Of a stretch of DNA of 64,000 nt, positions 1-64,000 are shown piece by piece; position 1 is the stretch's first letter; each line of letters begins with the position of its first letter. Below the pieces are notes generated by a model that was given only the letters and a program-made list of their open reading frames with translations, had not been told where the DNA came from and did no database searches. A program made the position numbers and the translations under genes. Source of the DNA: Candidatus Celerinatantimonas neptuna (GTDB taxonomy: Bacteria > Pseudomonadota > Gammaproteobacteria > Enterobacterales > Celerinatantimonadaceae); contig OU461276.1 of the NCBI GenBank assembly GCA_911810475.1, forward strand, positions 613,501-677,500. The letters run 5' to 3'.

Positions 1-66
1 TAAACACAAAACAGTTGGGAACTGAAAATGCCACGCGTTGGCAGTCTGCTTGAACCGATTGCTAAC
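1..66 (-). mobile_element. VCR-like integron attC site, cut by window edge
   Basis: Read on the minus strand, just past the yoeB stop, the sequence goes TTAGCAATCGGTTCAAG, then GACTGCCAACGCGTGGC and CAGTTCCC, then a TTTTGTGTTTA stretch. From memory this closely follows the 5' half of Vibrio cholerae repeats (VCRs), including the diagnostic AACGCGTGGC core. Its position directly after a short gene is where a cassette attC should lie. Only the 5' half is inside the window. I could not align it to a database. Confidence 0.7.
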
Positions 67-78
67 TGCCAAATCTAC

Positions 79-342
79 TTAGTAATGATAACGACATGAC
101 AGGATTGTTATTGCTTGATCATCAACTGCATAAACCAAGCGGTTTGTATCGTCTATTCGCCGTGACCAGAAGCCAGCTAAGTTCTCCTTTAGTGGCTCGG
201 GTTTACCGATACCTTCAAAAGGAGAACGCTTAACATCTGTGATTAATTTATTGATCCGTTTTAATGTTTTCTTATCTTGTGTTTGCCAATACACATAGTC
301 GTTCCAGGCCTCATCAGTCCATGACAGTAAACGACTATTCAT
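79..342 (-). CDS. yoeB: YoeB-family mRNA interferase toxin
   Basis: Toxin half of a type II toxin-antitoxin pair. YoeB binds the ribosomal A site and cleaves mRNA; YefM neutralises it. The 87-residue protein follows E. coli YoeB almost end to end: DDYVYW-like N terminus, SPFEGIGKPEPLK, GFWSRRI, RLVYAV and the terminal CRYHY. The expected catalytic Glu, Arg and His are present (E of PFEG, R of WSRR, H of RYHY). The ATG at 342 is used; a TTG one codon upstream is also possible. The start overlaps the yefM stop by 8 bp, so translation is coupled. The gene sits inside an integron cassette that ends in a VCR-like attC. It looks intact. Confidence 0.95.
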   Translation of the reverse strand: MNSRLLSWTDEAWNDYVYWQTQDKKTLKRINKLITDVKRSPFEGIGKPEPLKENLAGFWSRRIDDTNRLVYAVDDQAITILSCRYHY

Positions 343-589
343 CAATCAAATCCCGTGCCGTCGTTTGACCAGCTTTGTACTGAGTAATTGAACGGTTCAA
401 ATGCTCAGCATTTGCTGGAGAACGCAACAAATGAACAGTTTCCATTAAGCTGTTGTAATAATCTAAGGACATAACCACAGCATCTTCGGCATCTCGGCGG
501 GTAATAACTGTTGTGTCGGCATCATTAACCACACCATCTAAGACACTTTTCAAACCATTACGAGCTTCAGTGAAAGATACGATTCTCAT
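335..589 (-). CDS. yefM: YefM-family antitoxin
   Basis: Antitoxin and autorepressor of the yefM-yoeB pair, 84 residues. It starts MRIVSFTEARNGLKSVLD, the usual Phd/YefM DNA-binding N terminus, and continues with VITRRDAEDAVVMS and DYYNSLMET, also typical. The acidic, flexible C-terminal part should wrap YoeB. The ATG at 589 is chosen because ACCTCC at 594-599 (GGAGGT on the minus strand) is a strong ribosome site at correct spacing and homologues begin with MR/MN...FTEAR. A longer frame to 631 has no ribosome site. TGTACA operator motifs lie just upstream. Confidence 0.93.
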   Translation of the reverse strand: MRIVSFTEARNGLKSVLDGVVNDADTTVITRRDAEDAVVMSLDYYNSLMETVHLLRSPANAEHLNRSITQYKAGQTTARDLIDE

Positions 590-600
590 AAGAACCTCCA

Positions 601-650
601 CATGTACAATTAACAGAACAAGTATATACACTCTATCTGAATATGTACAG
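601..650 (-). promoter_or_regulatory. yefM-yoeB promoter with two TGTACA operator motifs
   Basis: On the minus strand, TGTACA (644-649) serves as a -35-like element, 17 bp before a TATACT -10 box (621-626). A second TGTACA lies at 603-608 next to the ribosome site. E. coli YefM-YoeB represses through palindromes with the same TGTACA core, but there they lie about one helical turn apart; here the copies are 41 bp apart. A private promoter fits a toxin-antitoxin cassette. Confidence 0.7.
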
Positions 651-678
651 ATAATTGGACATGTAAACTCTACTGGCA

Positions 679-760
679 GTTAATGCTAAGCTAAGTGGCT
701 AACAAACTTGGTAAACAATCACAAACCCTTGCTAACACTGGGTTCATGCAGTGGGTGGCC
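679..760 (-). mobile_element. Degenerate attC-like sequence between cassettes
   Basis: Between the deformylase remnant and the yefM promoter, the minus strand reads CCAGTGTTAGC ... TTTGTTAGCCACTTAGC ... GCATTAAC. This resembles the 3' half of a VCR-type attC (GTTATGCGTTGCCAGCCCCTTAGG then GCGTTA, by memory). It also contains CACTG/CAGTG arms. The match is loose, so it may be decayed or chimeric. Confidence 0.4.
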
Positions 761-764
761 TAAA

Positions 765-845
765 TTATTTAGAAAGATCTTGCACCTTTTCCGCTTTGAC
801 CTTAAGCCTTGGGTCTGGTGCAGTGAGAATTTCTAAAACTGCCAT
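765..845 (-). pseudogene. Peptide deformylase 5' fragment
   Basis: The 26-codon frame begins MAVLEILTAPDPRLKVKAEK and stops six residues later. This is the N terminus of gammaproteobacterial peptide deformylases, where MAVLEILT.PD.RL is highly conserved. The rest of the enzyme (GVGLAA, EGCLS and HEXDH metal motifs) is absent. The frame ends immediately before attC-like sequence, so a cassette seems to have lost its body by recombination or deletion. It could not encode an active enzyme. The identification rests on about 20 residues. Confidence 0.7.
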
Positions 846-867
846 ACTTACTTTCTAATTCTTGGAA

Positions 868-927
868 GCTCATAACTCCTCAATCAGCCGACGCTTTAGC
901 AGTCGGCTGCATTGATTTGTTAGCAAT
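868..927 (-). mobile_element. Short (about 60 bp) attC site overlapping a gene 3' end
   Basis: The minus strand reads GCTAACAAATC (R''-like), then AGCCGAC-TGCTAAAGC-GTCGGCT, a hairpin (arms at 902-908 and 886-892), then GAGGAGTTATG (R'-like, GTTATG at 871-876). Size, AACAAA opening and imperfect inner stem match the 59-base-element type of integron attC. The upstream gene reads through it, giving the C-terminal tail MQPTAKASAD seen on many cassette proteins. Confidence 0.65.
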
Positions 928-1545
928 AATTTCTAGCAGACTCTCTAAGTCTGCTCCTTTTTCGGATTTTTCATTTATATGTGCTTGGTATGCTTGTTGA
1001 TCTGGCCCCCAATCGAAGTACAGACCATTATTTGGCAACGACAGTTTTTCAGCCTGTGTTTCGCTCACAGCCAAGTTTATCTCTGAAAGTATTACTGGTG
1101 TGGAGTTGCCGACGAGCTTGGCAAAAACTGTAAGTTTGTAAGGACCAGCTAAAAAAGTAAAATTTGCGCCGTCTTCTGGTAATAAGAAATGATGATCGAA
1201 TGTAATTCCTTCCTGCGGAACATAAAGACCGCTACCTCTCTTTAGCTCGCCTTTTTCTCCGTAAACCCAAATATTGAAATTTTGCTTTGACTCATGCCTC
1301 TGAACAGAGACATGAATGCTTTCAACAACTTGACCCCGTTTTGAACTGCTGTACAACAACGTACGTAAATAGACTTTATTTTTTCCGCGATCAAAACGGG
1401 AGCCATCAGGACCAAAAAAGATAACTGTAGGCTGCGACATTAGCAGCTTACCTTTCCTGAAGAATGTAAGCCACGCCGTTACCCCAGATACAAGCAGCGC
1501 TAGGCAGGAGAATACTAAACTAAGAACATATAATTCTTGCGGCAT
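880..1545 (-). CDS. Unknown protein with one N-terminal membrane helix (integron cassette)
   Basis: Not recognised. The 221-residue protein has one hydrophobic segment at about residues 4-28 (LYVLSLVFSCLALLVSGVTA), then RKGK, so it is probably anchored with the rest in the cytoplasm. The body is beta-rich, with VYLRTLLYSSSKRGQVVESI, and has no known catalytic motif that I can see. The last residues NKSMQPTAKASAD are encoded by attC sequence. A ribosome site (AAGGAAAT) precedes the ATG, and an attC 3' half-site (GCGTTTTAG) lies about 20 bp farther upstream, so this is a complete gene cassette. The role may be stress or phage related, as with many cassettes, but nothing here shows it. Confidence 0.7.
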   Translation of the reverse strand: MPQELYVLSLVFSCLALLVSGVTAWLTFFRKGKLLMSQPTVIFFGPDGSRFDRGKNKVYLRTLLYSSSKRGQVVESIHVSVQRHESKQNFNIWVYGEKGELKRGSGLYVPQEGITFDHHFLLPEDGANFTFLAGPYKLTVFAKLVGNSTPVILSEINLAVSETQAEKLSLPNNGLYFDWGPDQQAYQAHINEKSEKGADLESLLEIIANKSMQPTAKASAD

Positions 1546-1564
1546 GACTCGATTTCCTTCTTAT

Positions 1565-1590
1565 GGCTAAAACGCCTTGCTAAGCTGCTG
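1565..1590 (-). mobile_element. attC 3' half-site at cassette boundary
   Basis: The minus strand reads AGCTTAGCAAGGCGTTTTAGCC. It resembles the CTTAG..GGGCGTTA end of VCR-type attC sites and sits just upstream of the ribosome site of the 221-residue cassette gene. No 5' half is evident. The rest of 1591-1737 shows no gene, integrase or attI that I can recognise. Confidence 0.4.
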
Positions 1591-1737
1591 CTAGAGGACC
1601 AACCAAGACATCCACTCTATTGACCTAAGAATAGCAGGCCTTTCAGTAAAATGAGCATGCAAAAAAGGTATTTGAATTCATGATCCCTGCCGACAAAAAG
1701 CTAGTTTCGATAATTACGGTTATACCAATCACACTAA

Positions 1738-1869
1738 TTAACTGGCCAAATTTGTCTGATCTCTACAGCAGAGTGATATGACTCTGCTTTTATCTTCACT
1801 AAATCGGTTCCAAGCACTACAAAGCTTGCTGACGATATCTTCATAACCATCAAAGCACTGGTTTGAAGT
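1738..1869 (-). pseudogene. C-terminal remnant of an IS630-type transposase
   Basis: The last 43 codons of a minus-strand frame read NQCFDGYEDIVSKLCSAWNR, then FSEDKSRVISLC and NLAS before the stop. This matches the C-terminal end of IS630-family transposases (typically N..F..YDDIVDA.C.AWN.F..D..R..S). The upstream part with the DDE residues is missing; the frame loses similarity before residue 44 from the end. ACCAATCACACTAATTAACT just beyond the stop resembles terminal sequences near such elements in Vibrio and Shewanella. It is a dead fragment at the integron border. Confidence 0.6.
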
Positions 1870-1977
1870 GGGATGTCCGCGTGAGCCTAACCTCACGTTG
1901 CTAAACCACAATGGGGCAATAACTGCCAAGATACGCTTAAGAGCATTTGCCGAAAATATCAAACATTATGATGGTCA

Positions 1978-2008
1978 TATAGGTTCAGGGGAATACCCCC
2001 TGAACCTA
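1978..2008. terminator. Perfect 13-bp inverted repeat after the phosphatase gene
   Basis: ATAGGTTCAGGGG and CCCCTGAACCTAT enclose a 5-nt loop, five bases beyond the stop of the minus-strand phosphatase gene. Stem strength and place suggest a transcription end, but neither strand has a clear T-run after it. It could instead protect the mRNA 3' end. Confidence 0.5.
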
Positions 2009-2012
2009 TGGA

Positions 2013-3311
2013 TTACTGATGAAAAACAGGCAGGTTCAAACCGTCTTTTACCAACATTTTACTGGCATCTTTCACAAATAATTTCAGCGGACACAGCTCT
2101 CCTTGAGCCGTATGACGACATCCTTTAAATGCAAAATCAGCACTTAATAAGGGATGCTGATGATCCAAATAGGTCAACCGGCGCCATTGATCCAAACTGC
2201 GGGCAACGAAACGAACACGAACAAATTCTTTATGCGTTCCTTTCTCATGAAAACGCGTGAAGTTCAGACTTGCACCTGGCGGAATATCATTCGCAGGATA
2301 ATCTTTTAATGCCCAGTTAAAGCCCAGCATCGTCTGAATTTCAGCAATATTTGTATCATGTCCGACAAACATCACTAAAGGCCTACTCAAACGTTTATCG
2401 CCAAGCCAATGACGATGTAGTTTGGTTCCTTTTGTCAAAGCCGATAAAATCTGGCGCATCAGCAATGAACCACCATGAGCCGCGAATTCCGGCGTATCAG
2501 TCGCCAAATCATATCTTGCCGCATGAAGCGCCATTAAATCACGAACCGCATTTGCGTCGTAGCCATGCCCGAAAGCAACCTGACGAATGGGCAAATTATC
2601 GCTGTACTGCAGGCGAATAGTTTCACCAATTGTCGCGCCCACTGAGAGTGGTCCGGTGAAAGTTGGCTTTCCATCTGCTTTAAATTTTACCTTCCAGGGT
2701 TTATCTAAAAACTTACAGCTATTGCTATCCTTTGCGCAGACCGTCTGACGAATCAACTTCACTGCACTGGCATAACGCTTCGCAGCCTGCTCCGATGACC
2801 CCATCCGGGCCATAATCTGAGCTTTAATAACCTGCTTATCTGGATGAGCCTGTTTGAGGTGATATAACTCAAATAGCGGATCATATTTAGCGTGTCCGGT
2901 TTCAGGTACGATTCCACACCCCGGAAACATTCCATCAGCAAGGGCTTTTGCAGTCGTTTTAATACGTTGCTGAGAGCTTGCCCATAAAAAGACTTGATTA
3001 GAGCGAGGGCAACGGTTGGAATAACGCAGGTTAAACCCTTCTTGATGCCACTGCTTGAGTTGATAACTGGCCTGCTGCACAATTCCAGCATAACCATGCC
3101 CCGTCAGATGTCCATCAGCCACATAGAAATGGGGCCATTTTAAACCAGTCGCCTTATCTAGTTTCTCAGTATGCGTCTGAGGTCTCACTCCGTGGCGACT
3201 TAATGTCACCACTTTTTCTATCACAAATTGCGGAGTTGCCATAGCCACCTGACTCAACGAGCATGCTATAGCACCCAAGCAAATCCATTTTCCCAATTTG
3301 AATTGATTCAT
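2013..3311 (-). CDS. Periplasmic histidine acid phosphatase (AppA/Agp type)
   Basis: Hydrolyses phosphomonoesters in the periplasm, probably phytate or sugar phosphates. The 432-residue protein has a signal peptide (MNQFKLGKWICLGAIACSLS, cleavage near ATP at 25-27). The histidine phosphatase motif RHGVRPQT at 39-46 holds the phosphorylated His; the proton-donor pair HD at 318-319 (FVGHDTN) is present. Cysteines at about 101, 132, 192 and 199 fit disulfides of an exported enzyme. Length matches AppA phytase and glucose-1-phosphatase. It lies 17 bp after the KdgM-like gene and shares its Pho-box promoter, which supports phosphate scavenging. Phytase versus glucose-1-phosphatase cannot be decided from motifs alone. 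Confidence 0.9.
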   Translation of the reverse strand: MNQFKLGKWICLGAIACSLSQVAMATPQFVIEKVVTLSRHGVRPQTHTEKLDKATGLKWPHFYVADGHLTGHGYAGIVQQASYQLKQWHQEGFNLRYSNRCPRSNQVFLWASSQQRIKTTAKALADGMFPGCGIVPETGHAKYDPLFELYHLKQAHPDKQVIKAQIMARMGSSEQAAKRYASAVKLIRQTVCAKDSNSCKFLDKPWKVKFKADGKPTFTGPLSVGATIGETIRLQYSDNLPIRQVAFGHGYDANAVRDLMALHAARYDLATDTPEFAAHGGSLLMRQILSALTKGTKLHRHWLGDKRLSRPLVMFVGHDTNIAEIQTMLGFNWALKDYPANDIPPGASLNFTRFHEKGTHKEFVRVRFVARSLDQWRRLTYLDHQHPLLSADFAFKGCRHTAQGELCPLKLFVKDASKMLVKDGLNLPVFHQ

Positions 3312-3328
3312 TACACTAGTCCTGAGGA

Positions 3329-4021
3329 TTAAATTTTATACGAAAATCCCACTTCATATTCCGTTTGGCGCTTTGAAGATTTTGAACTAACCGATTCATT
3401 TTTGACTTCAACAAATGGTGTCCACTTTTTAGTCAGACTATAACTAGCGCTAACTTCATGTTGATAGTCATGGCGTGAATGATTATACAAATTCTTATTA
3501 CCCTGATAATAGGTATATTCATATCCCACTTGCAAAGCGCCAAAGCTATGACTCGCAGAAACATCATATCGATTAACTTGTTTTGTCGACTTTGTCTTGT
3601 AGTCAGTCAATTCATCACGATAACGAACCGCAAACTGAGTCTGTTTAGTCAATGCATATTTAATTTTCAGAGACGGTTTATATTTATACTCATCCTGTTT
3701 ACGGCTCCAGGAAAATCCTGGTTCAATCGCCCACTGGTGATCAAGTTTAAACGGATAACTAAAGCTCAGTTTAGTTTCGTGCCACCGGTCATCACGAAAC
3801 GCATGACCGCTATCGCCATTGGACTGTTCAGCAGGCTGAAACTTCAACTCAGCCGATGCTTTTAAACCAAACTTAAAATGATTTGATAACGTGAATTCAT
3901 CGGTATGAGTCCGTGAAACATCTTCATATTTATGGTCAAGTGAAATTTTAGCAGCAGATGCCTGAGCTGCCATACCCATACCCATGGCCATTATTAATGC
4001 ACTTACAACTTTCTTTTTCAT
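3329..4021 (-). CDS. KdgM-family outer-membrane channel
   Basis: Small 12-strand-type porin. The KdgM family passes acidic oligosaccharides such as oligogalacturonates and sialic acid. The 230-residue protein has a signal peptide ending ASA-AK at about 24 and then alternating strands with aromatic girdles (ISLDHKYEDVSR, HETKLSFSYPF, FAVRYRDELTDYKTK, VGYEYTYYQGNKNLYNHSR, YEVGFSYKI). The C terminus ends in a beta-signal, although Ile replaces the usual Phe. Many Lys and Arg in the strands suit anionic solutes. It is first in an operon with the acid phosphatase and directly behind a Pho box. I infer that it admits phosphorylated substrates for the enzyme; the known family substrates are uronates, so this is unproven. 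Confidence 0.85.
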   Translation of the reverse strand: MKKKVVSALIMAMGMGMAAQASAAKISLDHKYEDVSRTHTDEFTLSNHFKFGLKASAELKFQPAEQSNGDSGHAFRDDRWHETKLSFSYPFKLDHQWAIEPGFSWSRKQDEYKYKPSLKIKYALTKQTQFAVRYRDELTDYKTKSTKQVNRYDVSASHSFGALQVGYEYTYYQGNKNLYNHSRHDYQHEVSASYSLTKKWTPFVEVKNESVSSKSSKRQTEYEVGFSYKI

Positions 4022-4075
4022 CAGTTAGTTACCTTTATGCTTATCATTGCTTATCGAGATGAAGATTCGGGCAGA

Positions 4076-4110
4076 AAGATAAAAGAAATGTATGACAAAA
4101 AAATGACACG
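4076..4110 (-). promoter_or_regulatory. Pho box and -10 for the porin-phosphatase operon
   Basis: On the minus strand TGTCATTTTTTTGTCATA contains two TGTCA repeats exactly 11 bp apart (4104-4108 and 4093-4097), the PhoB-box layout. About 10 bp downstream is TATCTT (4081-4076), a fair -10 box, and there is no good -35 element. A PhoB box replacing the -35 is the class seen at phoA and pstS. The start codon lies 55 bp farther on. Confidence 0.75.
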
Positions 4111-4154
4111 GATTTTATTTAAAACCCTTATATGACGTAACGTTAGGGTATTTT

Positions 4155-4215
4155 TTGCAACTAAGTGCAATTATTTTTGAAACCAGGTGCAGTCAATTTT
4201 GCAACTAAGTGCAAA
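4155..4215 (-). promoter_or_regulatory. Array of six 11-bp repeats (unknown regulator)
   Basis: TTGCAACTAAGTGCAA occurs at 4155-4170 and 4199-4214, with the related TTGAAACCAGGTGCA at 4177-4191, all exactly 22 bp apart. Inside each, the GCA cores are 11 bp apart, so the block is six half-sites on one helical face. Each full unit is also an imperfect palindrome (TTGCA-N6-TGCAA). It lies about 45 bp upstream of the Pho box. The remainder of 4216-4356 is AT-rich with nothing recognised. Confidence 0.6.
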
Positions 4216-4351
4216 GCCTCACTGGATTTTTCTTTGAAATGCTCCTCTCAAAAACATCCATCCAGAATTTTTTTCATGACTTAAAATTGAAGTAAAATAT
4301 TCATATTTGGCAGACAAAGATGTTTATCTTGATCTGTAAAAAATTAGAGAT

Positions 4352-4390
4352 GAAAAAAACCTATCCGAAAATTAACTTGGATAGGTTTCA
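4352..4390 (-). terminator. Intrinsic terminator of the RpiB/LacB-like gene
   Basis: On the minus strand AAACCTATCC and GGATAGGTTT form a 10-bp stem followed at once by seven T residues. It lies 33 bp past the stop of the isomerase gene, an ideal place and form for a rho-independent terminator. Confidence 0.85.
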
Positions 4391-4422
4391 ATCACGATGT
4401 CTAAGATTAAATTAATGGAGCT

Positions 4423-5058
4423 TTAGGCAAGCACACTTCGAACATAATCAGTCAAAACTGCATCCTGACTATTATCAAAGAAACACTGTTGAAATCTTTC
4501 ACCACCAACAGCAGTTTTTACAAGTTCTGGATCCAATGCTTTTAAGCCATCCAGATAATTTTTACCGGTTGCTTCTTTAACCTGATTTAAGATCCCGGCG
4601 TTTGCAACTTGTGATTCACGACGTTCTGGTGGGTAACCCAGGCCAGTTTCCCCCGTAAAGGCTTTTTCAAAAATATAGCGAAGATTCAGTTCAGCACCCC
4701 AGCCAAACCCTTTTGCAAACGGAATTGCCAATGCATTCCCATTATTAATTTGTGCAAACAAGTAAGCATCGGCGGGATCAATACAATAACCACAAACAAC
4801 ACCAGGATACGCATTCAACGACATCAATGCGCCTTGACCTGTTCCGCAACCAGCAACAACAAAATCAACCGCCTTGGAATTCAAAAACAAGCTGGCAATA
4901 ATCCCTAAATGGATATACGTCAAACGATGATCATTGTCGCCATTCATTCCGACATTAAAAATCTGATGGCCTTGCTCATCTGCAACAGCCTGCAATTCCT
5001 TGAGAATAATCGGGTTTTTCCCGGCTTGGCTGAATTCATTCATCAACGCGATTTTCAT
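4423..5058 (-). CDS. RpiB/LacA/LacB-family sugar isomerase
   Basis: Ketol-isomerase of the RpiB/LacAB fold, 211 residues. The VAGCGTGQGALMSLN segment holds the catalytic Cys and glycine loop of the family, and GYCIDPADAYLFAQINNGNALAIPF is the usual second conserved stretch. It is longer than RpiB (about 150) and matches the 210-215-residue branch that includes streptococcal DhuI, which isomerises the unsaturated-uronate product DK. A nearby KdgM-type porin makes uronate metabolism plausible, but no KduD or KdgK is in the window. GAGGA before the ATG supports the start. It is a single-gene unit with its own terminator. Confidence 0.8.
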   Translation of the reverse strand: MKIALMNEFSQAGKNPIILKELQAVADEQGHQIFNVGMNGDNDHRLTYIHLGIIASLFLNSKAVDFVVAGCGTGQGALMSLNAYPGVVCGYCIDPADAYLFAQINNGNALAIPFAKGFGWGAELNLRYIFEKAFTGETGLGYPPERRESQVANAGILNQVKEATGKNYLDGLKALDPELVKTAVGGERFQQCFFDNSQDAVLTDYVRSVLA

Positions 5059-5261
5059 CTTGCGATCCTCTTTCTATGTCAGTTTTACGACAAATATAAA
5101 ACAATGTTTCAATTAATGTACCACACTATTTCGATTTCAAAAACCTGTTTCTATCAGATAATTTTGAGGAGATTGATCCACTTCACTTTTTTCTTCTCTA
5201 AGCTTGCCAAATATGACGATATACATTCGCTGTACTGATGAAATGTTGATAAATCGCTGTC

Positions 5262-5275
5262 CTTGTATATACATG
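5262..5275. promoter_or_regulatory. HutC-type operator before hutH
   Basis: CTTGTATATACATG is a near-perfect palindrome that matches the HutC-type CTTGTATATACAAG. The same core recurs before hutU and hutF. It lies 55 bp upstream of the hutH start, within the likely promoter. Confidence 0.7.
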
Positions 5276-5329
5276 TATGGTATTAAATAGCGTATATATT
5301 TAATAATAAACATGAAGGATTGCACACCA

Positions 5330-6856
5330 ATGTCGATAATCATCCACCCCGGTCATTTTACTCTTGATGAATTACGCCAGATTGCGGTCAACAGAACACC
5401 TATCGTGCTTGAACAATCTGCCTATCCAATCATCAAAGAAAGTCATCAGACTGTGAAAGACATTCTTGCCAGCGGAGAAACCGTCTATGGCATCAATACC
5501 GGATTCGGACTACTAGCCCGCACCTCAATCCCCGATGATTCGTTAGCTCAATTACAAAAAAACCTATTACTCTCACATGCAGCAGGAACCGGCCCACTGC
5601 TCGACGACAATACCGTCGCATTAATAATGGCATTAAAGATTGGGTCATTAGCACGTGGTTTTTCAGGCGTTCGTGTTGAACTCATCGAACAGTTACTTAC
5701 CATGTACAATAAAGGCATCTATCCTTGCATCCCATCACAAGGATCAGTGGGTGCATCAGGTGATTTAGCACCTCTTGCGCATATGGCCTGCGCCATGATT
5801 GGAGTGGGTGAAGTACGGGTGGATGGACAAATCAAACCGGCTGAGCAAGGTTTGCGCGATGCGGAGGTCCCACTTCTGGAATTAGGCCCAAAAGAAGGCC
5901 TGGCTCTCATTAATGGAACACAAACTTCAACGGCGCTTGCCCTGCAAGGTCTGTTTGGTGCAGAACGCGTTTACAGCGCAGCCGTCACAGCGGGAGCTTT
6001 AAGCGTTGAAGCACTTAAAGGTTCTTATGTTCCATTTGACTCACGCATTGCCGAAGTTCGTGGACAATTAGGCCAAATCAGGGCAGCAGAACATTTTCGC
6101 AGCCTGTTAACTGAGAGTGAAATCAATCAATCGCACCGATATTGTGACCGGGTTCAGGACCCTTATTCCCTGCGCTGTCAGCCACAAGTCATGGGAGCCT
6201 GTCTGGATCAAATTAACCATTCAGCTAAAATTATCCTGCGCGAAGCCAATGCTGTTTCTGATAATCCGTTAATCTTTAAAGAACAGGGCGATGTTCTCTC
6301 TGGGGGGAATTTTCATGCTGAGCCCGTTGCTATAGCAGCAGATAATCTGGCTATTGCGATTAGTGAAATTGGCGCTTTAAGTGAACGACGGATTGCCCAA
6401 CTCGTCGACCCTGCCATGTCTGGTTTACCCGCCTTTTTGGTCAAAGAAAGCGGACTCAATTCAGGCTTTATGATTGCCCAAGTCAGCGCAGCCGCACTGG
6501 CATCAGAAAATAAAAGCCTGGCTCATCCCGGCTCTGTTGATAGCCTGCCAACATCAGCAAACCAGGAAGACCATGTATCCATGGCGACTTATGCAGCGCG
6601 CCGGTTAACCCAGATGGCAGGGAATAGTGCAGCGATCGTTGGTATTGAAATTCTGGCAGCTGCACAAGGTATCGAATTCCATACACCGCTCAAACCCACA
6701 AAACCACTTCAAGAGGTAATGCAGCTCGTACGAAGTGAAGTCGACAGCTACGATCAAGACCGTTTCATCGCTCCAGACATTGCCAAAGCCAGAGCGTTGG
6801 TCGAAACAGCGGCTCTGCAACGATGGATTAACGCCCCAAGCCTCTATATCGATTAA
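5330..6856 (+). CDS. hutH: Histidine ammonia-lyase
   Basis: First step of histidine breakdown: L-histidine to urocanate and ammonia. The 508-residue protein has the MIO-forming Ala-Ser-Gly at 142-144 inside GSVGASGDLAPLAH, YGINTGFG at 53-60 with the catalytic Tyr, and the FHAEP and NQEDHVSM segments. It is full length for the family. The ATG at 5330 (MSIIIHPG) is preferred over 5312 because AAGGA lies about 10 bases upstream and homologues begin here. Unlike many vibrios, hutH is separated from hutUIG by about 4.5 kb. A HutC operator lies upstream and a hairpin terminator follows. Confidence 0.97.
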   Translation: MSIIIHPGHFTLDELRQIAVNRTPIVLEQSAYPIIKESHQTVKDILASGETVYGINTGFGLLARTSIPDDSLAQLQKNLLLSHAAGTGPLLDDNTVALIMALKIGSLARGFSGVRVELIEQLLTMYNKGIYPCIPSQGSVGASGDLAPLAHMACAMIGVGEVRVDGQIKPAEQGLRDAEVPLLELGPKEGLALINGTQTSTALALQGLFGAERVYSAAVTAGALSVEALKGSYVPFDSRIAEVRGQLGQIRAAEHFRSLLTESEINQSHRYCDRVQDPYSLRCQPQVMGACLDQINHSAKIILREANAVSDNPLIFKEQGDVLSGGNFHAEPVAIAADNLAIAISEIGALSERRIAQLVDPAMSGLPAFLVKESGLNSGFMIAQVSAAALASENKSLAHPGSVDSLPTSANQEDHVSMATYAARRLTQMAGNSAAIVGIEILAAAQGIEFHTPLKPTKPLQEVMQLVRSEVDSYDQDRFIAPDIAKARALVETAALQRWINAPSLYID

Positions 6857-6870
6857 TAGCACCACAGGAC

Positions 6871-6899
6871 AACGCCTGCCTTTTGCCCTGGCAGGCGTT
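6871..6899 (+). terminator. Intrinsic terminator after hutH
   Basis: AACGCCTGCC and GGCAGGCGTT form a 10-bp GC-rich stem with a 9-nt loop, followed by a short T stretch, 14 bases past the hutH stop. hutC downstream therefore probably has some independent transcription. Confidence 0.75.
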
Positions 6900-7000
6900 T
6901 CATCTCTAAAAAGATTTGCCATATACCCTACAAAGGATATTAGAATCCAATCATTGAAGATGGTAAGCTCATAAGAATCGGCAATATATTGGAGAGCAAC

Positions 7001-7732
7001 ATGTCGGGCCGCACCGCCGCACCTCATGCCCTTTATCAACAAGTTAAATTATATGTTAAAAGACATATCAAATCAGGCGAGTGGACACCGGGGGCTTTAG
7101 TTCCATCTGAACATCAACTGGTCGAACAGCTTAAGGTCTCTCGGATGACGGTGAATCGTGCTCTGCGAGAGTTATCTCAGGAAGGAGTGATTAACCGGGT
7201 AGCCGGAGTTGGTACTTTTGTTGCTGATCAAAAACCCCAGTCCAGCTTATTGATGATTGCCAATATTGGTGATGAAATACGCCAGCGGGGGCATCAATAT
7301 CGCTGCGACGTGCTCAGTCTGCAACGGGAATCAGCCTCTTTTGAGATTGCTGCCGCCATGGGACTTGTCACAGGCCAATCGGTTTATCATATCGTTTGTA
7401 TTCATTATGAAGAAAATCTACCGGTTCAATTAGAAGATCGCTATGTGAACCCACGATTAGACCAAGATTTCCTTGAACAGAAATTCAATGCCGATCTGCC
7501 ACCATCCCAGTATTTATTGGGGAAACTGCCGGTTGAAGAGATGGAGCATATTGTCGATGCAACTCTGCCGGATGAACAACAGGCTAATGACCTGCAAATT
7601 TCAATTGAAGAACCCTGCTTAATGTTAATGCGCCGAACGTGGGTCAAAGCACAAATCGTAACTTATGTGCGTTTTCTGCACCCATCCTCACGCTACCGAT
7701 TGGGTGGCAGAATGAAGGTTTCGGCTCATTAG
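7001..7732 (+). CDS. hutC: HutC, GntR-family repressor of hut genes
   Basis: Transcriptional repressor that releases DNA on binding urocanate. The 243-residue protein has an N-terminal winged helix (about 8-75: LVPSEHQLVEQLKVSRMTVN, then LRELSQEGVINR and GVGTFV) and a C-terminal UTRA ligand domain (about 95-235, with LEDRYVNP and CLMLMRRTW). ATG 7001 with GGAG at 6991 is chosen; a TTG at 6989 is weaker. It follows hutH, and HutC-type palindromes occur at hutH and at hutU/hutF, consistent with pathway-wide control. No clear operator is seen before hutC itself. Confidence 0.93.
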   Translation: MSGRTAAPHALYQQVKLYVKRHIKSGEWTPGALVPSEHQLVEQLKVSRMTVNRALRELSQEGVINRVAGVGTFVADQKPQSSLLMIANIGDEIRQRGHQYRCDVLSLQRESASFEIAAAMGLVTGQSVYHIVCIHYEENLPVQLEDRYVNPRLDQDFLEQKFNADLPPSQYLLGKLPVEEMEHIVDATLPDEQQANDLQISIEEPCLMLMRRTWVKAQIVTYVRFLHPSSRYRLGGRMKVSAH

Positions 7733-7755
7733 GCTGCGGGTTAAAATATAATAAA

Positions 7756-7787
7756 TGGATAACCCACGATATTGTGTGGATTATCCA
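7756..7787. terminator. Hairpin between convergent hutC and acetyltransferase genes
   Basis: TGGATAACCCAC and GTGGATTATCCA form a 12-bp stem with one mismatch and an 8-nt loop in the 71-bp gap between converging genes. It is probably a bidirectional terminator, though T-runs are weak. Confidence 0.55.
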
Positions 7788-7803
7788 TACAAAGCTCATA
7801 TTT

Positions 7804-8289
7804 TTACTGCACCCGGATATGACGCATCATAATATGCTGAGGGCCAGCAGGGCCACCGGTATACAGCTCACCTGTATCGGTAAAAACACTATTGATATAA
7901 CATTGGTACGCAGGTTTGTTACGGCAATTTACGGTTAAGTAAAAATCATCATACCGGGGATAAAACTCTTGCGCATAAGCTGGAAAATTAAGAAGTGCTT
8001 GCTTCGCTATTTTTTGCCTCTGAAATTTCTGATCAATCATTAACGCCCTGATACCCAGTGCCTTTTCATGACAAAAATCGTAATGCTCAGCATATTTTAT
8101 ATCTAAAATAAAAAATCCAGCCACTTGACCTGAAGCAACAATCAAGTGTGGATGCTCATGAGATTCCAGATAAGCGATAACATCAGCCATAGAGCCAACC
8201 GTAAATATCACCTGTTCAGGTTTAACACTCAGTGCAACAACATCCTGATACTTATCTTCAGTATACTTTTCTATAGAAATCATATACAT
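7804..8289 (-). CDS. GNAT-family acetyltransferase
   Basis: Acetyl-CoA-dependent N-acetyltransferase of unknown substrate, 161 residues. The acetyl-CoA site is seen as ALGIRALMIDQKFQRQKIAK (motif A, with Q/R-x-x-x-I/G-x-A) near residues 76-95, followed by a helix, and TVNCRNKPAYQCYINSVF resembles motif B (N..A...Y...GF). It is transcribed alone, converging on hutC. Two ATG codons (8289 and 8283) are possible; neither has a strong ribosome site. It interrupts the hut region, and nothing links it to histidine metabolism. The following 273 bases show no gene. Confidence 0.75.
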   Translation of the reverse strand: MYMISIEKYTEDKYQDVVALSVKPEQVIFTVGSMADVIAYLESHEHPHLIVASGQVAGFFILDIKYAEHYDFCHEKALGIRALMIDQKFQRQKIAKQALLNFPAYAQEFYPRYDDFYLTVNCRNKPAYQCYINSVFTDTGELYTGGPAGPQHIMMRHIRVQ

Positions 8290-8562
8290 CCAGTTATCAT
8301 AAATCTTTAAGCACCTTATGCCTTAAAAAAGAGTGTTATTGTCCAAACTAACGTTTCAGACACCAAAGTATTTTTAAATTAAGCGACTCAACTTTTCAAC
8401 CATCTTATAAAATTTAAATTACAAGTATTTTACAAATACAACCCATTAAAATTTCTTTGAGAGATTTTGCATCTAATGGCTCAGCCATGCTGATTTCAAC
8501 ATCCATATATTTTCAGGTATCCAAAATAATAAAAATAGATTAAAGCGCTTATCTCAGATTTT

Positions 8563-9171
8563 TCACGAACCAGAATATGTCGGTTCTGAATTTGCAATAT
8601 CGGGGTGCTCCCGCAACCATGCCAGATGACCATCGTAAAGCGCTAGCTCATCCGCACCATGCCAGATGGCTTTTTTATAGATTGAAGCAACAAATATATC
8701 CGCCAGAGAAAAAGCCGCTCCTACAGCGAAATGCGACTCTTTCCATAACCGTTGTTGCAGTTTTTCAAGGCATCGTTCAATCCACTCCCCCCTGAGTTTT
8801 CGTTTCGTCGCGTCATTCAGATCAGGGCGAATCGCTTTAAGTACCGTTCGGTTCTGAGGTGCATGAATGCTCGAATTGACATACTCGCAAATTTCCCGGA
8901 CCTGGGCGCGTTGAAAAACCGAGTGCCCTAATAAACGTTTCTCTGGAAACAACTCTTCAATGCATTCAATAATGGCCATCGATTCAGCAATCAAGCGCCC
9001 ATCAATATCAATACAAGGGACATAACCATAGGGATTAATGTTAAGATAACTCGAAGTTAATTCCTGATGGCTCACTTCAATACGTGAATAAGGAATACAC
9101 TTAAAATTCAACGCCCACTCAACTCGTTCTGAACTATTTGAACCTTGAGCGGAATACAACGAAAGATCCAT
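8563..9171 (-). CDS. Glutathione S-transferase family protein
   Basis: Cytosolic glutathione transferase fold, 202 residues. The N-terminal thioredoxin-like domain (about 1-80) has the SNSSERVEWAL segment, where a Ser should activate glutathione, the cis-Pro in YGYVPCIDIDG and the ESMAIIECIEELFP glutathione-binding stretch. The C-terminal helical domain (about 90-195) includes FSLADIFVA with the conserved N-capping Asp. The pattern is closest to zeta-class/maleylacetoacetate isomerase-like or Gtt proteins. No tyrosine-degradation genes are nearby, so a specific role is not assigned. AAGGGA precedes the ATG. Confidence 0.8.
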   Translation of the reverse strand: MDLSLYSAQGSNSSERVEWALNFKCIPYSRIEVSHQELTSSYLNINPYGYVPCIDIDGRLIAESMAIIECIEELFPEKRLLGHSVFQRAQVREICEYVNSSIHAPQNRTVLKAIRPDLNDATKRKLRGEWIERCLEKLQQRLWKESHFAVGAAFSLADIFVASIYKKAIWHGADELALYDGHLAWLREHPDIANSEPTYSGS

Positions 9172-9219
9172 ACGTCCCTTTAAAACAATCTCGATTTATA
9201 TCATCATTATTATCGTGAT

Positions 9220-9290
9220 TTAACCTCAATTCAATATAAGAAGTCATCATAAATAGCCATTGATTCATGATATGCCAGAATGGTTTGCTA
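9220..9290. repeat. Dispersed intergenic repeat, copy A
   Basis: TTAACCTCAATTCAATATAAG followed by a stretch with AAATAGCCATT, ATTCATG and CCAGAA aligns over about 65 bp with the sequence at 40081-40140, and its first 20 bases with 14619, 15481 and 45227 (minus). All copies are between genes. It encodes nothing. The rest of 9291-9401 has no recognised feature. Confidence 0.55.
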
Positions 9291-9401
9291 GTGTGAAATT
9301 TAAGGTCAGGGACAAGGCAAATCTGCTTGCCAGAGCCATTTGGTGGCCAGCAGATTTAACGCCAGAATTGAGCTTAAGAACTTGTCGAAATATCCCAAAG
9401 G

Positions 9402-10196
9402 TTAAAAAGTAAGTTGCTCAGCTTGTTTAAGATAAGCGGTGAGTAGCGCAGTTAAAGTGGGTTGTAATTGCGCGGCCATCTCGGGATAGTACTCAAACGG
9501 TGCTTCTTCGTTCATATACAATGACTGGGCCATTTCAAGCTGGATGGCATGGATATTCTGATCGGGCTGTCCAAAATGACGAGTAATGAACCCACCTTTA
9601 AACCGGCCGTTCAAAACCCACCCAAATGGCGAATCATCACAGATTTGCGACGCGACTTGCGCCAGTTCCGGTGCGCAGCTTTGTCCCTGATTGGTCCCTA
9701 AATTCAAAGAGGGCAACTGCCCGTCAAATAAATAAGGAACGCATGAGCGAATAGAATGCGCATCAAATAACAGAGCATAACCATACTTCGCTTTAATACG
9801 AGCCAATTCATCGGCGATCTGTTGGTAATAGGGTCGCCAAATCTGTTCAATCGCCTCCTGGCGGGCCGTTTCACTGACCGACGTATGATAAAGAGGTTCG
9901 CCATTAAACAAGGTTTGTGTAAATAATCCGGTCGTGTTGCCCGTATAGAGCGGCTTATCATCCAACGGACGATTCAGATCCACCACATATCGCGAATAAT
10001 TAGCCCGGATCAGGCTCGGCTTTAAATCCTTCACGCAGTCGTATAAACGGCCCAGATGCCAGTCAGTATCGGGTAACAATCGCCCGGTTTCGGTCAGTTT
10101 CTCCGAAATTTCAGCTGTCAAAGCCTCTCCGCCATGAGGAATACTCAGCAACAGAGGGCTATCACCTGATCTAAATTCAAAGGCTTCTGGTTGCAT
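9402..10196 (-). CDS. hutG: N-formylglutamate deformylase
   Basis: Last step of the five-step hut route: N-formyl-L-glutamate to glutamate and formate. The 264-residue protein belongs to the N-formylglutamate amidohydrolase family (not the arginase-like formimidoylglutamase also called HutG). Visible conserved segments are LSIPHGG near 17-23, DTDWH near 43-47, [11 protein letters not shown] near 68-78 and [10 protein letters not shown] near 142-151, whose His, Asp and Glu residues bind metal. It overlaps hutI by 20 bp and is the last gene of hutU-hutI-hutG. The presence of hutF across the divergent promoter confirms the formylglutamate route. Confidence 0.93.
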
Positions 10197-11361
10197 CTAA
10201 TTCTCCTTGATAAATACGCTGGTGGACAATTCGCCCCCCCAGCCAATAACTCAATTCAGCCAGGTCATCGACCTGCCAAGCCATCATATCGGCCGTATAC
10301 CCGGGTGCGATTTGACCATGAGTATCCCCCAGCCCTAATGCTTTAGCAGCATGAATGGTTACGCCATCTAAAGCTTCCTGAGGCGTTAAACCAAATAATG
10401 TACAGGCCATATTCATCATCAATCGCAGCGAAAGTACTGGCGCAGTGCCTGGGTTGCAGTCACTGGCTATGGCCATTGGCACATTGTAACGACGCAATAA
10501 TTCAATGGGGGGAAGCTGCTTTTCACGCAGCATATAAAATGCTCCGGGTAAGAGAACCGCAACGGTTCCAGAGCGAGCCATAGCCGCCACACCCGATTCA
10601 TCCAAATACTCCAGATGATCCGCTGAAAGTGCCTGATAACGCGCCGCCAGCTGGGCACCGCCATACAGCGAGAGTTGCTCAGCATGTAATTTAACTGGGA
10701 TCTCAAGCGATTTTGCACACTCAAAGACCTGCTGAACCTGTTCCGGAGTAAACGCCAGATGTTCACAAAACGCATCCACCGCATCAAAGAGCTGCTCTTG
10801 ATGCAGCTTAGGTAACACTTGGCAAACCCAATCGATATACCCTTGAGGATCATTAGCATATTCTGGCGGCAATGCATGGGCCAGTAATGCTGTCGAGCGA
10901 ACATTCACCGGCATAGACAGCCCCAACTGACGGATCACCTCAAGCATTTTTCGCTCGCTGGGCTCATCCAAACCATAACCAGATTTGATCTCAACAGTTG
11001 AGACCCCATCATCGATCAACTGTTCAAGACGAGTCTTCGCTTGCCGATAAAGCGTCTGTGGGGCAGTTTGCCGGGTCGAGCGCACCGTTGAGGCAATACC
11101 GCCCCCAGCTTTAGCTATTTCAGCATAACTTTTGCCTTGCAAACGTAAATCGAATTCATGGGCGCGCTGCCCACCGAACACCAAATGCGTATGACAGTCC
11201 ACCAGCCCGGGCGTCACCCAGGCTTGTTTTAGGTCAATGGCTCGCTCACAACCGGGGGCCAGAGAAGCATCCCCGACCCACTCAATAACCGAACCATTGG
11301 TCACAACAGCATTGGAACCTGGCTGACCTGCAATACGCGCATTGTGCCATAAGGTCCGCAT
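10177..11361 (-). CDS. hutI: Imidazolonepropionase
   Basis: Opens the ring of 4-imidazolone-5-propionate to N-formimidoyl-L-glutamate. The 394-residue amidohydrolase has [11 protein letters not shown] (metal HxH) near 55-65, [17 protein letters not shown] and SADHLEY with further metal His residues, and [11 protein letters not shown] carrying the catalytic Asp. ATG 11361 is used (GGGAATAA upstream); GTG at 11364 is an alternative. It begins directly after the hutU stop and overlaps hutG, so the three genes form one transcript. Confidence 0.96.
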
Positions 11362-11364
11362 CAC

Positions 11365-13041
11365 TTATTCCCTATTTAACATAGGTAAATTCAGATCGTG
11401 TTCTTTCGCACAATCAATCGCACTCTGATACCCGGCATCAGCATGACGCATGACACCGGTCGCCGGGTCGTTATGCAATACACGGGCAATCCGCCGATCC
11501 GCATCGTCACTCCCATCACAGACAATTACCATCCCCGCGTGCTGCGAGAAGCCCATTCCGACGCCACCACCATGATGCAGCGAAACCCAGGTTGCACCAC
11601 TGGCCGTATTCAATAAAGCATTCAGTAATGGCCAATCAGAAACGGCATCTGAACCATCTTTCATCGATTCGGTTTCACGGTTCGGGCTGGCAACAGACCC
11701 TGAATCAAGATGATCCCGACCAATAACAACTGGCGCAGACAACTCACCGCGACGCACCATTTCATTAAATGCCAAACCTAATTTTTCACGATCACCCAAA
11801 CCAACCCAGCAAATCCGTGAAGGCAAACCCTGGAAATGAATCCGTTCACGAGCCATATCTAACCATTGATGAAGATGGGCATCATCAGGGATCAATTCTT
11901 TAATTTTGGCATCCGTTTTATAAATATCTTCAGGATCGCCTGAAAGAGCCGCCCAACGGAATGGCCCGATGCCTTTGCAGAATAACGGACGCACATAAGC
12001 GGGAACAAATCCAGGGAAAGCAAAGGCATTGTGAACCCCTTCATCACTTGCCATCTGACGCAGGTTATTCCCGTAATCAAAAGTTGGAACACCTTGCTCA
12101 TGCAACGCTAACATCGCCTGAACATGAATCGCCATCGATTGTTTGGCTGCTTTAACGACAGCTTCAGGCTCACTCTGGCTACGTTCACGATATTCTTCCC
12201 AGCTCCAGCCAACCGGCAAATAACCATTGAGCGGATCATGGGCGCTGGTCTGGTCAGTTAACATATCGGGTTTAACTCCCCGACGAACCAGCTCTGGCAA
12301 AACGTCTGCGATATTACCCTGTAGAGCAACAGAGACCGTTTTACCTTCCTGACAATACCGTTCAATGCGGGCTAACGCGTCATCCAGATCTGCAGCCTGC
12401 TCGTCAACGTAGCCCGTTTCTAATCGAAAATCGATGCGTGACTGCTGACACTCAACGGTTAAAGAAGACATTCCGGCGAAGGTCGCAGCTAATGGCTGTG
12501 CCCCCCCCATGCCACCTAATCCAGCAGTTAACAACCAACGACCGTTCAGTTGCCCCTGATAATGCTGACGCCCCGCTTCGGCAATAGTTTCATAAGTGCC
12601 CTGAACGATGCCCTGGCTACCGATGTAAATCCAACTTCCGGCCGTCATCTGGCCGTACATCATCAACCCTTTCGCATCGAGTTCGTTAAAATGCTCCCAA
12701 TTAGCCCAATGTGGCACCAAGTTGGAGTTGGCAATTAATACCCGGGGCGCATCTTTATGCGTTTTGAAAACACCGACGGGTTTACCAGACTGAACCAGCA
12801 GGGTTTCATCTTCTTCGAGTTCACGCAATGACGCAACGATTTGATCAAAACACTCCCAATTCCGGGCCGCCCGACCAATACCACCATAAATAATCAGCTC
12901 TTTTGGATTTTCAGCCACCTGAGGATCCAAGTTATTCATCAGCATGCGTAGCGGCGCTTCAGTCAGCCAGCTTTTAGCGGTTAATTGAGTACCTGTTGCG
13001 GCCTTAATCACCGTATCACGGTAACGGGTGGGCGTTGTCAT
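11365..13041 (-). CDS. hutU: Urocanate hydratase
   Basis: Converts urocanate to 4-imidazolone-5-propionate with tightly bound NAD+. The 558-residue protein is full length. The NAD-binding region contains [23 protein letters not shown] and [13 protein letters not shown] are active-site segments typical of urocanases. The frame remains open to 13263, but MTTPTRYRD at 13041 is the family start and has GAGG eight bases upstream; the extra codons overlap the promoter and hutF. It leads the hutU-hutI-hutG operon, divergent from hutF, with HutC operators between. Confidence 0.97.
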
Positions 13042-13094
13042 AGACTGTTCCTCTAATAATAAAAGTAATCGGATTACAATGTTGCCTGCATAAC

Positions 13095-13114
13095 CTGTAT
13101 ATACAAGTATACAA
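13095..13114. promoter_or_regulatory. HutC-type operators before hutU
   Basis: CTGTATATACAAG (13095-13107) is the inverse of the hutH operator with one changed base, and CAAGTATACAA (13104-13114) overlaps it as a second, weaker palindrome. The pair lies 54 bp upstream of hutU in the hutU/hutF divergent region. Confidence 0.68.
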
Positions 13115-13202
13115 AAAATTATCAGAATGGCTATATCTATTCTGGCAAAACTTGCATTACTACGCATAATTGCATGTTTACATCTGTTTATGATTTGATA
13201 TA

Positions 13203-13213
13203 TGTATAGACAG
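13203..13213. promoter_or_regulatory. Probable HutC half-operator before hutF
   Basis: TGTATAGACAG differs by one base from the TGTATATACAG core of the hutU operator and lies 32 bp upstream of the hutF start. A separate site for hutF would let the repressor control both directions. Confidence 0.45.
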
Positions 13214-13244
13214 GAAATTAACCCACCATGACAAAGAGACCGGC

Positions 13245-14615
13245 ATGACCCGATATTACGCACCTCAGGCCTATTTACCCCAAGGATGGACTCAAAATGT
13301 TATCTTCGATGTAAGTCAGAATGGATTTATCCGGGATATTCAGATCGCGCCATTTGATGCCCAATGCGAGAAGCTTGATGGCCCGGTGGTACCAGGCATG
13401 CCGAATCTTCATTCACACGCTTTTCAACGCGCGATGGCCGGCCTTGCCGAACAAAGAACCAATCCTCACGATAGTTTCTGGAGCTGGCGTGAACAAATGT
13501 ACCATGTGGCACTCAACATCCCCCCCGAGCAGCTCTATCACATTGCACGATATCTTTATATTGAACTGCTCGAAGGGGGATACACCAGTATCGCGGAGTT
13601 CCACTATCTACATCATGCGCCAGATGGAACACCTTATCGCCCGCTTGATGAAATGGCCGATGCAATCAGCCAGGCGGCGAATGATGCCGGAATTGGCCTG
13701 ACGTTATTACCAACACTTTATACTTATAGTGATTTTGCTGGCCGGCCACCAGCGGACACGCAACGCCGGTTTATTCAAACCACGGAGCAATATCTTACCG
13801 GGATGAAACGACTGCAAAAACAGCTACAAACCCGGCCAAACCAGCGATTAGGAGGGTGTTTCCACTCACTTAGGGCCTGTTCTGAGAAACAGTTACAAGC
13901 GGTCGTTGAAGAGCTGCCTTCTGACTGGCCGATTCATATCCATATTTCTGAACAGCGACGTGAAGTCGAGCAATGCCTGATAACACACAATACAACTCCA
14001 CTTCACTGGCTTAGCCAGCACGTTGATCTTAATTCAAGATGGACCTTGATTCACTCGACTCATCTAACCGGAGAAGAACTTTCAACTCTGGCTAAAAGTG
14101 GTGCCATCGCAGGTTTATGCCCGACCACTGAAGCTAATTTGGGTGATGGTATTTTCCCCTGCAGGACTTACCTGAACCAGGGAGGTGCAATCGGAATCGG
14201 AAGTGATAGCCATATTTCAACCTGCTTTATCGAAGAACTTCGTTGGCTTGAATATGGGCAACGGTTACTCGAACAGCAACGGAATTGCCTGGCCGACGAA
14301 ACGACACCAAGTACGGCTGAACGATTGCTCAATGAAGCTTTATTAGGCGGCGCAAAATCACTGGCTCAACCTATCGGAAAATTAGCAGTAAATTCACGGG
14401 CGGACTGGCTGGTCCTTGATCTTGATGAACCATGGTTAAATTGTTCGCCAGGCACTCACTTAATGGACACCTGGTTATTTGCACTGAAATCTCCGGCAAT
14501 TAAAGATGTCATGGTTGCAGGTCGCTGGTCTTTAAAAAATGGCATACATCCCCAAAAACAACAGGCAAAAACAGACCTGATGCAAACACTGAATACTCTT
14601 CGGGGAACCATCTAA
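13245..14615 (+). CDS. hutF: N-formimidoylglutamate deiminase
   Basis: Hydrolyses N-formimidoyl-L-glutamate to N-formylglutamate and ammonia, feeding HutG. The 456-residue amidohydrolase has [17 protein letters not shown] (metal HxH, about 50-66), the [10 protein letters not shown] substrate segment, [22 protein letters not shown] and GIGSDSHIS with the catalytic Asp. These are characteristic of HutF as in Pseudomonas. It is read divergently from hutU. The start ATG has AGAG about ten bases upstream; an earlier ATG (13228) is out of frame. A hairpin terminator follows the stop. Confidence 0.96.
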
Positions 14616-14618
14616 TTT

Positions 14619-14669
14619 AACCTCAATTCGGGATAAAACGTAACTCACGATATTATCCCGAATTGGGTT
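14619..14669. terminator. Long hairpin between convergent hutF and TSUP genes
   Basis: AACCTCAATTCGGGATAA (14619-14636) and TTATCCCGAATTGGGTT (14653-14669) pair over about 16 bases. It fills the 58-bp gap between converging genes and should end both transcripts. Its left arm is also the start of the dispersed intergenic repeat, so a repeat seems to have been recruited as a terminator. Confidence 0.7.
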
Positions 14670-14673
14670 CTAA

Positions 14674-15456
14674 TTACAAAATATGAACTAAATACCGGGC
14701 TAACATTAACAGGCTCATCGTCACCACTAAATAACGCAGATACTTCGGATTAATTCGAAACAAAGCATGGGCACCGAGCCATGCACCGATCATCTGACCT
14801 ACCAGCATGACCATGGCAGCTAACCAAATCACATGCCCGCCAAGTAAAAAGATAACCAGAGACGCCACATTAGACGCACAATTAAGTGTTTTAGCAACAG
14901 CTGTTGCCTCAACCAGCGATAACCCTCTAAGTGATACGCCAGCTAAGGCAAAAAACGAACCGGTTCCCGGGCCGAAAAAACCATCATACCCACCGATCAG
15001 AGGAACAACCACTCGCCGGTATAATTTTGTCGAACAGTTTGGCTTTCCGGTATTCTCAACCGGGCGAGGGGCCAGCAGAAAATAACCTGCAATCACCGCT
15101 AATACAACCGGAACAATCCACTCAAGCCAACTTGTATGAAGCTGTTGAACAAGCAAAGTGCCTAAAACTGCACCGATAAGCGATCCCAGCATCAATGGCC
15201 GAACCTGCTTATAAGACAATCGACCACTTCGAATCATAATCCAGGAAGCCGTAGCAGTCCCCACACTGCCCTGAAACTTATTAGTGCCTAATGCCCATAA
15301 TGGCGGAATACCGCTCATCATCAACGCAGGAAGAGCCAATAGGCCGCCTCCCCCGGCTAACGTATCCACAGTCCCCGCAATAATCGCGACACAAAACAAA
15401 AAAAACAGTGCATGCCATGTCAGCGAACCGACTAGTGGATTCACAATCATATCCAT
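14674..15456 (-). CDS. TSUP (TauE/SafE) family membrane permease, YfcA-like
   Basis: Inner-membrane transporter of the TauE/SafE/YfcA family, members of which export sulfite, sulfoacetate or other anions. The 260-residue protein has about eight hydrophobic segments in two repeats. The family signatures are GTVDTLAGGGGLLALPAL near 28-45 and GGYDGFFGPGTGSFF near 153-167. The substrate is unknown; neighbours give no hint because hutF converges on it and a GH3 gene diverges. The ribosome site is weak, and ATG codons at 15456 and 15450 are both possible. Confidence 0.85.
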   Translation of the reverse strand: MDMIVNPLVGSLTWHALFFLFCVAIIAGTVDTLAGGGGLLALPALMMSGIPPLWALGTNKFQGSVGTATASWIMIRSGRLSYKQVRPLMLGSLIGAVLGTLLVQQLHTSWLEWIVPVVLAVIAGYFLLAPRPVENTGKPNCSTKLYRRVVVPLIGGYDGFFGPGTGSFFALAGVSLRGLSLVEATAVAKTLNCASNVASLVIFLLGGHVIWLAAMVMLVGQMIGAWLGAHALFRINPKYLRYLVVTMSLLMLARYLVHIL

Positions 15457-15480
15457 TGAAAAATCATCCCAAAACCTTAA

Positions 15481-15520
15481 TTAACCCCAACTCGGAATAA
15501 GCAATCACAATTGAATCCCG
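15481..15520. repeat. Dispersed intergenic repeat, copy C
   Basis: TTAACCCCAACTCGGAATAA plus GCAATCACAATTGAAT matches the copy at 40081 (ACCCCAATCTGGAATAAG then AATTACAATTAAAT). It lies in the divergent region between the permease and GH3 genes, just upstream of the permease start. Confidence 0.5.
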
Positions 15521-15659
15521 ATTCAAGATTGAATTAACAATAAATTAACGATAAAGGCACTTATCATAACGGCTATTTCATAATAGATAAATCATCTCAA
15601 AATCACGCCATTTTTCACATCGTTATAACTGTTTAATCAACAATTGAATTTGTGACTTC

Positions 15660-15763
15660 TATAAAAATACATGCCGGTAAAGTTCTGTAACATATTGATT
15701 CTGGATTGTTACTGATTTGCAGGCAAAACCTGAATGCACCTTTTGGTGTATTCAGGTTTTTTT
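15660..15763 (+). ncRNA. Terminated leader or small RNA upstream of the GH3 gene
   Basis: AAAACCTGAATGCACC (15725-15740) and GGTGTATTCAGGTTTT (15745-15760) form a 16-bp stem (one G-U pair) with a TTTT loop and seven T residues, a textbook intrinsic terminator. No plus-strand gene lies upstream: the previous gene is divergent. It ends 34 bases before the GH3 start codon. So either a roughly 100-nt RNA from this promoter region is a free small RNA, or GH3 expression is set by termination control. A TTGAAT/ATACAT or TATAAA promoter near 15640-15670 is possible; the 5' end is a guess. The rest of 15521-15659 is AT-rich. Confidence 0.6.
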
Positions 15764-15796
15764 ATGTGAAATATAAAATAAAGACAGGGAGTTACT

Positions 15797-17761
15797 ATGC
15801 GCCATCCAGCTATTCTATCCGTTGCTTTATTTCCTTCCTTTATGGTTTTAGCAAATGGACAACCACCTATTCGCACCCAAACGGTCCCGATCATTCAAAT
15901 CAAACAGGATCAATTTCGTGATTTAAATCGCAACGGGAAATTAGACCCATATGAAGACTGGCGGTTAACTCCGCTGGAAAGAGCTCATGATCTCGTGCAA
16001 CGGATGACTCTTGTGGAAAAAGTAGGGGCAATGATGCATGCCTCGGCCCCTTCTAAACAAAACGCTTTAGGTGTTGGAACTCATTACGACCTAAAAAAGC
16101 TCGCTAACCTGATCCAACACAAACACATCAATACGATGATTACCCGCTTAAAAGGAAATGATCCTGCTTTACTGGCCAAACAGAACAATGCGCTTCAAAC
16201 ACTTGCCGAACATACCCGACTGGGGATCCCTGTCACCATCAGTACCGATCCACGCAACGCCTATCATTATTCAACGCATCATGATATTGACAGTTCAGAA
16301 GCAGGACGTTTTTCGAAATGGCCCCAATTTATTGGGTTTGGTGCGATCAAGGATCCTCAACTGACACGCCAATATGGCAATATAATTCGCCAGGAATATC
16401 GCGCTGTTGGCATCACTGAAGCCCTATCACCACAAGCAGACATTGCTTCGGAACCTCGCTGGCCTCGTATTGATGGAACATTTGGAGCGAATTCTCGCAC
16501 CGTTCACGATATGGTCGAAAGTTATATCGAAGGCATACAGGCTGGTCCAACCGGACTCAATCGTCACAGTGTCATTAGTGTGGTCAAACACTGGGTTGGA
16601 TATGGTGCCGCCAAGAACGGCTGGGACAGCCATAACTATTATGGACGCTTTGCAGATTTTCAGGATAATAATCTCAAAGCACATATTTACCCTTTCACTG
16701 GCGCATTCTCAGCCCATGTCGCAAGCGTTATGCCGACCTATTCAATTCTGCAGGGCGTCAATGTAAACGGCAAATCAATTGAACAAGTCGGAGCTGGATT
16801 TAGTCATTACTTACTGACCGAATTATTAAGGCATCGCTACCATTTTAATGGTGTAATTTTAAGTGATTGGCTCATTACCTCAGACTGTAAGGCCACTTGC
16901 CGCAATGGTGAAACAGCAAATCATCCTATGGAAGCTAAAGATTTAGGGATGTCCTGGGGCGTCTCAAAATTAACACCGACTCAACGATTTGCCAAAGCCA
17001 TCAACGCAGGAGTCGACCAATTTGGCGGTGTTGACACACCACAGCCTATTATCAACGCTCTAAAAGATAAATTGATTTCCATTGAAAAGATAAATCAAGC
17101 TGTTATTAAAATCATGGAGCAAAAATTTGCTATAGGCCTTTTCGAGTCCCCCTTTGTCAATCCTAAACTGGCCGAAAAAACACTCAGTCAACCATCTCAT
17201 CAGCATTTGGCTAATCAGGCTCAAGCCCGAGCTTTAGTCTTATTAAAAAATAGTCATCACCTTTTACCGCTCAAAAAAGGAAGTAAAGTCTATCTCTATC
17301 ATATTCAAACAGATATTGCCCGAAAACAGGGATTAATTGTCGTAAATTCACCTAATCTGGCTGATGTTGCGATTATGCGAATAGAAGCACCATTTAGTCA
17401 TCCGCATAACAATTACTTTTTTGGGGCAAGACAACATGAAGGATCACTTGATTACTCAAACCACAATCCAGAGTACCGGGCTTTGCTAAAAATCAGCCAA
17501 CAATGTCCGACCATTGTATCTGTCTATTTGGATCGCCCAGCCATTTTGACGAAAATAGAGCATCTGGCAAATACTTTGATCGGCAATTTCGGAGTAAGTG
17601 ATCAGGTATTGCTGGATTCATTATCAGGCAAACACCATTTTACCGGAAAACTACCGTTTGAAATTCCAGCATCGATGCAAGCCGTCAGACAACAACATTC
17701 GGATCGGCTCCACGACAGCCTTCATCCGATCTACCCCATCGGTTATGGCTTAGCCTTATAA
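15797..17761 (+). CDS. Secreted glycoside hydrolase family 3 protein
   Basis: Probable exo-acting beta-glucosidase or related beta-glycosidase, exported by an N-terminal signal peptide (about 1-20, ending VLANG). The 654-residue protein has a calcium-loop-like DLNRNGKLDPYED at 42-54, found in one secreted GH3 branch, then the TIM barrel with RLGIPVTISTD, VVKHWVGYG (KH at 264-265) and the nucleophile in VILSDW (D357). The second alpha/beta domain begins near ARALVLLKNSHHLLPL and ends IYPIGYGLAL. It lacks a fibronectin-like third domain, which fits its shorter length. GGAG precedes the ATG. A terminator in the leader suggests regulated read-through. Substrate is not predictable here. Confidence 0.9.
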   Translation: MRHPAILSVALFPSFMVLANGQPPIRTQTVPIIQIKQDQFRDLNRNGKLDPYEDWRLTPLERAHDLVQRMTLVEKVGAMMHASAPSKQNALGVGTHYDLKKLANLIQHKHINTMITRLKGNDPALLAKQNNALQTLAEHTRLGIPVTISTDPRNAYHYSTHHDIDSSEAGRFSKWPQFIGFGAIKDPQLTRQYGNIIRQEYRAVGITEALSPQADIASEPRWPRIDGTFGANSRTVHDMVESYIEGIQAGPTGLNRHSVISVVKHWVGYGAAKNGWDSHNYYGRFADFQDNNLKAHIYPFTGAFSAHVASVMPTYSILQGVNVNGKSIEQVGAGFSHYLLTELLRHRYHFNGVILSDWLITSDCKATCRNGETANHPMEAKDLGMSWGVSKLTPTQRFAKAINAGVDQFGGVDTPQPIINALKDKLISIEKINQAVIKIMEQKFAIGLFESPFVNPKLAEKTLSQPSHQHLANQAQARALVLLKNSHHLLPLKKGSKVYLYHIQTDIARKQGLIVVNSPNLADVAIMRIEAPFSHPHNNYFFGARQHEGSLDYSNHNPEYRALLKISQQCPTIVSVYLDRPAILTKIEHLANTLIGNFGVSDQVLLDSLSGKHHFTGKLPFEIPASMQAVRQQHSDRLHDSLHPIYPIGYGLAL

Positions 17762-17774
17762 CATTTAGATATAA

Positions 17775-17803
17775 GAACTGCCTGGTTCTACTCTAGGCAG
17801 TTC
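17775..17803 (+). terminator. Hairpin after the GH3 gene
   Basis: GAACTGCCT and AGGCAGTTC form a 9-bp stem with an 11-nt loop, 14 bases past the GH3 stop. The T-run is poor, so it is a weak or factor-assisted terminator. From 17804 to about 18100 nothing else is recognised. Confidence 0.45.
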
Positions 17804-18103
17804 CGAAAAAGTTATAACTCAACGGACATCACCATCGATTGTCAGAATCAAAATGCCCCGTGAATAGCGTGTCAGGCAAGGCACTGCTACACTCTTTGAG
17901 TCACCTTAAAACCATTTAGATAACTTTGACTGATATAAAATGTTCCATCGAATGAACCCATGGGATCAATCAGTAAAAACTGTTCTCAATAAGTTGGAAA
18001 TTTGTTAAATTGTTAGTTCTTAAATGAGAAGCTTTAGACTCAGCGATAATATCTGCGGGAATTGCTCTTAGTTTTATTTTTGTACGGTAACAATAAATAG
18101 TAT

Positions 18104-18210
18104 TTAACAGACAATGCCCGGTACACACCAATGCTCCAGAAGGCTGTTAATCTTTGATGATGGTTTTTGAGAATTTTAATTTAACCACCAAAAATAAGCA
18201 GCCTCGGGCA
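18104..18210 (+). ncRNA. Candidate structured leader of zwf with two exclusive folds
   Basis: Fold 1: TGCCCG (18115-18120) with CGGGCA (18205-18210), AGGCTG (18141-18146) with CAGCCT (18199-18204), and TGGTT (18161-18165) with AACCA (18183-18187); the first two 3' strands are contiguous, so the helices stack. Fold 2: TTAACAG (18104-18110) with CTGTTAA (18144-18150), which uses the CTG of AGGCTG and so excludes that helix. The structure ends about 70 bases before the zwf start. It matches no riboswitch class I know. By-eye pairing only. Confidence 0.4.
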
Positions 18211-18277
18211 ACCGAAAGAAAATGAACAAGCATACAGCCCCCCAATATTCAGTTGTATGAGTCAACGGGAACCAAAC

Positions 18278-19783
18278 ATGAATCAGTTAGATAATAGTTG
18301 TATTGCCATCTTCGGGGCATCAGGCGACCTAACTCGCCGAAAGCTCATTCCGGCATTCTATCACCTCTATGTCACAGGGCAGTTATCCGCATCTTTTTCA
18401 ATTCTCGGAATCAGCCGCACATCGTATAGCGATACTGATTACCGGGAAAAGATTAAAGAAGCCCTCATCGAAAGTGAAAAAATCGATGATTCAGAACAGT
18501 TAGACAGCTTCTGCTCGCACATCCATTATCAACCGTTAGATACAGCTGACAAAGATAATTACAACTTACTCAAATCACGTTTGAGTGAACTTGGGGAACA
18601 ATATAAAACAGCAGGTAATGTCATATATTATTTATCAACCCCCCCCAGTCTGTATGGTGTTATTCCCGAGTGCTTAGCCACCCACGATTTAAACTGTGAA
18701 GAAAATGGCTGGAAGAGACTCATCGTAGAGAAGCCTTTTGGCTATGACAAGTCCTCAGCCCTGGCCCTCGATAAGCAGTTACATCGCTTTTTCTCTGAAG
18801 AACAGATCTATCGGATTGACCATTATCTGGGTAAAGAAACTGTTCAGAACCTATTAGTTTTCCGGTTCTCAAACGGGTTATTTGAACCTTTATGGAATCG
18901 TAACTATATCGATCATATCGAAATTACATCAGCCGAATCGATCGGAGTCGAAGGCCGTGGTGGTTATTACGATGGGGCCGGGGCAATGCGTGATATGTTC
19001 CAAAATCATCTATTACAAGTGCTCGCACTAGTTGCCATGGAACCACCAGCCATGATCAACTCCAATGCTATTCGAAACGAAACCGTTAAAGTCTTTCATA
19101 GCCTTCACCCGCTAGATGAACAGGCCCTAGAAAACAATCTCATTCTCGGACAGTACACAGGCTCCCTTGTCCGCGGAGAGACATTGCCGGGTTATCGCGA
19201 AGAAGAAGGCGTTTCAAACGAATCTCGTACCGAAACATACGTTGCACTCAAGCTATTTATCGACAACTGGCGCTGGAATGGTGTTCCTTTTTATGTTCGT
19301 ACCGGGAAACGACTACCGACACGAGTCACCGAAGTCGTCATCCATTTCAAAAAAACACCACATCCTGTGTTTGGTAAAGATACTCCTGATAATAAACTTG
19401 TGATCCGTATTCAGCCAGATGAAGGTATTCTGATGAAGTTTGCACTTAAAAAACCAGGTGCTGGATTTAATTCTCATGAAGTGTCCATGGATTTCCATTA
19501 CGACAGTCTCAACGGAATGAAGGTTCTAACAGCCTATGAGCGTCTGTTGTTAGATGCGATTAAAGGTGATCCGACCTTATTTGCCCGTAGTGATGCGGTA
19601 TTAGCCTGCTGGGACTTTGTACAACCCATTTTAGATGTAACACAAAAAGGAAATCAGGCTTTATACGGTTATGCTTGTGGTACATGGGGACCCAAAGAAG
19701 CCTATCAAATGCTCAGGAAAGATGGTCGGGAATGGCGTTTCCCCTGCAAGAATTTAACAGATACTGATTACTGTGAGCTCTAA
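18278..19783 (+). CDS. zwf: Glucose-6-phosphate 1-dehydrogenase
   Basis: Oxidises glucose 6-phosphate to 6-phosphogluconolactone with NADP+, the entry to the oxidative pentose phosphate and Entner-Doudoroff routes. The 501-residue protein has [11 protein letters not shown] at 12-22 (nucleotide site), IVEKPFG near 149-155 and the active-site RIDHYLGKE at 179-187. ATG 18278 (MNQLDNS) is preferred to 18257 because GGGA lies upstream and homologues start close to it. First of zwf-pgl-gnd, with pgl one base after its stop. No edd or eda is seen, so the carbon flows to ribulose 5-phosphate via Gnd. Confidence 0.97.
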
Positions 19784-19784
19784 A

Positions 19785-20492
19785 ATGATTAACTCAAAGG
19801 TTTTTAATTCCTCCAATGATGTAATTACCTCATTGTGTGAAGAGTTACAAAAATACGGTGAACGTGATACCCCGGTCCATATTTCTTTATCAGGAGGTAG
19901 TACTCCAAAACGTTGGTTTGAACGACTCCATCAGGATTACGCGAATAAAATCAACTGGAGTAATCTCCATTTTTGGTGGGGAGATGAACGGTGTGTACAA
20001 CCAGACGATCCAGAAAGTAACTATGGACAAGCCAAAGCATTATTATTTGATCATATCTCAATTCCGGATAGCCATATTCATCGGATTCTCGGTGAAAATA
20101 ACCCGGAACAAGAGGCACAACGTCTGGCAGAAGAAATATGCACCCTGGTACCTAAAATCCACGGCATTCCCTCTTTTGACTGGATCATCTTAGGCATGGG
20201 AGATGATGGACATACTGCATCGCTTTTCCCTAACCAGACTGATTTTAATGCACCAGAATTAACACTCGTTGCATCTCATCCTCAAAGTGGCCAGCTTCGT
20301 GTATCCAAAAGTGCCAGATTACTGAGTAATGCAGAGAGAATTACTTACCTGGTATTAGGTGACAATAAAGCGAAGCGACTACAAGAAATTGCGACACATC
20401 ATGCTGCCGATTTGCCCTACCCTGCGGCCAAAATTAAAGCACGCAAAATTACTGAATGGTATCTCGATACCCTCGCAGCCAAAGATTTATAA
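19785..20492 (+). CDS. pgl: 6-phosphogluconolactonase
   Basis: Hydrolyses 6-phosphogluconolactone to 6-phosphogluconate. The 235-residue DevB/NagB-fold protein has ISLSGGSTPKRWFE, FWWGDERCVQPDDPESN and WIILGMGDDGHTASLFP, the three conserved Pgl segments. ATG 19785 starts one base after the zwf stop with no clear ribosome site, so it is probably translated by coupling; a GTG at 19773 would overlap zwf by 11 bp. It links zwf and gnd in one operon. Confidence 0.96.
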   Translation: MINSKVFNSSNDVITSLCEELQKYGERDTPVHISLSGGSTPKRWFERLHQDYANKINWSNLHFWWGDERCVQPDDPESNYGQAKALLFDHISIPDSHIHRILGENNPEQEAQRLAEEICTLVPKIHGIPSFDWIILGMGDDGHTASLFPNQTDFNAPELTLVASHPQSGQLRVSKSARLLSNAERITYLVLGDNKAKRLQEIATHHAADLPYPAAKIKARKITEWYLDTLAAKDL

Positions 20493-20505
20493 GTAAGGAG
20501 TTTGA

Positions 20506-21957
20506 ATGAAAAAAGGTGATATCGGTGTAATCGGACTGGCCGTTATGGGCCAAAACCTGATTCTCAACATGAACGATCATGGGTTTAAAGTCGTTGCATA
20601 TAACCGGACAACATCCAAAGTCGATGATTTTCTAAACGATGCAGCCAAAGGAACCCATGTGATTGGTGCCTATTCACTGGAAGATCTGGTTGAAAAGCTA
20701 GAAAAGCCACGCAAAGTGATGCTAATGGTTCGTGCAGGAACTGTCGTTGATGCATTTATTGAACAATTGGCCCCTCTTCTTGAGGAAGGCGATATTATCA
20801 TCGACGGAGGAAACTCGAATTATCCAGATACCAACCGCCGTACTCAAGCTCTCTATCAAAAAGGGTTACGTTATATAGGCACCGGTGTTTCAGGCGGTGA
20901 AGAAGGGGCCCGTTTCGGACCATCCATCATGCCAGGTGGCAATGCAGATGCATGGCCTCATGTTAAGCCGATTTTTCAGGCTATTTCAGCTAAAACAGAG
21001 CAAAATGAACCTTGTTGTGACTGGGTTGGTAAAGATGGCGCCGGACATTTTGTCAAGATGGTACACAACGGCATCGAATATGGTGATATGCAGCTCATCA
21101 GCGAAGCCTACCACTTTCTAAAAGAAGGGCTGGGACTCTCTTACGAGAAGATGCAAGAAATCTTCAAACAGTGGAATACAACTGAATTAGACAGTTACCT
21201 GGTTGAAATTACAACCGATATTCTCGGTTACAAAGATGAAGACGGTGAGCCATTGGTTGAGCATATTCTCGATGCAGCCGGCCAAAAAGGAACCGGGAAA
21301 TGGACCGGCATTAACGCTTTGGATCTTGGTATTCCATTGACACTGATCTCAGAGTCTGTTTTTTCCCGTTGCCTGTCATCACTTAAAGATCAACGTGTTG
21401 CAGCACAGAGTTTATTCAACAAACAGATCAAAACAGTCGATGGCGATGTAAACGAGTGGGTTGAAGCACTGCGCCAGGCACTACTGGCTTCCAAAATCAT
21501 ATCCTATGCTCAGGGATTCATGCTGATTCGTCAGGCCTCTGAAGAAAATGACTGGTCTCTGAATTATGGTAGTGTGGCTTTAATGTGGCGTGGCGGTTGT
21601 ATTATTCGTAGCGCATTTCTCGGTAATATTCGCGATGCTTATGCAAACAACCCAGATCTACAATTCTTAGGCTCTGATCCTTACTTTAAAGGGATCTTAG
21701 AAAACTGTATGAAAGCATGGCGTAAAGTCGTTTCCAAATCAATCGAGATTGGCTTACCCATGCCATGTATGGCTGCCGCTTTAACATTTTTAGACGGTTA
21801 CACAACAGCGAGACTTCCCGCAAACCTGTTACAGGCTCAGCGCGATTACTTCGGCGCACACACCTACGAACGAACCGATAAACCTCGCGGCGAATTTTTC
21901 CACACAAACTGGACCGGCAAAGGTGGCAATACGGCTTCAACAACTTACGATGTCTAA
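20506..21957 (+). CDS. gnd: 6-phosphogluconate dehydrogenase, decarboxylating
   Basis: Oxidative decarboxylation of 6-phosphogluconate to ribulose 5-phosphate with NADP+. The 483-residue length is that of the long dimeric form. N-terminal Rossmann fold begins GVIGLAVMGQNLILNM with NRTTSK for the NADP phosphate; GVSGGEEGARFGPSIMPGG and KMVHNGIEYGDMQLI hold substrate and catalytic Lys and Glu residues; the C-terminal tail reaches the partner subunit. AAGGAG precedes the ATG. Third gene of zwf-pgl-gnd and followed by a terminator. Confidence 0.97.
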   Translation: MKKGDIGVIGLAVMGQNLILNMNDHGFKVVAYNRTTSKVDDFLNDAAKGTHVIGAYSLEDLVEKLEKPRKVMLMVRAGTVVDAFIEQLAPLLEEGDIIIDGGNSNYPDTNRRTQALYQKGLRYIGTGVSGGEEGARFGPSIMPGGNADAWPHVKPIFQAISAKTEQNEPCCDWVGKDGAGHFVKMVHNGIEYGDMQLISEAYHFLKEGLGLSYEKMQEIFKQWNTTELDSYLVEITTDILGYKDEDGEPLVEHILDAAGQKGTGKWTGINALDLGIPLTLISESVFSRCLSSLKDQRVAAQSLFNKQIKTVDGDVNEWVEALRQALLASKIISYAQGFMLIRQASEENDWSLNYGSVALMWRGGCIIRSAFLGNIRDAYANNPDLQFLGSDPYFKGILENCMKAWRKVVSKSIEIGLPMPCMAAALTFLDGYTTARLPANLLQAQRDYFGAHTYERTDKPRGEFFHTNWTGKGGNTASTTYDV

Positions 21958-21971
21958 GTTAACTTCAGCCT

Positions 21972-22014
21972 GATACAAAATTAAGAAGGGGCCATATCGG
22001 CCCTTTTTTGTATC
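21972..22014. terminator. Intrinsic terminator between gnd and the chemoreceptor
   Basis: GGGCC (21989-21993) pairs with GGCCC (21999-22003), with an outer GATACAAAA/TTTTGTATC stem (21972-21980 and 22006-22014) and a six-T run on the plus strand. The outer A-run gives a T-run on the minus strand, so it should work for both converging genes. Confidence 0.85.
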
Positions 22015-22025
22015 GAATAAATAAA

Positions 22026-23366
22026 TTATTGCTGTATATGGGCAAACTGACCTATCGCCTGAACCACCGACTCTGCATGTTCATTAATCTGTTGCATCGT
22101 TGTTCCTGCCTGCTGTGTTAATTCAACGCTTTTATCTACCTGGGGCAATAATCCATCCATTTGCTCAACAGCAATCTGACTTTGATTTTGGATATCAGAC
22201 ACCATTAAGCTAATTTCAGAGGTTGAATGAGAAGTCCGCTCAGCCAGTTGTCTGACCTCATCTGCAACTACCGAAAAACCACGGCCGGCACTACCGGCCC
22301 GGGCTGCTTCAATTGCAGCATTCAGCGCCAATAAATTCGTTTGATCGGCAATGCCCCGAATCGTCTGAACAATCGTCGAAATTTGCTCTGAACGCTCCCC
22401 CAGTACTTTTACCTCTTCACTCGCTGCTTCTATACTACTTTCTATTTGCTGAATGCCACTGACGCTATCATTAATATGAACAACACCTTCTGAGCACCAG
22501 TCCCGGGTTTGCTCAGATACATCAAAAGCAAAGTGAGCACTTTCTCGCTCTGCCTGTTGTCGCTCGATTTCCTCGGTAATATCGGTTGCGAACTTAACTG
22601 CTCCGGTCACTACCCCTTGTTCATCGATGATGGGGTTATAACTTGCCTGCAGCCAACGAACGGAACCATCTTTAGCAAATCGCTTAACCCGGGCTGCGAC
22701 AAAATCACCATTTTTAATCTGCTCCCACAACTGATGATATTCATGACTCTGGGTATACTCTTCGTCACAAAATTGCCTGTGATACATCCCTTGCAACTCA
22801 GACTGATGATATCCCATAACTTTCAGAAAATTTTCATTGGCATTTCGAACACGCTCATCTAAAGAAAATTCAATCATTGCCATCACCCGATCCAGAGCAT
22901 TCACAATCGCTTTTTGCCGGTTGGCTTCGGTAACTCGATTAGTAATATCTGAGGCTAATTTAACAACTCTTACAACATGACCCTGTTCATCTTTAAGTGG
23001 AGAATAACTGGCTTCCAGCCATATTAGTTCACCTCTGGCATTCAAACGGGGAACCCGTCCTGTAAACACATCTCCTTTGCGTAAACGAGCCCAAAACTTC
23101 TGATATTCTGGAGAGTTAACATAATCGTTCGTGCAAAAAATCTGATGCGACTTTCCCATAAGTTCATCAAATGAGGTGTAGCTAAACGTTTTCAGAAAAT
23201 TTTCATTTGCACTTTCTATTTCTCCATCAATCGAAAAATAGATCACAGCCATCGAACTATAAATTGCATCATGTTCAGCTCGTAATTGACTTAATTGCAA
23301 TTGAGCTTGCTCCCTTTCGGCCAACGATTTCTGGCTTTCCCATAATCTAAATCGACCTAATGACAT
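22026..23366 (-). CDS. Soluble PAS-PAS methyl-accepting chemotaxis protein
   Basis: Chemoreceptor that should signal to CheA/CheW. The 446-residue protein has no transmembrane segment. A short coiled N terminus (about 10-30) leads into two similar PAS domains at about 30-145 and 152-268; both share FL..F.Y...EL.G..H..FC, and such PAS domains often bind haem or flavin. The receptor signalling hairpin is at about 285-446 with tip [16 protein letters not shown] at 343-358. The layout is like Pseudomonas BdlA and related energy or redox sensors. No pentapeptide tether is present. A strong AAGGAG precedes the start. No chemotaxis operon is adjacent. Confidence 0.92.
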
Positions 23367-23689
23367 ACTCTCTCCTTAATGTCTGGATTACTCCTATCCT
23401 GAGGAATGCGTTCAGAACTAATCATCATTAATCAATGCAAATCAGTTGCCATTTATAATGCCCATAAAAAACAATTTTTTATTTACAATTCAAAAAATTA
23501 CAAAATTAGTGCCAACTACTGAAAAGCACTCTAGCATATTCAATCGTAAAAACTTTGTACCTTTTGCATTCTGCAATATAAAAAATCATGTAGAGCACAA
23601 TCACTTTATCTCTTTACTTTCCTGCTGATGGATACTTTAAAATTAACTTAGCCTGATTATTAAGCAATAACGGCACGAAGGAGCAAAAC
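23367..23689. other. Divergent intergenic region, 323 bp
   Basis: Separates the chemoreceptor from the small secreted protein gene. AT-rich; presumably holds both promoters. A 60-codon plus frame here has no ribosome site and low-complexity composition. Nothing else is recognised. Confidence 0.5.
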
Positions 23690-23926
23690 ATGAGTTCAAC
23701 ATACAATGTTAAATCGATCATCAAAGCAGCCTTTATTTTCGCTGCCGTTTTATTAAGCACGAAAGCTATCGCAGATGGTTTTTCATCTTCCGATACATCA
23801 GTAAATCCCAACGTAACCGCTTCATCCGTTTGGCAACAAATGGGACAATGGATGCATCACGGCTTTAATCATGAACATCAATGCTCAGGCATGATGGGTA
23901 AAGCTTTTTATAGAAATAATAACTAG
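23690..23926 (+). CDS. Small exported His/Met-rich protein
   Basis: Not recognised as a named family. The 78-residue protein has a signal peptide (IIKAAFIFAAVLLSTKAIA, cleavage near residue 29) and a mature part of about 50 residues ending in WMHHGFNHEHQCSGMMGKAF. The cluster of four His, one Cys and Met pairs could bind copper, nickel or haem. A strong AAGGAG lies at the right spacing before the ATG, which is the main reason to call it real. It precedes another small gene with a Cys-rich tail. Function is unproven. Confidence 0.7.
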   Translation: MSSTYNVKSIIKAAFIFAAVLLSTKAIADGFSSSDTSVNPNVTASSVWQQMGQWMHHGFNHEHQCSGMMGKAFYRNNN

Positions 23927-24112
23927 ATCGTATTGACGTTTAACCGTTATTTGCTGTTTATCCAAAAAAGCCGGTTCTGTGACAGAAAGTCATCTACACA
24001 ATCATGACCAGACAATAAATAAATGAACAACGACACATAACAACAGAGTCATTCAAACGCTAATACACCGATGCAAGACAGGAATAATAGAGTAGCAATA
24101 TACGGAGAATAC

Positions 24113-24412
24113 ATGGCTAATTTTGATGTGGTTCGAACCCTATACCTGGATGAATGTATTTCACCAGAAAAATACACAACTTTAATGAATATGACTGGCA
24201 TCTGTTCGATTGAGAATAAAGGCAAAAAACTTAAACTGCATTATGATGTCAGAAAACTTCAGTTCCACCAGATTCTAGATGAAACAGATCTAAAAATCAG
24301 TCGCACCCGGCTACAACAATGGAAATATAACTACTATCAATTTACTGACTCAAATCTTGCACAGGCATCTGGCCATATACCACATTGCTGCAATAAAATT
24401 CCACGTTCGTAA
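24113..24412 (+). CDS. Small HMA-like protein with C-terminal Cys pair
   Basis: The 99-residue protein resembles small proteins annotated as cation-transport associated: TLMNMTGICSIENKGKKLKL, then HYDVRKLQFHQILDE, follows the beta-alpha-beta pattern of heavy-metal-associated domains but lacks CxxC. The C terminus HIPHCCNKIP offers a Cys-Cys and His site. ATG 24113 is chosen because CGGAGAA sits just upstream; the frame is open back to 24071 without a ribosome site. It is followed by an MdtD-like exporter on the same strand. A role in metal handling is an inference from composition. Confidence 0.65.
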   Translation: MANFDVVRTLYLDECISPEKYTTLMNMTGICSIENKGKKLKLHYDVRKLQFHQILDETDLKISRTRLQQWKYNYYQFTDSNLAQASGHIPHCCNKIPRS

Positions 24413-24590
24413 CCGGAAACCACATTTAACAAGCCCGTCTCCCTTGACAATCACACATTGCCAGAAGACGCATATTCCGGCATAATCAGTTGTTTCAGAT
24501 AAACTGTAGTATCCCATCCATCTACAGATCTATATACATCTCTGCGATTTCAAAATTTCAATCAAGCTGATATTCAGACTAGGAGTTATA

Positions 24591-25982
24591 ATGACCGAGC
24601 CGGTTACCGGCAAGCCACTGCTATGGTTAGTTGCAATTGCCTTTTTCATGCAAACTCTTGATGGCACAATCGTTAATACTGCCCTTCCTTCCATGGCAAA
24701 AGCTCTCAATGAAAGCCCTCTAAACATGCAATCTGTCATTGAAGCATATCTTCTGACTGTTGCAATTTTAATCCCGGCTTCAGGTTGGTTAGCCGATCGG
24801 TTTGGCACCCGTAAGATATTTATACTGGCGATTACATTATTTGGCCTTGGTTCTTTTTGCTGTGCTCAGTCTCAGTCCTTAAATCAGCTTGTCGCATCGC
24901 GTGTATTACAGGGAATTGGTGGATCACTAATGCTGCCTGTCGGACGTCTGGCGATCCTTAGAACAATCCCCCGTCGAACATTTCTGGCAGCCATGAGCTT
25001 TGTAGTCATGCCTGGACTTATCGGGCCGGTCATCGGACCGGCATTAGGTGGATTTTTAGTTGAGGTTGCCACATGGCACTGGGTCTTCCTTATTAATATT
25101 CCTGTTGCCATTATTGGTTTAATCATTGCATGTAAAGTCATGCCTGATATCCGCTATCCAAGGCCTGAACATTTTGACTACTGTGGATTTCTAATTTTAG
25201 CCGGTGCAATGGCATCACTGACAATTGGGTTAGATCTTCTTTCTCATCAAAAATCAGGTAGCAGTACAGCTGTTATTTATCTGTCTGTTGGATTTCTTTT
25301 AGGAGGCGGATACTGGTTACTAGCCTATTATCAAAAAACACCTTTATTTCCTCCCCGATTATTTAAGGTTAGAACATTCACTATTGGTGCCTTAGCCAAT
25401 GTATTTTACCGGATGGGAACAGGCGCTATGCCTTTATTAATTCCTTTATATTTGCAATTAGGTCAAGGATTCAGCCCATTTTATGCCGGATTATCAATGA
25501 TCCCAATCGCCTTATTTGCAATGATTGCCAAAAAGTATGTCGTGCAGTTAATCCATCGCTTCGGTTATCGGAATGTACTACTAACCGTCTGTTTATTACA
25601 AACTCTGTGCATTGCCTCATTTGCTCTGACCAATTCACTTTTCCCGACCATTTTAGTTCAACTCTCCATCTTAGGCGCTTTAAACTCGATAACATTCAGC
25701 TGTATCGGGACAATCTCTTTACGCGATCTAAATAATGAACTGGCAAGCTCTGGCAACAGTTTACTTTCTGTACTTCAGCAATTGGGATTTAGTTTAGGAA
25801 CTGCATGTGGAGCAACCTTACTGGCGATTTTCTACCGGATCTCTCCCGATGGGAAAGATATGCTTTGGGGATTCAACCACACCTTTCTGACCATTGCCTG
25901 TATTGTTATGATCCCGATTTTCTTATATCTCATGCTCCCGCATGATGCGCCAAAGCAAAAAAAACGAATTCACAATACATAA
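24591..25982 (+). CDS. mdtD: MdtD-like MFS drug transporter
   Basis: Inner-membrane proton-coupled efflux pump of the 14-helix DHA2 branch. The 463-residue protein tracks E. coli MdtD closely: MQTLDGTIVNTALPSMAKAL (motif D1), GWLADRFGTRKIF (motif A), ARVL-like SRVLQGIGGSLMLPVGRL (motif B) and GPVIGPALGGFLVE (motif C). The substrate is unknown; in E. coli, mdtD lies in the BaeR-controlled mdtABCD operon, but here it stands alone. AGGAG precedes the ATG. Confidence 0.88.
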   Translation: MTEPVTGKPLLWLVAIAFFMQTLDGTIVNTALPSMAKALNESPLNMQSVIEAYLLTVAILIPASGWLADRFGTRKIFILAITLFGLGSFCCAQSQSLNQLVASRVLQGIGGSLMLPVGRLAILRTIPRRTFLAAMSFVVMPGLIGPVIGPALGGFLVEVATWHWVFLINIPVAIIGLIIACKVMPDIRYPRPEHFDYCGFLILAGAMASLTIGLDLLSHQKSGSSTAVIYLSVGFLLGGGYWLLAYYQKTPLFPPRLFKVRTFTIGALANVFYRMGTGAMPLLIPLYLQLGQGFSPFYAGLSMIPIALFAMIAKKYVVQLIHRFGYRNVLLTVCLLQTLCIASFALTNSLFPTILVQLSILGALNSITFSCIGTISLRDLNNELASSGNSLLSVLQQLGFSLGTACGATLLAIFYRISPDGKDMLWGFNHTFLTIACIVMIPIFLYLMLPHDAPKQKKRIHNT

Positions 25983-26471
25983 TTTTTTACTCTCTCCAAT
26001 TCAATGAAATTCGGATAAACACGCCCTGAGAGGACTATCAACTTGTATACAATACATCATACTTAAGTGCACACAAAGGCTAGTTTTGGCTAAAAATGAA
26101 CCACTTAGGAATGAATAAATCATTAGATTTGATTTTTTATGCACTTTCCCCGTGATATAAATCAATGAAATAAAATCCAACTACTTTTAATATGTTGCAA
26201 CATCTATGAGAGAATATACATGTAATTACTTGAATAATCGGAATTTTATTTAAATAAAAAATAATAATTCTATCACTTACATCTTTCATTTCTCGAATGT
26301 TTTGTCAGCATCAAACCATGCATTGATAGCTGATGATTTTTTCTAATTACCAGCACTTCTAACATCGGATTAACATGATATAAATTATTTGCCCATCCGG
26401 GTTGATTCAATAAATCATCACATTCTTGTGATCGCCTGATTATATCTGCTATTACTTTTTAGGAGCCTACA
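25983..26471. other. Intergenic region before gabD, 489 bp
   Basis: AT-rich with no gene. CGTGATATAAATCAAT near 26149-26164 weakly resembles a CRP site, and ATCACATTCTTGTGAT near 26416-26431 is a small inverted repeat close to gabD. These may serve carbon or nitrogen control of the gab genes, but neither is convincing alone. Confidence 0.35.
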
Positions 26472-27923
26472 ATGCAATTATCTGATCCTTCTTTACTGCA
26501 TCATCAGTCATACATTGATGGCCAGTGGTGTGACGCATCAACTCAAAAAACTTTTGATGTATATAACCCAGCGACAGCAGAATTACTGGCCAAAGTAGCC
26601 GATTGTGGGCACATTGAGGCAGAACAGGCAATACACGCAGCCAATAAATCGCTTCCTGCCTGGCGAGCCTTAACGTCTAAACAAAGAGCTTCGTATCTTC
26701 GCAAATGGTTTGATCTTATTTTGGCTAACCAACAAGACTTAGCCATGATGATGACCTTAGAACAAGGTAAAGCATTAACAGAAGCCAAAGGTGAAGTGAG
26801 TTATGGAGCATTCTTTGTTGAATGGTTTGCTGAAGAAGGAAAACGCCAATATGGTGAAGTAATTCCTGCAACTAACCCGAATCAGAAGTTAATGACGATT
26901 CGTCAGCCTATTGGGGTTGTCGCTGCGATTACTCCCTGGAACTTCCCTATTGCAATGATCACCAGAAAAGCAGCTCCGGCACTAGCAGCAGGCTGTACGA
27001 TGATCATTAAACCTTCAGAAGAAACACCTCTATGTGCCCTGGCATTGGCTGAGCTGGCACACCGGGCTAATATCCCAGCCGGAGTATTAAATATTGTTAC
27101 CGGTATCGATGCGAAACCTATCGGCAAAGCCCTAACCGAAAGCTCCATTGTCCGAAAGCTCAGTTTTACAGGCTCAACCCCTGTTGGGAAATTACTGATG
27201 AGCCAGTGCGCACAAACAGTAAAACGGACCTCTATGGAACTTGGGGGAAATGCCCCATTTATCGTGTTTGATGATGCCGATCTGGATAAGGCCGTTGAAG
27301 GCGCATTGTCATCAAAATATCGAAACAGTGGCCAAACTTGTGTTTGTGCGAATCGCATTTTAGTTCATTCAGCCGTTTACGATGAATTTGCTAAAAAATT
27401 AACCATTGCAGTAGAAAAAACATTTAAGCTCGGCAATGGCCTTGATAAAGGCGTCACTATGGGTCCTCTCATCAACCAATCTGCTGTCAACAAAGTGAAT
27501 CAATTGGTCGAACAGGCACTCCAGTCAGGAGCAAAAGTTAAATTAGGTGGCACACCAACCGAAGGGCTGTTTTATCCACCAACCGTATTAACTGATGTCA
27601 CCCCTGATATGGACATTTTTAACCACGAAATATTTGGGCCTGTTGCACCGCTTGTCCGTTTTGAAACAGAAGATGAAGCCATTGAATTAGCTAACAGTAC
27701 GCCATTTGGCCTAGCTGCCTATTTTTATGCCAGCGATATGGGAAGGATTTGGCGTGTCAGTGAAGGGTTAGAATATGGGATGGTCGGAATTAACGAAGGC
27801 TTAATTTCGAATGAAGTCGCGCCATTTGGAGGCGTAAAAGAATCAGGTGTTGGGCGTGAAGGTTCACGTCATGGCATTGATGAATATAGTGAAATCAAAT
27901 ATCTGTGTATGGGGGTTAGCTAA
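26472..27923 (+). CDS. gabD: Succinate-semialdehyde dehydrogenase (NADP+)
   Basis: Oxidises succinate semialdehyde to succinate, completing GABA breakdown. The 483-residue aldehyde dehydrogenase has TPWNFPIAMITRK (cofactor), FTGSTPVGK, the general base in MELGGNAPF (E256) and the nucleophile in SGQTCVCANR (C290), with the neighbouring C292 that forms a redox disulfide in E. coli GabD. C-terminal FGGVKESGVGREGS is typical. AGGAG precedes the ATG. It is followed by gabT after 36 bp. Confidence 0.96.
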   Translation: MQLSDPSLLHHQSYIDGQWCDASTQKTFDVYNPATAELLAKVADCGHIEAEQAIHAANKSLPAWRALTSKQRASYLRKWFDLILANQQDLAMMMTLEQGKALTEAKGEVSYGAFFVEWFAEEGKRQYGEVIPATNPNQKLMTIRQPIGVVAAITPWNFPIAMITRKAAPALAAGCTMIIKPSEETPLCALALAELAHRANIPAGVLNIVTGIDAKPIGKALTESSIVRKLSFTGSTPVGKLLMSQCAQTVKRTSMELGGNAPFIVFDDADLDKAVEGALSSKYRNSGQTCVCANRILVHSAVYDEFAKKLTIAVEKTFKLGNGLDKGVTMGPLINQSAVNKVNQLVEQALQSGAKVKLGGTPTEGLFYPPTVLTDVTPDMDIFNHEIFGPVAPLVRFETEDEAIELANSTPFGLAAYFYASDMGRIWRVSEGLEYGMVGINEGLISNEVAPFGGVKESGVGREGSRHGIDEYSEIKYLCMGVS

Positions 27924-27959
27924 CCGGCTAACACCTTACTTTTCGGAGTATTTATAATT

Positions 27960-29237
27960 ATGACTAATCAGGAATTAGCACAACGTAAGCAACAAGCCTT
28001 TGCCCGTGGCCAAGGTAACGCATTCGATATTTTTGTCGACCGTGCAGAAAATGCAGAATATTGGGATAGTGAAGGTAATCGCTATATCGATTTAGGTGCA
28101 GGGATTGCAGTACTCAATACGGGTCACCGCCATCCTAAAGTTATTGCAGCTGTTAAAGAACAGCTAGAACACGTTACTCATACATGTTTAACTGTTACGC
28201 CTTATGCTCCAGCTGTTGAATTAGCTGAAAAGCTCAACAAACTGGCCCCAGGAAACACTCAGAAAAAAACTGTGTTATTTTCTTCAGGTTCAGAAGCAGT
28301 TGAAAATGCGATCAAAATCGCCAGACACTATACAAACCGTAGTGCAGTCATTGCATTTGACGGTGGATTCCACGGCCGGACAGCAATGGCAATGGCCTTA
28401 ACAGGTAAAGTGAATCCATACAAAAAAGGATTCGGTCCTTTCCCCGCTGAAATTTATCACGTTCCTTATCCAAATGCTTATTTGGGCGTAAGCGAACAAG
28501 ATTCACTGAATGCAATCAAAACCCGCTTTAGTGTTGATGTTGAACCTGAACGGGTCGCAGCTATTATCGTTGAACCGGTACAGGGCGAAGGTGGTTTTTA
28601 TCGTGCCCCAGTTAGCTTCTTAAAAGCACTTCGCGAACTTTGCGATGAACACGGCATCATGATGATTGTCGACGAAATTCAAACTGGTTTTGCTCGTACA
28701 GGTAAAACATTTGCATGTGAATATGCGGATATCGAACCTGACCTGATGACCATTGCAAAAGGTCTCGGTGGTGGTTTCCCTATCTCAGGTGTCATCGGTA
28801 AAGCAGAAGTTATGGATTCACCTCAACCTGGTGGATTAGGTGGTACTTATGGTGGTTCACCTATTGCTTGTGCCGCAGCTCTAGCTGTTCTTGATATTAT
28901 CACCGAAGAAAAACTATGTGATAGAGCACTCTCAATTGGCGAACAATTGTCAGGACGACTAACAACATTACAACAAAGCTATCCTAAAAAAATTGGTAAT
29001 GTTCGCAACTTAGGCGCGATGATTGCATTCGAATTGGTAAAAGAAGGTGATGCACAACAACCAGATCCGACTTTAACTAAAGCAATCGTTGCAGCAGCAG
29101 CTAAAAAAGGTCTTATTTTGCTGTCTTGCGGCACTCGTGGGAATGTAATTCGATTACTTCCAGCATTAACTGCCGAACCGGCTATTTTAGATGAGGCCAT
29201 GGACATCCTAGGCTCAGTTTTAAAAGAGCTTTTCTAA
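27960..29237 (+). CDS. gabT: 4-aminobutyrate aminotransferase
   Basis: Transfers the amino group of GABA to 2-oxoglutarate, giving succinate semialdehyde and glutamate. The 425-residue class III PLP enzyme has SSGSEAVENAIK (phosphate clamp), DGGFHGRT, VDEIQTGFARTG with the PLP-ring Asp near 238, and the Schiff-base Lys in TIAKGLGGGFPIS (K267). Length and motifs match GabT/PuuE. It lies between gabD and a permease and ends at a strong hairpin. Confidence 0.95.
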   Translation: MTNQELAQRKQQAFARGQGNAFDIFVDRAENAEYWDSEGNRYIDLGAGIAVLNTGHRHPKVIAAVKEQLEHVTHTCLTVTPYAPAVELAEKLNKLAPGNTQKKTVLFSSGSEAVENAIKIARHYTNRSAVIAFDGGFHGRTAMAMALTGKVNPYKKGFGPFPAEIYHVPYPNAYLGVSEQDSLNAIKTRFSVDVEPERVAAIIVEPVQGEGGFYRAPVSFLKALRELCDEHGIMMIVDEIQTGFARTGKTFACEYADIEPDLMTIAKGLGGGFPISGVIGKAEVMDSPQPGGLGGTYGGSPIACAAALAVLDIITEEKLCDRALSIGEQLSGRLTTLQQSYPKKIGNVRNLGAMIAFELVKEGDAQQPDPTLTKAIVAAAAKKGLILLSCGTRGNVIRLLPALTAEPAILDEAMDILGSVLKELF

Positions 29238-29240
29238 TCC

Positions 29241-29279
29241 TATAGTTTAATGGTCGGCTTTGCCGACCATTAAACTATA
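29241..29279 (+). terminator. Perfect 18-bp hairpin after gabT
   Basis: TATAGTTTAATGGTCGGC and GCCGACCATTAAACTATA are perfect complements around a TTT loop, four bases after the gabT stop. There is no T-run, but the stem is very stable. It separates gabDT from the permease gene, which lies about 330 bp downstream. Confidence 0.75.
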
Positions 29280-29569
29280 TAGGCCTTAGATAAATTTAGG
29301 GCTGTTTATCTTTGGTAATGAATTGACAATTGTTTGCTTTCTATCCAGGTCAATTGACTATGTCTCTTTATAGTCACTCATTTGCACCAAAATGAGACAA
29401 AAGGAAATGGATAATAATTCGTAAAGCTCACTAAAGTACAATTCGGTCACCAAATATCAACATACCCTAAACGGTAGCAATAAGGTGCATAGATGTCATA
29501 ACCCCATGAATAAATGGGGAAATATTAATTAAAAACACAACTTCGTTAATCAACACCAGGATATCAATT

Positions 29570-30919
29570 ATGGAGAATTCTACATCGTTTAAGAGAGTCC
29601 TATCGCTCCCGCATCTTATTTTATTTGGGCTAGCCTATATGGCTCCGATGATCGTTTTCGGTATTTATGGACTAATTGCTCAAACAACGGATGGCATGAG
29701 TACTAGTGCCTATGCTTTAGCTTTAATTGCCATGCTATTTACTGCATTAAGTTACGGCAAAATGGTAAAAGCCTTTCCAGTTTCCGGGTCAGCTTACACT
29801 TATACCCGTAAATCACTTAATGACCACATTGGTTTTATGGTCGGATGGGGAACACTGCTTGATTATCTGTTTATTCCAATGGCTATCTGGCTTATTGGTA
29901 GTGCATATTTAAATGCAGCTTTCCCAGCTGTGCCCGTCTGGGGATGGGTATTAGCATTTATTGTCATTACAACGGCATTAAACATTCTTGGCGTCAAATC
30001 CAGTATGAACGTCAACATGATGCTGATGGCTTTCCAACTCATTGTCGTCGCACTATTTATTATTCTGGCCATCCGTAATATTGAAAGCGGACACGGCAGT
30101 GCAACTCTATTTTCGTTAGACCCACTAATCCATCATTATGGCCATACAGCTTCGGCTATTTTATCCGGTGCGGCAATTGCTTGTTATTCTTTCCTTGGTT
30201 TTGATGCCATTACAACAATGACTGAAGAAACAAAGAATCCAACCAAAACAATTCCTCTTGCGATCATCCTGGTCACTTGTATTGGAGGTGGGATTTTCAT
30301 TTTGGCATCATATGTCACCACTTTGGTTCATCCATCACTTGCCTTTAAAAACGTCGACTCTGCGGCATTTGAAATTGCCAAAGATATTGGTGGCGCATTA
30401 TTTAGTTCCATTTTCTTAGCTGGTATGATCATCGCCCAGTTCTGTTCTGGTATTTCAGCCCAAGCCAGTGCTTCGCGACTACTTTATGCAATGGGAAGGG
30501 ATGGTGTTTTACCAGAAAAGGTCTTTGGTCAGTTACACCCTCGTTTTAAAACACCAGTTACAAACATCATTATTGTTGCAATTATCGGTTTATTGGCATT
30601 GACGATGAATGTTTCAACATCAACATCATTCATTAACTTCGGCGCTTTCATTGCCTTTACACTGGTAAACGTATCTGTAATTTTCCATTACTTTATCCGT
30701 GGGAAAAAACGCAGTCTGGGTGGGTTTATCAATTATCTGATTTTCCCTCTGGCTGGTGCAGTTTTTGACTTTTGGTTGTTAATCAGCCTGGATCACGATG
30801 CAATAGAGCTGGGTATCATTTGGGCCATTATCGGAATCACTTATCTCGCATTCATCACCCGTGGATTCCAGAAAACCCCACCAGAATTAATTGATGAATC
30901 AGCAGAAGCAAATGCTTAA
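29570..30919 (+). CDS. PuuP-like APC-family amine/amino acid permease
   Basis: Proton-coupled importer with 12 predicted helices, 449 residues. It aligns by eye along its length with E. coli PuuP (putrescine importer): FGLAYMAPMIVFGIYGLIAQ, FPVSGSAYTYTRKS, GFMVGWGTLLDYLF, SFLGFDAITTMTEETKNP and SASRLLYAMGRDGVLPE. Position after gabDT points to GABA or putrescine as substrate; PuuP homology favours putrescine, which is degraded to GABA. No other puu genes are visible. It has its own leader of about 290 bp after the gabT terminator. Confidence 0.85.
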   Translation: MENSTSFKRVLSLPHLILFGLAYMAPMIVFGIYGLIAQTTDGMSTSAYALALIAMLFTALSYGKMVKAFPVSGSAYTYTRKSLNDHIGFMVGWGTLLDYLFIPMAIWLIGSAYLNAAFPAVPVWGWVLAFIVITTALNILGVKSSMNVNMMLMAFQLIVVALFIILAIRNIESGHGSATLFSLDPLIHHYGHTASAILSGAAIACYSFLGFDAITTMTEETKNPTKTIPLAIILVTCIGGGIFILASYVTTLVHPSLAFKNVDSAAFEIAKDIGGALFSSIFLAGMIIAQFCSGISAQASASRLLYAMGRDGVLPEKVFGQLHPRFKTPVTNIIIVAIIGLLALTMNVSTSTSFINFGAFIAFTLVNVSVIFHYFIRGKKRSLGGFINYLIFPLAGAVFDFWLLISLDHDAIELGIIWAIIGITYLAFITRGFQKTPPELIDESAEANA

Positions 30920-30951
30920 AGAACGTTCAAAATAGCAAGTTAAATAACAAC

Positions 30952-30974
30952 AAAAGGGCCAAAAAGGCCCTTTT
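30952..30974. terminator. Bidirectional intrinsic terminator
   Basis: AAAAGGGCC and GGCCCTTTT form a 9-bp stem with an A5 loop in the 74-bp gap between the converging permease and ABC ATPase genes. T-runs are present on both strands. Confidence 0.85.
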
Positions 30975-30993
30975 CATTATCTAAAAACCTATA

Positions 30994-31776
30994 TCACATT
31001 TTACCATTACAGACTCGTAACGGATGAACACTTCGAGTACCATCAGAACCAACCAAAACCTCACACTGCATTCCATAACTTAATACTATCTGATCAGCCG
31101 TCAAAACATCTGATGTATTCCCTATAACTTTTAATCTGCCATCTTCAAGTAACATGGTCTGATCAGCAAAACGATGCGCTAAATTTAAATCATGAAGCAC
31201 CATTACCGTACAAATTTGATGTTTTTGGGTATATTCTCTGACCGTTTGCAACAATTGAAACTGATTTGATAAATCTAACGCTGAGGTTGGCTCATCTAAA
31301 AGTAATAATTTTGGATTCCGAATCAAGGCCAGTGCCAAGGCGACCATCTGCCTCTGCCCCCCAGACATTTGCTCAGGGAAACGATCACTTAACCCTTCCA
31401 AACCTAATTCTGACAGCATACGCTGTGCTTTAGATAAACTATCAACTGACGCCTTAAGACCTATGTTATAGCTGTTTTGTGCTAATAAAAGTAATTCAAA
31501 TACGGTTAAACGAACATTTTGAGATGAAAAATCCTGAGCAACATATCCAATCAATCGACTTCGTTCACTAAATGGAAGTTGCACGAATGAATCCCCATCT
31601 AAGCTAACCTCTCCTGAAGCTTTCATCAGGCCTGCCAACCCTTTAACTAAGGTTGATTTACCCGCTCCATTTCGCCCCAATAAAGCAAGCTGAGTCCCAT
31701 TGCTCACTTGGAAACTTGTGGGATGTAAAATTAATTGACGACGAATCGAGACTGACAATTGGTCTACTTTTAGCAT
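30994..31776 (-). CDS. Iron/cobalamin-type ABC importer, ATPase subunit
   Basis: Drives uptake across the inner membrane. The 260-residue ATPase has Walker A GRNGAGKST at 34-42, signature MSGGQRQ at 137-143, Walker B LLLLDEPTSALD at 157-168 and a switch His in VLHDLNLAHRF. It belongs to the FecE/FepC/BtuD type. The start overlaps the permease stop by one base. Third gene of a binding protein-permease-ATPase operon. The substrate (ferric siderophore, haem or cobalamin) is not decided by sequence; a Fur-like site upstream favours iron. Confidence 0.9.
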   Translation of the reverse strand: MLKVDQLSVSIRRQLILHPTSFQVSNGTQLALLGRNGAGKSTLVKGLAGLMKASGEVSLDGDSFVQLPFSERSRLIGYVAQDFSSQNVRLTVFELLLLAQNSYNIGLKASVDSLSKAQRMLSELGLEGLSDRFPEQMSGGQRQMVALALALIRNPKLLLLDEPTSALDLSNQFQLLQTVREYTQKHQICTVMVLHDLNLAHRFADQTMLLEDGRLKVIGNTSDVLTADQIVLSYGMQCEVLVGSDGTRSVHPLRVCNGKM

Positions 31777-32846
31777 TATCTTCTCCTGGCACTACGCCCA
31801 AATATCAGCCATAAGAAAAATGGGACTCCCAACAATGACGTAATCATCCCAATTGGCAGAATAACCCCCGGGATAAGCATCTTGCTGATAATCGAAGCAA
31901 CCGTCATTAGCAAAGCACCTATAATCATGGTCATTATTTGCGTAAAACGCTGATCTTCGCCCACCAGCATACGAGCAACATGAGGCCCGACCAGACCGAC
32001 AAATCCCACAACCCCTATCGTTGCAGTAATCGCACTAGCTAATAATGCAGAAAAAATCAATAGCATCATTCTCATACGGGCAACCGGAATGCCAAGCACC
32101 TGGGCTTGTTCACCGAACCCCCGTAATGCCGACACTTGCCAGGAAAGCAGTAATAATACAGGAACAATCACAATGATAATCCCAGCGTTAATCCCAACTT
32201 GAGTCCAGTTGCTTTTCTGCAAAGATCCCATCATCCAGAATACCAATGATTGCAGCTGATCAACATTTGCTAAATATTGTGCAAGTCCGAGTAGTGCTGA
32301 AAAAATAAAGTGAACAGCAATCCCTAACATAACGATCATCTCAACAGACAATCCCCGTCTGGCAGCAAACAATCCAATAAACAGCACGGTTGCTAATGCA
32401 AATATAAACGCATTAGCTGTCACTAAATAGCTAACGGGTAACCACTGAATTAAAGCTGTCTGAAAAACAATCACCAATGCAGCGCCAAACCCAGCTGCCG
32501 CTGATATACCCAATGTAAATGGTTCAGCCAGAGGATTATCCAATACAGTCTGCATGAGTGAACCAGCCAGACTCAAGCCTATTCCAGCCAACACAGCGGT
32601 CAGCGTCACAGGCATACGAAGATCCCACATCACAACATCTACCATCGCAGAGCTCTGATCAGGATGAAGCAAACCATGTAAAGCAACCCGCCAGGGGAGT
32701 GTTCCTGAACCACAAATCAGATCGGTAATCACTGCAACAACCGTTAAAATAAAAAAGCCAATCACCCAATAGAGTTTTCGGCGGACATCCCGGCTATAAA
32801 CAGTGACGCCGGATACATGACCCGGCGCTTGTAGTAAATCAGTCAA
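31776..32846 (-). CDS. FecCD-family ABC importer permease
   Basis: Membrane subunit with about ten helices, 356 residues. DLRMPVTLTAVLAGIGLSLAG and QTVLDNPLAEPFTLGIS are the FecCD/BtuC signature, and GVVGFVGLVGPHVARMLVG is the ATPase-contact loop. It starts with TTG: no ATG fits near, and AAGGAA lies seven bases upstream. Two bases separate it from the binding-protein stop. One permease gene is present, so a homodimer as in BtuC is expected. Confidence 0.9.
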   Translation of the reverse strand: MTDLLQAPGHVSGVTVYSRDVRRKLYWVIGFFILTVVAVITDLICGSGTLPWRVALHGLLHPDQSSAMVDVVMWDLRMPVTLTAVLAGIGLSLAGSLMQTVLDNPLAEPFTLGISAAAGFGAALVIVFQTALIQWLPVSYLVTANAFIFALATVLFIGLFAARRGLSVEMIVMLGIAVHFIFSALLGLAQYLANVDQLQSLVFWMMGSLQKSNWTQVGINAGIIIVIVPVLLLLSWQVSALRGFGEQAQVLGIPVARMRMMLLIFSALLASAITATIGVVGFVGLVGPHVARMLVGEDQRFTQIMTMIIGALLMTVASIISKMLIPGVILPIGMITSLLGVPFFLWLIFGRSARRR

Positions 32847-32848
32847 AC

Positions 32849-33991
32849 TTATTCCTTCGCATGAGCAAACAATGTGATATTACCTGTGTGAATCCCGGTA
32901 AATTGACGCAGGATCTGCTGATACGTCGCCGTTGGATGAAGCGACTTGAATTGATCCGGATAAAAATCTTTAGCCAAATCCTCAACAGCCACAATATTAT
33001 ATGGATGATTATAAAATTGATGATATAGACCATATATATGATGATCACGGTAAGCTTTTAGTTCTTTAAACCCAGGTCTGGCCAATAAACGGGCAAATGA
33101 ACGATTAATCTCTGAAGTTGAAGCATCATAACCAAATGGTAACGCAATCGATTTGCTACGACCTTTCCACTGTGAACCGGTCATCACATAAACATCAGGC
33201 TGCATCTCAAGCACTTTTTCCATCGCAATCACTCCAGTTGGACCTTTCAACAAGCGAGAGCCCAAATTGTCACCACCTGCGGCTTCGACCAGATTTGCCC
33301 AACCAAAATGATTATGAGTAAAACAGCAATCATGAGGCCCTTTAACACCCGCATGGGCTTCAATAAACACTGTCGGGCGTTTATACCCTTCATTCAATCC
33401 TCTTTGGATACCTGAACGAACACGCTTTAAATGTTTTTCATAAAAGTTGAAATACGCTTGTCCCCGGCTTTCCTGATTAAAGATTTTTCCAAGTAACTCA
33501 ACACTTCTGGGAGCATCCTTAATTGAATGCTCTGATGTATCAACAAAGACCACTGGAATATCCAGCTTAGCGAGCATTTTGATCACACCACCTTGCTCTA
33601 ACGCCGGCTTAGCCCGTAACTCAGCAATCAACAAATTAGGCTGCTTAGTCATAACCTCTTCAAGATTAAGCTGGCCACTGTCCCCAAACTTCATATCAAG
33701 AATATGGCTTGCCTGGGGCCATTGCTTAATCAGCTGCTTCCAGAGGCCCTGATCATTTCGTTCAATATTATTATTCCAGGCCACAATCCGTTTAAATGGA
33801 TTTTCACGATCCAATAAGGCTAACATCAGTACATCACGACCATCTTGTAAAACAATATGCTTCGGTTCCGATTGAATAGTAACTTTACGGCCAGCCATAT
33901 CAGTTATAGTTAAAGGGTATTGTGTTGCCTGAACCATCCATGAAAAAACACAACAAAATAACAGCAGCGAAATACGAACGAAAGAACGCAT
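32849..33991 (-). CDS. Periplasmic iron/cobalamin-type binding protein
   Basis: Captures the ligand in the periplasm for the permease pair. The 380-residue protein has a signal peptide ending VQATQ near 23, then YPLTITDMAGRKVTIQSEPK, the usual opening of TroA-like/FecB binding proteins. DIPVVFVDTSEHSIKD and GDNLGSRLLKGPTGVIAMEK lie at the lobe interfaces. HDCCFTHNHFGWANLVEAAG is an unusual Cys- and His-bearing segment where relatives contact the ligand. First gene of the operon, behind a Fur-like site. No TonB receptor is nearby. Confidence 0.88.
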   Translation of the reverse strand: MRSFVRISLLLFCCVFSWMVQATQYPLTITDMAGRKVTIQSEPKHIVLQDGRDVLMLALLDRENPFKRIVAWNNNIERNDQGLWKQLIKQWPQASHILDMKFGDSGQLNLEEVMTKQPNLLIAELRAKPALEQGGVIKMLAKLDIPVVFVDTSEHSIKDAPRSVELLGKIFNQESRGQAYFNFYEKHLKRVRSGIQRGLNEGYKRPTVFIEAHAGVKGPHDCCFTHNHFGWANLVEAAGGDNLGSRLLKGPTGVIAMEKVLEMQPDVYVMTGSQWKGRSKSIALPFGYDASTSEINRSFARLLARPGFKELKAYRDHHIYGLYHQFYNHPYNIVAVEDLAKDFYPDQFKSLHPTATYQQILRQFTGIHTGNITLFAHAKE

Positions 33992-34122
33992 TAAAACCTC
34001 TATTTATGAATAAATAACGGATTATATCGACGGTCATATAGCTGATAATTCAAAGCAATAACCGTTTATACAACGAAAAAACAAACCAGAAATTAACAAT
34101 TGGTAAGCACGAAATAGCTAAT

Positions 34123-34141
34123 ATAAATGAAAATTATTATC
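34123..34141 (-). promoter_or_regulatory. Fur-box-like site before the ABC operon
   Basis: On the minus strand GATAATAATTTTCATTTAT matches the 19-base Fur box GATAATGATAATCATTATC at about 13 positions. It lies 132 bp upstream of the binding-protein start. The rest of 33992-34402 is AT-rich with no gene. Confidence 0.45.
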
Positions 34142-34402
34142 GTTCAAGATTTTTTTAAAAATCTTTTATTTCACAAGAAATGACGATGTCAGGAGCTATT
34201 ATCTTTGAAGGTATTTTTTCAGAAGTCATCTGCTGATTTGAGCATGATGACTTCAATGCCATATGGCCAACATGAATCCAGAACTAATCTGAATAAATAG
34301 AAAATAATCTTAAGATTAACCACGTCAGAATGAATATCAGTTCCAAAAGCAGTCAATTACAAGATATGAGCAGCCAGACCGTTAAAAGCTGCCCCATATA
34401 AC

Positions 34403-35320
34403 TTAACGACGATGCAGCAAATCCCAGAATAATTCTCTTGGTTTATGAGGTTGAGCCGTTTTTTTACATACGGCTGCAACACCTAATGTATAAAACCGTG
34501 TTTCAGGCATCAACGGCGTTATTTCTCCTTTTTCAACATATTCTTTTGCATATGGTCCTGGTAAAAAACCAATATAATGCCCAGACAAAATTAAGCTGAG
34601 CCGGACATCATAAAAGTAGGCAATTGCCGCCAGATTAAGACCAATAAGCTGCTGATTGACTTCTTGATGAGGTTTTAGGCCTGCATGCGCAGCGGCCGCC
34701 TGATTGATATCTTCGTCCGTCAGCGATTCGGGGAGGCGTTTGGCTAATTCATGTTCTGTCGAGCAATAAAGGTAGCAACTATCATGATAAAGCTGTAGGT
34801 AATTTAATCCTTCTAATTCACGATGATATGGAATAAACCCAATATCTGCCTCATCATTCAGAATTCTCCGCTCAATATCTGCCATTGAACCGACGTTTGT
34901 ATTCAACTGTACTTGAGGAGCCTGGGCACGATAATTCTTCACAACCTCTGAAAAACCAGATCGCGGATCCAGACAAATATGATCTGACAAAAGTAAGCGA
35001 AGTTGGCCTGTCAGACTACTATTTAGATTATTTACGGTATTACGAAAATCTTCCAGAGAATCAAGAAGCTGTTGTGTCATCTGATAGACAACAGCCCCTT
35101 CACCTGTCAAAGAAAATCCGGCGCGCCCACGTCGACAAAGGGTTAAATTTAACCTCGATTCTAAATTAGATATATGTAAGCTAATCGTTGAGCGGCCAAT
35201 ATTTAGTTCTGTTTCTGCCGCAGAAAAACCACCGCACTCAACTACCGTTTTAAAAACCCGGAGCTGCTTTAATTCGTAGTCACTTACCTGACCGAGAGAA
35301 TAGTTGATTGATTTAGCCAC
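34403..35320 (-). CDS. LysR-family transcriptional regulator
   Basis: Regulator of 305 residues, read divergently from the TRAP genes and probably their activator. The N-terminal winged helix is at about 16-75 (LRVFKTVVECGGFSAAETEL, GRSTISLHISNLESRLNLTL, GFSLTGEGAVVY), and the effector domain is at about 105-295 (GQLRLLLSD, ADIGFIPYH, GHYIGFLPGPYAKEY). It starts at GTG 35320 with GGAG about 12 bases upstream; no ATG is better. The ligand is presumably the TRAP substrate or a metabolite of it. Confidence 0.88.
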   Translation of the reverse strand: MAKSINYSLGQVSDYELKQLRVFKTVVECGGFSAAETELNIGRSTISLHISNLESRLNLTLCRRGRAGFSLTGEGAVVYQMTQQLLDSLEDFRNTVNNLNSSLTGQLRLLLSDHICLDPRSGFSEVVKNYRAQAPQVQLNTNVGSMADIERRILNDEADIGFIPYHRELEGLNYLQLYHDSCYLYCSTEHELAKRLPESLTDEDINQAAAAHAGLKPHQEVNQQLIGLNLAAIAYFYDVRLSLILSGHYIGFLPGPYAKEYVEKGEITPLMPETRFYTLGVAAVCKKTAQPHKPRELFWDLLHRR

Positions 35321-35574
35321 GTTATAATCAAACTCCGATTTTTTATGGATGGCAAAAAGAAAATTTTTTATCGAAACACATGCTCAAACCTGAACATACA
35401 CACTCATGATTGCACTAAAACGGAACAGCCTGCGATTAATCAGCAATAAATATACCTCTTAGATCACATTCGCATAATAATCTGACAATATTAAATAAAA
35501 GAACAAGATAGAAAAAAGCCATTAAGAAACTTAGTAAAACATCTATTTAGTAAATAGTAGACATAACTTCCAGA

Positions 35575-35594
35575 ATTGGTGCAGTCTCACCAAT
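35575..35594. promoter_or_regulatory. Inverted repeat in the LysR/TRAP intergenic region
   Basis: ATTGGTG-CAGTCT-CACCAAT is a perfect 7-bp palindrome with a 6-bp spacer and includes T-N11-A spacings typical of LysR sites. It lies about midway in the 603-bp divergent region 35321-35923, which holds no gene. A GGAGGTGA ribosome site ends the region before dctP. Confidence 0.5.
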
Positions 35595-35923
35595 CTAGAG
35601 CATCATGTAAAATATATCTTATCTAACTATAATCATTAAAATTCAATGAGTTAATCGACAACAAAGTTTGATAACCATCAAACTTTGGATATGACTATAA
35701 CGATTTATTAATTAGAAATCATCTGGAACGATGGATAAATGGCCCGAAGGCGATACTGAGTTTGTTTATCTTTGATAACTAAATCCAACTCAATTATACA
35801 CCTTCAGAGTGACTGATTAAGATAATTTTTTACTTCAGGAGAACCATCTCTAAAGATAAACAAGCTCTGAAAAGACATATGATTTTTAGGATAAAAATCT
35901 AATACACCAGGAGGTGACAATCT

Positions 35924-36940
35924 ATGCAATTCACACAAAAAATAAAACGCAAAATTTATGCGCTTTGCACAGTCATTCTGACTTGTGCCATATTTCTAAG
36001 CTCTGCACAGGCAGCCAAATATAACTGGCGATTTGCCAATCTTTACAGCCGGGGAACCGCATTCGGTAAAGTTTACGAAAGTCTCGCTCATAACATAGAG
36101 ACAATGTCTAATGGGCGAATCAAAGTCCAGGTCCTCTATGCCGGTGAGGGAGTCGAAAGCTCAGGTATTTTCGGTGCAGTAAAAAGCGGACTTCTACAAA
36201 TGGGAGCACCGTTTCAATCGATGAATGCTGGTGAGCTACCTGCAGGCGTCGTCGAAATCGGCTTACCAGGTACCACAAGCAACGTCAGTAATCTCATGAC
36301 ATTATTCCATGAACGAGGCTGGAATAAAATTCTAAAAAAAGCCTACGCTTCACAGGGGCTTGTCTGGCTTGAACCCTATATCCAACCAGCAGTTTATATC
36401 ATTACTAAAAAACCGATTAAATCGTTATCAGATTTTAAAGGGATGAAAATCAGAGCTCCTGGAGCATATGGTAAATTCTTACGAAAACTCGGGGCATCAC
36501 CGGTTTCTCTGGCTTGGGGAGAAATTTACACCAGCTTAGCAACAGGTGTTATCGATGGTTCTATAGGCTCTAACATGATCGATCACCGGGATGGAAATCA
36601 TGAGGAAGTAGCTAAATATATGTACCCTCTTCCATTAGCTGGAGCGCAGGTACTTCCGATTATTGTCAATCGTAGTGCCTGGAATAAATTACCCGAAGAT
36701 CTCAAAGAAATAGTCAATGCAGCCACTGTTATCCACGCCCGTGATCAGCTGACAAAATCACGTTTATGGGAATCTCAGGCGGTCGCAGACATGGAGAAAA
36801 AAGGCTTGAAATGGAGCCCCGCACCTAGCGAAGCAGATCAGAAAAAATGGCACGATACAGCCATGGAATTATGGGATGAATACGCTAAAGCTGGACCTTA
36901 TAGCAAACAGTTGGTTGAAATATTAAAAGAACAACAATGA
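35924..36940 (+). CDS. TRAP transporter solute-binding protein (DctP family)
   Basis: Periplasmic binding protein for an organic acid. The 338-residue protein has a signal peptide ending SSAQAAKY near 30. DctP-family features are LYSRGTAFGKVYESLAHNIE, SLSDFKGMKIRAPGAYGKFL, whose Arg usually clamps the ligand carboxylate, and GEIYTSLATGVIDGSIGSN. GGAGGTGA precedes the ATG. It is the first gene of dctPQM-usp. Family members bind C4-dicarboxylates, 2-oxo acids, sugar acids and others; the exact ligand is unknown. Confidence 0.93.
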   Translation: MQFTQKIKRKIYALCTVILTCAIFLSSAQAAKYNWRFANLYSRGTAFGKVYESLAHNIETMSNGRIKVQVLYAGEGVESSGIFGAVKSGLLQMGAPFQSMNAGELPAGVVEIGLPGTTSNVSNLMTLFHERGWNKILKKAYASQGLVWLEPYIQPAVYIITKKPIKSLSDFKGMKIRAPGAYGKFLRKLGASPVSLAWGEIYTSLATGVIDGSIGSNMIDHRDGNHEEVAKYMYPLPLAGAQVLPIIVNRSAWNKLPEDLKEIVNAATVIHARDQLTKSRLWESQAVADMEKKGLKWSPAPSEADQKKWHDTAMELWDEYAKAGPYSKQLVEILKEQQ

Positions 36941-36947
36941 TACATTA

Positions 36948-36967
36948 ACCGGGCTGTCATGCCCGGT
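36948..36967 (+). terminator. Attenuating hairpin between dctP and dctQ
   Basis: ACCGGGC and GCCCGGT form a 7-bp GC stem with a 6-nt loop and a short T-rich tail, 7 bases past the dctP stop. Partial termination here would make more binding protein than permease, as is common in such operons. Confidence 0.6.
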
Positions 36968-36996
36968 CTTATTCAAGCTTTGATAAGGACTTCAAT

Positions 36997-37527
36997 ATGA
37001 TAAATATCCTTCTGGTAGGATATTGCCGAATCGTTCATTGGATCGTAAAACTTATCGGCAAATCAGTATCATTACTCATGCCTGCGATTTCAATCGTTAT
37101 TATTTATGATGTTTTTTGCCGCTACTTTCTCAATCATCCAACCATTTGGGCTTACGATGTTTCACTTTTCTTCTTCGGATACTTAGCTGCCTTAGGTGGC
37201 GCCTACGCTCAGCAGCGTAAAGCACATATTAATGTAGATATTCTCTATCTTCGAGTTTCCCCACGAACCCGTAGCCTGTTCGATGTCATAACCCATCTAT
37301 TAGCATTCTATTTCGTCGTACTTCTGGCTTACAAAGGATGGGATAAATTTCACGAAGCAATGCAGTTTAATTACCGCAGACAAAGCGAATGGGCCCCGCA
37401 AATGTATCACTTCTGGCTGATGATAACAGTTTCAGGAACATTGATGGCACTACAACTCAGTGCCGATATGATTCAGCACATCAGTCATTTTATGACTGGG
37501 AAAAAGTTACTTGAGGAAAATGTTTAA
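36997..37527 (+). CDS. TRAP transporter small permease (DctQ family)
   Basis: Four-helix inner-membrane subunit, 176 residues. VFCRYFLNHPTIWAYDVSLF is the family signature, followed by GGAYAQQRKAHINVDIL and SEWAPQMYHFWLM. It pairs with DctM to carry the solute with sodium. Its stop codon shares one base with the dctM start (TAATG), so the two are translationally coupled. Confidence 0.92.
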   Translation: MINILLVGYCRIVHWIVKLIGKSVSLLMPAISIVIIYDVFCRYFLNHPTIWAYDVSLFFFGYLAALGGAYAQQRKAHINVDILYLRVSPRTRSLFDVITHLLAFYFVVLLAYKGWDKFHEAMQFNYRRQSEWAPQMYHFWLMITVSGTLMALQLSADMIQHISHFMTGKKLLEENV

Positions 37528-38849
37528 TGGGAATTGAACTTTTAACCGGGATTTTATTAGCGTGTGTATTAACCGCTTTTGCACTTGGTGCACCAGTTGG
37601 CATGGCATTAGGTGGAATAGCAATGGGAATTGGCTATCTGACATGGGGAGACGCCATATTTAATGTCCTTCCAACGACAACTGAATCAGTATTTTTTAGT
37701 TTTATTCTTCTTGCAATACCTCTTTACATTTATATGGGGCAATTACTAACTCGCTCAGGTATTGGCGATGCCATGTTTAATGCCAGCCAAATACTAATCG
37801 GTAAAATTCGCGGATCACTGGCCATCAGCGTCATTGGGGTTTGCTCAATGATTGGCGCCATGGTAGGAATTATCGGCGCAGGAATCATGACCTCAGGAAG
37901 TATCGCGCTTAAACCGATGTTAGAGAGAGGCTATGATAAAAAACTAGCACTGGGAGTTATCATGGCAGGAGGAGGACTTGGAATTCTAATTCCACCCAGC
38001 ATCCCCATGATCATGTTTGCTTCAACGACACAAAATTCTGTAGGGCGAATGTTTATCGGTGCACTCGGGCCTGCGGCATTGATGATTACGATGATGGTCG
38101 GATATATCATTATCAGTTGCAAACTAAATCCGGAACGAGCCCCCCTCGACAGTGAAACACGACCGACAGTTTCTCCCCAGATGCGCTTTAAAACTCTCCG
38201 GGATGGTCTTCTCTCAATACTACTAATCGTAGCTGTATTGGGCTCTATTATGAGTGGTATTGCAACACCAACTGAATCAGGTGCGGTGGGAGTGCTTGGC
38301 GCTATTATTCTTGCACTATTTTTTAAACGATTTAATTTTTCAATGCTTAAATTAGCAGGTTATGAAACCGCTGTTCTGGTCAGTGTTGCTATGTGGATTA
38401 TCTTAGGTGCCACTGTCTTCAGTAATTTTCATATGCTAATGGGCATCCAGAACCTCGTAAGTGATTTTACAAAAAATGCCGGTCTTCCACCTATTGGCAT
38501 CATCATTATGTTCCAATTAATCATGCTGCTATTGGGATTCATTATTGATGAATTCATTATTGTCCTGATGTGTGCACCGTTATTTACACCCATCGCAGTA
38601 TCTCTTGGCTATGACCCAATTTGGTTTGGAATTCTCATGATTCTGAACATTGAAATCGCAGTCCAAACACCACCATATGGATTTGCACTCTTTTACCTGA
38701 AAGGAATCGCACCACCAGATATCACAATGCTGGATATCTATAAATCAGTCACACCATTTGTCATGATAAAACTCGTTGTTTTAATCATTTGTATGTTAAT
38801 ACCAGAAATTGTGCTTTGGTTACCTAACCACTTAATGGGACAAAGATAG
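37527..38849 (+). CDS. TRAP transporter large permease (DctM family)
   Basis: Sodium-coupled transport subunit with about 12 helices, 440 residues. Typical segments are ALGAPVGMALGGIAMGIGYL, PLYIYMGQLLTRSGIGD, GGGLGILIPPSIPMIMFA and ATPTESGAVGVLGAI, the last two forming the re-entrant hairpins of the transport site. It begins at the overlapping TAATG of dctQ and is followed two bases later by a universal stress protein gene. Confidence 0.94.
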   Translation: MGIELLTGILLACVLTAFALGAPVGMALGGIAMGIGYLTWGDAIFNVLPTTTESVFFSFILLAIPLYIYMGQLLTRSGIGDAMFNASQILIGKIRGSLAISVIGVCSMIGAMVGIIGAGIMTSGSIALKPMLERGYDKKLALGVIMAGGGLGILIPPSIPMIMFASTTQNSVGRMFIGALGPAALMITMMVGYIIISCKLNPERAPLDSETRPTVSPQMRFKTLRDGLLSILLIVAVLGSIMSGIATPTESGAVGVLGAIILALFFKRFNFSMLKLAGYETAVLVSVAMWIILGATVFSNFHMLMGIQNLVSDFTKNAGLPPIGIIIMFQLIMLLLGFIIDEFIIVLMCAPLFTPIAVSLGYDPIWFGILMILNIEIAVQTPPYGFALFYLKGIAPPDITMLDIYKSVTPFVMIKLVVLIICMLIPEIVLWLPNHLMGQR

Positions 38850-38851
38850 TT

Positions 38852-39280
38852 ATGTATCAGACCATTCTAATCATTTTTGATCTTGGATATGAAGGACATC
38901 TCCCTTATCTGATTGAACCGGCAAGATGTCTGTTAGGAACAAATAGAGGGAAAATTCACTTGCTGTATATCAATGAGAGTTGCATACACAATGGTACTTT
39001 CCCGCTACTCAATGATGATTTAAAAAGCGAACAACAGATGATTGCTGAATATCGTCTTAAATCATTACTCAGTCAGTTTGTTCCAGAACAACAGCAAGGA
39101 GAATGCATCGTTAAATATGGTTACGCTGATGAGCAAATCTTAAACACAGAGCAAAAAATTAAACCTGACTTTTTGATCATGGCATCTGAGAAAGCCAATG
39201 TAACGTCATTTTCAGGCACCAATCTCAATAAGATTTTAGGTTCAATATCGAATTCATTTATCGTTATTAACGTGCCATAA
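38852..39280 (+). CDS. UspA-family protein attached to a TRAP operon
   Basis: The 142-residue protein has the UspA fold outline (MYQTILIIFDL, KPDFLIMASEKA, SFIVINVP). The ATP motif G-x2-G-x9-GS is only partly kept (GTNLNKILGS), so nucleotide binding is doubtful. It starts two bases after dctM. A universal stress protein last in a TRAP operon recalls TeaD of Halomonas, which tunes TeaABC transport. The same regulatory role is likely by analogy. Confidence 0.85.
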   Translation: MYQTILIIFDLGYEGHLPYLIEPARCLLGTNRGKIHLLYINESCIHNGTFPLLNDDLKSEQQMIAEYRLKSLLSQFVPEQQQGECIVKYGYADEQILNTEQKIKPDFLIMASEKANVTSFSGTNLNKILGSISNSFIVINVP

Positions 39281-39375
39281 CCGCTCAAGGTTTTGCCAAC
39301 TAGAAGAAAACTCAATATAGATAAACAATATCCGCTATAATTTTCACAAGATATATCGACCATTGAGTAAATACT

Positions 39376-39993
39376 ATGCGTCTTTTTAAAAAGCCACAAC
39401 TACAATGGATAATGGCAATCACCGGATTATTTGTTGCGTTGCTGGCTTGTACATATATCTACTTTTTTCATATCAGAAACTATGGTGTAAGTTCGCGTGA
39501 TGGCTGGTACTTTGAACAGGAAGGATACCAGAAAGCGCTGGAACTCTCTTACCACAATAACCGTCCTATGCTGTTATACTTCAGGCGCAAAGCATGCCAT
39601 ATATGTAAAAAATTCGAAAAAGATATTCTCAATAACCGCGATTTCATTCGGTTTACCAAAAACTATCTGAAAGTACGTTATACGATTGATTTAGATAGAA
39701 AACAGAAATTATTCTCCAAAAAATATAACATTCGTTTACAACCAGCCATATTTGTTCAATTCCAGGAAAATTCCCCTTTATCAACCCATTTAGTGCTTCC
39801 GATGCAACAGATTTGGGTTGCAAGAACGACCATGGAATCTGGTAATTTTATGCCCCTTTCAGCCGTCACCATCAAACTATCCTTAAAACGAATTACCGAA
39901 ATAGCCAGAAGGCGGGCAATGCTCAGCCATCAATCAAAAACAAAAAACACACAAAAATTTCCCATAGTAACCGCTATTTACTCAAATAAATAA
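39376..39993 (+). CDS. Membrane-anchored thioredoxin-like protein
   Basis: The 205-residue protein has one transmembrane segment at about 11-31 and a periplasmic thioredoxin-like domain. The redox motif CHIC (74-77) is in RRKACHICKKFEKDIL, like Thioredoxin_7/DsbD-gamma-type domains; the cis-Pro appears in RLQPAIFVQF. The basic C-terminal tail after about residue 160 is not part of the fold. It may reduce or isomerise periplasmic thiols, but no partner is nearby. The ribosome site is weak. Confidence 0.75.
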   Translation: MRLFKKPQLQWIMAITGLFVALLACTYIYFFHIRNYGVSSRDGWYFEQEGYQKALELSYHNNRPMLLYFRRKACHICKKFEKDILNNRDFIRFTKNYLKVRYTIDLDRKQKLFSKKYNIRLQPAIFVQFQENSPLSTHLVLPMQQIWVARTTMESGNFMPLSAVTIKLSLKRITEIARRRAMLSHQSKTKNTQKFPIVTAIYSNK

Positions 39994-40080
39994 TGAATGG
40001 GGATATCACCTTTAGATTTTTATTAGATTGGCATAGAGAAACTCACTGACATAACTCCAACATTATATCCCACCGGTAAT

Positions 40081-40140
40081 GGACCCCAATCTGGAATAAG
40101 AAATTACAATTAAATAGCCATTATTCATGGTATATCAGAA
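40081..40140. repeat. Dispersed intergenic repeat, copy B
   Basis: ACCCCAATCTGGAATAAG then AATTACAATTAAATAGCC, ATTATTCATGG and ATATCAGAA match copy A at 9220-9290 with small differences. It lies between the thioredoxin-like gene and rimI, near the 3' ends of both. Confidence 0.55.
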
Positions 40141-40169
40141 AAGGTTTTCTTATCCTAAGCGAAAGTTAA

Positions 40170-40619
40170 TTATAATATTCGGCTCATGAGAAGTGCATCC
40201 TCTCTTGTATCGCCAGAAGGATAATAATTTTTTCGAACCCCGTCTAAATTGAACCCTAGTCGCTTATAAAGTCGCAATGCAGGTTGATTTGAAGCTCTAA
40301 CTTCTAACATTATACGGTGAATTCCCTGCATCTTTAACCGGATGATAAGAGAACGAAGTAAATGTCCACCCCAACCTTGATGTTGAAGATTTCTATCAAT
40401 ACTGATATTGAGTAACTCACCTTCATCAACGACTACACGACAGAAAAGATACCCCAAAAGATCAGACTCTTTTCCCCGCAATGCCAAATTATAAGACAAG
40501 TGATTAAAACTCTGTTGAAGGAGAGACTCATTCCACGGATGATGTTGCACGCGCTGCTCAATCGCCATAATTTGCGACAAATCAGACGACTCTAATTTAT
40601 CGACTTGATAATTCATCAT
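40170..40619 (-). CDS. rimI: Ribosomal protein alanine N-acetyltransferase RimI
   Basis: Acetylates the N-terminal Ala of ribosomal protein S18. The 149-residue GNAT protein has EQRVQHHPWNESLL, GYLFCRVVVDEGELLNISID and the acetyl-CoA loop HQGWGGHLL, then MLEVRASNQPALRLYKRLGF and RKNYYP, all as in RimI. Two adjacent ATG codons precede it with AAGGA. It overlaps holD by 23 bp, the order known in Enterobacteria. Confidence 0.93.
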   Translation of the reverse strand: MMNYQVDKLESSDLSQIMAIEQRVQHHPWNESLLQQSFNHLSYNLALRGKESDLLGYLFCRVVVDEGELLNISIDRNLQHQGWGGHLLRSLIIRLKMQGIHRIMLEVRASNQPALRLYKRLGFNLDGVRKNYYPSGDTREDALLMSRIL

Positions 40620-40962
40620 ATCCTTTCTTCCACAATTGCTGCTTCACTTGACTATCCTGACGCAGCAGTGACCATGGAATACAAAACAAGACTCGCGCTA
40701 AATAGCTGGGACATTCCTGCTCAGCGAACCAGAGAACTGGTCCATTAATATCAACCTGTTCAATCATGGCAGGACGAATTAGCTGAAAGTCCCTTTCACC
40801 TAAGGAAAACCCTTGAAGGATCCCCTGTAACAGGGGTGAACGCATAAGGCTTTCTGGATTTTCATGTACAATGACCCATTCATTCATAATTTGGGATGGA
40901 TGACGCTCTTCCCATACAGGAATGTCCATCTGTTGCAATAAAAAACACGCTCTTGAATTCAT
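40597..40962 (-). CDS. holD: DNA polymerase III psi subunit (HolD)
   Basis: Small clamp-loader subunit that links the complex to chi and SSB. The 121-residue protein has RACFLLQQMDIPVWEERHP, like the HolD N terminus, where chi binds. The remainder is weakly conserved, as usual for psi. Assignment is helped by the overlap with rimI, since holD-rimI is a conserved pair in gammaproteobacteria. Confidence 0.8.
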   Translation of the reverse strand: MNSRACFLLQQMDIPVWEERHPSQIMNEWVIVHENPESLMRSPLLQGILQGFSLGERDFQLIRPAMIEQVDINGPVLWFAEQECPSYLARVLFCIPWSLLRQDSQVKQQLWKKGYDELSSR

Positions 40963-41038
40963 GATGAATGTCGAATAAATAAAAATATGATATCACGGAG
41001 AACAAACACAGATAGGTGTAATTCTTTCAAAGAAGAAA

Positions 41039-41115
41039 TGGCAGGGGTGGAGGGACTCGAACCCCCAACCGTCGGTTTTGGAGACCGCCGTTCTACCAAT
41101 TAGAACTACACCCCT
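41039..41115 (-). tRNA. tRNA-Trp (CCA)
   Basis: The minus strand folds as a complete cloverleaf ending in encoded CCA. Acceptor AGGGGTG/CACCCCT pairs fully; the anticodon loop CTCCAAA gives CCA for tryptophan; the T loop is TTCGAGT with a GGGGG/CCCTC stem. It is 77 nt long. The anticodon stem GCGGT/ACCGA has a G27-A43 mismatch at its outer pair. It stands alone, with its promoter at 41129-41156. Confidence 0.95.
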
Positions 41116-41128
41116 AAAGCTGGGGCGT

Positions 41129-41156
41129 AGTATACAGAAACCTTTTTAAAGGTAAA
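41129..41156 (-). promoter_or_regulatory. tRNA-Trp promoter
   Basis: On the minus strand TATACT (-10, 41129-41134) follows TTTACC (-35, 41151-41156) at 16 bp. A G/C-rich ACGCCCC discriminator follows, as expected for stringently controlled tRNA genes. Confidence 0.6.
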
Positions 41157-41392
41157 GATAAAATTAGATAGTTCAAGTTTAAACGAGCAAGGTTTAACCA
41201 ATTTCTTATCCGCTTTTCAGAGTTAGCATACCTTATATAACCGCAAAAGGGCTTCAATCCATATGGATTATTGCTTAAACCTCTTCAACTCTTACTTCTT
41301 CAGAAAAAATATGTTAGTAACAAAAAACCAATGAAAATGGCACCTTCAATATAATATATAACTCATTACATATGTTTCTAATGACTCATTAT

Positions 41393-41767
41393 TTAACATA
41401 TTCTGGAGCGACGGGTCACAATAAATAATATAAGAATTAATAACCCCCCCCATATAATGCTCTTTCCATATAAGGGCAGCTGGCTGAAACCAATACCAAT
41501 CGCAGAAATCACCAACATGAATACCGCAAGCCACTTAACATGCCATGGAATCATGTGATATTGACGCCAGTTAGAAATAACGGGTCCAAATACCCGATGA
41601 TTAAGTAACCATAATTCAAAACGAGGTGACGCTTTAGAAAAACAGACACCGGCTAAAAGAATAAATGGTGTTGTTGGCAACAAAGGTAACACAAAACCTA
41701 AAAGCCCAAGCCCTATTGATACCCAACCAATTATCACTAAAAACAGCCGACAAATATGGCATCTCAT
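41393..41767 (-). CDS. ybaN: YbaN-like DUF454 inner-membrane protein
   Basis: Small membrane protein of unknown function, 124 residues, with three or four hydrophobic segments. The signature GWVSIGLGLLGFVLPLLPTT, PFILLA and FSKASPRFELWLLNHRVFG match E. coli YbaN. ATG 41767 is used; the open frame reaches a TTG at 41785. It is monocistronic here, between two tRNA genes. Confidence 0.85.
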   Translation of the reverse strand: MRCHICRLFLVIIGWVSIGLGLLGFVLPLLPTTPFILLAGVCFSKASPRFELWLLNHRVFGPVISNWRQYHMIPWHVKWLAVFMLVISAIGIGFSQLPLYGKSIIWGGLLILILFIVTRRSRIC

Positions 41768-41839
41768 AGACTTCGTATGCCCCAATTGACTTAAAAGTAT
41801 ACAACCCCAAAGATCATATAAAAAGCTTTAAACAAAAAA

Positions 41840-41868
41840 TTGACTTATGCTTCAAATCGCCGTTTAAT
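41840..41868 (+). promoter_or_regulatory. tRNA-Thr promoter
   Basis: TTGACT (41840-41845), a 17-bp spacer and TTTAAT (41863-41868) form a strong sigma-70 promoter 20 bp before the tRNA, with a CCCC discriminator. Confidence 0.8.
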
Positions 41869-41887
41869 ACACCCCGTTAGAAGTTCA

Positions 41888-41963
<76 letters not shown>

Positions 41964-42185
41964 TAGCTCTCTTATAATATACTCTCTTTAAACTTCCACT
42001 ATTATTTACTCAATAAAGTAATAAACTGTTCCGCTGTCTTTTGAAAAGAATAAAAACACTTGATATGGGATCTCTACTCAGTATTTACTTATTAAACGGA
42101 GTGATTATCTAACTGTTCTAACATCCAACATATTAGATAGATTTATCGATAATAACTTTCAAATAAAACTCAAAATTATTAAGTA

Positions 42186-42374
42186 TTAGAAAATACGTCT
42201 ACTGGATTCTAATTCATCTTGCCGAGCAGCATGGGCTAAAATAGCATCAGCTTTATCTGTAGTAGATGATAGTTGCTCTAATGCTCTGTCTAACATGAAA
42301 TCAAGGGTTTCTTGAGTTTTAGCTCGACGAAATTTAATTAACCAATCCAATTTGGTTTGCGGTGTATTAATCAT
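42186..42374 (-). CDS. Hha/Cnu-like small nucleoid modulator (tentative)
   Basis: The 62-residue protein has DWLIKFRRAKTQETLDFML and LAHAARQDELESSRRIF, which resemble Hha and Cnu (YLLKFRK...SLESLE, then AADHRRAELVSGGRLF). These proteins bind H-NS and adjust silencing of foreign DNA. The helical pattern and length fit, though the C terminus is about ten residues shorter than Hha. AGAGG before the ATG supports expression. It is a monocistronic gene. Similarity is by eye only. Confidence 0.55.
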   Translation of the reverse strand: MINTPQTKLDWLIKFRRAKTQETLDFMLDRALEQLSSTTDKADAILAHAARQDELESSRRIF

Positions 42375-42765
42375 TTAACCTCTAAAATAAAAAACTAATA
42401 ATTATATAATGTATCAAACTTACTTGGCTGATAGATATCTAGCAGATCAAAAACAAACAATCAGATAAATAGTATAAAAGCCAATTAACCTGTATCAATA
42501 TTTCTACTAAAGAAAGGCAAAAACTTTTTACATACTAAGTGTAGATTGCTTGCATCATTGACACATTCGAAATGAATGCAATTCATCATACCATAAGTGT
42601 AGACCATCGATGACAACAGGTATGCTTTTTACCTAATTTTTCAAAAAGAAAGTCGACATACCCCAACATTTAAGCAATGTTATCTAAACAGCAGATAAAA
42701 TTTCTTGGGTTTATCAACCAACTTTGCGACAATCTGAAGCTTAGCAGAAAATGAGGTAATTATAT
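42375..42765. other. Intergenic region with a short direct repeat, 391 bp
   Basis: TAAGTGTAGA occurs at 42536-42545 and 42594-42603, each preceded by CATAC. No gene, terminator or known regulatory site is clear. It holds the divergent promoters of the Hha-like and TerB-like genes. Confidence 0.4.
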
Positions 42766-43218
42766 ATGCATATGTTTGAGGCACTGCAAAAGTTTATCCA
42801 AAACACGCTAGGAACTCAAGATGAAAGATCACGTAGCGACACAGAACAACTTCAGATTGCAACAGCGGCTCTTCTTATACAGGTCAGTGGTGCTGATGCA
42901 ATAGAAAGTAGTGCGGAACAGCAGGTTATCTTTCAACGCTTGTGCAAGCTACTCTTTTTGACTGAAGAAGAGTCAAGAAACCTATATATAAAAGCACAGA
43001 AAGAGTCAGACCATAGCGTTTCAATATATGAATTCACACGCAGCCTGAAGAGTTTAGACTACCATCAACGGTATAATTTCATTCAAGCATTATGGCAGGT
43101 TGCTTATGCCGATGGCATCCTTGACCCACAAGAAGAAGCGTTAATAAGAAAAATAGCCGATCTCATATATGTTGATCATAAAGACTATATTCATGCAAAA
43201 TTAGCATGTCAGCCTTAA
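42766..43218 (+). CDS. TerB-family protein
   Basis: The 150-residue helical protein belongs to the TerB-like family, named from tellurite resistance but widespread outside ter operons. ATAALLIQVSGADAIESSAE and ALWQVAYADGILDPQEEALI are its two paired acidic segments (A.AD..I...E), which bind metal in TerB. No other ter genes are near, so tellurite resistance is unlikely and the true role is unknown. Confidence 0.8.
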   Translation: MHMFEALQKFIQNTLGTQDERSRSDTEQLQIATAALLIQVSGADAIESSAEQQVIFQRLCKLLFLTEEESRNLYIKAQKESDHSVSIYEFTRSLKSLDYHQRYNFIQALWQVAYADGILDPQEEALIRKIADLIYVDHKDYIHAKLACQP

Positions 43219-43513
43219 TTTGAATAATAGTGAGTTATTTAGTAAATAATATTTAACGCTCTGCATCTTCTTAAAGATGAATTTAAATGATAGAAAATTG
43301 ACTATTTCTCCCCATTAGTTTTACTAATGGCATTTAGTCACCTGACACGGATGTTATCTATTTGAAATCCTTTCCATACATCCTATATTACAAAAGTTTA
43401 ATCCATTACCCATTGAAAAATAAATGATCTAACATATTGAATTAAGATATCTTCCGGATAAACTGTATAAATTATCTATAGCAGTGATTATTCTCCATTT
43501 TAAAGGAGTTTCT
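43219..43513. other. Intergenic region before yvcK, 295 bp
   Basis: CCATTAGT (43312-43319) and ACTAATGG (43323-43330) form an 8-bp hairpin, and CATCTT/AAGATG (43264-43279) another; either may end the TerB-like transcript. AT-rich otherwise. Confidence 0.35.
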
Positions 43514-44515
43514 TTGCAAAATCAGAACTCACAAGTTTCTCTTAACCAGCCAATTGCAACTATCGGTGGAGGCAGTGGTCAGTTTGTCCTGTTAAGTGCT
43601 CTTCGTGATATCGAATCATTAGATATCAGTGCTATCGTATCGATGACCGACAGCGGTGGCAGCACCGGACGTCTACGGGATGAATTAGGTATTCTACCTC
43701 CTGGAGATATATTAAAATGTATTTTGGCTTTATCTCCTCATCGAGATATGGCCCGAAAATTATTACTTAAAAGATTTACAGGAAACCAACGCCTAAGAGG
43801 TCATAGCGCTGGCAATATGCTACTAACGATGCTAAGCCAATATTCAGGCTCATTTTCTACAGGGATTGAAGCATTAGCTCAATTATTGGATGTTAAAGGC
43901 GAAATACTCCCCGTAACAACAGACAAATCGACACTAGTAGCCCAACTAACAAATGGAGAACAGATCTTTGGAGAAAGCGCTATCGATGTTCCCAGAGGGC
44001 ATCAACGACAAAAAATCGCCAATGTATTTTTAGTCCCTCACCATTCAGACCAAGTTACGGTCTTTCCCCGAGTCATTGAGAGGATCCGCCAGGTCAAAGC
44101 AGTCATTCTTGGCCCAGGTGATTTATATACTAGTATTATTCCAAATCTTCTGGTACCCGGCGTACGGGAAGCATTACAAAAAACATCAGCCAAGCTGATT
44201 TACATCAGCAATATTATGAGCAAATTCGGTGAGACAGATGGTTATTCACTCGAATCTTTTGTCTCTGTTTTAGAACACTATATAGGCCGTTCTTTAGATG
44301 TTATCGTTTATAATACAGCGATACCAAGCGAAACAGTACTTAAAAACTATAAAAAACAACGCTCTGCCCCAATAAAATGTAACAACCATAAAAAATTACA
44401 ACGTAACTATAAGATGATTGAAGCTGATTTAATCGAACAGGAATCAGGGATTGTTCGTCACAATGTCAGTAAATTATCTCAAACTCTCATACCCTACCTG
44501 ATGGAACAAACGTGA
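43514..44515 (+). CDS. YvcK/YbhK-family (CofD-like) protein
   Basis: The 333-residue protein belongs to the gluconeogenesis factor YvcK/YbhK family. It binds UDP-sugars in Bacillus and is needed for growth on gluconeogenic carbon and for normal shape. ATIGGGSGQFVLLSAL, VSMTDSGGSTGRLRDELG, PPGDILKCILAL and LGPGDLYTSIIPNLLVPGV are conserved. TTG 43514 is the likely start: AAAGGAG lies at proper spacing, while the frame's GTG at 43484 has none. The exact molecular function is unsettled across the family. Confidence 0.85.
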   Translation: MQNQNSQVSLNQPIATIGGGSGQFVLLSALRDIESLDISAIVSMTDSGGSTGRLRDELGILPPGDILKCILALSPHRDMARKLLLKRFTGNQRLRGHSAGNMLLTMLSQYSGSFSTGIEALAQLLDVKGEILPVTTDKSTLVAQLTNGEQIFGESAIDVPRGHQRQKIANVFLVPHHSDQVTVFPRVIERIRQVKAVILGPGDLYTSIIPNLLVPGVREALQKTSAKLIYISNIMSKFGETDGYSLESFVSVLEHYIGRSLDVIVYNTAIPSETVLKNYKKQRSAPIKCNNHKKLQRNYKMIEADLIEQESGIVRHNVSKLSQTLIPYLMEQT

Positions 44516-44624
44516 GCTATTCAAAACAAACATTGATAATTTCTACTGCAAATCCACTTTCACAGATATGAAACAATTATGGTTGCCTTTATTGATACAG
44601 CAACCATAACTTAATTGGATGAAT

Positions 44625-44805
44625 TTATAAAAAAGCTTTCCTAAAGCATTCTAATGCGGCTTCAGAACGACCAGAAGCCCATGCTTCCATAGCAATCCTT
44701 TAGCTCATCAATTGCTTTTGCTACCGCCGGATAATTGATTTCACCAGTATCAGGTTCCATTTTGCCTGAAACATCTGCATAGACCAAGATAGTATGGTCT
44801 CGGTA
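44625..44805 (-). pseudogene. Remnant of a hydroxypyruvate isomerase-like (Hyi/OtnI) gene
   Basis: The minus strand encodes HTILVYADVSGKMEP then DTGEINYPAVAKAIDEL, the C-terminal third of TIM-barrel Hyi-family isomerases (..H.Q.AD..GR.EP.TGEI.YP). A frameshift with a small deletion near 44690 follows, after which another frame gives MEAWASGRSEAALECFRKAF and a stop. No upstream part with the catalytic Glu residues is found. It is a dead gene fragment. The rest of 44516-45226 shows no further gene. Confidence 0.7.
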
Positions 44806-45226
44806 CCACATCGTCCTGGAATTGGATTTAACATAGATGAAAACTTATGTCAGGAATATTGCTACCACACAGAGGAGTTCTATTTCTAACCGAAACCTAA
44901 GTAGGCAGATTTAAAATCCATTCAGATTTACAACATAGCCAGTTGCTAAACTGTCTCCAATTTAAGTTGACCGTTACAAACATGCCTCTAGTATTTTAAA
45001 AAAGAACACTAACAAACATGTAAAAAAGAGACCGACAGTTTCCCTTGATAATTATCGATTACAACAAAATCGCTTGGTGTTCACAGTATAAACTGGATTA
45101 GTTAGGACTCAATCAGCCAGAACCCAAACCACGATGTAACCAGATCTGACAAAGTTGCACCATGGACTGCCAGATAACGCCGATTCATCTGATGACAAGC
45201 TCTTAACTCCTACCTGAAGAAGTTTT

Positions 45227-45247
45227 TTATTCTGAATTAAGGTTAAA
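45227..45247 (-). repeat. Dispersed intergenic repeat, short copy
   Basis: On the minus strand TTTAACCTTAATTCAGAATA matches the first 20 bases of the repeat at 9220, 14619, 15481 and 40081. It lies just downstream of mutT. Confidence 0.4.
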
Positions 45248-45253
45248 TTCAAC

Positions 45254-45661
45254 TCATGACGATGATTTAGCATTTAACAACATCTGTAAAATTGGCTCAT
45301 TAGCCTGAGGAAAATCATACTGTTGTAAATCTTCTTTAGAAACCCACAAAACAGGTTGTCCTTCTTTACCGGATACGTCCCCATGAAATTGAGTCACCTG
45401 ATAGATGTGTAGAGCTACTTTAAGATCAGGATACTGATGCTCCAGATCCAACATCTTTTCACAAGCAGATTCAACAATTAAGATACCAAGTTCTTCATTC
45501 AACTCTCGTGACAATGCTGTTATTTCAGACTCATGAGACTCGATTTTCCCCCCTGGAAACTCCCACAGTCCCCCCTGATGCTGATGAGTCGCTCGTTTAG
45601 CAATTAACACCTGACCATCAATTACAATGACACCAACAACAACCTGAATTTGTTTGGCCAT
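45254..45661 (-). CDS. mutT: 8-oxo-dGTP diphosphatase MutT
   Basis: Removes oxidised dGTP from the nucleotide pool and so prevents A-to-C transversions. The 135-residue protein has the complete Nudix box at 38-60 (G38, E44, R52-E53, E56-E57, G59), QVVVGVIVIDGQVLIAKR and GGLWEFPGGK. GAGG precedes the ATG. It lies after secA, as in E. coli, but a terminator hairpin is between them. Confidence 0.95.
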   Translation of the reverse strand: MAKQIQVVVGVIVIDGQVLIAKRATHQHQGGLWEFPGGKIESHESEITALSRELNEELGILIVESACEKMLDLEHQYPDLKVALHIYQVTQFHGDVSGKEGQPVLWVSKEDLQQYDFPQANEPILQMLLNAKSSS

Positions 45662-45681
45662 ATTTTCCTCTCAACAAAACA

Positions 45682-45702
45682 AAGCCCGGATAAACCGGGC
45701 TT
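45682..45702 (-). terminator. Intrinsic terminator between secA and mutT
   Basis: AAGCCCGG and CCGGGCTT form an 8-bp stem with a 5-nt loop; the minus strand continues TTTGTTTTG. It lies 24 bp past the secA stop and just before the mutT ribosome site, so mutT expression probably depends on read-through. Confidence 0.75.
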
Positions 45703-45725
45703 CTAATATTATGTATCACACCAAA

Positions 45726-48458
45726 TTAGCTAAGACGTCCGTGACAATGTTTATATTTTTTGCCACTTCCGCACGGACATGGATCATTTCGGCCAATTTT
45801 AGCGCCCTCACGGATGAACTGTTGAACTTTCTGTGAACCACTATCATCCGATTCATCTAACAGGCTAGAAGACTGTGAGCCCTGATGACGAGCATTCATC
45901 ACCTGGCGTTCAGCTTGTTCACGACGCTGACGCTCCATCTCCTCAACTTCTTCGGGGGCCTGAACTTCAACCCGGCTTAACACACCAATCACATCAGCCT
46001 TTAGGCTTTCTAACATTTGAGTAAATAACTCAAATGATTCACGTTTGTATTCCTGCTTAGGATCCTGCTGAGCATAGCCCCGAAGGTGGATCCCTTGACG
46101 TAAATGATCCATTGCAGCCAAATGTTCTTTCCAAAGTTGATCGAGACTTTGCATCATGACTGATTTTTCAAATTGACGCATCACCTCTTCGCCAACCAAC
46201 TCGACTTTACTCTGATATGCATCTGTTGCTTCTTTAATGATTTTTTCACGAAGCGTTTCTTCGTAAAGCTTATCATCTTCATCAAGCCACTTCTGAATCG
46301 GCAGATCCAACTCAAAATCATTCTTAAGCTGAGTTTCCAGACCAGAGACATCCCATAGCTCTTCAAGCGATTGCGGAGGAATATGTCCATCAATCGCCTG
46401 ATTGAAAACATCTTCCCGGATAACAGGAATTGTTTCAGCAATATCTTCAACATCCATCAATTCGTTACGCTGCTCATAAATCACTTTACGCTGATCATTG
46501 GCAACATCATCAAATTCTAGCAACGATTTACGGATATCGAAGTTACGCCCTTCCACCTTACGCTGCGCATTTTCTATCGCTCTGGAAACCCATGGATGCT
46601 CAATTGCTTCACCATGTTTCATTCCCAGTTTTTTCATCATGCCACTAACGCGATCAGAAGCAAAAATACGCATGAGTGGATCTTCCATCGAAAGATAGAA
46701 ACGGCTAGAACCAGGATCCCCCTGACGCCCCGCACGACCACGTAACTGATTATCGATACGTCGTGACTCATGACGCTCAGTACCAATAATATGCAAACCA
46801 CCGGCTGCGAGGACCTGTTCATGCACTTTTTGCCACTCTTCGTTAATTGAAGCAATTTGTGCGTCATCCAGGTCGTCCATCTGCGCTATTTTTGACTGCC
46901 AATTCCCACCTAAGATGATATCCGTCCCTCGACCGGCCATATTGGTTGCAATAGTAACAGTCCCCGGAATACCGGCTTCGGCAATAATCTCAGCTTCCCG
47001 TTCATGATGTTTCGCATTAAGAACCTGATGCTTAATCTTATTTTTCTTCAATAAATCAGATAAATATTCGGAATTTTCAATCGATGCAGTACCAACCAGA
47101 ACAGGCTGTTTTCGCTCAATACATCCTTTAATATCTTCAATGATGGCATGATATTTTTCTTCAGCGGTCAGATAAACCAGATCACCTCGGTCATCTCGAA
47201 TCATCGGTTTATTTGTTGGGATAACAACCGTATCCAGGCCATAAATCTGTTGGAATTCAAATGCTTCAGTATCAGCAGTCCCAGTCATCCCAGCCAGTTT
47301 TTCATATAACCGGAAGTAATTCTGAAAAGTAATTGAGGCAAGGGTCTGGTTTTCACTTTGGATCTTAACATGTTCTTTAGCTTCAACGGCCTGATGCAAC
47401 CCTTCAGACCAACGACGGCCTTCCATGGTTCGCCCGGTATGTTCATCAACGATAACCACTTCGTCTTTTTCATTGACGATATAATCAACATCTCGCTCAA
47501 ACAACGTATGCGCACGCAATGCAGCATTAACATGATGCAGTAATGAAATACTTGACGCAGAATAGAGCGACTGATTTTCATCTAGTAGGCCGCGTTCATG
47601 CAATAAATCTTCAACATAAATTTGACCGCGTTCAGTCAAAAATACCTGTTTTGATTTTTCATCAACGGTAAAATGGCCATCTCCGGTATAGTCTTCCGTA
47701 TCTTCTTTATCCTGTTTTTCTAAAAACGGAATAACTTCGTTTACTTTAATATAAAGCTCTGAACTATCTTCAGCTGCACCAGAAATAATCAAAGGCGTCC
47801 GCGCTTCATCAATCAAAATCGAATCGACTTCATCAATCAGAGCATAATGTAATGGCCGCTGAACCCTCTGCTCTGGCGCATAAGCCATATTGTCACGCAA
47901 ATAATCAAAGCCAAACTCATTGTTGGTGCCATAAGTAATATCCGCCTGATAAGCTGCCTGCTTAGCTTCAGGATCCATACCTGAAACATTCACCGATACA
48001 CTAATTCCCAAAAAATCAAATAACGGACGGTTTGACTCAGCATCACGACTAGCCAGATAATCATTCACCGTAATGACATGAACCCCTTTACCGGTTAAAG
48101 CATTCAGGTAAGCCGGCAAAGTTGCTGTTAATGTTTTACCTTCACCGGTACGCATTTCTGCAATTTTATTATCATTCAACACCATGCCACCGATAAGCTG
48201 AACATCGAAATGGCGCATGCTATAGACACGTTTTGACGCTTCGCGAACTGTTGCAAAAGCTTCTGGAAGAATCACATCTAATGTTTCTCCACTAGCCAGC
48301 CGTTCACGGAATTCAACTGTTTTTTGTTGTAATTGCTGGTTCGTCAGTGCTTCGAAGTCCGGCTCCATCTCATTAATTTTCCGGACAATTCTGCGTAATT
48401 GTTTTACGGTACGCTGATTACGACTACCAATAATTTTGGTAAGAATTTTACTAATCAT
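45726..48458 (-). CDS. secA: Preprotein translocase ATPase SecA
   Basis: Motor of the Sec pathway that pushes unfolded preproteins through SecYEG. The 910-residue protein is full length. Walker A MRTGEGKT at 102-109, [19 protein letters not shown] (Walker B), [26 protein letters not shown] and [20 protein letters not shown] mark the two nucleotide domains. The C-terminal zinc site [12 protein letters not shown] binds SecB and SRP-free ribosomes. No SecM-like arrest peptide gene with a signal sequence lies upstream, but there is a 22-codon frame (48558-48626). Confidence 0.98.
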
Positions 48459-48557
48459 GTGCTTTATCTTTTAAATTCATCAAATAATTTAGATCTGCCA
48501 CTCGTCATGTTACCAATGCCTGGAGTGAGAAATACTGACCTTTTATAAAAATTCAAA

Positions 48558-48626
48558 CTAAATATGGGGTCCAGTTGACCATCCTATTGAGCCCATTTTC
48601 CAATGCAATCGCTTCTCCTCGCTCAT
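48558..48626 (-). CDS. Possible 22-residue leader peptide upstream of secA
   Basis: The frame MSEEKRLHWKMGSIGWSTGP ends two residues later and has GGAGG about ten bases before the ATG. It lies 99 bp upstream of secA on the same strand. A leader peptide could control secA translation, as SecM does in E. coli, but it is too short for a signal sequence and may be chance. The rest of 48459-48959 holds nothing I recognise. Confidence 0.25.
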   Translation of the reverse strand: MSEEKRLHWKMGSIGWSTGPHI

Positions 48627-48959
48627 CGCATGTCTTCCTCCATAAAAGAAACATGCAAGCCATATCCTGAAAGTTACACAATCAGAGTAGTCATCCCCAG
48701 AAAAATTACTATGCCTATATTATTTATAAATATATCATCAGCATTATAAGTTAACTGGCCAACCTGAAACATGAGTCGCTTCTTATAAATGGCGACACTT
48801 ATAGCCCGATTCAACCACTAAAGGTCAATTTTATACCATTAATAAAAATTACAGGCATCACAAACCAATGGATCCCTCTAAAACAAGGAAGTTAAACTCG
48901 ACGAGCTGACTCAACTGCGTATACTAAAGGTATCACTATGGAAAATCTGTTACATAACT

Positions 48960-49421
48960 ATGTCAAAACGTCACCACCAACCTATTGATATCGAAGATTT
49001 ATTTGCAAATCAACGTTTTGTAGGTTTCAAACAATCCATAGAGCAACGAAAAAAAACCCAGGAACATACGCTTAAACTATTGCAGAAATTTCATTTGGGT
49101 ACATGTCAACTCAGCAAAATTGAACAAAATAGAGCGATCATTGCTACACCTTCAGCCACTTGGCTAAACCGATTACGCCAATTGAAATTTCAACTTCTAA
49201 GTGAATTGCGACAAACCTATCCAGGATTAATTACTTTGGAATTTAAGATTAATCCGCAATTGGCAAGCATTAAACCAGAACCAGCTAAAAAAATCATTAA
49301 CCAACGAAAAATAACTGTTCAAAGTGCTGAACATATTAGGGAAATAGCTCGAGATATGCCGGACGAATTAAAAGAAAAAATGGAAAAGATAGCGGCGTTA
49401 TGCGGAGAGAAAAATAAATAA
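48960..49421 (+). CDS. dciA: DciA (DUF721) helicase-loading protein
   Basis: DciA is the ancestral loader of DnaB replicative helicase in bacteria without DnaC. The 153-residue protein has the KH-like DUF721 region at about 25-105 (LLQKFHLGTCQLSKIEQNRA, IIATPSATWLNRLRQLK, FQLLSELRQTYPGL). The C-terminal tail (about 115-153) is charged and flexible, also as known. The place between secA and lpxC is typical in vibrios and relatives. Its presence implies that the organism lacks a dnaC-type loader. Confidence 0.88.
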   Translation: MSKRHHQPIDIEDLFANQRFVGFKQSIEQRKKTQEHTLKLLQKFHLGTCQLSKIEQNRAIIATPSATWLNRLRQLKFQLLSELRQTYPGLITLEFKINPQLASIKPEPAKKIINQRKITVQSAEHIREIARDMPDELKEKMEKIAALCGEKNK

Positions 49422-49456
49422 CGCCACTACTAATTAAGAATTTAACCTATAAACCT

Positions 49457-50380
49457 TTAAAAAGCAGTTAAAGGTTGCGTATATGATAATGGAATTTCTA
49501 CAGCATCATCATCAAAGGTCACAATTTCATAAGCCTCAGGTGTTGTAAGCAACTGTCTTGCCAACTGGTTATTCAAAGCATGACCTGATTTATAAGCACT
49601 TAAATGCCCTAAAATAGCATGACCTGTCAAAAACAAATCACCAATCGCATCAAGTACTTTATGGCGAACAAACTCATCTTCGTAGCGCAGACCCTCTTCA
49701 TTCATGATCCGGTAATCATCAAGGACAATTGCGTTATCTAATCCACCGCCAAGCGCTAAATTACGAGATTGCATGAATTCAACATCACGTAAAAAACAAA
49801 ATGTTCTCGCCCGGCTGAGTTCCTTCACAAATTTCACCCCATCGAAGTCCATCGAAATACTTTGGTTTCGACCGGAGATAACCGGGTGCTGAAAATCAAT
49901 TGTGAAATCAATCTTAAAACCGGCAGGATTTGGCCGCAATTCAGCCCATTTGCCTTCATCGCCTTCGACTCGAACCGTTTCTTTTATGCGGATGAAACGT
50001 TTCAGAGCGTTCTGTTCTTCAATGCCAGCAGACTGCAGCAAGAAAACAAAAGGACTCGAACTTCCATCCATAATCGGGACTTCAGGCGCATCGACTTCGA
50101 TAATGACATTATCCAAACCCAGTGCAGCAATTGCCGACAACAAATGTTCAACCGTTGCAATCCGCTGCCCCGTCTTATTGACCAAACCGGTACATAACAT
50201 CGTATCTTGAACCAAATCAGCATTGGCCGGAATCGTTACAACCGGATCCAAATCAACACGATGAAAAACAACTCCGGTATTCACTGGTGCCGGATTGAGC
50301 GCAATAGTCACTTTGTTGCCTGAATGCAAACCAACTCCTGTTGCATGGACAGGCTTAGCTAATGTTCGCTGTCTAATCAT
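49457..50380 (-). CDS. lpxC: UDP-3-O-acyl-N-acetylglucosamine deacetylase LpxC
   Basis: Committed zinc-dependent step of lipid A synthesis. The 307-residue protein has TVEHLLSA (metal His), [21 protein letters not shown]-like LSRARTFCF and the [17 protein letters not shown] stretch holding the other metal and catalytic residues. The start MIRQRTL (50380) follows homologues; ATG 50386 is six bases closer to a GAGAGG site and is also possible. Last gene of the division cluster. A 9-bp hairpin (49452-49476) spans its stop codon between converging genes. Confidence 0.97.
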
Positions 50381-50484
50381 GGGCATCAAAACCTCTCGTC
50401 AAGTCCGGCTTAAAAATTAGTCGGATATACTACCATAATTCAGGTCACTCTGCAGCTACTATTATAACTATAGTATTAATTACT

Positions 50485-51651
50485 TTAATCTGCCTGACGC
50501 CGCAAAAACGCCGGAATATCTAAATATTCCAAATCACTTTTCGGTTCAGGCGCTGCTGCTGAATGACCGCCTACCGCTGCTTTAGGTTCAGGTGCAGGTA
50601 CCGAATTACCTTGCATGCCTGATGCCAACTGCTGCTTAGGTTGTGGAGTTTCTGTTGCATGACTACTGTTGACCAGAGTAATGTCTGGGCGACGTTCAGC
50701 GCCGATTCCGGTTGCAACAACAGTCACACGAAGATCATCACTCATTTCAGGATCGATAACTGCACCAACAACAACCGTTGCATTTTCTGATGCAAAAGCT
50801 TTCACTGCATTACCAACCGTTTCAAACTCTTCAATACTCATGTCAAAACCAGCGGTAATATTAACCAAAATACCACGAGCACCGGCTAAATCGACATCTT
50901 CTAATAACGGACTGGAAATTGCAGTTTCTGCGGCTTCTTCAGCCCGATCATCGCCACGGGCTATGCCAGTTCCCATCATTGCAGTGCCCATTTCACGCAT
51001 CACTGTACGCACATCAGCAAAGTCGACGTTAATCAATCCTGGACGGGTAATCAGCTCAGCAATCCCTTGTACAGATCCTAACAACACGTTATTAGCCGCT
51101 TTGAAAGCATCTAACAATGAAACACCACGGCCTAGAACTTTGAGTAGTTTATCATTAGGGATGGTAATAAGCGAGTCAACCATTTTGGCTAATTCATCAA
51201 TCCCACTTTGCGCAAATCCAGACCGTTTTTTCCCTTCAAAGGAAAACGGACGGGTCACAACAGCAACAGTTAGAATACCCAATTCTTTTGCCACTTCTGC
51301 CACTACAGGAGCTGCCCCAGTCCCTGTACCGCCACCCATACCAGCAGCGATAAATACCATATCGGCACCGTTAAGCAAATCTTGAATCTGTTCACGATCT
51401 TCCATCGCTGCATCACGCCCGACTTCAGGATTAGCTCCGGCACCTAATCCTTTAGTGATACTGCCACCGATCTGCAATGTCTTATTAGCAGTGGAATTTC
51501 GAAGTGCCTGAGCATCGGTGTTGATAGCAATAAACTCAACCCCTTCAATCGATTCTTGAACCATATGTTCAACGGCATTACCACCGCCCCCACCGACGCC
51601 GACCACCTTAATGATGGCTTCGTCAGAATGACTATCCATAATCTCAAACAT
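50485..51651 (-). CDS. ftsZ: Cell division GTPase FtsZ
   Basis: Tubulin homologue that forms the Z ring. The 388-residue protein has [13 protein letters not shown], the tubulin signature [11 protein letters not shown], and [11 protein letters not shown] in the T7 loop. The conserved C-terminal peptide [12 protein letters not shown], which binds FtsA, ZipA and MinC, is intact after a Pro/Ala-rich linker. It follows ftsA by 41 bp and precedes lpxC. GAGAGAG precedes the ATG. Confidence 0.98.
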
Positions 51652-51692
51652 TTTCTCTCTCTCCGCGTTTGGAACTCATCATACGATGAAAT

Positions 51693-52949
51693 TTAAAATT
51701 CACCTTGAAACCAGCTTTGAAGCCGCTTCAAAAGGCCACTCACAGAACTGGATGTCTTATCTTCTGTAAAACGTTCGTGGCGATTTTCCCTTCCGTAATG
51801 CAATAAACCGACAGCAGTCGCATACGTCGATGCCTGAACGTACTCAGTCAACCCGGCAATCCGTTCAGGCTGCCCAACCCGAACCTGGCACTGCAAGATC
51901 TGTTCTGCGCATTCAATCACACCTTCCATTTGTGCTGCACCACCTGTGAGCACGACACCAGCACCTAACTGATGTTTCACACCTTGTTTCTTTAATTTGT
52001 CCCGTAATTCGTCCAATTCGGTTTTCACCATCCCCAACAGCTCACTGTATCTAGGCTCTATCACCTCCGCCAGAGTTTGCCTTTGGAGACTACGTGCCGG
52101 ACGTCCTCCAACACTAGGTACTTCAATTGTATCGTCACGACTCACCAAACTGCCCATAGCACAGCCATATTGGACCTTGACATCTTCGGCATCACTTAGA
52201 GGCGTCCCGAATGCATAAGCAATATCACTAGTTACAGCATTTCCTGCATATGGAATCACCGTAGTATGGCGAAGAGCCCCACCTGTATAGGCAGCTAAAT
52301 CCATCGTCCCTGCGCCGATATCAACCAAACAAACGCCTAATTCCTTTTCATCCTCAGTTAAAACGGCATAACTGGAAGCTAAAGCCGAAAAAATCAACTG
52401 ATCGACTTTTAAACCACATCGTTCAACACATTTGACAATGTTACGTGCCATATCATTATGACAAGTAATCAGATGGACTTTTGCTTCCATCCGAACCCCC
52501 GACAAACCTATCGGGTTCTTGATCCCTTCCTGATAATCAATTGCAAATTCCTGAGGCAAAACATGAAGTATCCGGTGTTCATCTTTTAATCGAACTGATT
52601 TTGCTGTATGAATGGCATTATCCACATCATACTGAGTCACTTCATCCTCATTGATTGGCACCATTCCTTTCTCATTCAGACAGCTGATATGTTTACCTGA
52701 AACCCCCAGATAAACCGAACTAATCTGACAATCAGCCATTAATTCAGCTTCATTAACTGCACGCTGAACCGATTTGACAACAGCTTCCAGATCATTAACC
52801 CCACCTTTATCCATCCCTTTTGCAGGGTGACTACCAACACCAATAATATTCAATTGATGATCAGGCAATATCTCACCTATCAAGACGGCTACCTTTGAGC
52901 TACCGATATCCAGTCCTACAATGAGATTTTTATCTGTTGCTTTGGTCAT
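51693..52949 (-). CDS. ftsA: Cell division protein FtsA
   Basis: Actin-like protein that tethers FtsZ to the membrane and recruits later divisome proteins. The 418-residue protein has GLDIGSSKVAVLIGE (phosphate 1), CLVDIGAGTMDLAAYTGG (phosphate 2) and VLTGGAAQMEGV (adenosine). The C-terminal SGLLKRLQSWFQGEF is the amphipathic membrane helix. It lies 13 bp after ftsQ and 41 bp before ftsZ. Confidence 0.97.
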   Translation of the reverse strand: MTKATDKNLIVGLDIGSSKVAVLIGEILPDHQLNIIGVGSHPAKGMDKGGVNDLEAVVKSVQRAVNEAELMADCQISSVYLGVSGKHISCLNEKGMVPINEDEVTQYDVDNAIHTAKSVRLKDEHRILHVLPQEFAIDYQEGIKNPIGLSGVRMEAKVHLITCHNDMARNIVKCVERCGLKVDQLIFSALASSYAVLTEDEKELGVCLVDIGAGTMDLAAYTGGALRHTTVIPYAGNAVTSDIAYAFGTPLSDAEDVKVQYGCAMGSLVSRDDTIEVPSVGGRPARSLQRQTLAEVIEPRYSELLGMVKTELDELRDKLKKQGVKHQLGAGVVLTGGAAQMEGVIECAEQILQCQVRVGQPERIAGLTEYVQASTYATAVGLLHYGRENRHERFTEDKTSSSVSGLLKRLQSWFQGEF

Positions 52950-52962
52950 TCGCTGTCAAATC

Positions 52963-53727
52963 CTATTGCTCTTTCCAACCTACTGCTAACCCATTGTTAT
53001 ATCTCAGGTCTGCATACGCCATTTTTTCCGGATGAAGTTGACCATATAACGCAACAAAACGTTTAAGTCGCTTAATCCGATCCTGAACACCTATTCGCAG
53101 AGCAATTCCATTAGATAATACAAGTGACCAGGAATCGCGAGCATTCAATGTCACCGACCGTATATCTAAATGCAACGGACGAACTAACTGCCGCATCTGC
53201 TGCCATGCAGCCAGAACTTTCGCTGCATAATCATCAGGACCATTCAACTGCACCAACGGCTTTTTCAGATTCTTCTGTGATGCGTCAAAGATCTGTCCTT
53301 TGGGGGTTAACAGATCTTTATGATTCCAATGTGCTACAGGCACTCGCTCTTGCATATAAATCCTCAATTTATTAGGCCACAATTTACGAACACTGGCCTG
53401 TTTAATCCAAGGTAGAGCAACTAACGCTTGCTGGACCTTGTTCACGTTCAACGTGAAAAAGTTTCCTGATTCAGGCACCCTTGCCAAAGCTTTCTGTAAA
53501 TCGCTATTTTCAACATAATGTCTCTGGCCTGAAATCAAAATCTGGGTCATCGGCATCAAACGGCTATTGCTCAAGGTCTGGTACACAGCCAAACATCCCC
53601 AAATTAGTAACAAAACAATAACTACAAAAAACACAATGCCACCAATATACCTTTTATCCAGCGAACAACTCAGGGACACCCTCATCCCAGACAACCGCCG
53701 TATAATATTCAAAGTATTAAGTCCCAT
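52963..53727 (-). CDS. ftsQ: Cell division protein FtsQ
   Basis: Bitopic divisome protein that binds FtsB-FtsL. The 254-residue protein has a short cytoplasmic tail, one transmembrane helix at about 29-52 (GGIVFFVVIVLLLIWGCLAV), a POTRA domain (ILISGQRHYVENSDLQKAL, then LPWIKQASVRKLWPNKLRIY) and a beta domain to the end (VALYGQLHPEKMAYADLRY). It follows murC after 116 bp; ddl, present here in Enterobacteria, is missing as in vibrios. Confidence 0.95.
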   Translation of the reverse strand: MGLNTLNIIRRLSGMRVSLSCSLDKRYIGGIVFFVVIVLLLIWGCLAVYQTLSNSRLMPMTQILISGQRHYVENSDLQKALARVPESGNFFTLNVNKVQQALVALPWIKQASVRKLWPNKLRIYMQERVPVAHWNHKDLLTPKGQIFDASQKNLKKPLVQLNGPDDYAAKVLAAWQQMRQLVRPLHLDIRSVTLNARDSWSLVLSNGIALRIGVQDRIKRLKRFVALYGQLHPEKMAYADLRYNNGLAVGWKEQ

Positions 53728-53843
53728 TGAAAATTATCATTAAAACTGTGCATTATAACGTCACTGCCATAGTCTTTAAATGCAATATAAGCTAATTCTA
53801 TAGCTAAATTTGATATCTTAAATATTTTCCTATCTCTTATTCG

Positions 53844-55304
53844 TTAACCTTCAGATAACTCTTTCATTTTTTCTATATTTAATTCAAGTTTTCCCAAACG
53901 GCGCGCCAACATTCCCATGACATTACCCGCCCCCTGAGTAATCACTAAATCCTGATCACTAACCACCTCAGCTAAACGCAATGGCACTTCACTTGAGTCT
54001 TTAATATAAATAGGTTCCAATCCCCTCTGACGTAATGAACGACATAACGCACGACTGTCGACTCCTGGAATAGGTTCTTCACCCGCACTGTAAACTTCTA
54101 AAAGCAACAACTGATCAACGCGGCTTAAAACTTCGACAAAATCTTCATACAGATCCCGGGTACGAGTATAACGATGAGGCTGATAAACCATCACAAGACG
54201 ATGTTCAGGCCATGCCTGACGGGCTGCAGCAATCGTCGCAGCCACTTCAGTCGGATGATGACCATAATCATCCAATAAGATGGCCTGACCATGGCCTGTT
54301 TCAAATTCACCATATTTTTGAAACCGTCTGCCAATACCCTGAAATTGGTTCAAAGCGTTGACGATAGAATCATCATCAATACCATCTTCTATTGCAATCG
54401 CAATTGCAGCCGCTGCATTCAATGCATTATGACGCCCGGGCATAGACAACTCGATCGATAATGAAGGAGCGTTGCGCCGGGTAACCGAAAAATGACAGCG
54501 GTCACAATGCTGACTAAAATCACTGATTTGAACATCAACACCATCATTGAAACCGTATGTAATCATTTGTCGGCCAACACGACTGACCAAGTCAGTAATC
54601 ACAGGGTCATCACCACAAACTACCGCCACGCCATAAAAAGGCAGGTTATGTAAAAACTTAATGAAGGTATCCTGTAATTTAGAGAAATCACCTCCATAAG
54701 TATCCATGTGATCCGCTTCAATATTGGTCACAACAGCCATCATTGGCTGAAGATGGAGAAATGACGCATCACTTTCATCGGCTTCTGCAATAAGATAACG
54801 GCTCGAACCCAATCGTGCATTCGTACCTGCACTATTGAGAAGTCCCCCGATAACAAAAGTTGGATCCCGCTGAGCCTGAGCATAAATTGATGCAATCAAA
54901 CTGGTCGTCGTTGTTTTACCATGGGTTCCTGCCACAGCGATTCCATGTCGGTAGCGCATCAATTCTGCAAGCATTTCAGCTCTACGCACCACTGGAATAC
55001 GCGCTTCTCTGGCAGCGATAACTTCCGGATTGTCACTATGAATAGCCGAGGAAACAACAACAACACTCGCCTGTGCAACATTTCGAGCATCATGTTGATA
55101 AAAAATCTTAACGCCAATTGCACTCAATCGATCCGTCATACTACTGTGCTGGCAATCTGAGCCACTCACTTGATATCCTTCATTGGATAGCACTTCAGCA
55201 ATGCCCCCCATTCCCGCACCACCGATGCCAACAAAATGGATCTGTTTAACCCGGCGCATTTCTGGGATCATCAAACGTAATTTGGCTAACTCGACTTTAG
55301 TCAT
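53844..55304 (-). CDS. murC: UDP-N-acetylmuramate--L-alanine ligase
   Basis: Adds L-Ala to UDP-MurNAc using ATP. The 486-residue Mur ligase has [18 protein letters not shown] (UDP site), P-loop AGTHGKTTT at 125-133, [21 protein letters not shown] and [10 protein letters not shown], which marks MurC. It starts four bases after murG and precedes ftsQ. Confidence 0.97.
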
Positions 55305-55308
55305 GTCA

Positions 55309-56379
55309 TTACTCTTTTTTTAACCATTGCTGACAAATACCGGCAACCTGTTGCGTTGAATCGGTAATTGCCACTTTAAGAGCCTGCTTCGACATATGTT
55401 CACGTAATGTCGGAGATACAAGCTCTTGTAATTGTTCACTTAATGTCAAAGCAGAAAGCTGCGATTGCGGTAAAATCCGGGCTGCTCCCGCTTCAACCAA
55501 ATAATTGGCATTACGAGTCTGGTGATCATCCACTGCATGAGGCAAGGGTATGAATATCGCTGGTAAGCCGGCAGCCGCTAATTCAGACACGGTTAACGCA
55601 CCAGCCCTACAAATCACCACATCAGCCCATCGGTAAGCCTGAGCCATATCATCTATAAATTCGTCAACCTGAACCTGGTTGATCCCAAGAGCCCGATACC
55701 TTTGTAAAGTCAGATCTAAATTTCCCCGACCTACCTGATGACGAACCTGCAACGCTAAATTACCGCACGACTGGATCGTCTGAGGTAAAGACTCATTCAA
55801 CACCTGAGCCCCAAGACTTCCTCCAATAACCAATACATTCATCCGCTGAGAAAAAATTCGGGCACTTTGCCCAACAGATAACACTTCCTGACGAACAGGG
55901 TTTCCAACAGTTTGGCCCCTAGGCAAAACATTCGGGAATGCACTCAACACACTATTGGCAAAACGACTCAGCCAACGATTAGTCATTCCTGCGACAGCAT
56001 TCTGTTCATGAATCACCAATGGAACTCCAAGTAATTTTGCAGCTAATCCTCCCGGACCACTTGCAAAACCGCCCATACCCAATGCAACCGTAGGCTTCAT
56101 TTTTTGCATCATTCGTCTGGCCTGGTAAACGGCTTTCGCTATTTTCCAAGGGGCCGCAAGTTTACGGCATAATCCGTTACCTCTCACCCCTTTAATATCT
56201 AAAAATTCAATATCAAAACCATATTTTGGAACTAAATCAGCTTCCATTCGGGTTGCGGTTCCAAGCCAGGTCACCTGCCATCCTTGACTTCGCATCAGAC
56301 GTGCAACCGCAAGTCCTGGGAAGACATGACCTCCAGTGCCACCAGCCATCACCAACAAATGTGGTGCTCGCTTATTCAT
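55309..56379 (-). CDS. murG: MurG lipid II synthase
   Basis: Transfers GlcNAc from UDP-GlcNAc to lipid I at the inner face of the membrane. The 356-residue GT-B protein has [17 protein letters not shown] near 10-26, [30 protein letters not shown] and [20 protein letters not shown] (donor site). The open frame reaches 56421, but ATG 56379 has a strong GGGAGGGAGA site and overlaps the ftsW stop as ATGA. Confidence 0.97.
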
Positions 56380-57575
56380 TCTCCCTCCCAGCGATGCGCT
56401 TGTTGATTCGCCTGGCGCCATTCAAAATCAATTCTCAGTAATAATCCGATGACAATTGACATCACCAATAAACTTGAGCCACCATAACTCACCAGAGGCA
56501 ATGTCAAACCTTTGGTCGGTAACATACCGGATGCGGCCCCGATATTTACGGCACTTTGAAAAGCAATCCAAATCCCGATTCCACATGCTAAATAACCTTC
56601 AAAAGGTTGATTGCTCTGTAACGCCCGGCGCCCAATCGCTATTGCCTTGTACGATAACCAGGCAAACAAACCTAAAACGATACAGACGCCTATAAACCCA
56701 AGTTCTTCGGCTAAGATCGCCATCACAAAATCTGTGTGTGCTTCAGGCAAATATTCCAGTTTCAGCACAGAATTCCCAAGCCCTTCACCAAACCACTGAC
56801 CACGGCCAAATGCCATCAGAGACTGTGTTAATTGATACCCACTACCAAACGGATCCTGCCAGGGATTCAGAAAAGAAGTAACGCGTCTGACACGATAGGG
56901 TTCTGCAACAATCAACATGGCAACTGAAAGTGAACCGGTAACGATCAATCCACAAAATTGGATCAATTTCGCACCAGCAATAAACAACATGCCAATTGTT
57001 GCTACAAACATCACAACAACCGTTCCTAAATCAGGCTGAGCTAAAATCAACAGTGCTAAAATAAACAGCACAGCCAACGGTTTTAGAAATCCCTTCAGAT
57101 TTTCCCTGATCTCTTGATTACGCCTAACCAAGTAACCAGACAAATATGCAAACAGTGCCAATTTCGCAAATTCCGCCGGTTGAATATTCAAAGGGCCAAA
57201 TCCTAGCCAACGCGAACTCCCATTAATACTTCGTCCAACTAACAGCACCAACAGTAGGGCAACCATGGCCATTAATAAAAATTTGGCATTATGTTTTTTC
57301 CACCACTCAACCGGGCATTGGACTGTCACAGCCATCGCAATTAAGCTAACAATCACTGCAAGCACCTGGCGTTTTACAAAAATAAACGGACGGTGATGTA
57401 ACGACATACTTTCTGCGATAGATGCAGAAGCAACCATTACAATCCCCAAACACAACAAACCAACGGTGAGCAGTAATAACTGACGGTCATACAGTCTTCC
57501 TGTATCAGACTCCACCGGAGTCAATAACCAATTTAGTCGTGTACTAAACGATGAAGGAAGCAGTTTTAACTTCAT
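56376..57575 (-). CDS. ftsW: SEDS peptidoglycan polymerase FtsW
   Basis: Septal glycosyltransferase that works with FtsI. The 399-residue protein has ten predicted helices. The SEDS features are GSSRWLGFGPLNIQPAEFAK, QPDLGTVVVMF, GSGYQLTQSLMAFGRGQWFG, EAHTDFVMAILAEELGF and TKGLTLPLVSYGGSSLL. It overlaps both murD and murG by four bases (ATGA), so translation is coupled. Confidence 0.97.
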   Translation of the reverse strand: MKLKLLPSSFSTRLNWLLTPVESDTGRLYDRQLLLLTVGLLCLGIVMVASASIAESMSLHHRPFIFVKRQVLAVIVSLIAMAVTVQCPVEWWKKHNAKFLLMAMVALLLVLLVGRSINGSSRWLGFGPLNIQPAEFAKLALFAYLSGYLVRRNQEIRENLKGFLKPLAVLFILALLILAQPDLGTVVVMFVATIGMLFIAGAKLIQFCGLIVTGSLSVAMLIVAEPYRVRRVTSFLNPWQDPFGSGYQLTQSLMAFGRGQWFGEGLGNSVLKLEYLPEAHTDFVMAILAEELGFIGVCIVLGLFAWLSYKAIAIGRRALQSNQPFEGYLACGIGIWIAFQSAVNIGAASGMLPTKGLTLPLVSYGGSSLLVMSIVIGLLLRIDFEWRQANQQAHRWEGE

Positions 57576-58876
57576 AACGCCTCCACCAACTGTCTAAAAT
57601 GATCACCCCGTTGTTCAAACCCACTATACATATCCAGACTTGCACAAGCCGGTGACAGTAAAACCCGGTCTCCCGGTTTAGCCTGCTCAGATAAACAAAG
57701 TACTGCCTCATTTAGATCAGCCACCTGAATCGCCTGGTGATGAACCGACTTGATGTTTTTTCCATCCATACCAAACACAACGACACCCGCCATTTTGTCC
57801 AACCAGGGCGCCAACTCGCTAAAATCAGCACCTTTCCCATCGCCACCAGCAATTAGCCAGGTTTCTCCTGATTCATGAGCAAAGCCTTTCAAAGCAGCAA
57901 TCGTTGCTCCGATATTCGTTGCCTTGGAATCATTGATCCAGTGGATCCCCTTGTGGACTTTGATCAATTCACAGCGATGAGCAAGCCCCTTAAATCCTTT
58001 TAAAGTGGCAACCATTGCTTCTCTGGAAATACCCGCTGCATCACCTAATGCCAGGGCAGCCAGAGCGTTTGCCCAATTATGCTGGCCACTCATTCCTAAA
58101 TCATGGCACGCAATCAGTGGGGTATCACCGCACATTAATGTCGGCTCATCGCCTCCAACCCAATATTCTGTGTTCTGACTCAGAGAAAAATGCCATAGTT
58201 CTTTACCAGATGCTGATAAAGGTCGGGTCAAAGGGTCATCGGCATTCACGATACAATGATCGCAGTGCTCAAAAATTCGTAACTTCGCATTACGATAATC
58301 TTCTAAGTCCCGATACCGGTTCATATGGTCAGCACTGACATTTAAAACAGTGCCAGCCCGAAGTTTCAGACTTGATGTTGTTTCTAACTGAAAACTTGAT
58401 AATTCAAGCACATAAAGCTGAACCTGATGATCTGGAAGCTCCAATACAGGGGTGCCGATATTACCGCCGACCGCTACATGAATACGGTCCCTTCGGGCCA
58501 TTTCTCCAAGTAGAGATGTTACGGTTGTTTTACCGTTACTTCCGGTAATAGCGACAACAGGAGCATCCACCTCATGGGAAAACAACTCAACATCCCCGAT
58601 CACCGAGATCCCTTGGGTACGGAGGCTAATAAAAGGTTCTTTTCTGATACATAAGCCGGGTCCGACAATCAGAACATCCAGCATAGCCAGTTTAGAAGCA
58701 TCCAACGGACCGCATTCTAAGGAAACACCATCAGAAAGCTGCTCCTTCAATGGCGGACACTGGCGCGTATCAAAAACATATGGGGTCACACCATGGGCAC
58801 ACAGATAACTGACTGTTGCCAGACCGGAACGGCCTAAACCAATCACGCCATATTTCTGTGTTTTATCAATTGCCAT
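57572..58876 (-). CDS. murD: UDP-N-acetylmuramoyl-L-alanine--D-glutamate ligase
   Basis: Adds D-Glu to the stem peptide. The 434-residue Mur ligase has YGVIGLGRSGLATVSYL at the N terminus, P-loop [48 protein letters not shown] and WINDSKATNIGAT, which mark MurD. It lies 21 bp after mraY. Confidence 0.97.
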   Translation of the reverse strand: MAIDKTQKYGVIGLGRSGLATVSYLCAHGVTPYVFDTRQCPPLKEQLSDGVSLECGPLDASKLAMLDVLIVGPGLCIRKEPFISLRTQGISVIGDVELFSHEVDAPVVAITGSNGKTTVTSLLGEMARRDRIHVAVGGNIGTPVLELPDHQVQLYVLELSSFQLETTSSLKLRAGTVLNVSADHMNRYRDLEDYRNAKLRIFEHCDHCIVNADDPLTRPLSASGKELWHFSLSQNTEYWVGGDEPTLMCGDTPLIACHDLGMSGQHNWANALAALALGDAAGISREAMVATLKGFKGLAHRCELIKVHKGIHWINDSKATNIGATIAALKGFAHESGETWLIAGGDGKGADFSELAPWLDKMAGVVVFGMDGKNIKSVHHQAIQVADLNEAVLCLSEQAKPGDRVLLSPACASLDMYSGFEQRGDHFRQLVEAL

Positions 58877-58897
58877 CGCTTGTCAACCTCACATGCA

Positions 58898-59980
58898 TTA
58901 ACGAACTTTCAAGGTCACCAGACCAATCAGAACTAAAATTAACGAAATAATCCAAAAACGAACGATTACACGGGTCTCTGGCCAGCCCTTCAACTCATAG
59001 TGATGATGAATCGGAGCCATTCTAAAAATTCGCTGTCCTCTTAATTTGTAAGACCCTACTTGTAAAATGACCGACACCGTTTCAACAACGAATAAACCGC
59101 CCATGATCACCAGCAGAAATTCCTGGCGAACCAACACTGCAACTGCCCCCAATGCCGCACCAATAGACAAAGACCCCACATCTCCCATGAAAACCTGAGC
59201 AGGATATGTGTTAAACCATAAAAAGGCTAACCCCGCGCCGGCTAAAGCAGTACACACAATCACTAGTTCACTGGCCTGAGGCACATAAGGGATAAAGAGG
59301 TATTCTGAGAAATGGCTATTTCCGGTTAACCAGGCAAGAATGGCAAATGCACCGGCGACCATCACACTAGGCATAATTGCCAGGCCATCCAGACCATCCG
59401 TTAAATTAACAGCATTACTACTGCCGACAATGACAAAATAAGTCAGCGGAATGAACAACCACCCTAGCTGTGGCATAAATTCTTTCACAAAAGGTAAAAC
59501 CAATTGTGTTTGTGAAGGAGAATCAGCACAAAAGAAAATCACCAAGCCAACACTTAACGCAACCAAAGATTGCCAAAAATATTTCCAACGGGGAATCAAT
59601 CCATCCGTGTTTTTCCGAACGACTTTACGGTAATCATCGACAAAGCCAATTACGCCGAAACTACCAAAGACATATAACATGATCCAAACGTAACTATCAT
59701 CAAGCCTAGCCCAAAGTAGCGTCGACAAGAAAACAGAAGCCAGGATCATAATCCCCCCCATTGTCGGAGTTCCTGACTTACTCAGGTGAGATTTAGGACC
59801 ATCATCGCGAACTGTTTGACCAATCTGTAAACGTTGCAAACGACGAATCAGTTTGGGACCTAACCACAAACCAAAGATGAGCGCTGTCAGCAGGCTCATG
59901 ATAGCCCGAAATGACAAATAACCGAATAGCGCAAAAGCGTGGATATACTGTTCTAAATATCCCGCTAACCAAACTAACAT
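58898..59980 (-). CDS. mraY: Phospho-MurNAc-pentapeptide transferase MraY
   Basis: Makes lipid I by moving phospho-MurNAc-pentapeptide to undecaprenyl phosphate. The 360-residue protein has ten helices and the family's acidic motifs: [25 protein letters not shown] (DD pair), [13 protein letters not shown] and [15 protein letters not shown], with [11 protein letters not shown] near the C terminus. It overlaps the murF stop by seven bases. Confidence 0.98.
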
Positions 59981-61353
59981 TGATAAACCTTATTAAAGTG
60001 TTGTTGTAAAAATTGAACCGTATGTTCCATCTCGCAACTACGAGAACCTTTAACGACTACATTGCAACATAAACCATGTCGCTGATATTCCTGTAACCTC
60101 GCTAATAAATGTCGTTGTAATTGTTCCTGGGAAAGATAATACTCACCATAGCGTCCAGCCATCTGCACAGCATTACTCATCAGTGTACCAGTCGCCATCA
60201 GAGTCAAGTGTTTCTCTGCTACAGCAGTTCCTAACTGACGATGAGCCCATTCAGACTGGTCACCCAGTTCACCCATATCACCGGCAACTAAGATTGTTTT
60301 TCCCGAAAAACCACTGAGCAAATCTAGTGCAGCCCTAAATGAGTTAGGATTAGCATTATATGTGTCATCATAAACAGTGACCCACTCACTCAGAGGTAAA
60401 CGGCGTAAACGCCCACTAACCCCATTAAATTCACAAAGAGCACGACCTATCGCATAAAACTCGATCCCCATTTGCAATGCCATAGCCGCTGCTGCACAGC
60501 TATTTCTTACATTGTGCAAACCTGGTGTTTTTAATCGAACCGGTTGACGTAAACCGTCATAACAAAGCACAAAGGTATAACAACCATCCGGAAGTGATTT
60601 CAATTGCTCAACACGCACATCACCCTGTTCAATACCAAAAGTGACAATCTTAGTCTGACCGGCTTTTCTCCTGAATAATTCGCTATAAACCGAACTAGCT
60701 TCAAAGACAGCCGTACCTGAACCATCCAGTGCAGCAAAAATTTCACTTTTCTCATTTGCAACACCTTCCCGACTGCCAAACCCTTCAATATGTGCATCTC
60801 CCACATTATTGACTAAAGCAATATTGGGTTTAGCGATCGCTGCGGTATAAGCAATTTCACCATGATGATTCGCCCCCAACTCCAGGACCATAGCCTGGGT
60901 ACGCTCATTCAGACGCAATAATGTTAAAGGCAATCCGATATCATTATTAAAATTGCCCTGAGTTGCCAAAACATCATAAGCCGTTCGAAGTATGGTACTT
61001 AACATCTCTTTAACTGTCGTTTTTCCATTACTCCCGGTAATCGCCGCAACAGGGCCACTAAAACGACTTCGCTGCCAGGCTGCAATCTTCCCTAGGGCAA
61101 TGCGTGTATCGGCAACCTGTACATGAGATAATGTTTCGTCTATCTCCTGGCTGACCAGCGCAGCCCCAGCCTCGAGCCTTGCCACATGAGATAAATAATC
61201 ATGCCCGTCAAAGCGTTCACCTTTAAGCGCAACGAATAATTGCCCCGGAGCGATTTGGCGACTATCAGTGGAAATACTGTCAATCATCAGATCATCACCA
61301 ATAAGCTGTCCCTGACACTCTTTGGCAATTAAAGATAACGACATATTTAACAT
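59974..61353 (-). CDS. murF: UDP-MurNAc-tripeptide--D-alanyl-D-alanine ligase
   Basis: Adds D-Ala-D-Ala to UDP-MurNAc-tripeptide. The 459-residue protein has [21 protein letters not shown]-loop [42 protein letters not shown] and [16 protein letters not shown], which mark MurF. GGAGGG precedes the ATG; it overlaps murE by seven bases and mraY by seven. Confidence 0.97.
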
Positions 61354-62819
61354 ACGCCCTCCGTTAAAACCTGAGTCACCACAGAGCGTTCGTCATAATG
61401 GCGTTTTTCATGTCCAATAATTTGATAATCTTCATGCCCTTTGCCAGCCAACAACACCATATCATTCCGGTTTGCCTGACGAAGCACCTGTATCAGTGCT
61501 TCTTTTCGTTCTAAAACGACGGTAACCTCTGATGGATTTTCAAACCCTTTAAAGATATCGGCAACGATTGACTGAGGATCTTCGGTACGCGGATTATCAT
61601 TGGTCACAATAACGCGGTCAGCATAATCTTGTGCAGCCTGTGCCATCAATGGGCGTTTTCCCTTATCCCGGTCGCCACCACAACCAAAAATACAAAATAA
61701 CCGGCCAGAACAATGCTCCCGAATACCTTGTAATGCTTTTGCCAAAGCATCAGGCGTATGCGCATAATCTACAACAACCTGACAATAACGGTCATCAGTA
61801 AATAATTCCATCCGACCAGGAACAGACTGTAAGTTCTGACATAACGCAAAGTCGCCTTCACTTAACAATTTCAATTCAACCAGGCAAGCCAAAGCAGCCA
61901 GAACATTACTAATATTAAATCGTCCCAGCAAAGGGATTCGAACAAAGTGATTAACAAGCGGACTGCTGATTTGCACATCACACCCTTGTTCATTCATCAA
62001 TAGGGAATGGGCCTGCCAACATGCTTTATGATCCAAAGCATAACCGACAGTCTTAGGATAACGATATTGCAATTCAACACCGAAAGGATCATCAAAGTTG
62101 GCAATCAACACCCCATCTTTTGTCATATTAAACAATTTAGCCTTTGCCTGTGCATAGGCTTCCATCGTTCCATGATAATCAAGATGATCCCGGGTCAGAT
62201 TGGTAAAAACCGCTGCTTTAAATGGAATACCAGCCACCCGCTTTTGATCCAAACCATGCGATGATACTTCCATTGCAACCAATTCGATGCCCTGCTCTGC
62301 AAATTCACTCAACTGACGGTAAATCGTTAAAATATCCGCGGTGGTATTCAGAGCACCATGTAACTGGCCTGGCTGTCCATTACCTAACGTCCCCATAACA
62401 GCTGATGGGATCCTCTTTTGAATGGCCAACGATGCTATTAAGTGAGTTACTGTACTTTTACCATTGGTCCCGGTAACACCAATAATCGTATTCGGTAAGT
62501 CAGGATAAGCACCATGAGCCAACTCAGCTAAATGATAACTTAATTGAAAACAGTCGATGATCAATACGCCCTGACGATATTCGAATGTCCCGTCAGATTC
62601 TTTTGAATCACTCTCTTTAAGTACTGCAACAGCACCATTGATGATCGCCTGTTCGATATAACGGCGACCATCACTCTGATGGCCTTTAATTGCGACAAAC
62701 AAACTTCCCGGTAATACAGCCCGGCTATCGATAAACAGATTGTTAATTTCAATTTGTAAATCCATATCAGACTGGCTTTCAAACCAACCCGACAGTAACT
62801 GCTCTAATCTAACCTTCAT
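61347..62819 (-). CDS. murE: UDP-MurNAc-L-Ala-D-Glu--meso-diaminopimelate ligase
   Basis: Adds meso-diaminopimelate to the stem peptide. The 490-residue Mur ligase has FIDSRAVLPGSLFVAIKG, P-loop IGVTGTNGKSTVTHL, MEVSSHGLDQKRV, FTNLTRDHLDYHGTME, VDYAHTPDAL and the diaminopimelate-selecting TNDNPRTEDP. ATG 62819 has GGGAGG upstream and matches homologues; the frame is open to 62888 inside ftsI. It overlaps the ftsI stop by 11 bp. Confidence 0.97.
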   Translation of the reverse strand: MKVRLEQLLSGWFESQSDMDLQIEINNLFIDSRAVLPGSLFVAIKGHQSDGRRYIEQAIINGAVAVLKESDSKESDGTFEYRQGVLIIDCFQLSYHLAELAHGAYPDLPNTIIGVTGTNGKSTVTHLIASLAIQKRIPSAVMGTLGNGQPGQLHGALNTTADILTIYRQLSEFAEQGIELVAMEVSSHGLDQKRVAGIPFKAAVFTNLTRDHLDYHGTMEAYAQAKAKLFNMTKDGVLIANFDDPFGVELQYRYPKTVGYALDHKACWQAHSLLMNEQGCDVQISSPLVNHFVRIPLLGRFNISNVLAALACLVELKLLSEGDFALCQNLQSVPGRMELFTDDRYCQVVVDYAHTPDALAKALQGIREHCSGRLFCIFGCGGDRDKGKRPLMAQAAQDYADRVIVTNDNPRTEDPQSIVADIFKGFENPSEVTVVLERKEALIQVLRQANRNDMVLLAGKGHEDYQIIGHEKRHYDERSVVTQVLTEGVC

Positions 62820-64000
62820 TATCTGCCTCCCGAGTCTTTTCATCATCAAGGGACACAAGATGTAAATCATGACCATCAGGTGGAACATTCAAATATTGCA
62901 AACTCCCCCCCATGACTTTGCCAAAAACGGGGGCGGCAACCTGTCCACCAGAATACTGATCACCTTGTGGATTATTCACGACAACAGCAATAGCTAATCT
63001 CGGGTTAGAGACTGGCGCAACGCCAGCAAATAACGCAACATAATTATCACTATACCCACCAGCATCGGCCTTACGACTCGTTCCTGTTTTCCCTGCGACC
63101 TGATATCCGGGAACCTGCGCTAACGGTGCCGTTCCTTGATCACTCACAACCGACTCCAGCATTTTCAATAGCATACGTGTATTTTTCTCTTTGAATACTC
63201 GTTTGCCCTGTGGGGGTTTAGTTAATTTCAAAATAGAAATAGGTCTGTCAATACCACCTGACCCTAAAATAGAATACGCATGTGCCAACTGAAGAGGTGT
63301 AACCGTCAAACCATAACCAAACGCCATGGTCGCTAATTCAAAATCGGACCAGCGATGACGATTCGGCATAATTCCAGTGGCTTCACCATCAAGCCCGGTA
63401 CCTAATATATTCCCAAACCCAACGGTATAGAAAGTACTCAACAACGAATGGACACCACAACGAATAGCTAATGTAGCGGCACCGATATTACTGGATTTTT
63501 CAAGAATCGTCGTCAGACTCATATTGCCCAGAATACTGTCATCCCGAACAATATGACCGCTGACACGAATATAACCAGGACGGTTATCAATGACGGTATC
63601 TTTGTTAGCAACACCTTTTTCAAGAGCCGTCAGAACTGTAAATGGCTTCATTGTTGAACCCGGCTCATAAGCATCTGTAACAGCCCTGTTGCGGTAACGA
63701 AAACTTTGCAGCTGACTGCGATCATTTGGATTAAACGATGGACTATTGGCCATAGCTAAAACTTCACCGGTCTGAATATCCAAAACCACAATGCTTCCCG
63801 ATGTAGCCTTTGTCGCTTCAACTTCCCGTTTAATTTCCCGATAGGCGAGTGTCTGGATCCGCTGATCCAGACTAAGATGCAAATCATGACCTGGTTCCTG
63901 AGGTCTGATAACCGCAAGATTTTCAATGGTGCGCCCCAATCTGTCTTTGCGCACGATTCTTTCCCCGGAATGACCGGTCAACCATTGATCATATGCTAGT
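62809..64000 (-). CDS. ftsI: Septal transpeptidase FtsI (PBP3), C-terminal part
   Basis: Cross-links septal peptidoglycan together with FtsW. About 397 codons of the C-terminal part are in the window; the frame runs off the right edge (LAYDQWLTGHSGERIVRKDR at the edge equals YDEWLTGQTGERIV of E. coli), so the N-terminal membrane anchor and pedestal lie outside. Transpeptidase motifs are complete: SxxK in EPGSTMKPF, SxN in KSSNIGA and KTG in VAGKTGTSRK. It is the first gene visible in the cluster and overlaps murE. Confidence 0.97.
   Translation of the reverse strand, partial: LAYDQWLTGHSGERIVRKDRLGRTIENLAVIRPQEPGHDLHLSLDQRIQTLAYREIKREVEATKATSGSIVVLDIQTGEVLAMANSPSFNPNDRSQLQSFRYRNRAVTDAYEPGSTMKPFTVLTALEKGVANKDTVIDNRPGYIRVSGHIVRDDSILGNMSLTTILEKSSNIGAATLAIRCGVHSLLSTFYTVGFGNILGTGLDGEATGIMPNRHRWSDFELATMAFGYGLTVTPLQLAHAYSILGSGGIDRPISILKLTKPPQGKRVFKEKNTRMLLKMLESVVSDQGTAPLAQVPGYQVAGKTGTSRKADAGGYSDNYVALFAGVAPVSNPRLAIAVVVNNPQGDQYSGGQVAAPVFGKVMGGSLQYLNVPPDGHDLHLVSLDDEKTREADNEG

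Follow-up and report, generated by a model that had tools for sequence, protein, structure and literature searches.

A channel gene and a phosphatase gene in a putative operon

The window, a stretch of 64,000 nucleotides from Candidatus Celerinatantimonas neptuna, carries on its minus strand a putative two-gene operon, in which a KdgM-family outer-membrane channel gene (3329..4021; 230 aa) is followed, after a gap of 17 nt, by a gene for a periplasmic histidine acid phosphatase or phytase (2013..3311; 432 aa). Pfam profile searches placed the first product in PF06178 (E 1.2e-32; 113.8 bits against a cut-off of 22) and the second in His_Phos_2 (PF00328; E 3.9e-24), in agreement with a preliminary description of this DNA that had recognized a KdgM-type channel gene next to a histidine phosphatase gene. 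Directly 3′ of the phosphatase stop codon lies a hairpin with a 13-bp stem and without a T run (1979..2009, minus strand; RNA fold −23.5 kcal/mol, z −4.2). A terminator scan downstream of the operon called no conventional terminator, this hairpin included; we nevertheless regard the hairpin as the probable end of the transcript.

The phosphatase contains the catalytic motifs RHGVRPQ, in which the last proline of the usual motif is replaced by glutamine, and GHDTN, together with a predicted phytase fold, and the catalytic motif residues are invariant across an 11-sequence alignment. Its best sequence match in the PDB is a Klebsiella phytase (2wnh, E 3.5e-73), and its AlphaFold model lies closest to 2wni/2wnh (TM 0.83-0.91, 33-34% identity); by sequence and by predicted fold, PhyK of Klebsiella sp. 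ASR1 (2wnh/2wni) is thus the nearest solved relative, ahead of AppA and Agp. An identity as AppA or Agp was rejected, as the scores (217 bits against 585 for AppA, 156 against 425 for Agp) fall below the NCBIfam equivalog cut-offs, and for this reason we label the protein PhyK-like rather than AppA. It is a PhyK-like enzyme of the phytase family, related to AppA and Agp, with an activity predicted from sequence. A decayed C-terminal fragment of a second phosphatase copy, containing stop codons and 74% identical over 65 residues, was found in the same genome (G000:C1 610995-611195, L048), and a phosphatase fragment likewise adjoins the phosphatase gene of the sister species.

The porin begins with what by inspection is a signal peptide, and its AlphaFold model is a 12-strand barrel of the KdgM/NanC type (mean pLDDT 78), for which the top Foldseek matches were NanC (2wjq/2wjr) and KdgM (4fqe/4pr7).

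Upstream of the porin gene, a two-unit PhoB box with an 11-nt period (GTGTCAT-TTTT-TTGTCAT, 4092..4109, minus strand) shows 0 mismatches to TGTCATN5TGTCAT, and a −10-like hexamer, TATCTT (4076..4081, minus strand), follows 10 nt downstream. The box, TGTCATTTTTTTGTCAT at 4092-4108, is the sole 0-mismatch match to TGTCATNNNNNTGTCAT in the window. The genome encodes phoB, and its own phoB promoter has the same spacing, with GTGTCATAAAAATATCAT followed after 10 nt by CATAAT. The arrangement expected of a Pho regulon member, a PhoB box with a −10 element at fixed spacing, is therefore present here, and the earlier reading of two TGTCA repeats 11 bp apart with a −10 at PhoB spacing holds exactly. 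Across the whole window, the PhoB pattern at up to 2 mismatches was found 5 times against 8.6 expected, without enrichment, so the case for PhoB rests on one strong, well-placed site together with its recurrence in relatives.

Other features of the region were noted in passing. A PhoB-like box with a higher matrix score than that of the porin promoter, TTGTCGTAAAACTGACAT (5076-5093, minus strand; 17.7), precedes the start of an RpiB-like gene (4423-5058) by only 17 nt, a distance shorter than is usual for an activator site. Two small genes at 79-631 (minus strand) resemble, by eye, a YefM-YoeB toxin-antitoxin pair. About 5 kb to the left of the porin-phosphatase pair, shortly beyond the left edge of the window, lies a phn C-P lyase cluster (G000:C1 603744-610115; L165 2744-9115) encoding PhnG, H and I, a GntR/UTRA regulator, two ABC ATPases and an amidohydrolase, a phosphorus-scavenging neighborhood.

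Recurrence of the pair and divergence of its porin

The porin-phosphatase pair recurs in the same order in Mangrovibacter yixingensis, Klebsiella indica, Enterobacter mori, two Tatumella and one Acinetobacter, and it is present in the sister species of the window's genus (L040). Sampling of 392 genomes of one enterobacterial family yielded five additional pairs (L059-L063), plus two whose gene order is reversed (L064, L069). Of 199 Moraxellaceae, three have the porin clade, and in each of these a copy precedes a phosphatase gene of the same family; in a class-wide sample of 369 genomes, the clade appeared in the window's own genome only. Both genes are also carried by Klebsiella pneumoniae plasmids, with the pair confirmed in the three that were inspected. 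The porin is not essential, since several relatives (two other Mangrovibacter, two Rosenbergiella and most PhyK operons) keep the phosphatase without it.

In a 64-sequence maximum-likelihood tree, the phosphatase-linked porins group together in a single clade (support 98/88), separate from NanC and from the remaining KdgMs, the sole nested exception being a second copy in the genome of Acinetobacter sp. HY1485 (L159). This second KdgM gene is itself succeeded by two genes for acid phosphatases of class A (PhoN type, PAP2), so that a different phosphatase family takes the place of the usual one in an otherwise equal arrangement. The phosphatase tree is divided: 17 linked enzymes group with that of the window, and two (L143, L144) fall among otherwise porin-less PhyK-type enzymes, in a clade that adjoins the structurally solved phytase PhyK (458 bits between the L143 enzyme and 2wnh) and has the reversed gene order. 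Because the linked phosphatases sit in two clades, one with reversed order, the linkage of this porin clade to enzymes of the phytase type has come about independently on at least two occasions, and this repeated joining is the strongest sign of a functional link. Chance pairing was rejected on the strength of the conservation and the two independent joinings. The genome-context comparison that had been proposed for relatives thus yielded a pair that is conserved, mobile, and joined at least two times with related but separate phytase clades.

The linked porins also differ in the distribution of their charges. Positions 29, 42, 221 and 223 (window porin numbering), which are 98-100% basic in an alignment of 44 unlinked KdgMs, have lost their basic residues in the linked clade, with 29 and 42 still partly basic; in the window porin they are D, E, E and E, so that the canonical KdgM basic residues are missing. 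Relative to the same 44 proteins, the linked porins have new basic residues at 79, 108, 113, 144, 147, 182, 199 and 207, and R133, R135, R218 and K115 are retained. As the protein matches the Pfam family and the barrel fold but lacks the canonical basic residues, it is, on the sequence comparison, a member of the KdgM fold family in a separate subfamily, and the rearrangement is compatible with an altered anionic substrate. An ordinary KdgM for acidic sugar oligomers, lying beside an unrelated phosphatase by chance, would share the PF06178 match, yet such a porin should not have shed the canonical basic residues, nor should its pairing have persisted in genomes far removed from one another and arisen anew in two phosphatase clades; we give this explanation next to no credence.

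Phosphate-control signatures follow the linkage. With a PhoB matrix derived from boxes that were confirmed upstream of E. coli MG1655 genes, the window promoter scored 15.6 (shuffle p 0.003), compared with at most 8.4 in 44-47 promoters of unlinked KdgM genes. PhoB-like boxes were enriched in linked over unlinked KdgM promoters (medians 9.1 versus 2.3, Mann-Whitney p 1.1e-7), also after removal of near-duplicates (p 1.8e-6), and the strong boxes were spread over separate groups. The anticipated upstream matrix hits in relatives are accordingly present as a recurrent feature of the linked promoters. Scores were weak for K. indica, E. mori and one plasmid promoter (4-8) and for G155, and a matrix scan of the sister species' porin promoter gave no clear PhoB box.

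PhoB boxes being the commonest signal among linked promoters, the porin might instead be a PhoE-like channel for inorganic phosphate, tied to the phosphatase only through common phosphate-starvation control. Against this speak the family to which the porin belongs, one of oligo-anion channels, and the constancy with which its clade stays with phosphatases; we consider such a channel very unlikely, and the shared operator described below weighs further against it.

A proposed inositol-phosphate gene set and a candidate LacI-type operator

In K. indica, E. mori and the Klebsiella plasmids, the pair is followed by genes for an ABC permease, an ATPase, a binding protein, an inositol-monophosphatase (IMPase)-family protein and a LacI regulator. 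The full cluster, comprising importer, binding protein, IMPase/DSP and LacI genes with the KdgM-phosphatase pair, forms one uninterrupted block in K. indica, E. mori, the K. pneumoniae plasmids and the sister species; in the last of these, the importer set immediately precedes the pair and shares its strand, and a gene for a PsiE homologue comes after the pair. The window's genome has the pair alone, with the ABC-IMPase-DSP-LacI set elsewhere (G000:C1, about 3.990-3.997 Mb). The permease and ATPase resemble the PhnU2/PhnT2 (2-aminoethylphosphonate) and UgpC (glycerol-3-phosphate) models, and the search for a solved relative of the binding protein gave none close enough to name its ligand. In Klebsiella, the IMPase carries a fused DSP-like phosphatase domain, whereas the window's genome encodes a DSP-like phosphatase (CX5R motif in NCRGGRSRS) in a gene of its own (L192 10982-11623). 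Many other enterobacterial phytase operons have the layout LacI-IMPase-MFS-phytase, with a PgtP/UhpC/GlpT-like MFS transporter, and L143 is such an operon with a member of this porin clade added. The inositol-catabolism gene iolE scores above its cut-off in the window's genome, as it does in 5 of the 9 other genomes tested. On three plasmids (L161, L162, L163), the whole inositol-phosphate set lies between insertion sequences (IS1, IS5, IS91, IS3), and on two of these, IncFIB plasmids from human and insect-gut isolates, it adjoins VapBC.

Upstream of the window porin, we found three repeats at 22-nt spacing (4153-4214), absent from the preliminary description, that match the palindrome TTGCAC-N4-GTGCAA. 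Copies 1 (4199..4214) and 3 (4155..4170), both TTGCACTTAGTTGCAA on the minus strand, agree at 11 of 12 positions, and the degenerate copy 2, CTGCACCTGGTTTCAA (4177..4192, minus strand), at 9 of 12. A genome pattern search located the window's own repeat, at no more than 1 mismatch, at one other site only. In the window's genome, the ABC promoter has a perfect TTGCAC-N4-GTGCAA, with a PhoB box (score 15.6, p 0.003) shortly downstream of it. Among importer promoters, the palindrome recurs in G001, G155, K. indica, E. mori and the plasmids; most of the sampled PhyK-type operons that include a LacI gene likewise have it at the promoter of the IMPase or phytase gene. Across 620 kb of sampled loci, sites matching at least 11 of 12 positions numbered 20, against a mean of 1.24 and a maximum of 9 for permuted half-sites, and 11 were perfect, against a mean of 0.05; nearly all lie within promoters of the inositol-phosphate and PhyK gene sets.

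Operator placement varies among these sets. No operator was found in the KdgM-first promoters of other species (L031-L037, L059, L060, L063, L157, L158, L161, L162), and the sister species' porin promoter has a 9/12 site only. The operator link at the porin gene itself is therefore limited to the window's promoter, with the related sets bearing the operator at the importer, IMPase or phytase promoter. With the operator in the window promoter and a LacI gene at L192 11620-12630, the two elements of the proposed regulon are both present in this genome, and we infer that the LacI protein binds TTGCAC-N4-GTGCAA and that the window operon is under LacI as well as PhoB control, the former in whichever sense. 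That the porin-phosphatase operon and the inositol-phosphate genes have this operator in common is a further argument against the inorganic-phosphate channel considered above.

A candidate phytate-scavenging regulon and its known relatives

Gene identities, recurrent linkage, a separate porin clade with rearranged basic residues, PhoB boxes and operators are the computed observations, and they are best explained by an operon that is likely the outer-membrane and periplasmic half of a regulon for scavenging inositol phosphate (phytate), under PhoB and LacI-type control. The KdgM-type channel subclade would admit phytate or lower inositol phosphates to the periplasm, where the PhyK-like histidine acid phosphatase would strip phosphates; the ABC importer of the second locus (G000:C1, about 3.990-3.997 Mb) would take up inositol (mono)phosphate, and the DSP-like phosphatase and the IMPase-family protein would complete dephosphorylation in the cytoplasm, allowing Pi and inositol to be used. 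Both operons would respond to phosphate starvation through a PhoB box and to the LacI-type regulator encoded beside the importer through its operator. The link to inositol phosphates is drawn because the clusters share an IMPase-family protein and organophosphate-type transporters and have the LacI operator in common. An earlier proposal, that the pair forms a dedicated outer-membrane route for a large phosphorylated anion such as phytate, gains support from the conserved pairing, the recurring signatures of phosphate control, the separate porin clade and the IMPase-linked gene set.

The principal competitor is general organophosphate scavenging, with a channel that passes phosphorylated anions of many kinds (sugar phosphates, glucose-1-phosphate, nucleotides, inositol phosphates) and a broad acid phosphatase for which phytate is only one substrate. 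The phosphatase does also match Agp (glucose-1-phosphatase) models, and the porin clade includes a member whose gene precedes two genes for non-specific acid phosphatases of the PhoN type, which suggests a wider organophosphate range. However, in both sequence and fold the enzyme comes closest, among solved structures, to the phytase PhyK rather than to Agp, and the repeated clustering with IMPase-family genes and the operator common to PhyK operons favor inositol phosphates. We regard general scavenging as unlikely, though the least unlikely of the alternatives, and retain inositol-phosphate scavenging as the preferred reading.

A broader proposal, on which we are evenly divided, is that a KdgM subfamily was re-tooled by moved basic residues into inositol-phosphate- or phytate-specific channels, a passive counterpart of phytate TonB receptors, as part of a mobile PhoB and LacI-type regulon in plant- and gut-associated gammaproteobacteria. 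Plants store phosphorus mainly as phytate, which also makes up a large part of the organic phosphorus in soil and feed. To our knowledge, its passage over the outer membrane to periplasmic phytases is little described, and control of bacterial phytase genes is likewise little described (PMC4642748). The locus supplies candidates for the channel and for the regulator, the latter with a precisely defined operator, along with an importer and enzymes of the cytoplasm, in a gene set that travels on Klebsiella pneumoniae plasmids. A literature search in which few subscription journals were covered returned no relevant paper tying KdgM porins to phytases or phosphate starvation and, within that incomplete coverage, no described LacI-controlled phytate regulon. 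What is known is the general plan, phytase genes adjoined by TonB-dependent receptors; what is new is the channel type, the regulon and its operator.

Several known systems share parts of this arrangement. AfuABC, an ABC importer of phosphorylated sugar long annotated as an iron transporter (PMC4546632), resembles the proposed ABC set in its phosphorylated-sugar cargo by analogy only, as no sequence match relating the binding protein to AfuA was obtained. E. coli AppA, a phytase with reported phosphate-starvation control (PMC4642748), belongs to the same histidine acid phosphatase family as the window enzyme (about 27% identical), but is encoded within appCBA, without a porin, IMPase or LacI gene. 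KdgM (4fqe/4pr7) and E. coli NanC (2wjq) have the Pfam family and 12-strand barrel of the window porin and likewise adjoin enzymes for the imported anion, as in E. coli nanC-nanM-nanS, whereas the window porin falls in a separate clade, has lost four basic positions and gained others, and has a phosphatase partner and a PhoB box. The Klebsiella PhyK LacI-IMPase-MFS-phytase operon agrees with the present set in phosphatase family and fold, operator motif, and IMPase-family and LacI genes; it differs in its MFS organophosphate-type importer and, in the sampled genomes, mostly lacks a porin, whereas the window's set includes a porin preceded by a PhoB box and relies on an ABC importer encoded at a second locus. 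Finally, phytase genes adjoin TonB-dependent receptors in, for example, Citromicrobium, where phytate import has been proposed (PMC3400609): there as here an outer-membrane uptake gene lies by a phytase gene, with a TonB-dependent receptor in that system and a KdgM-type channel in this one.
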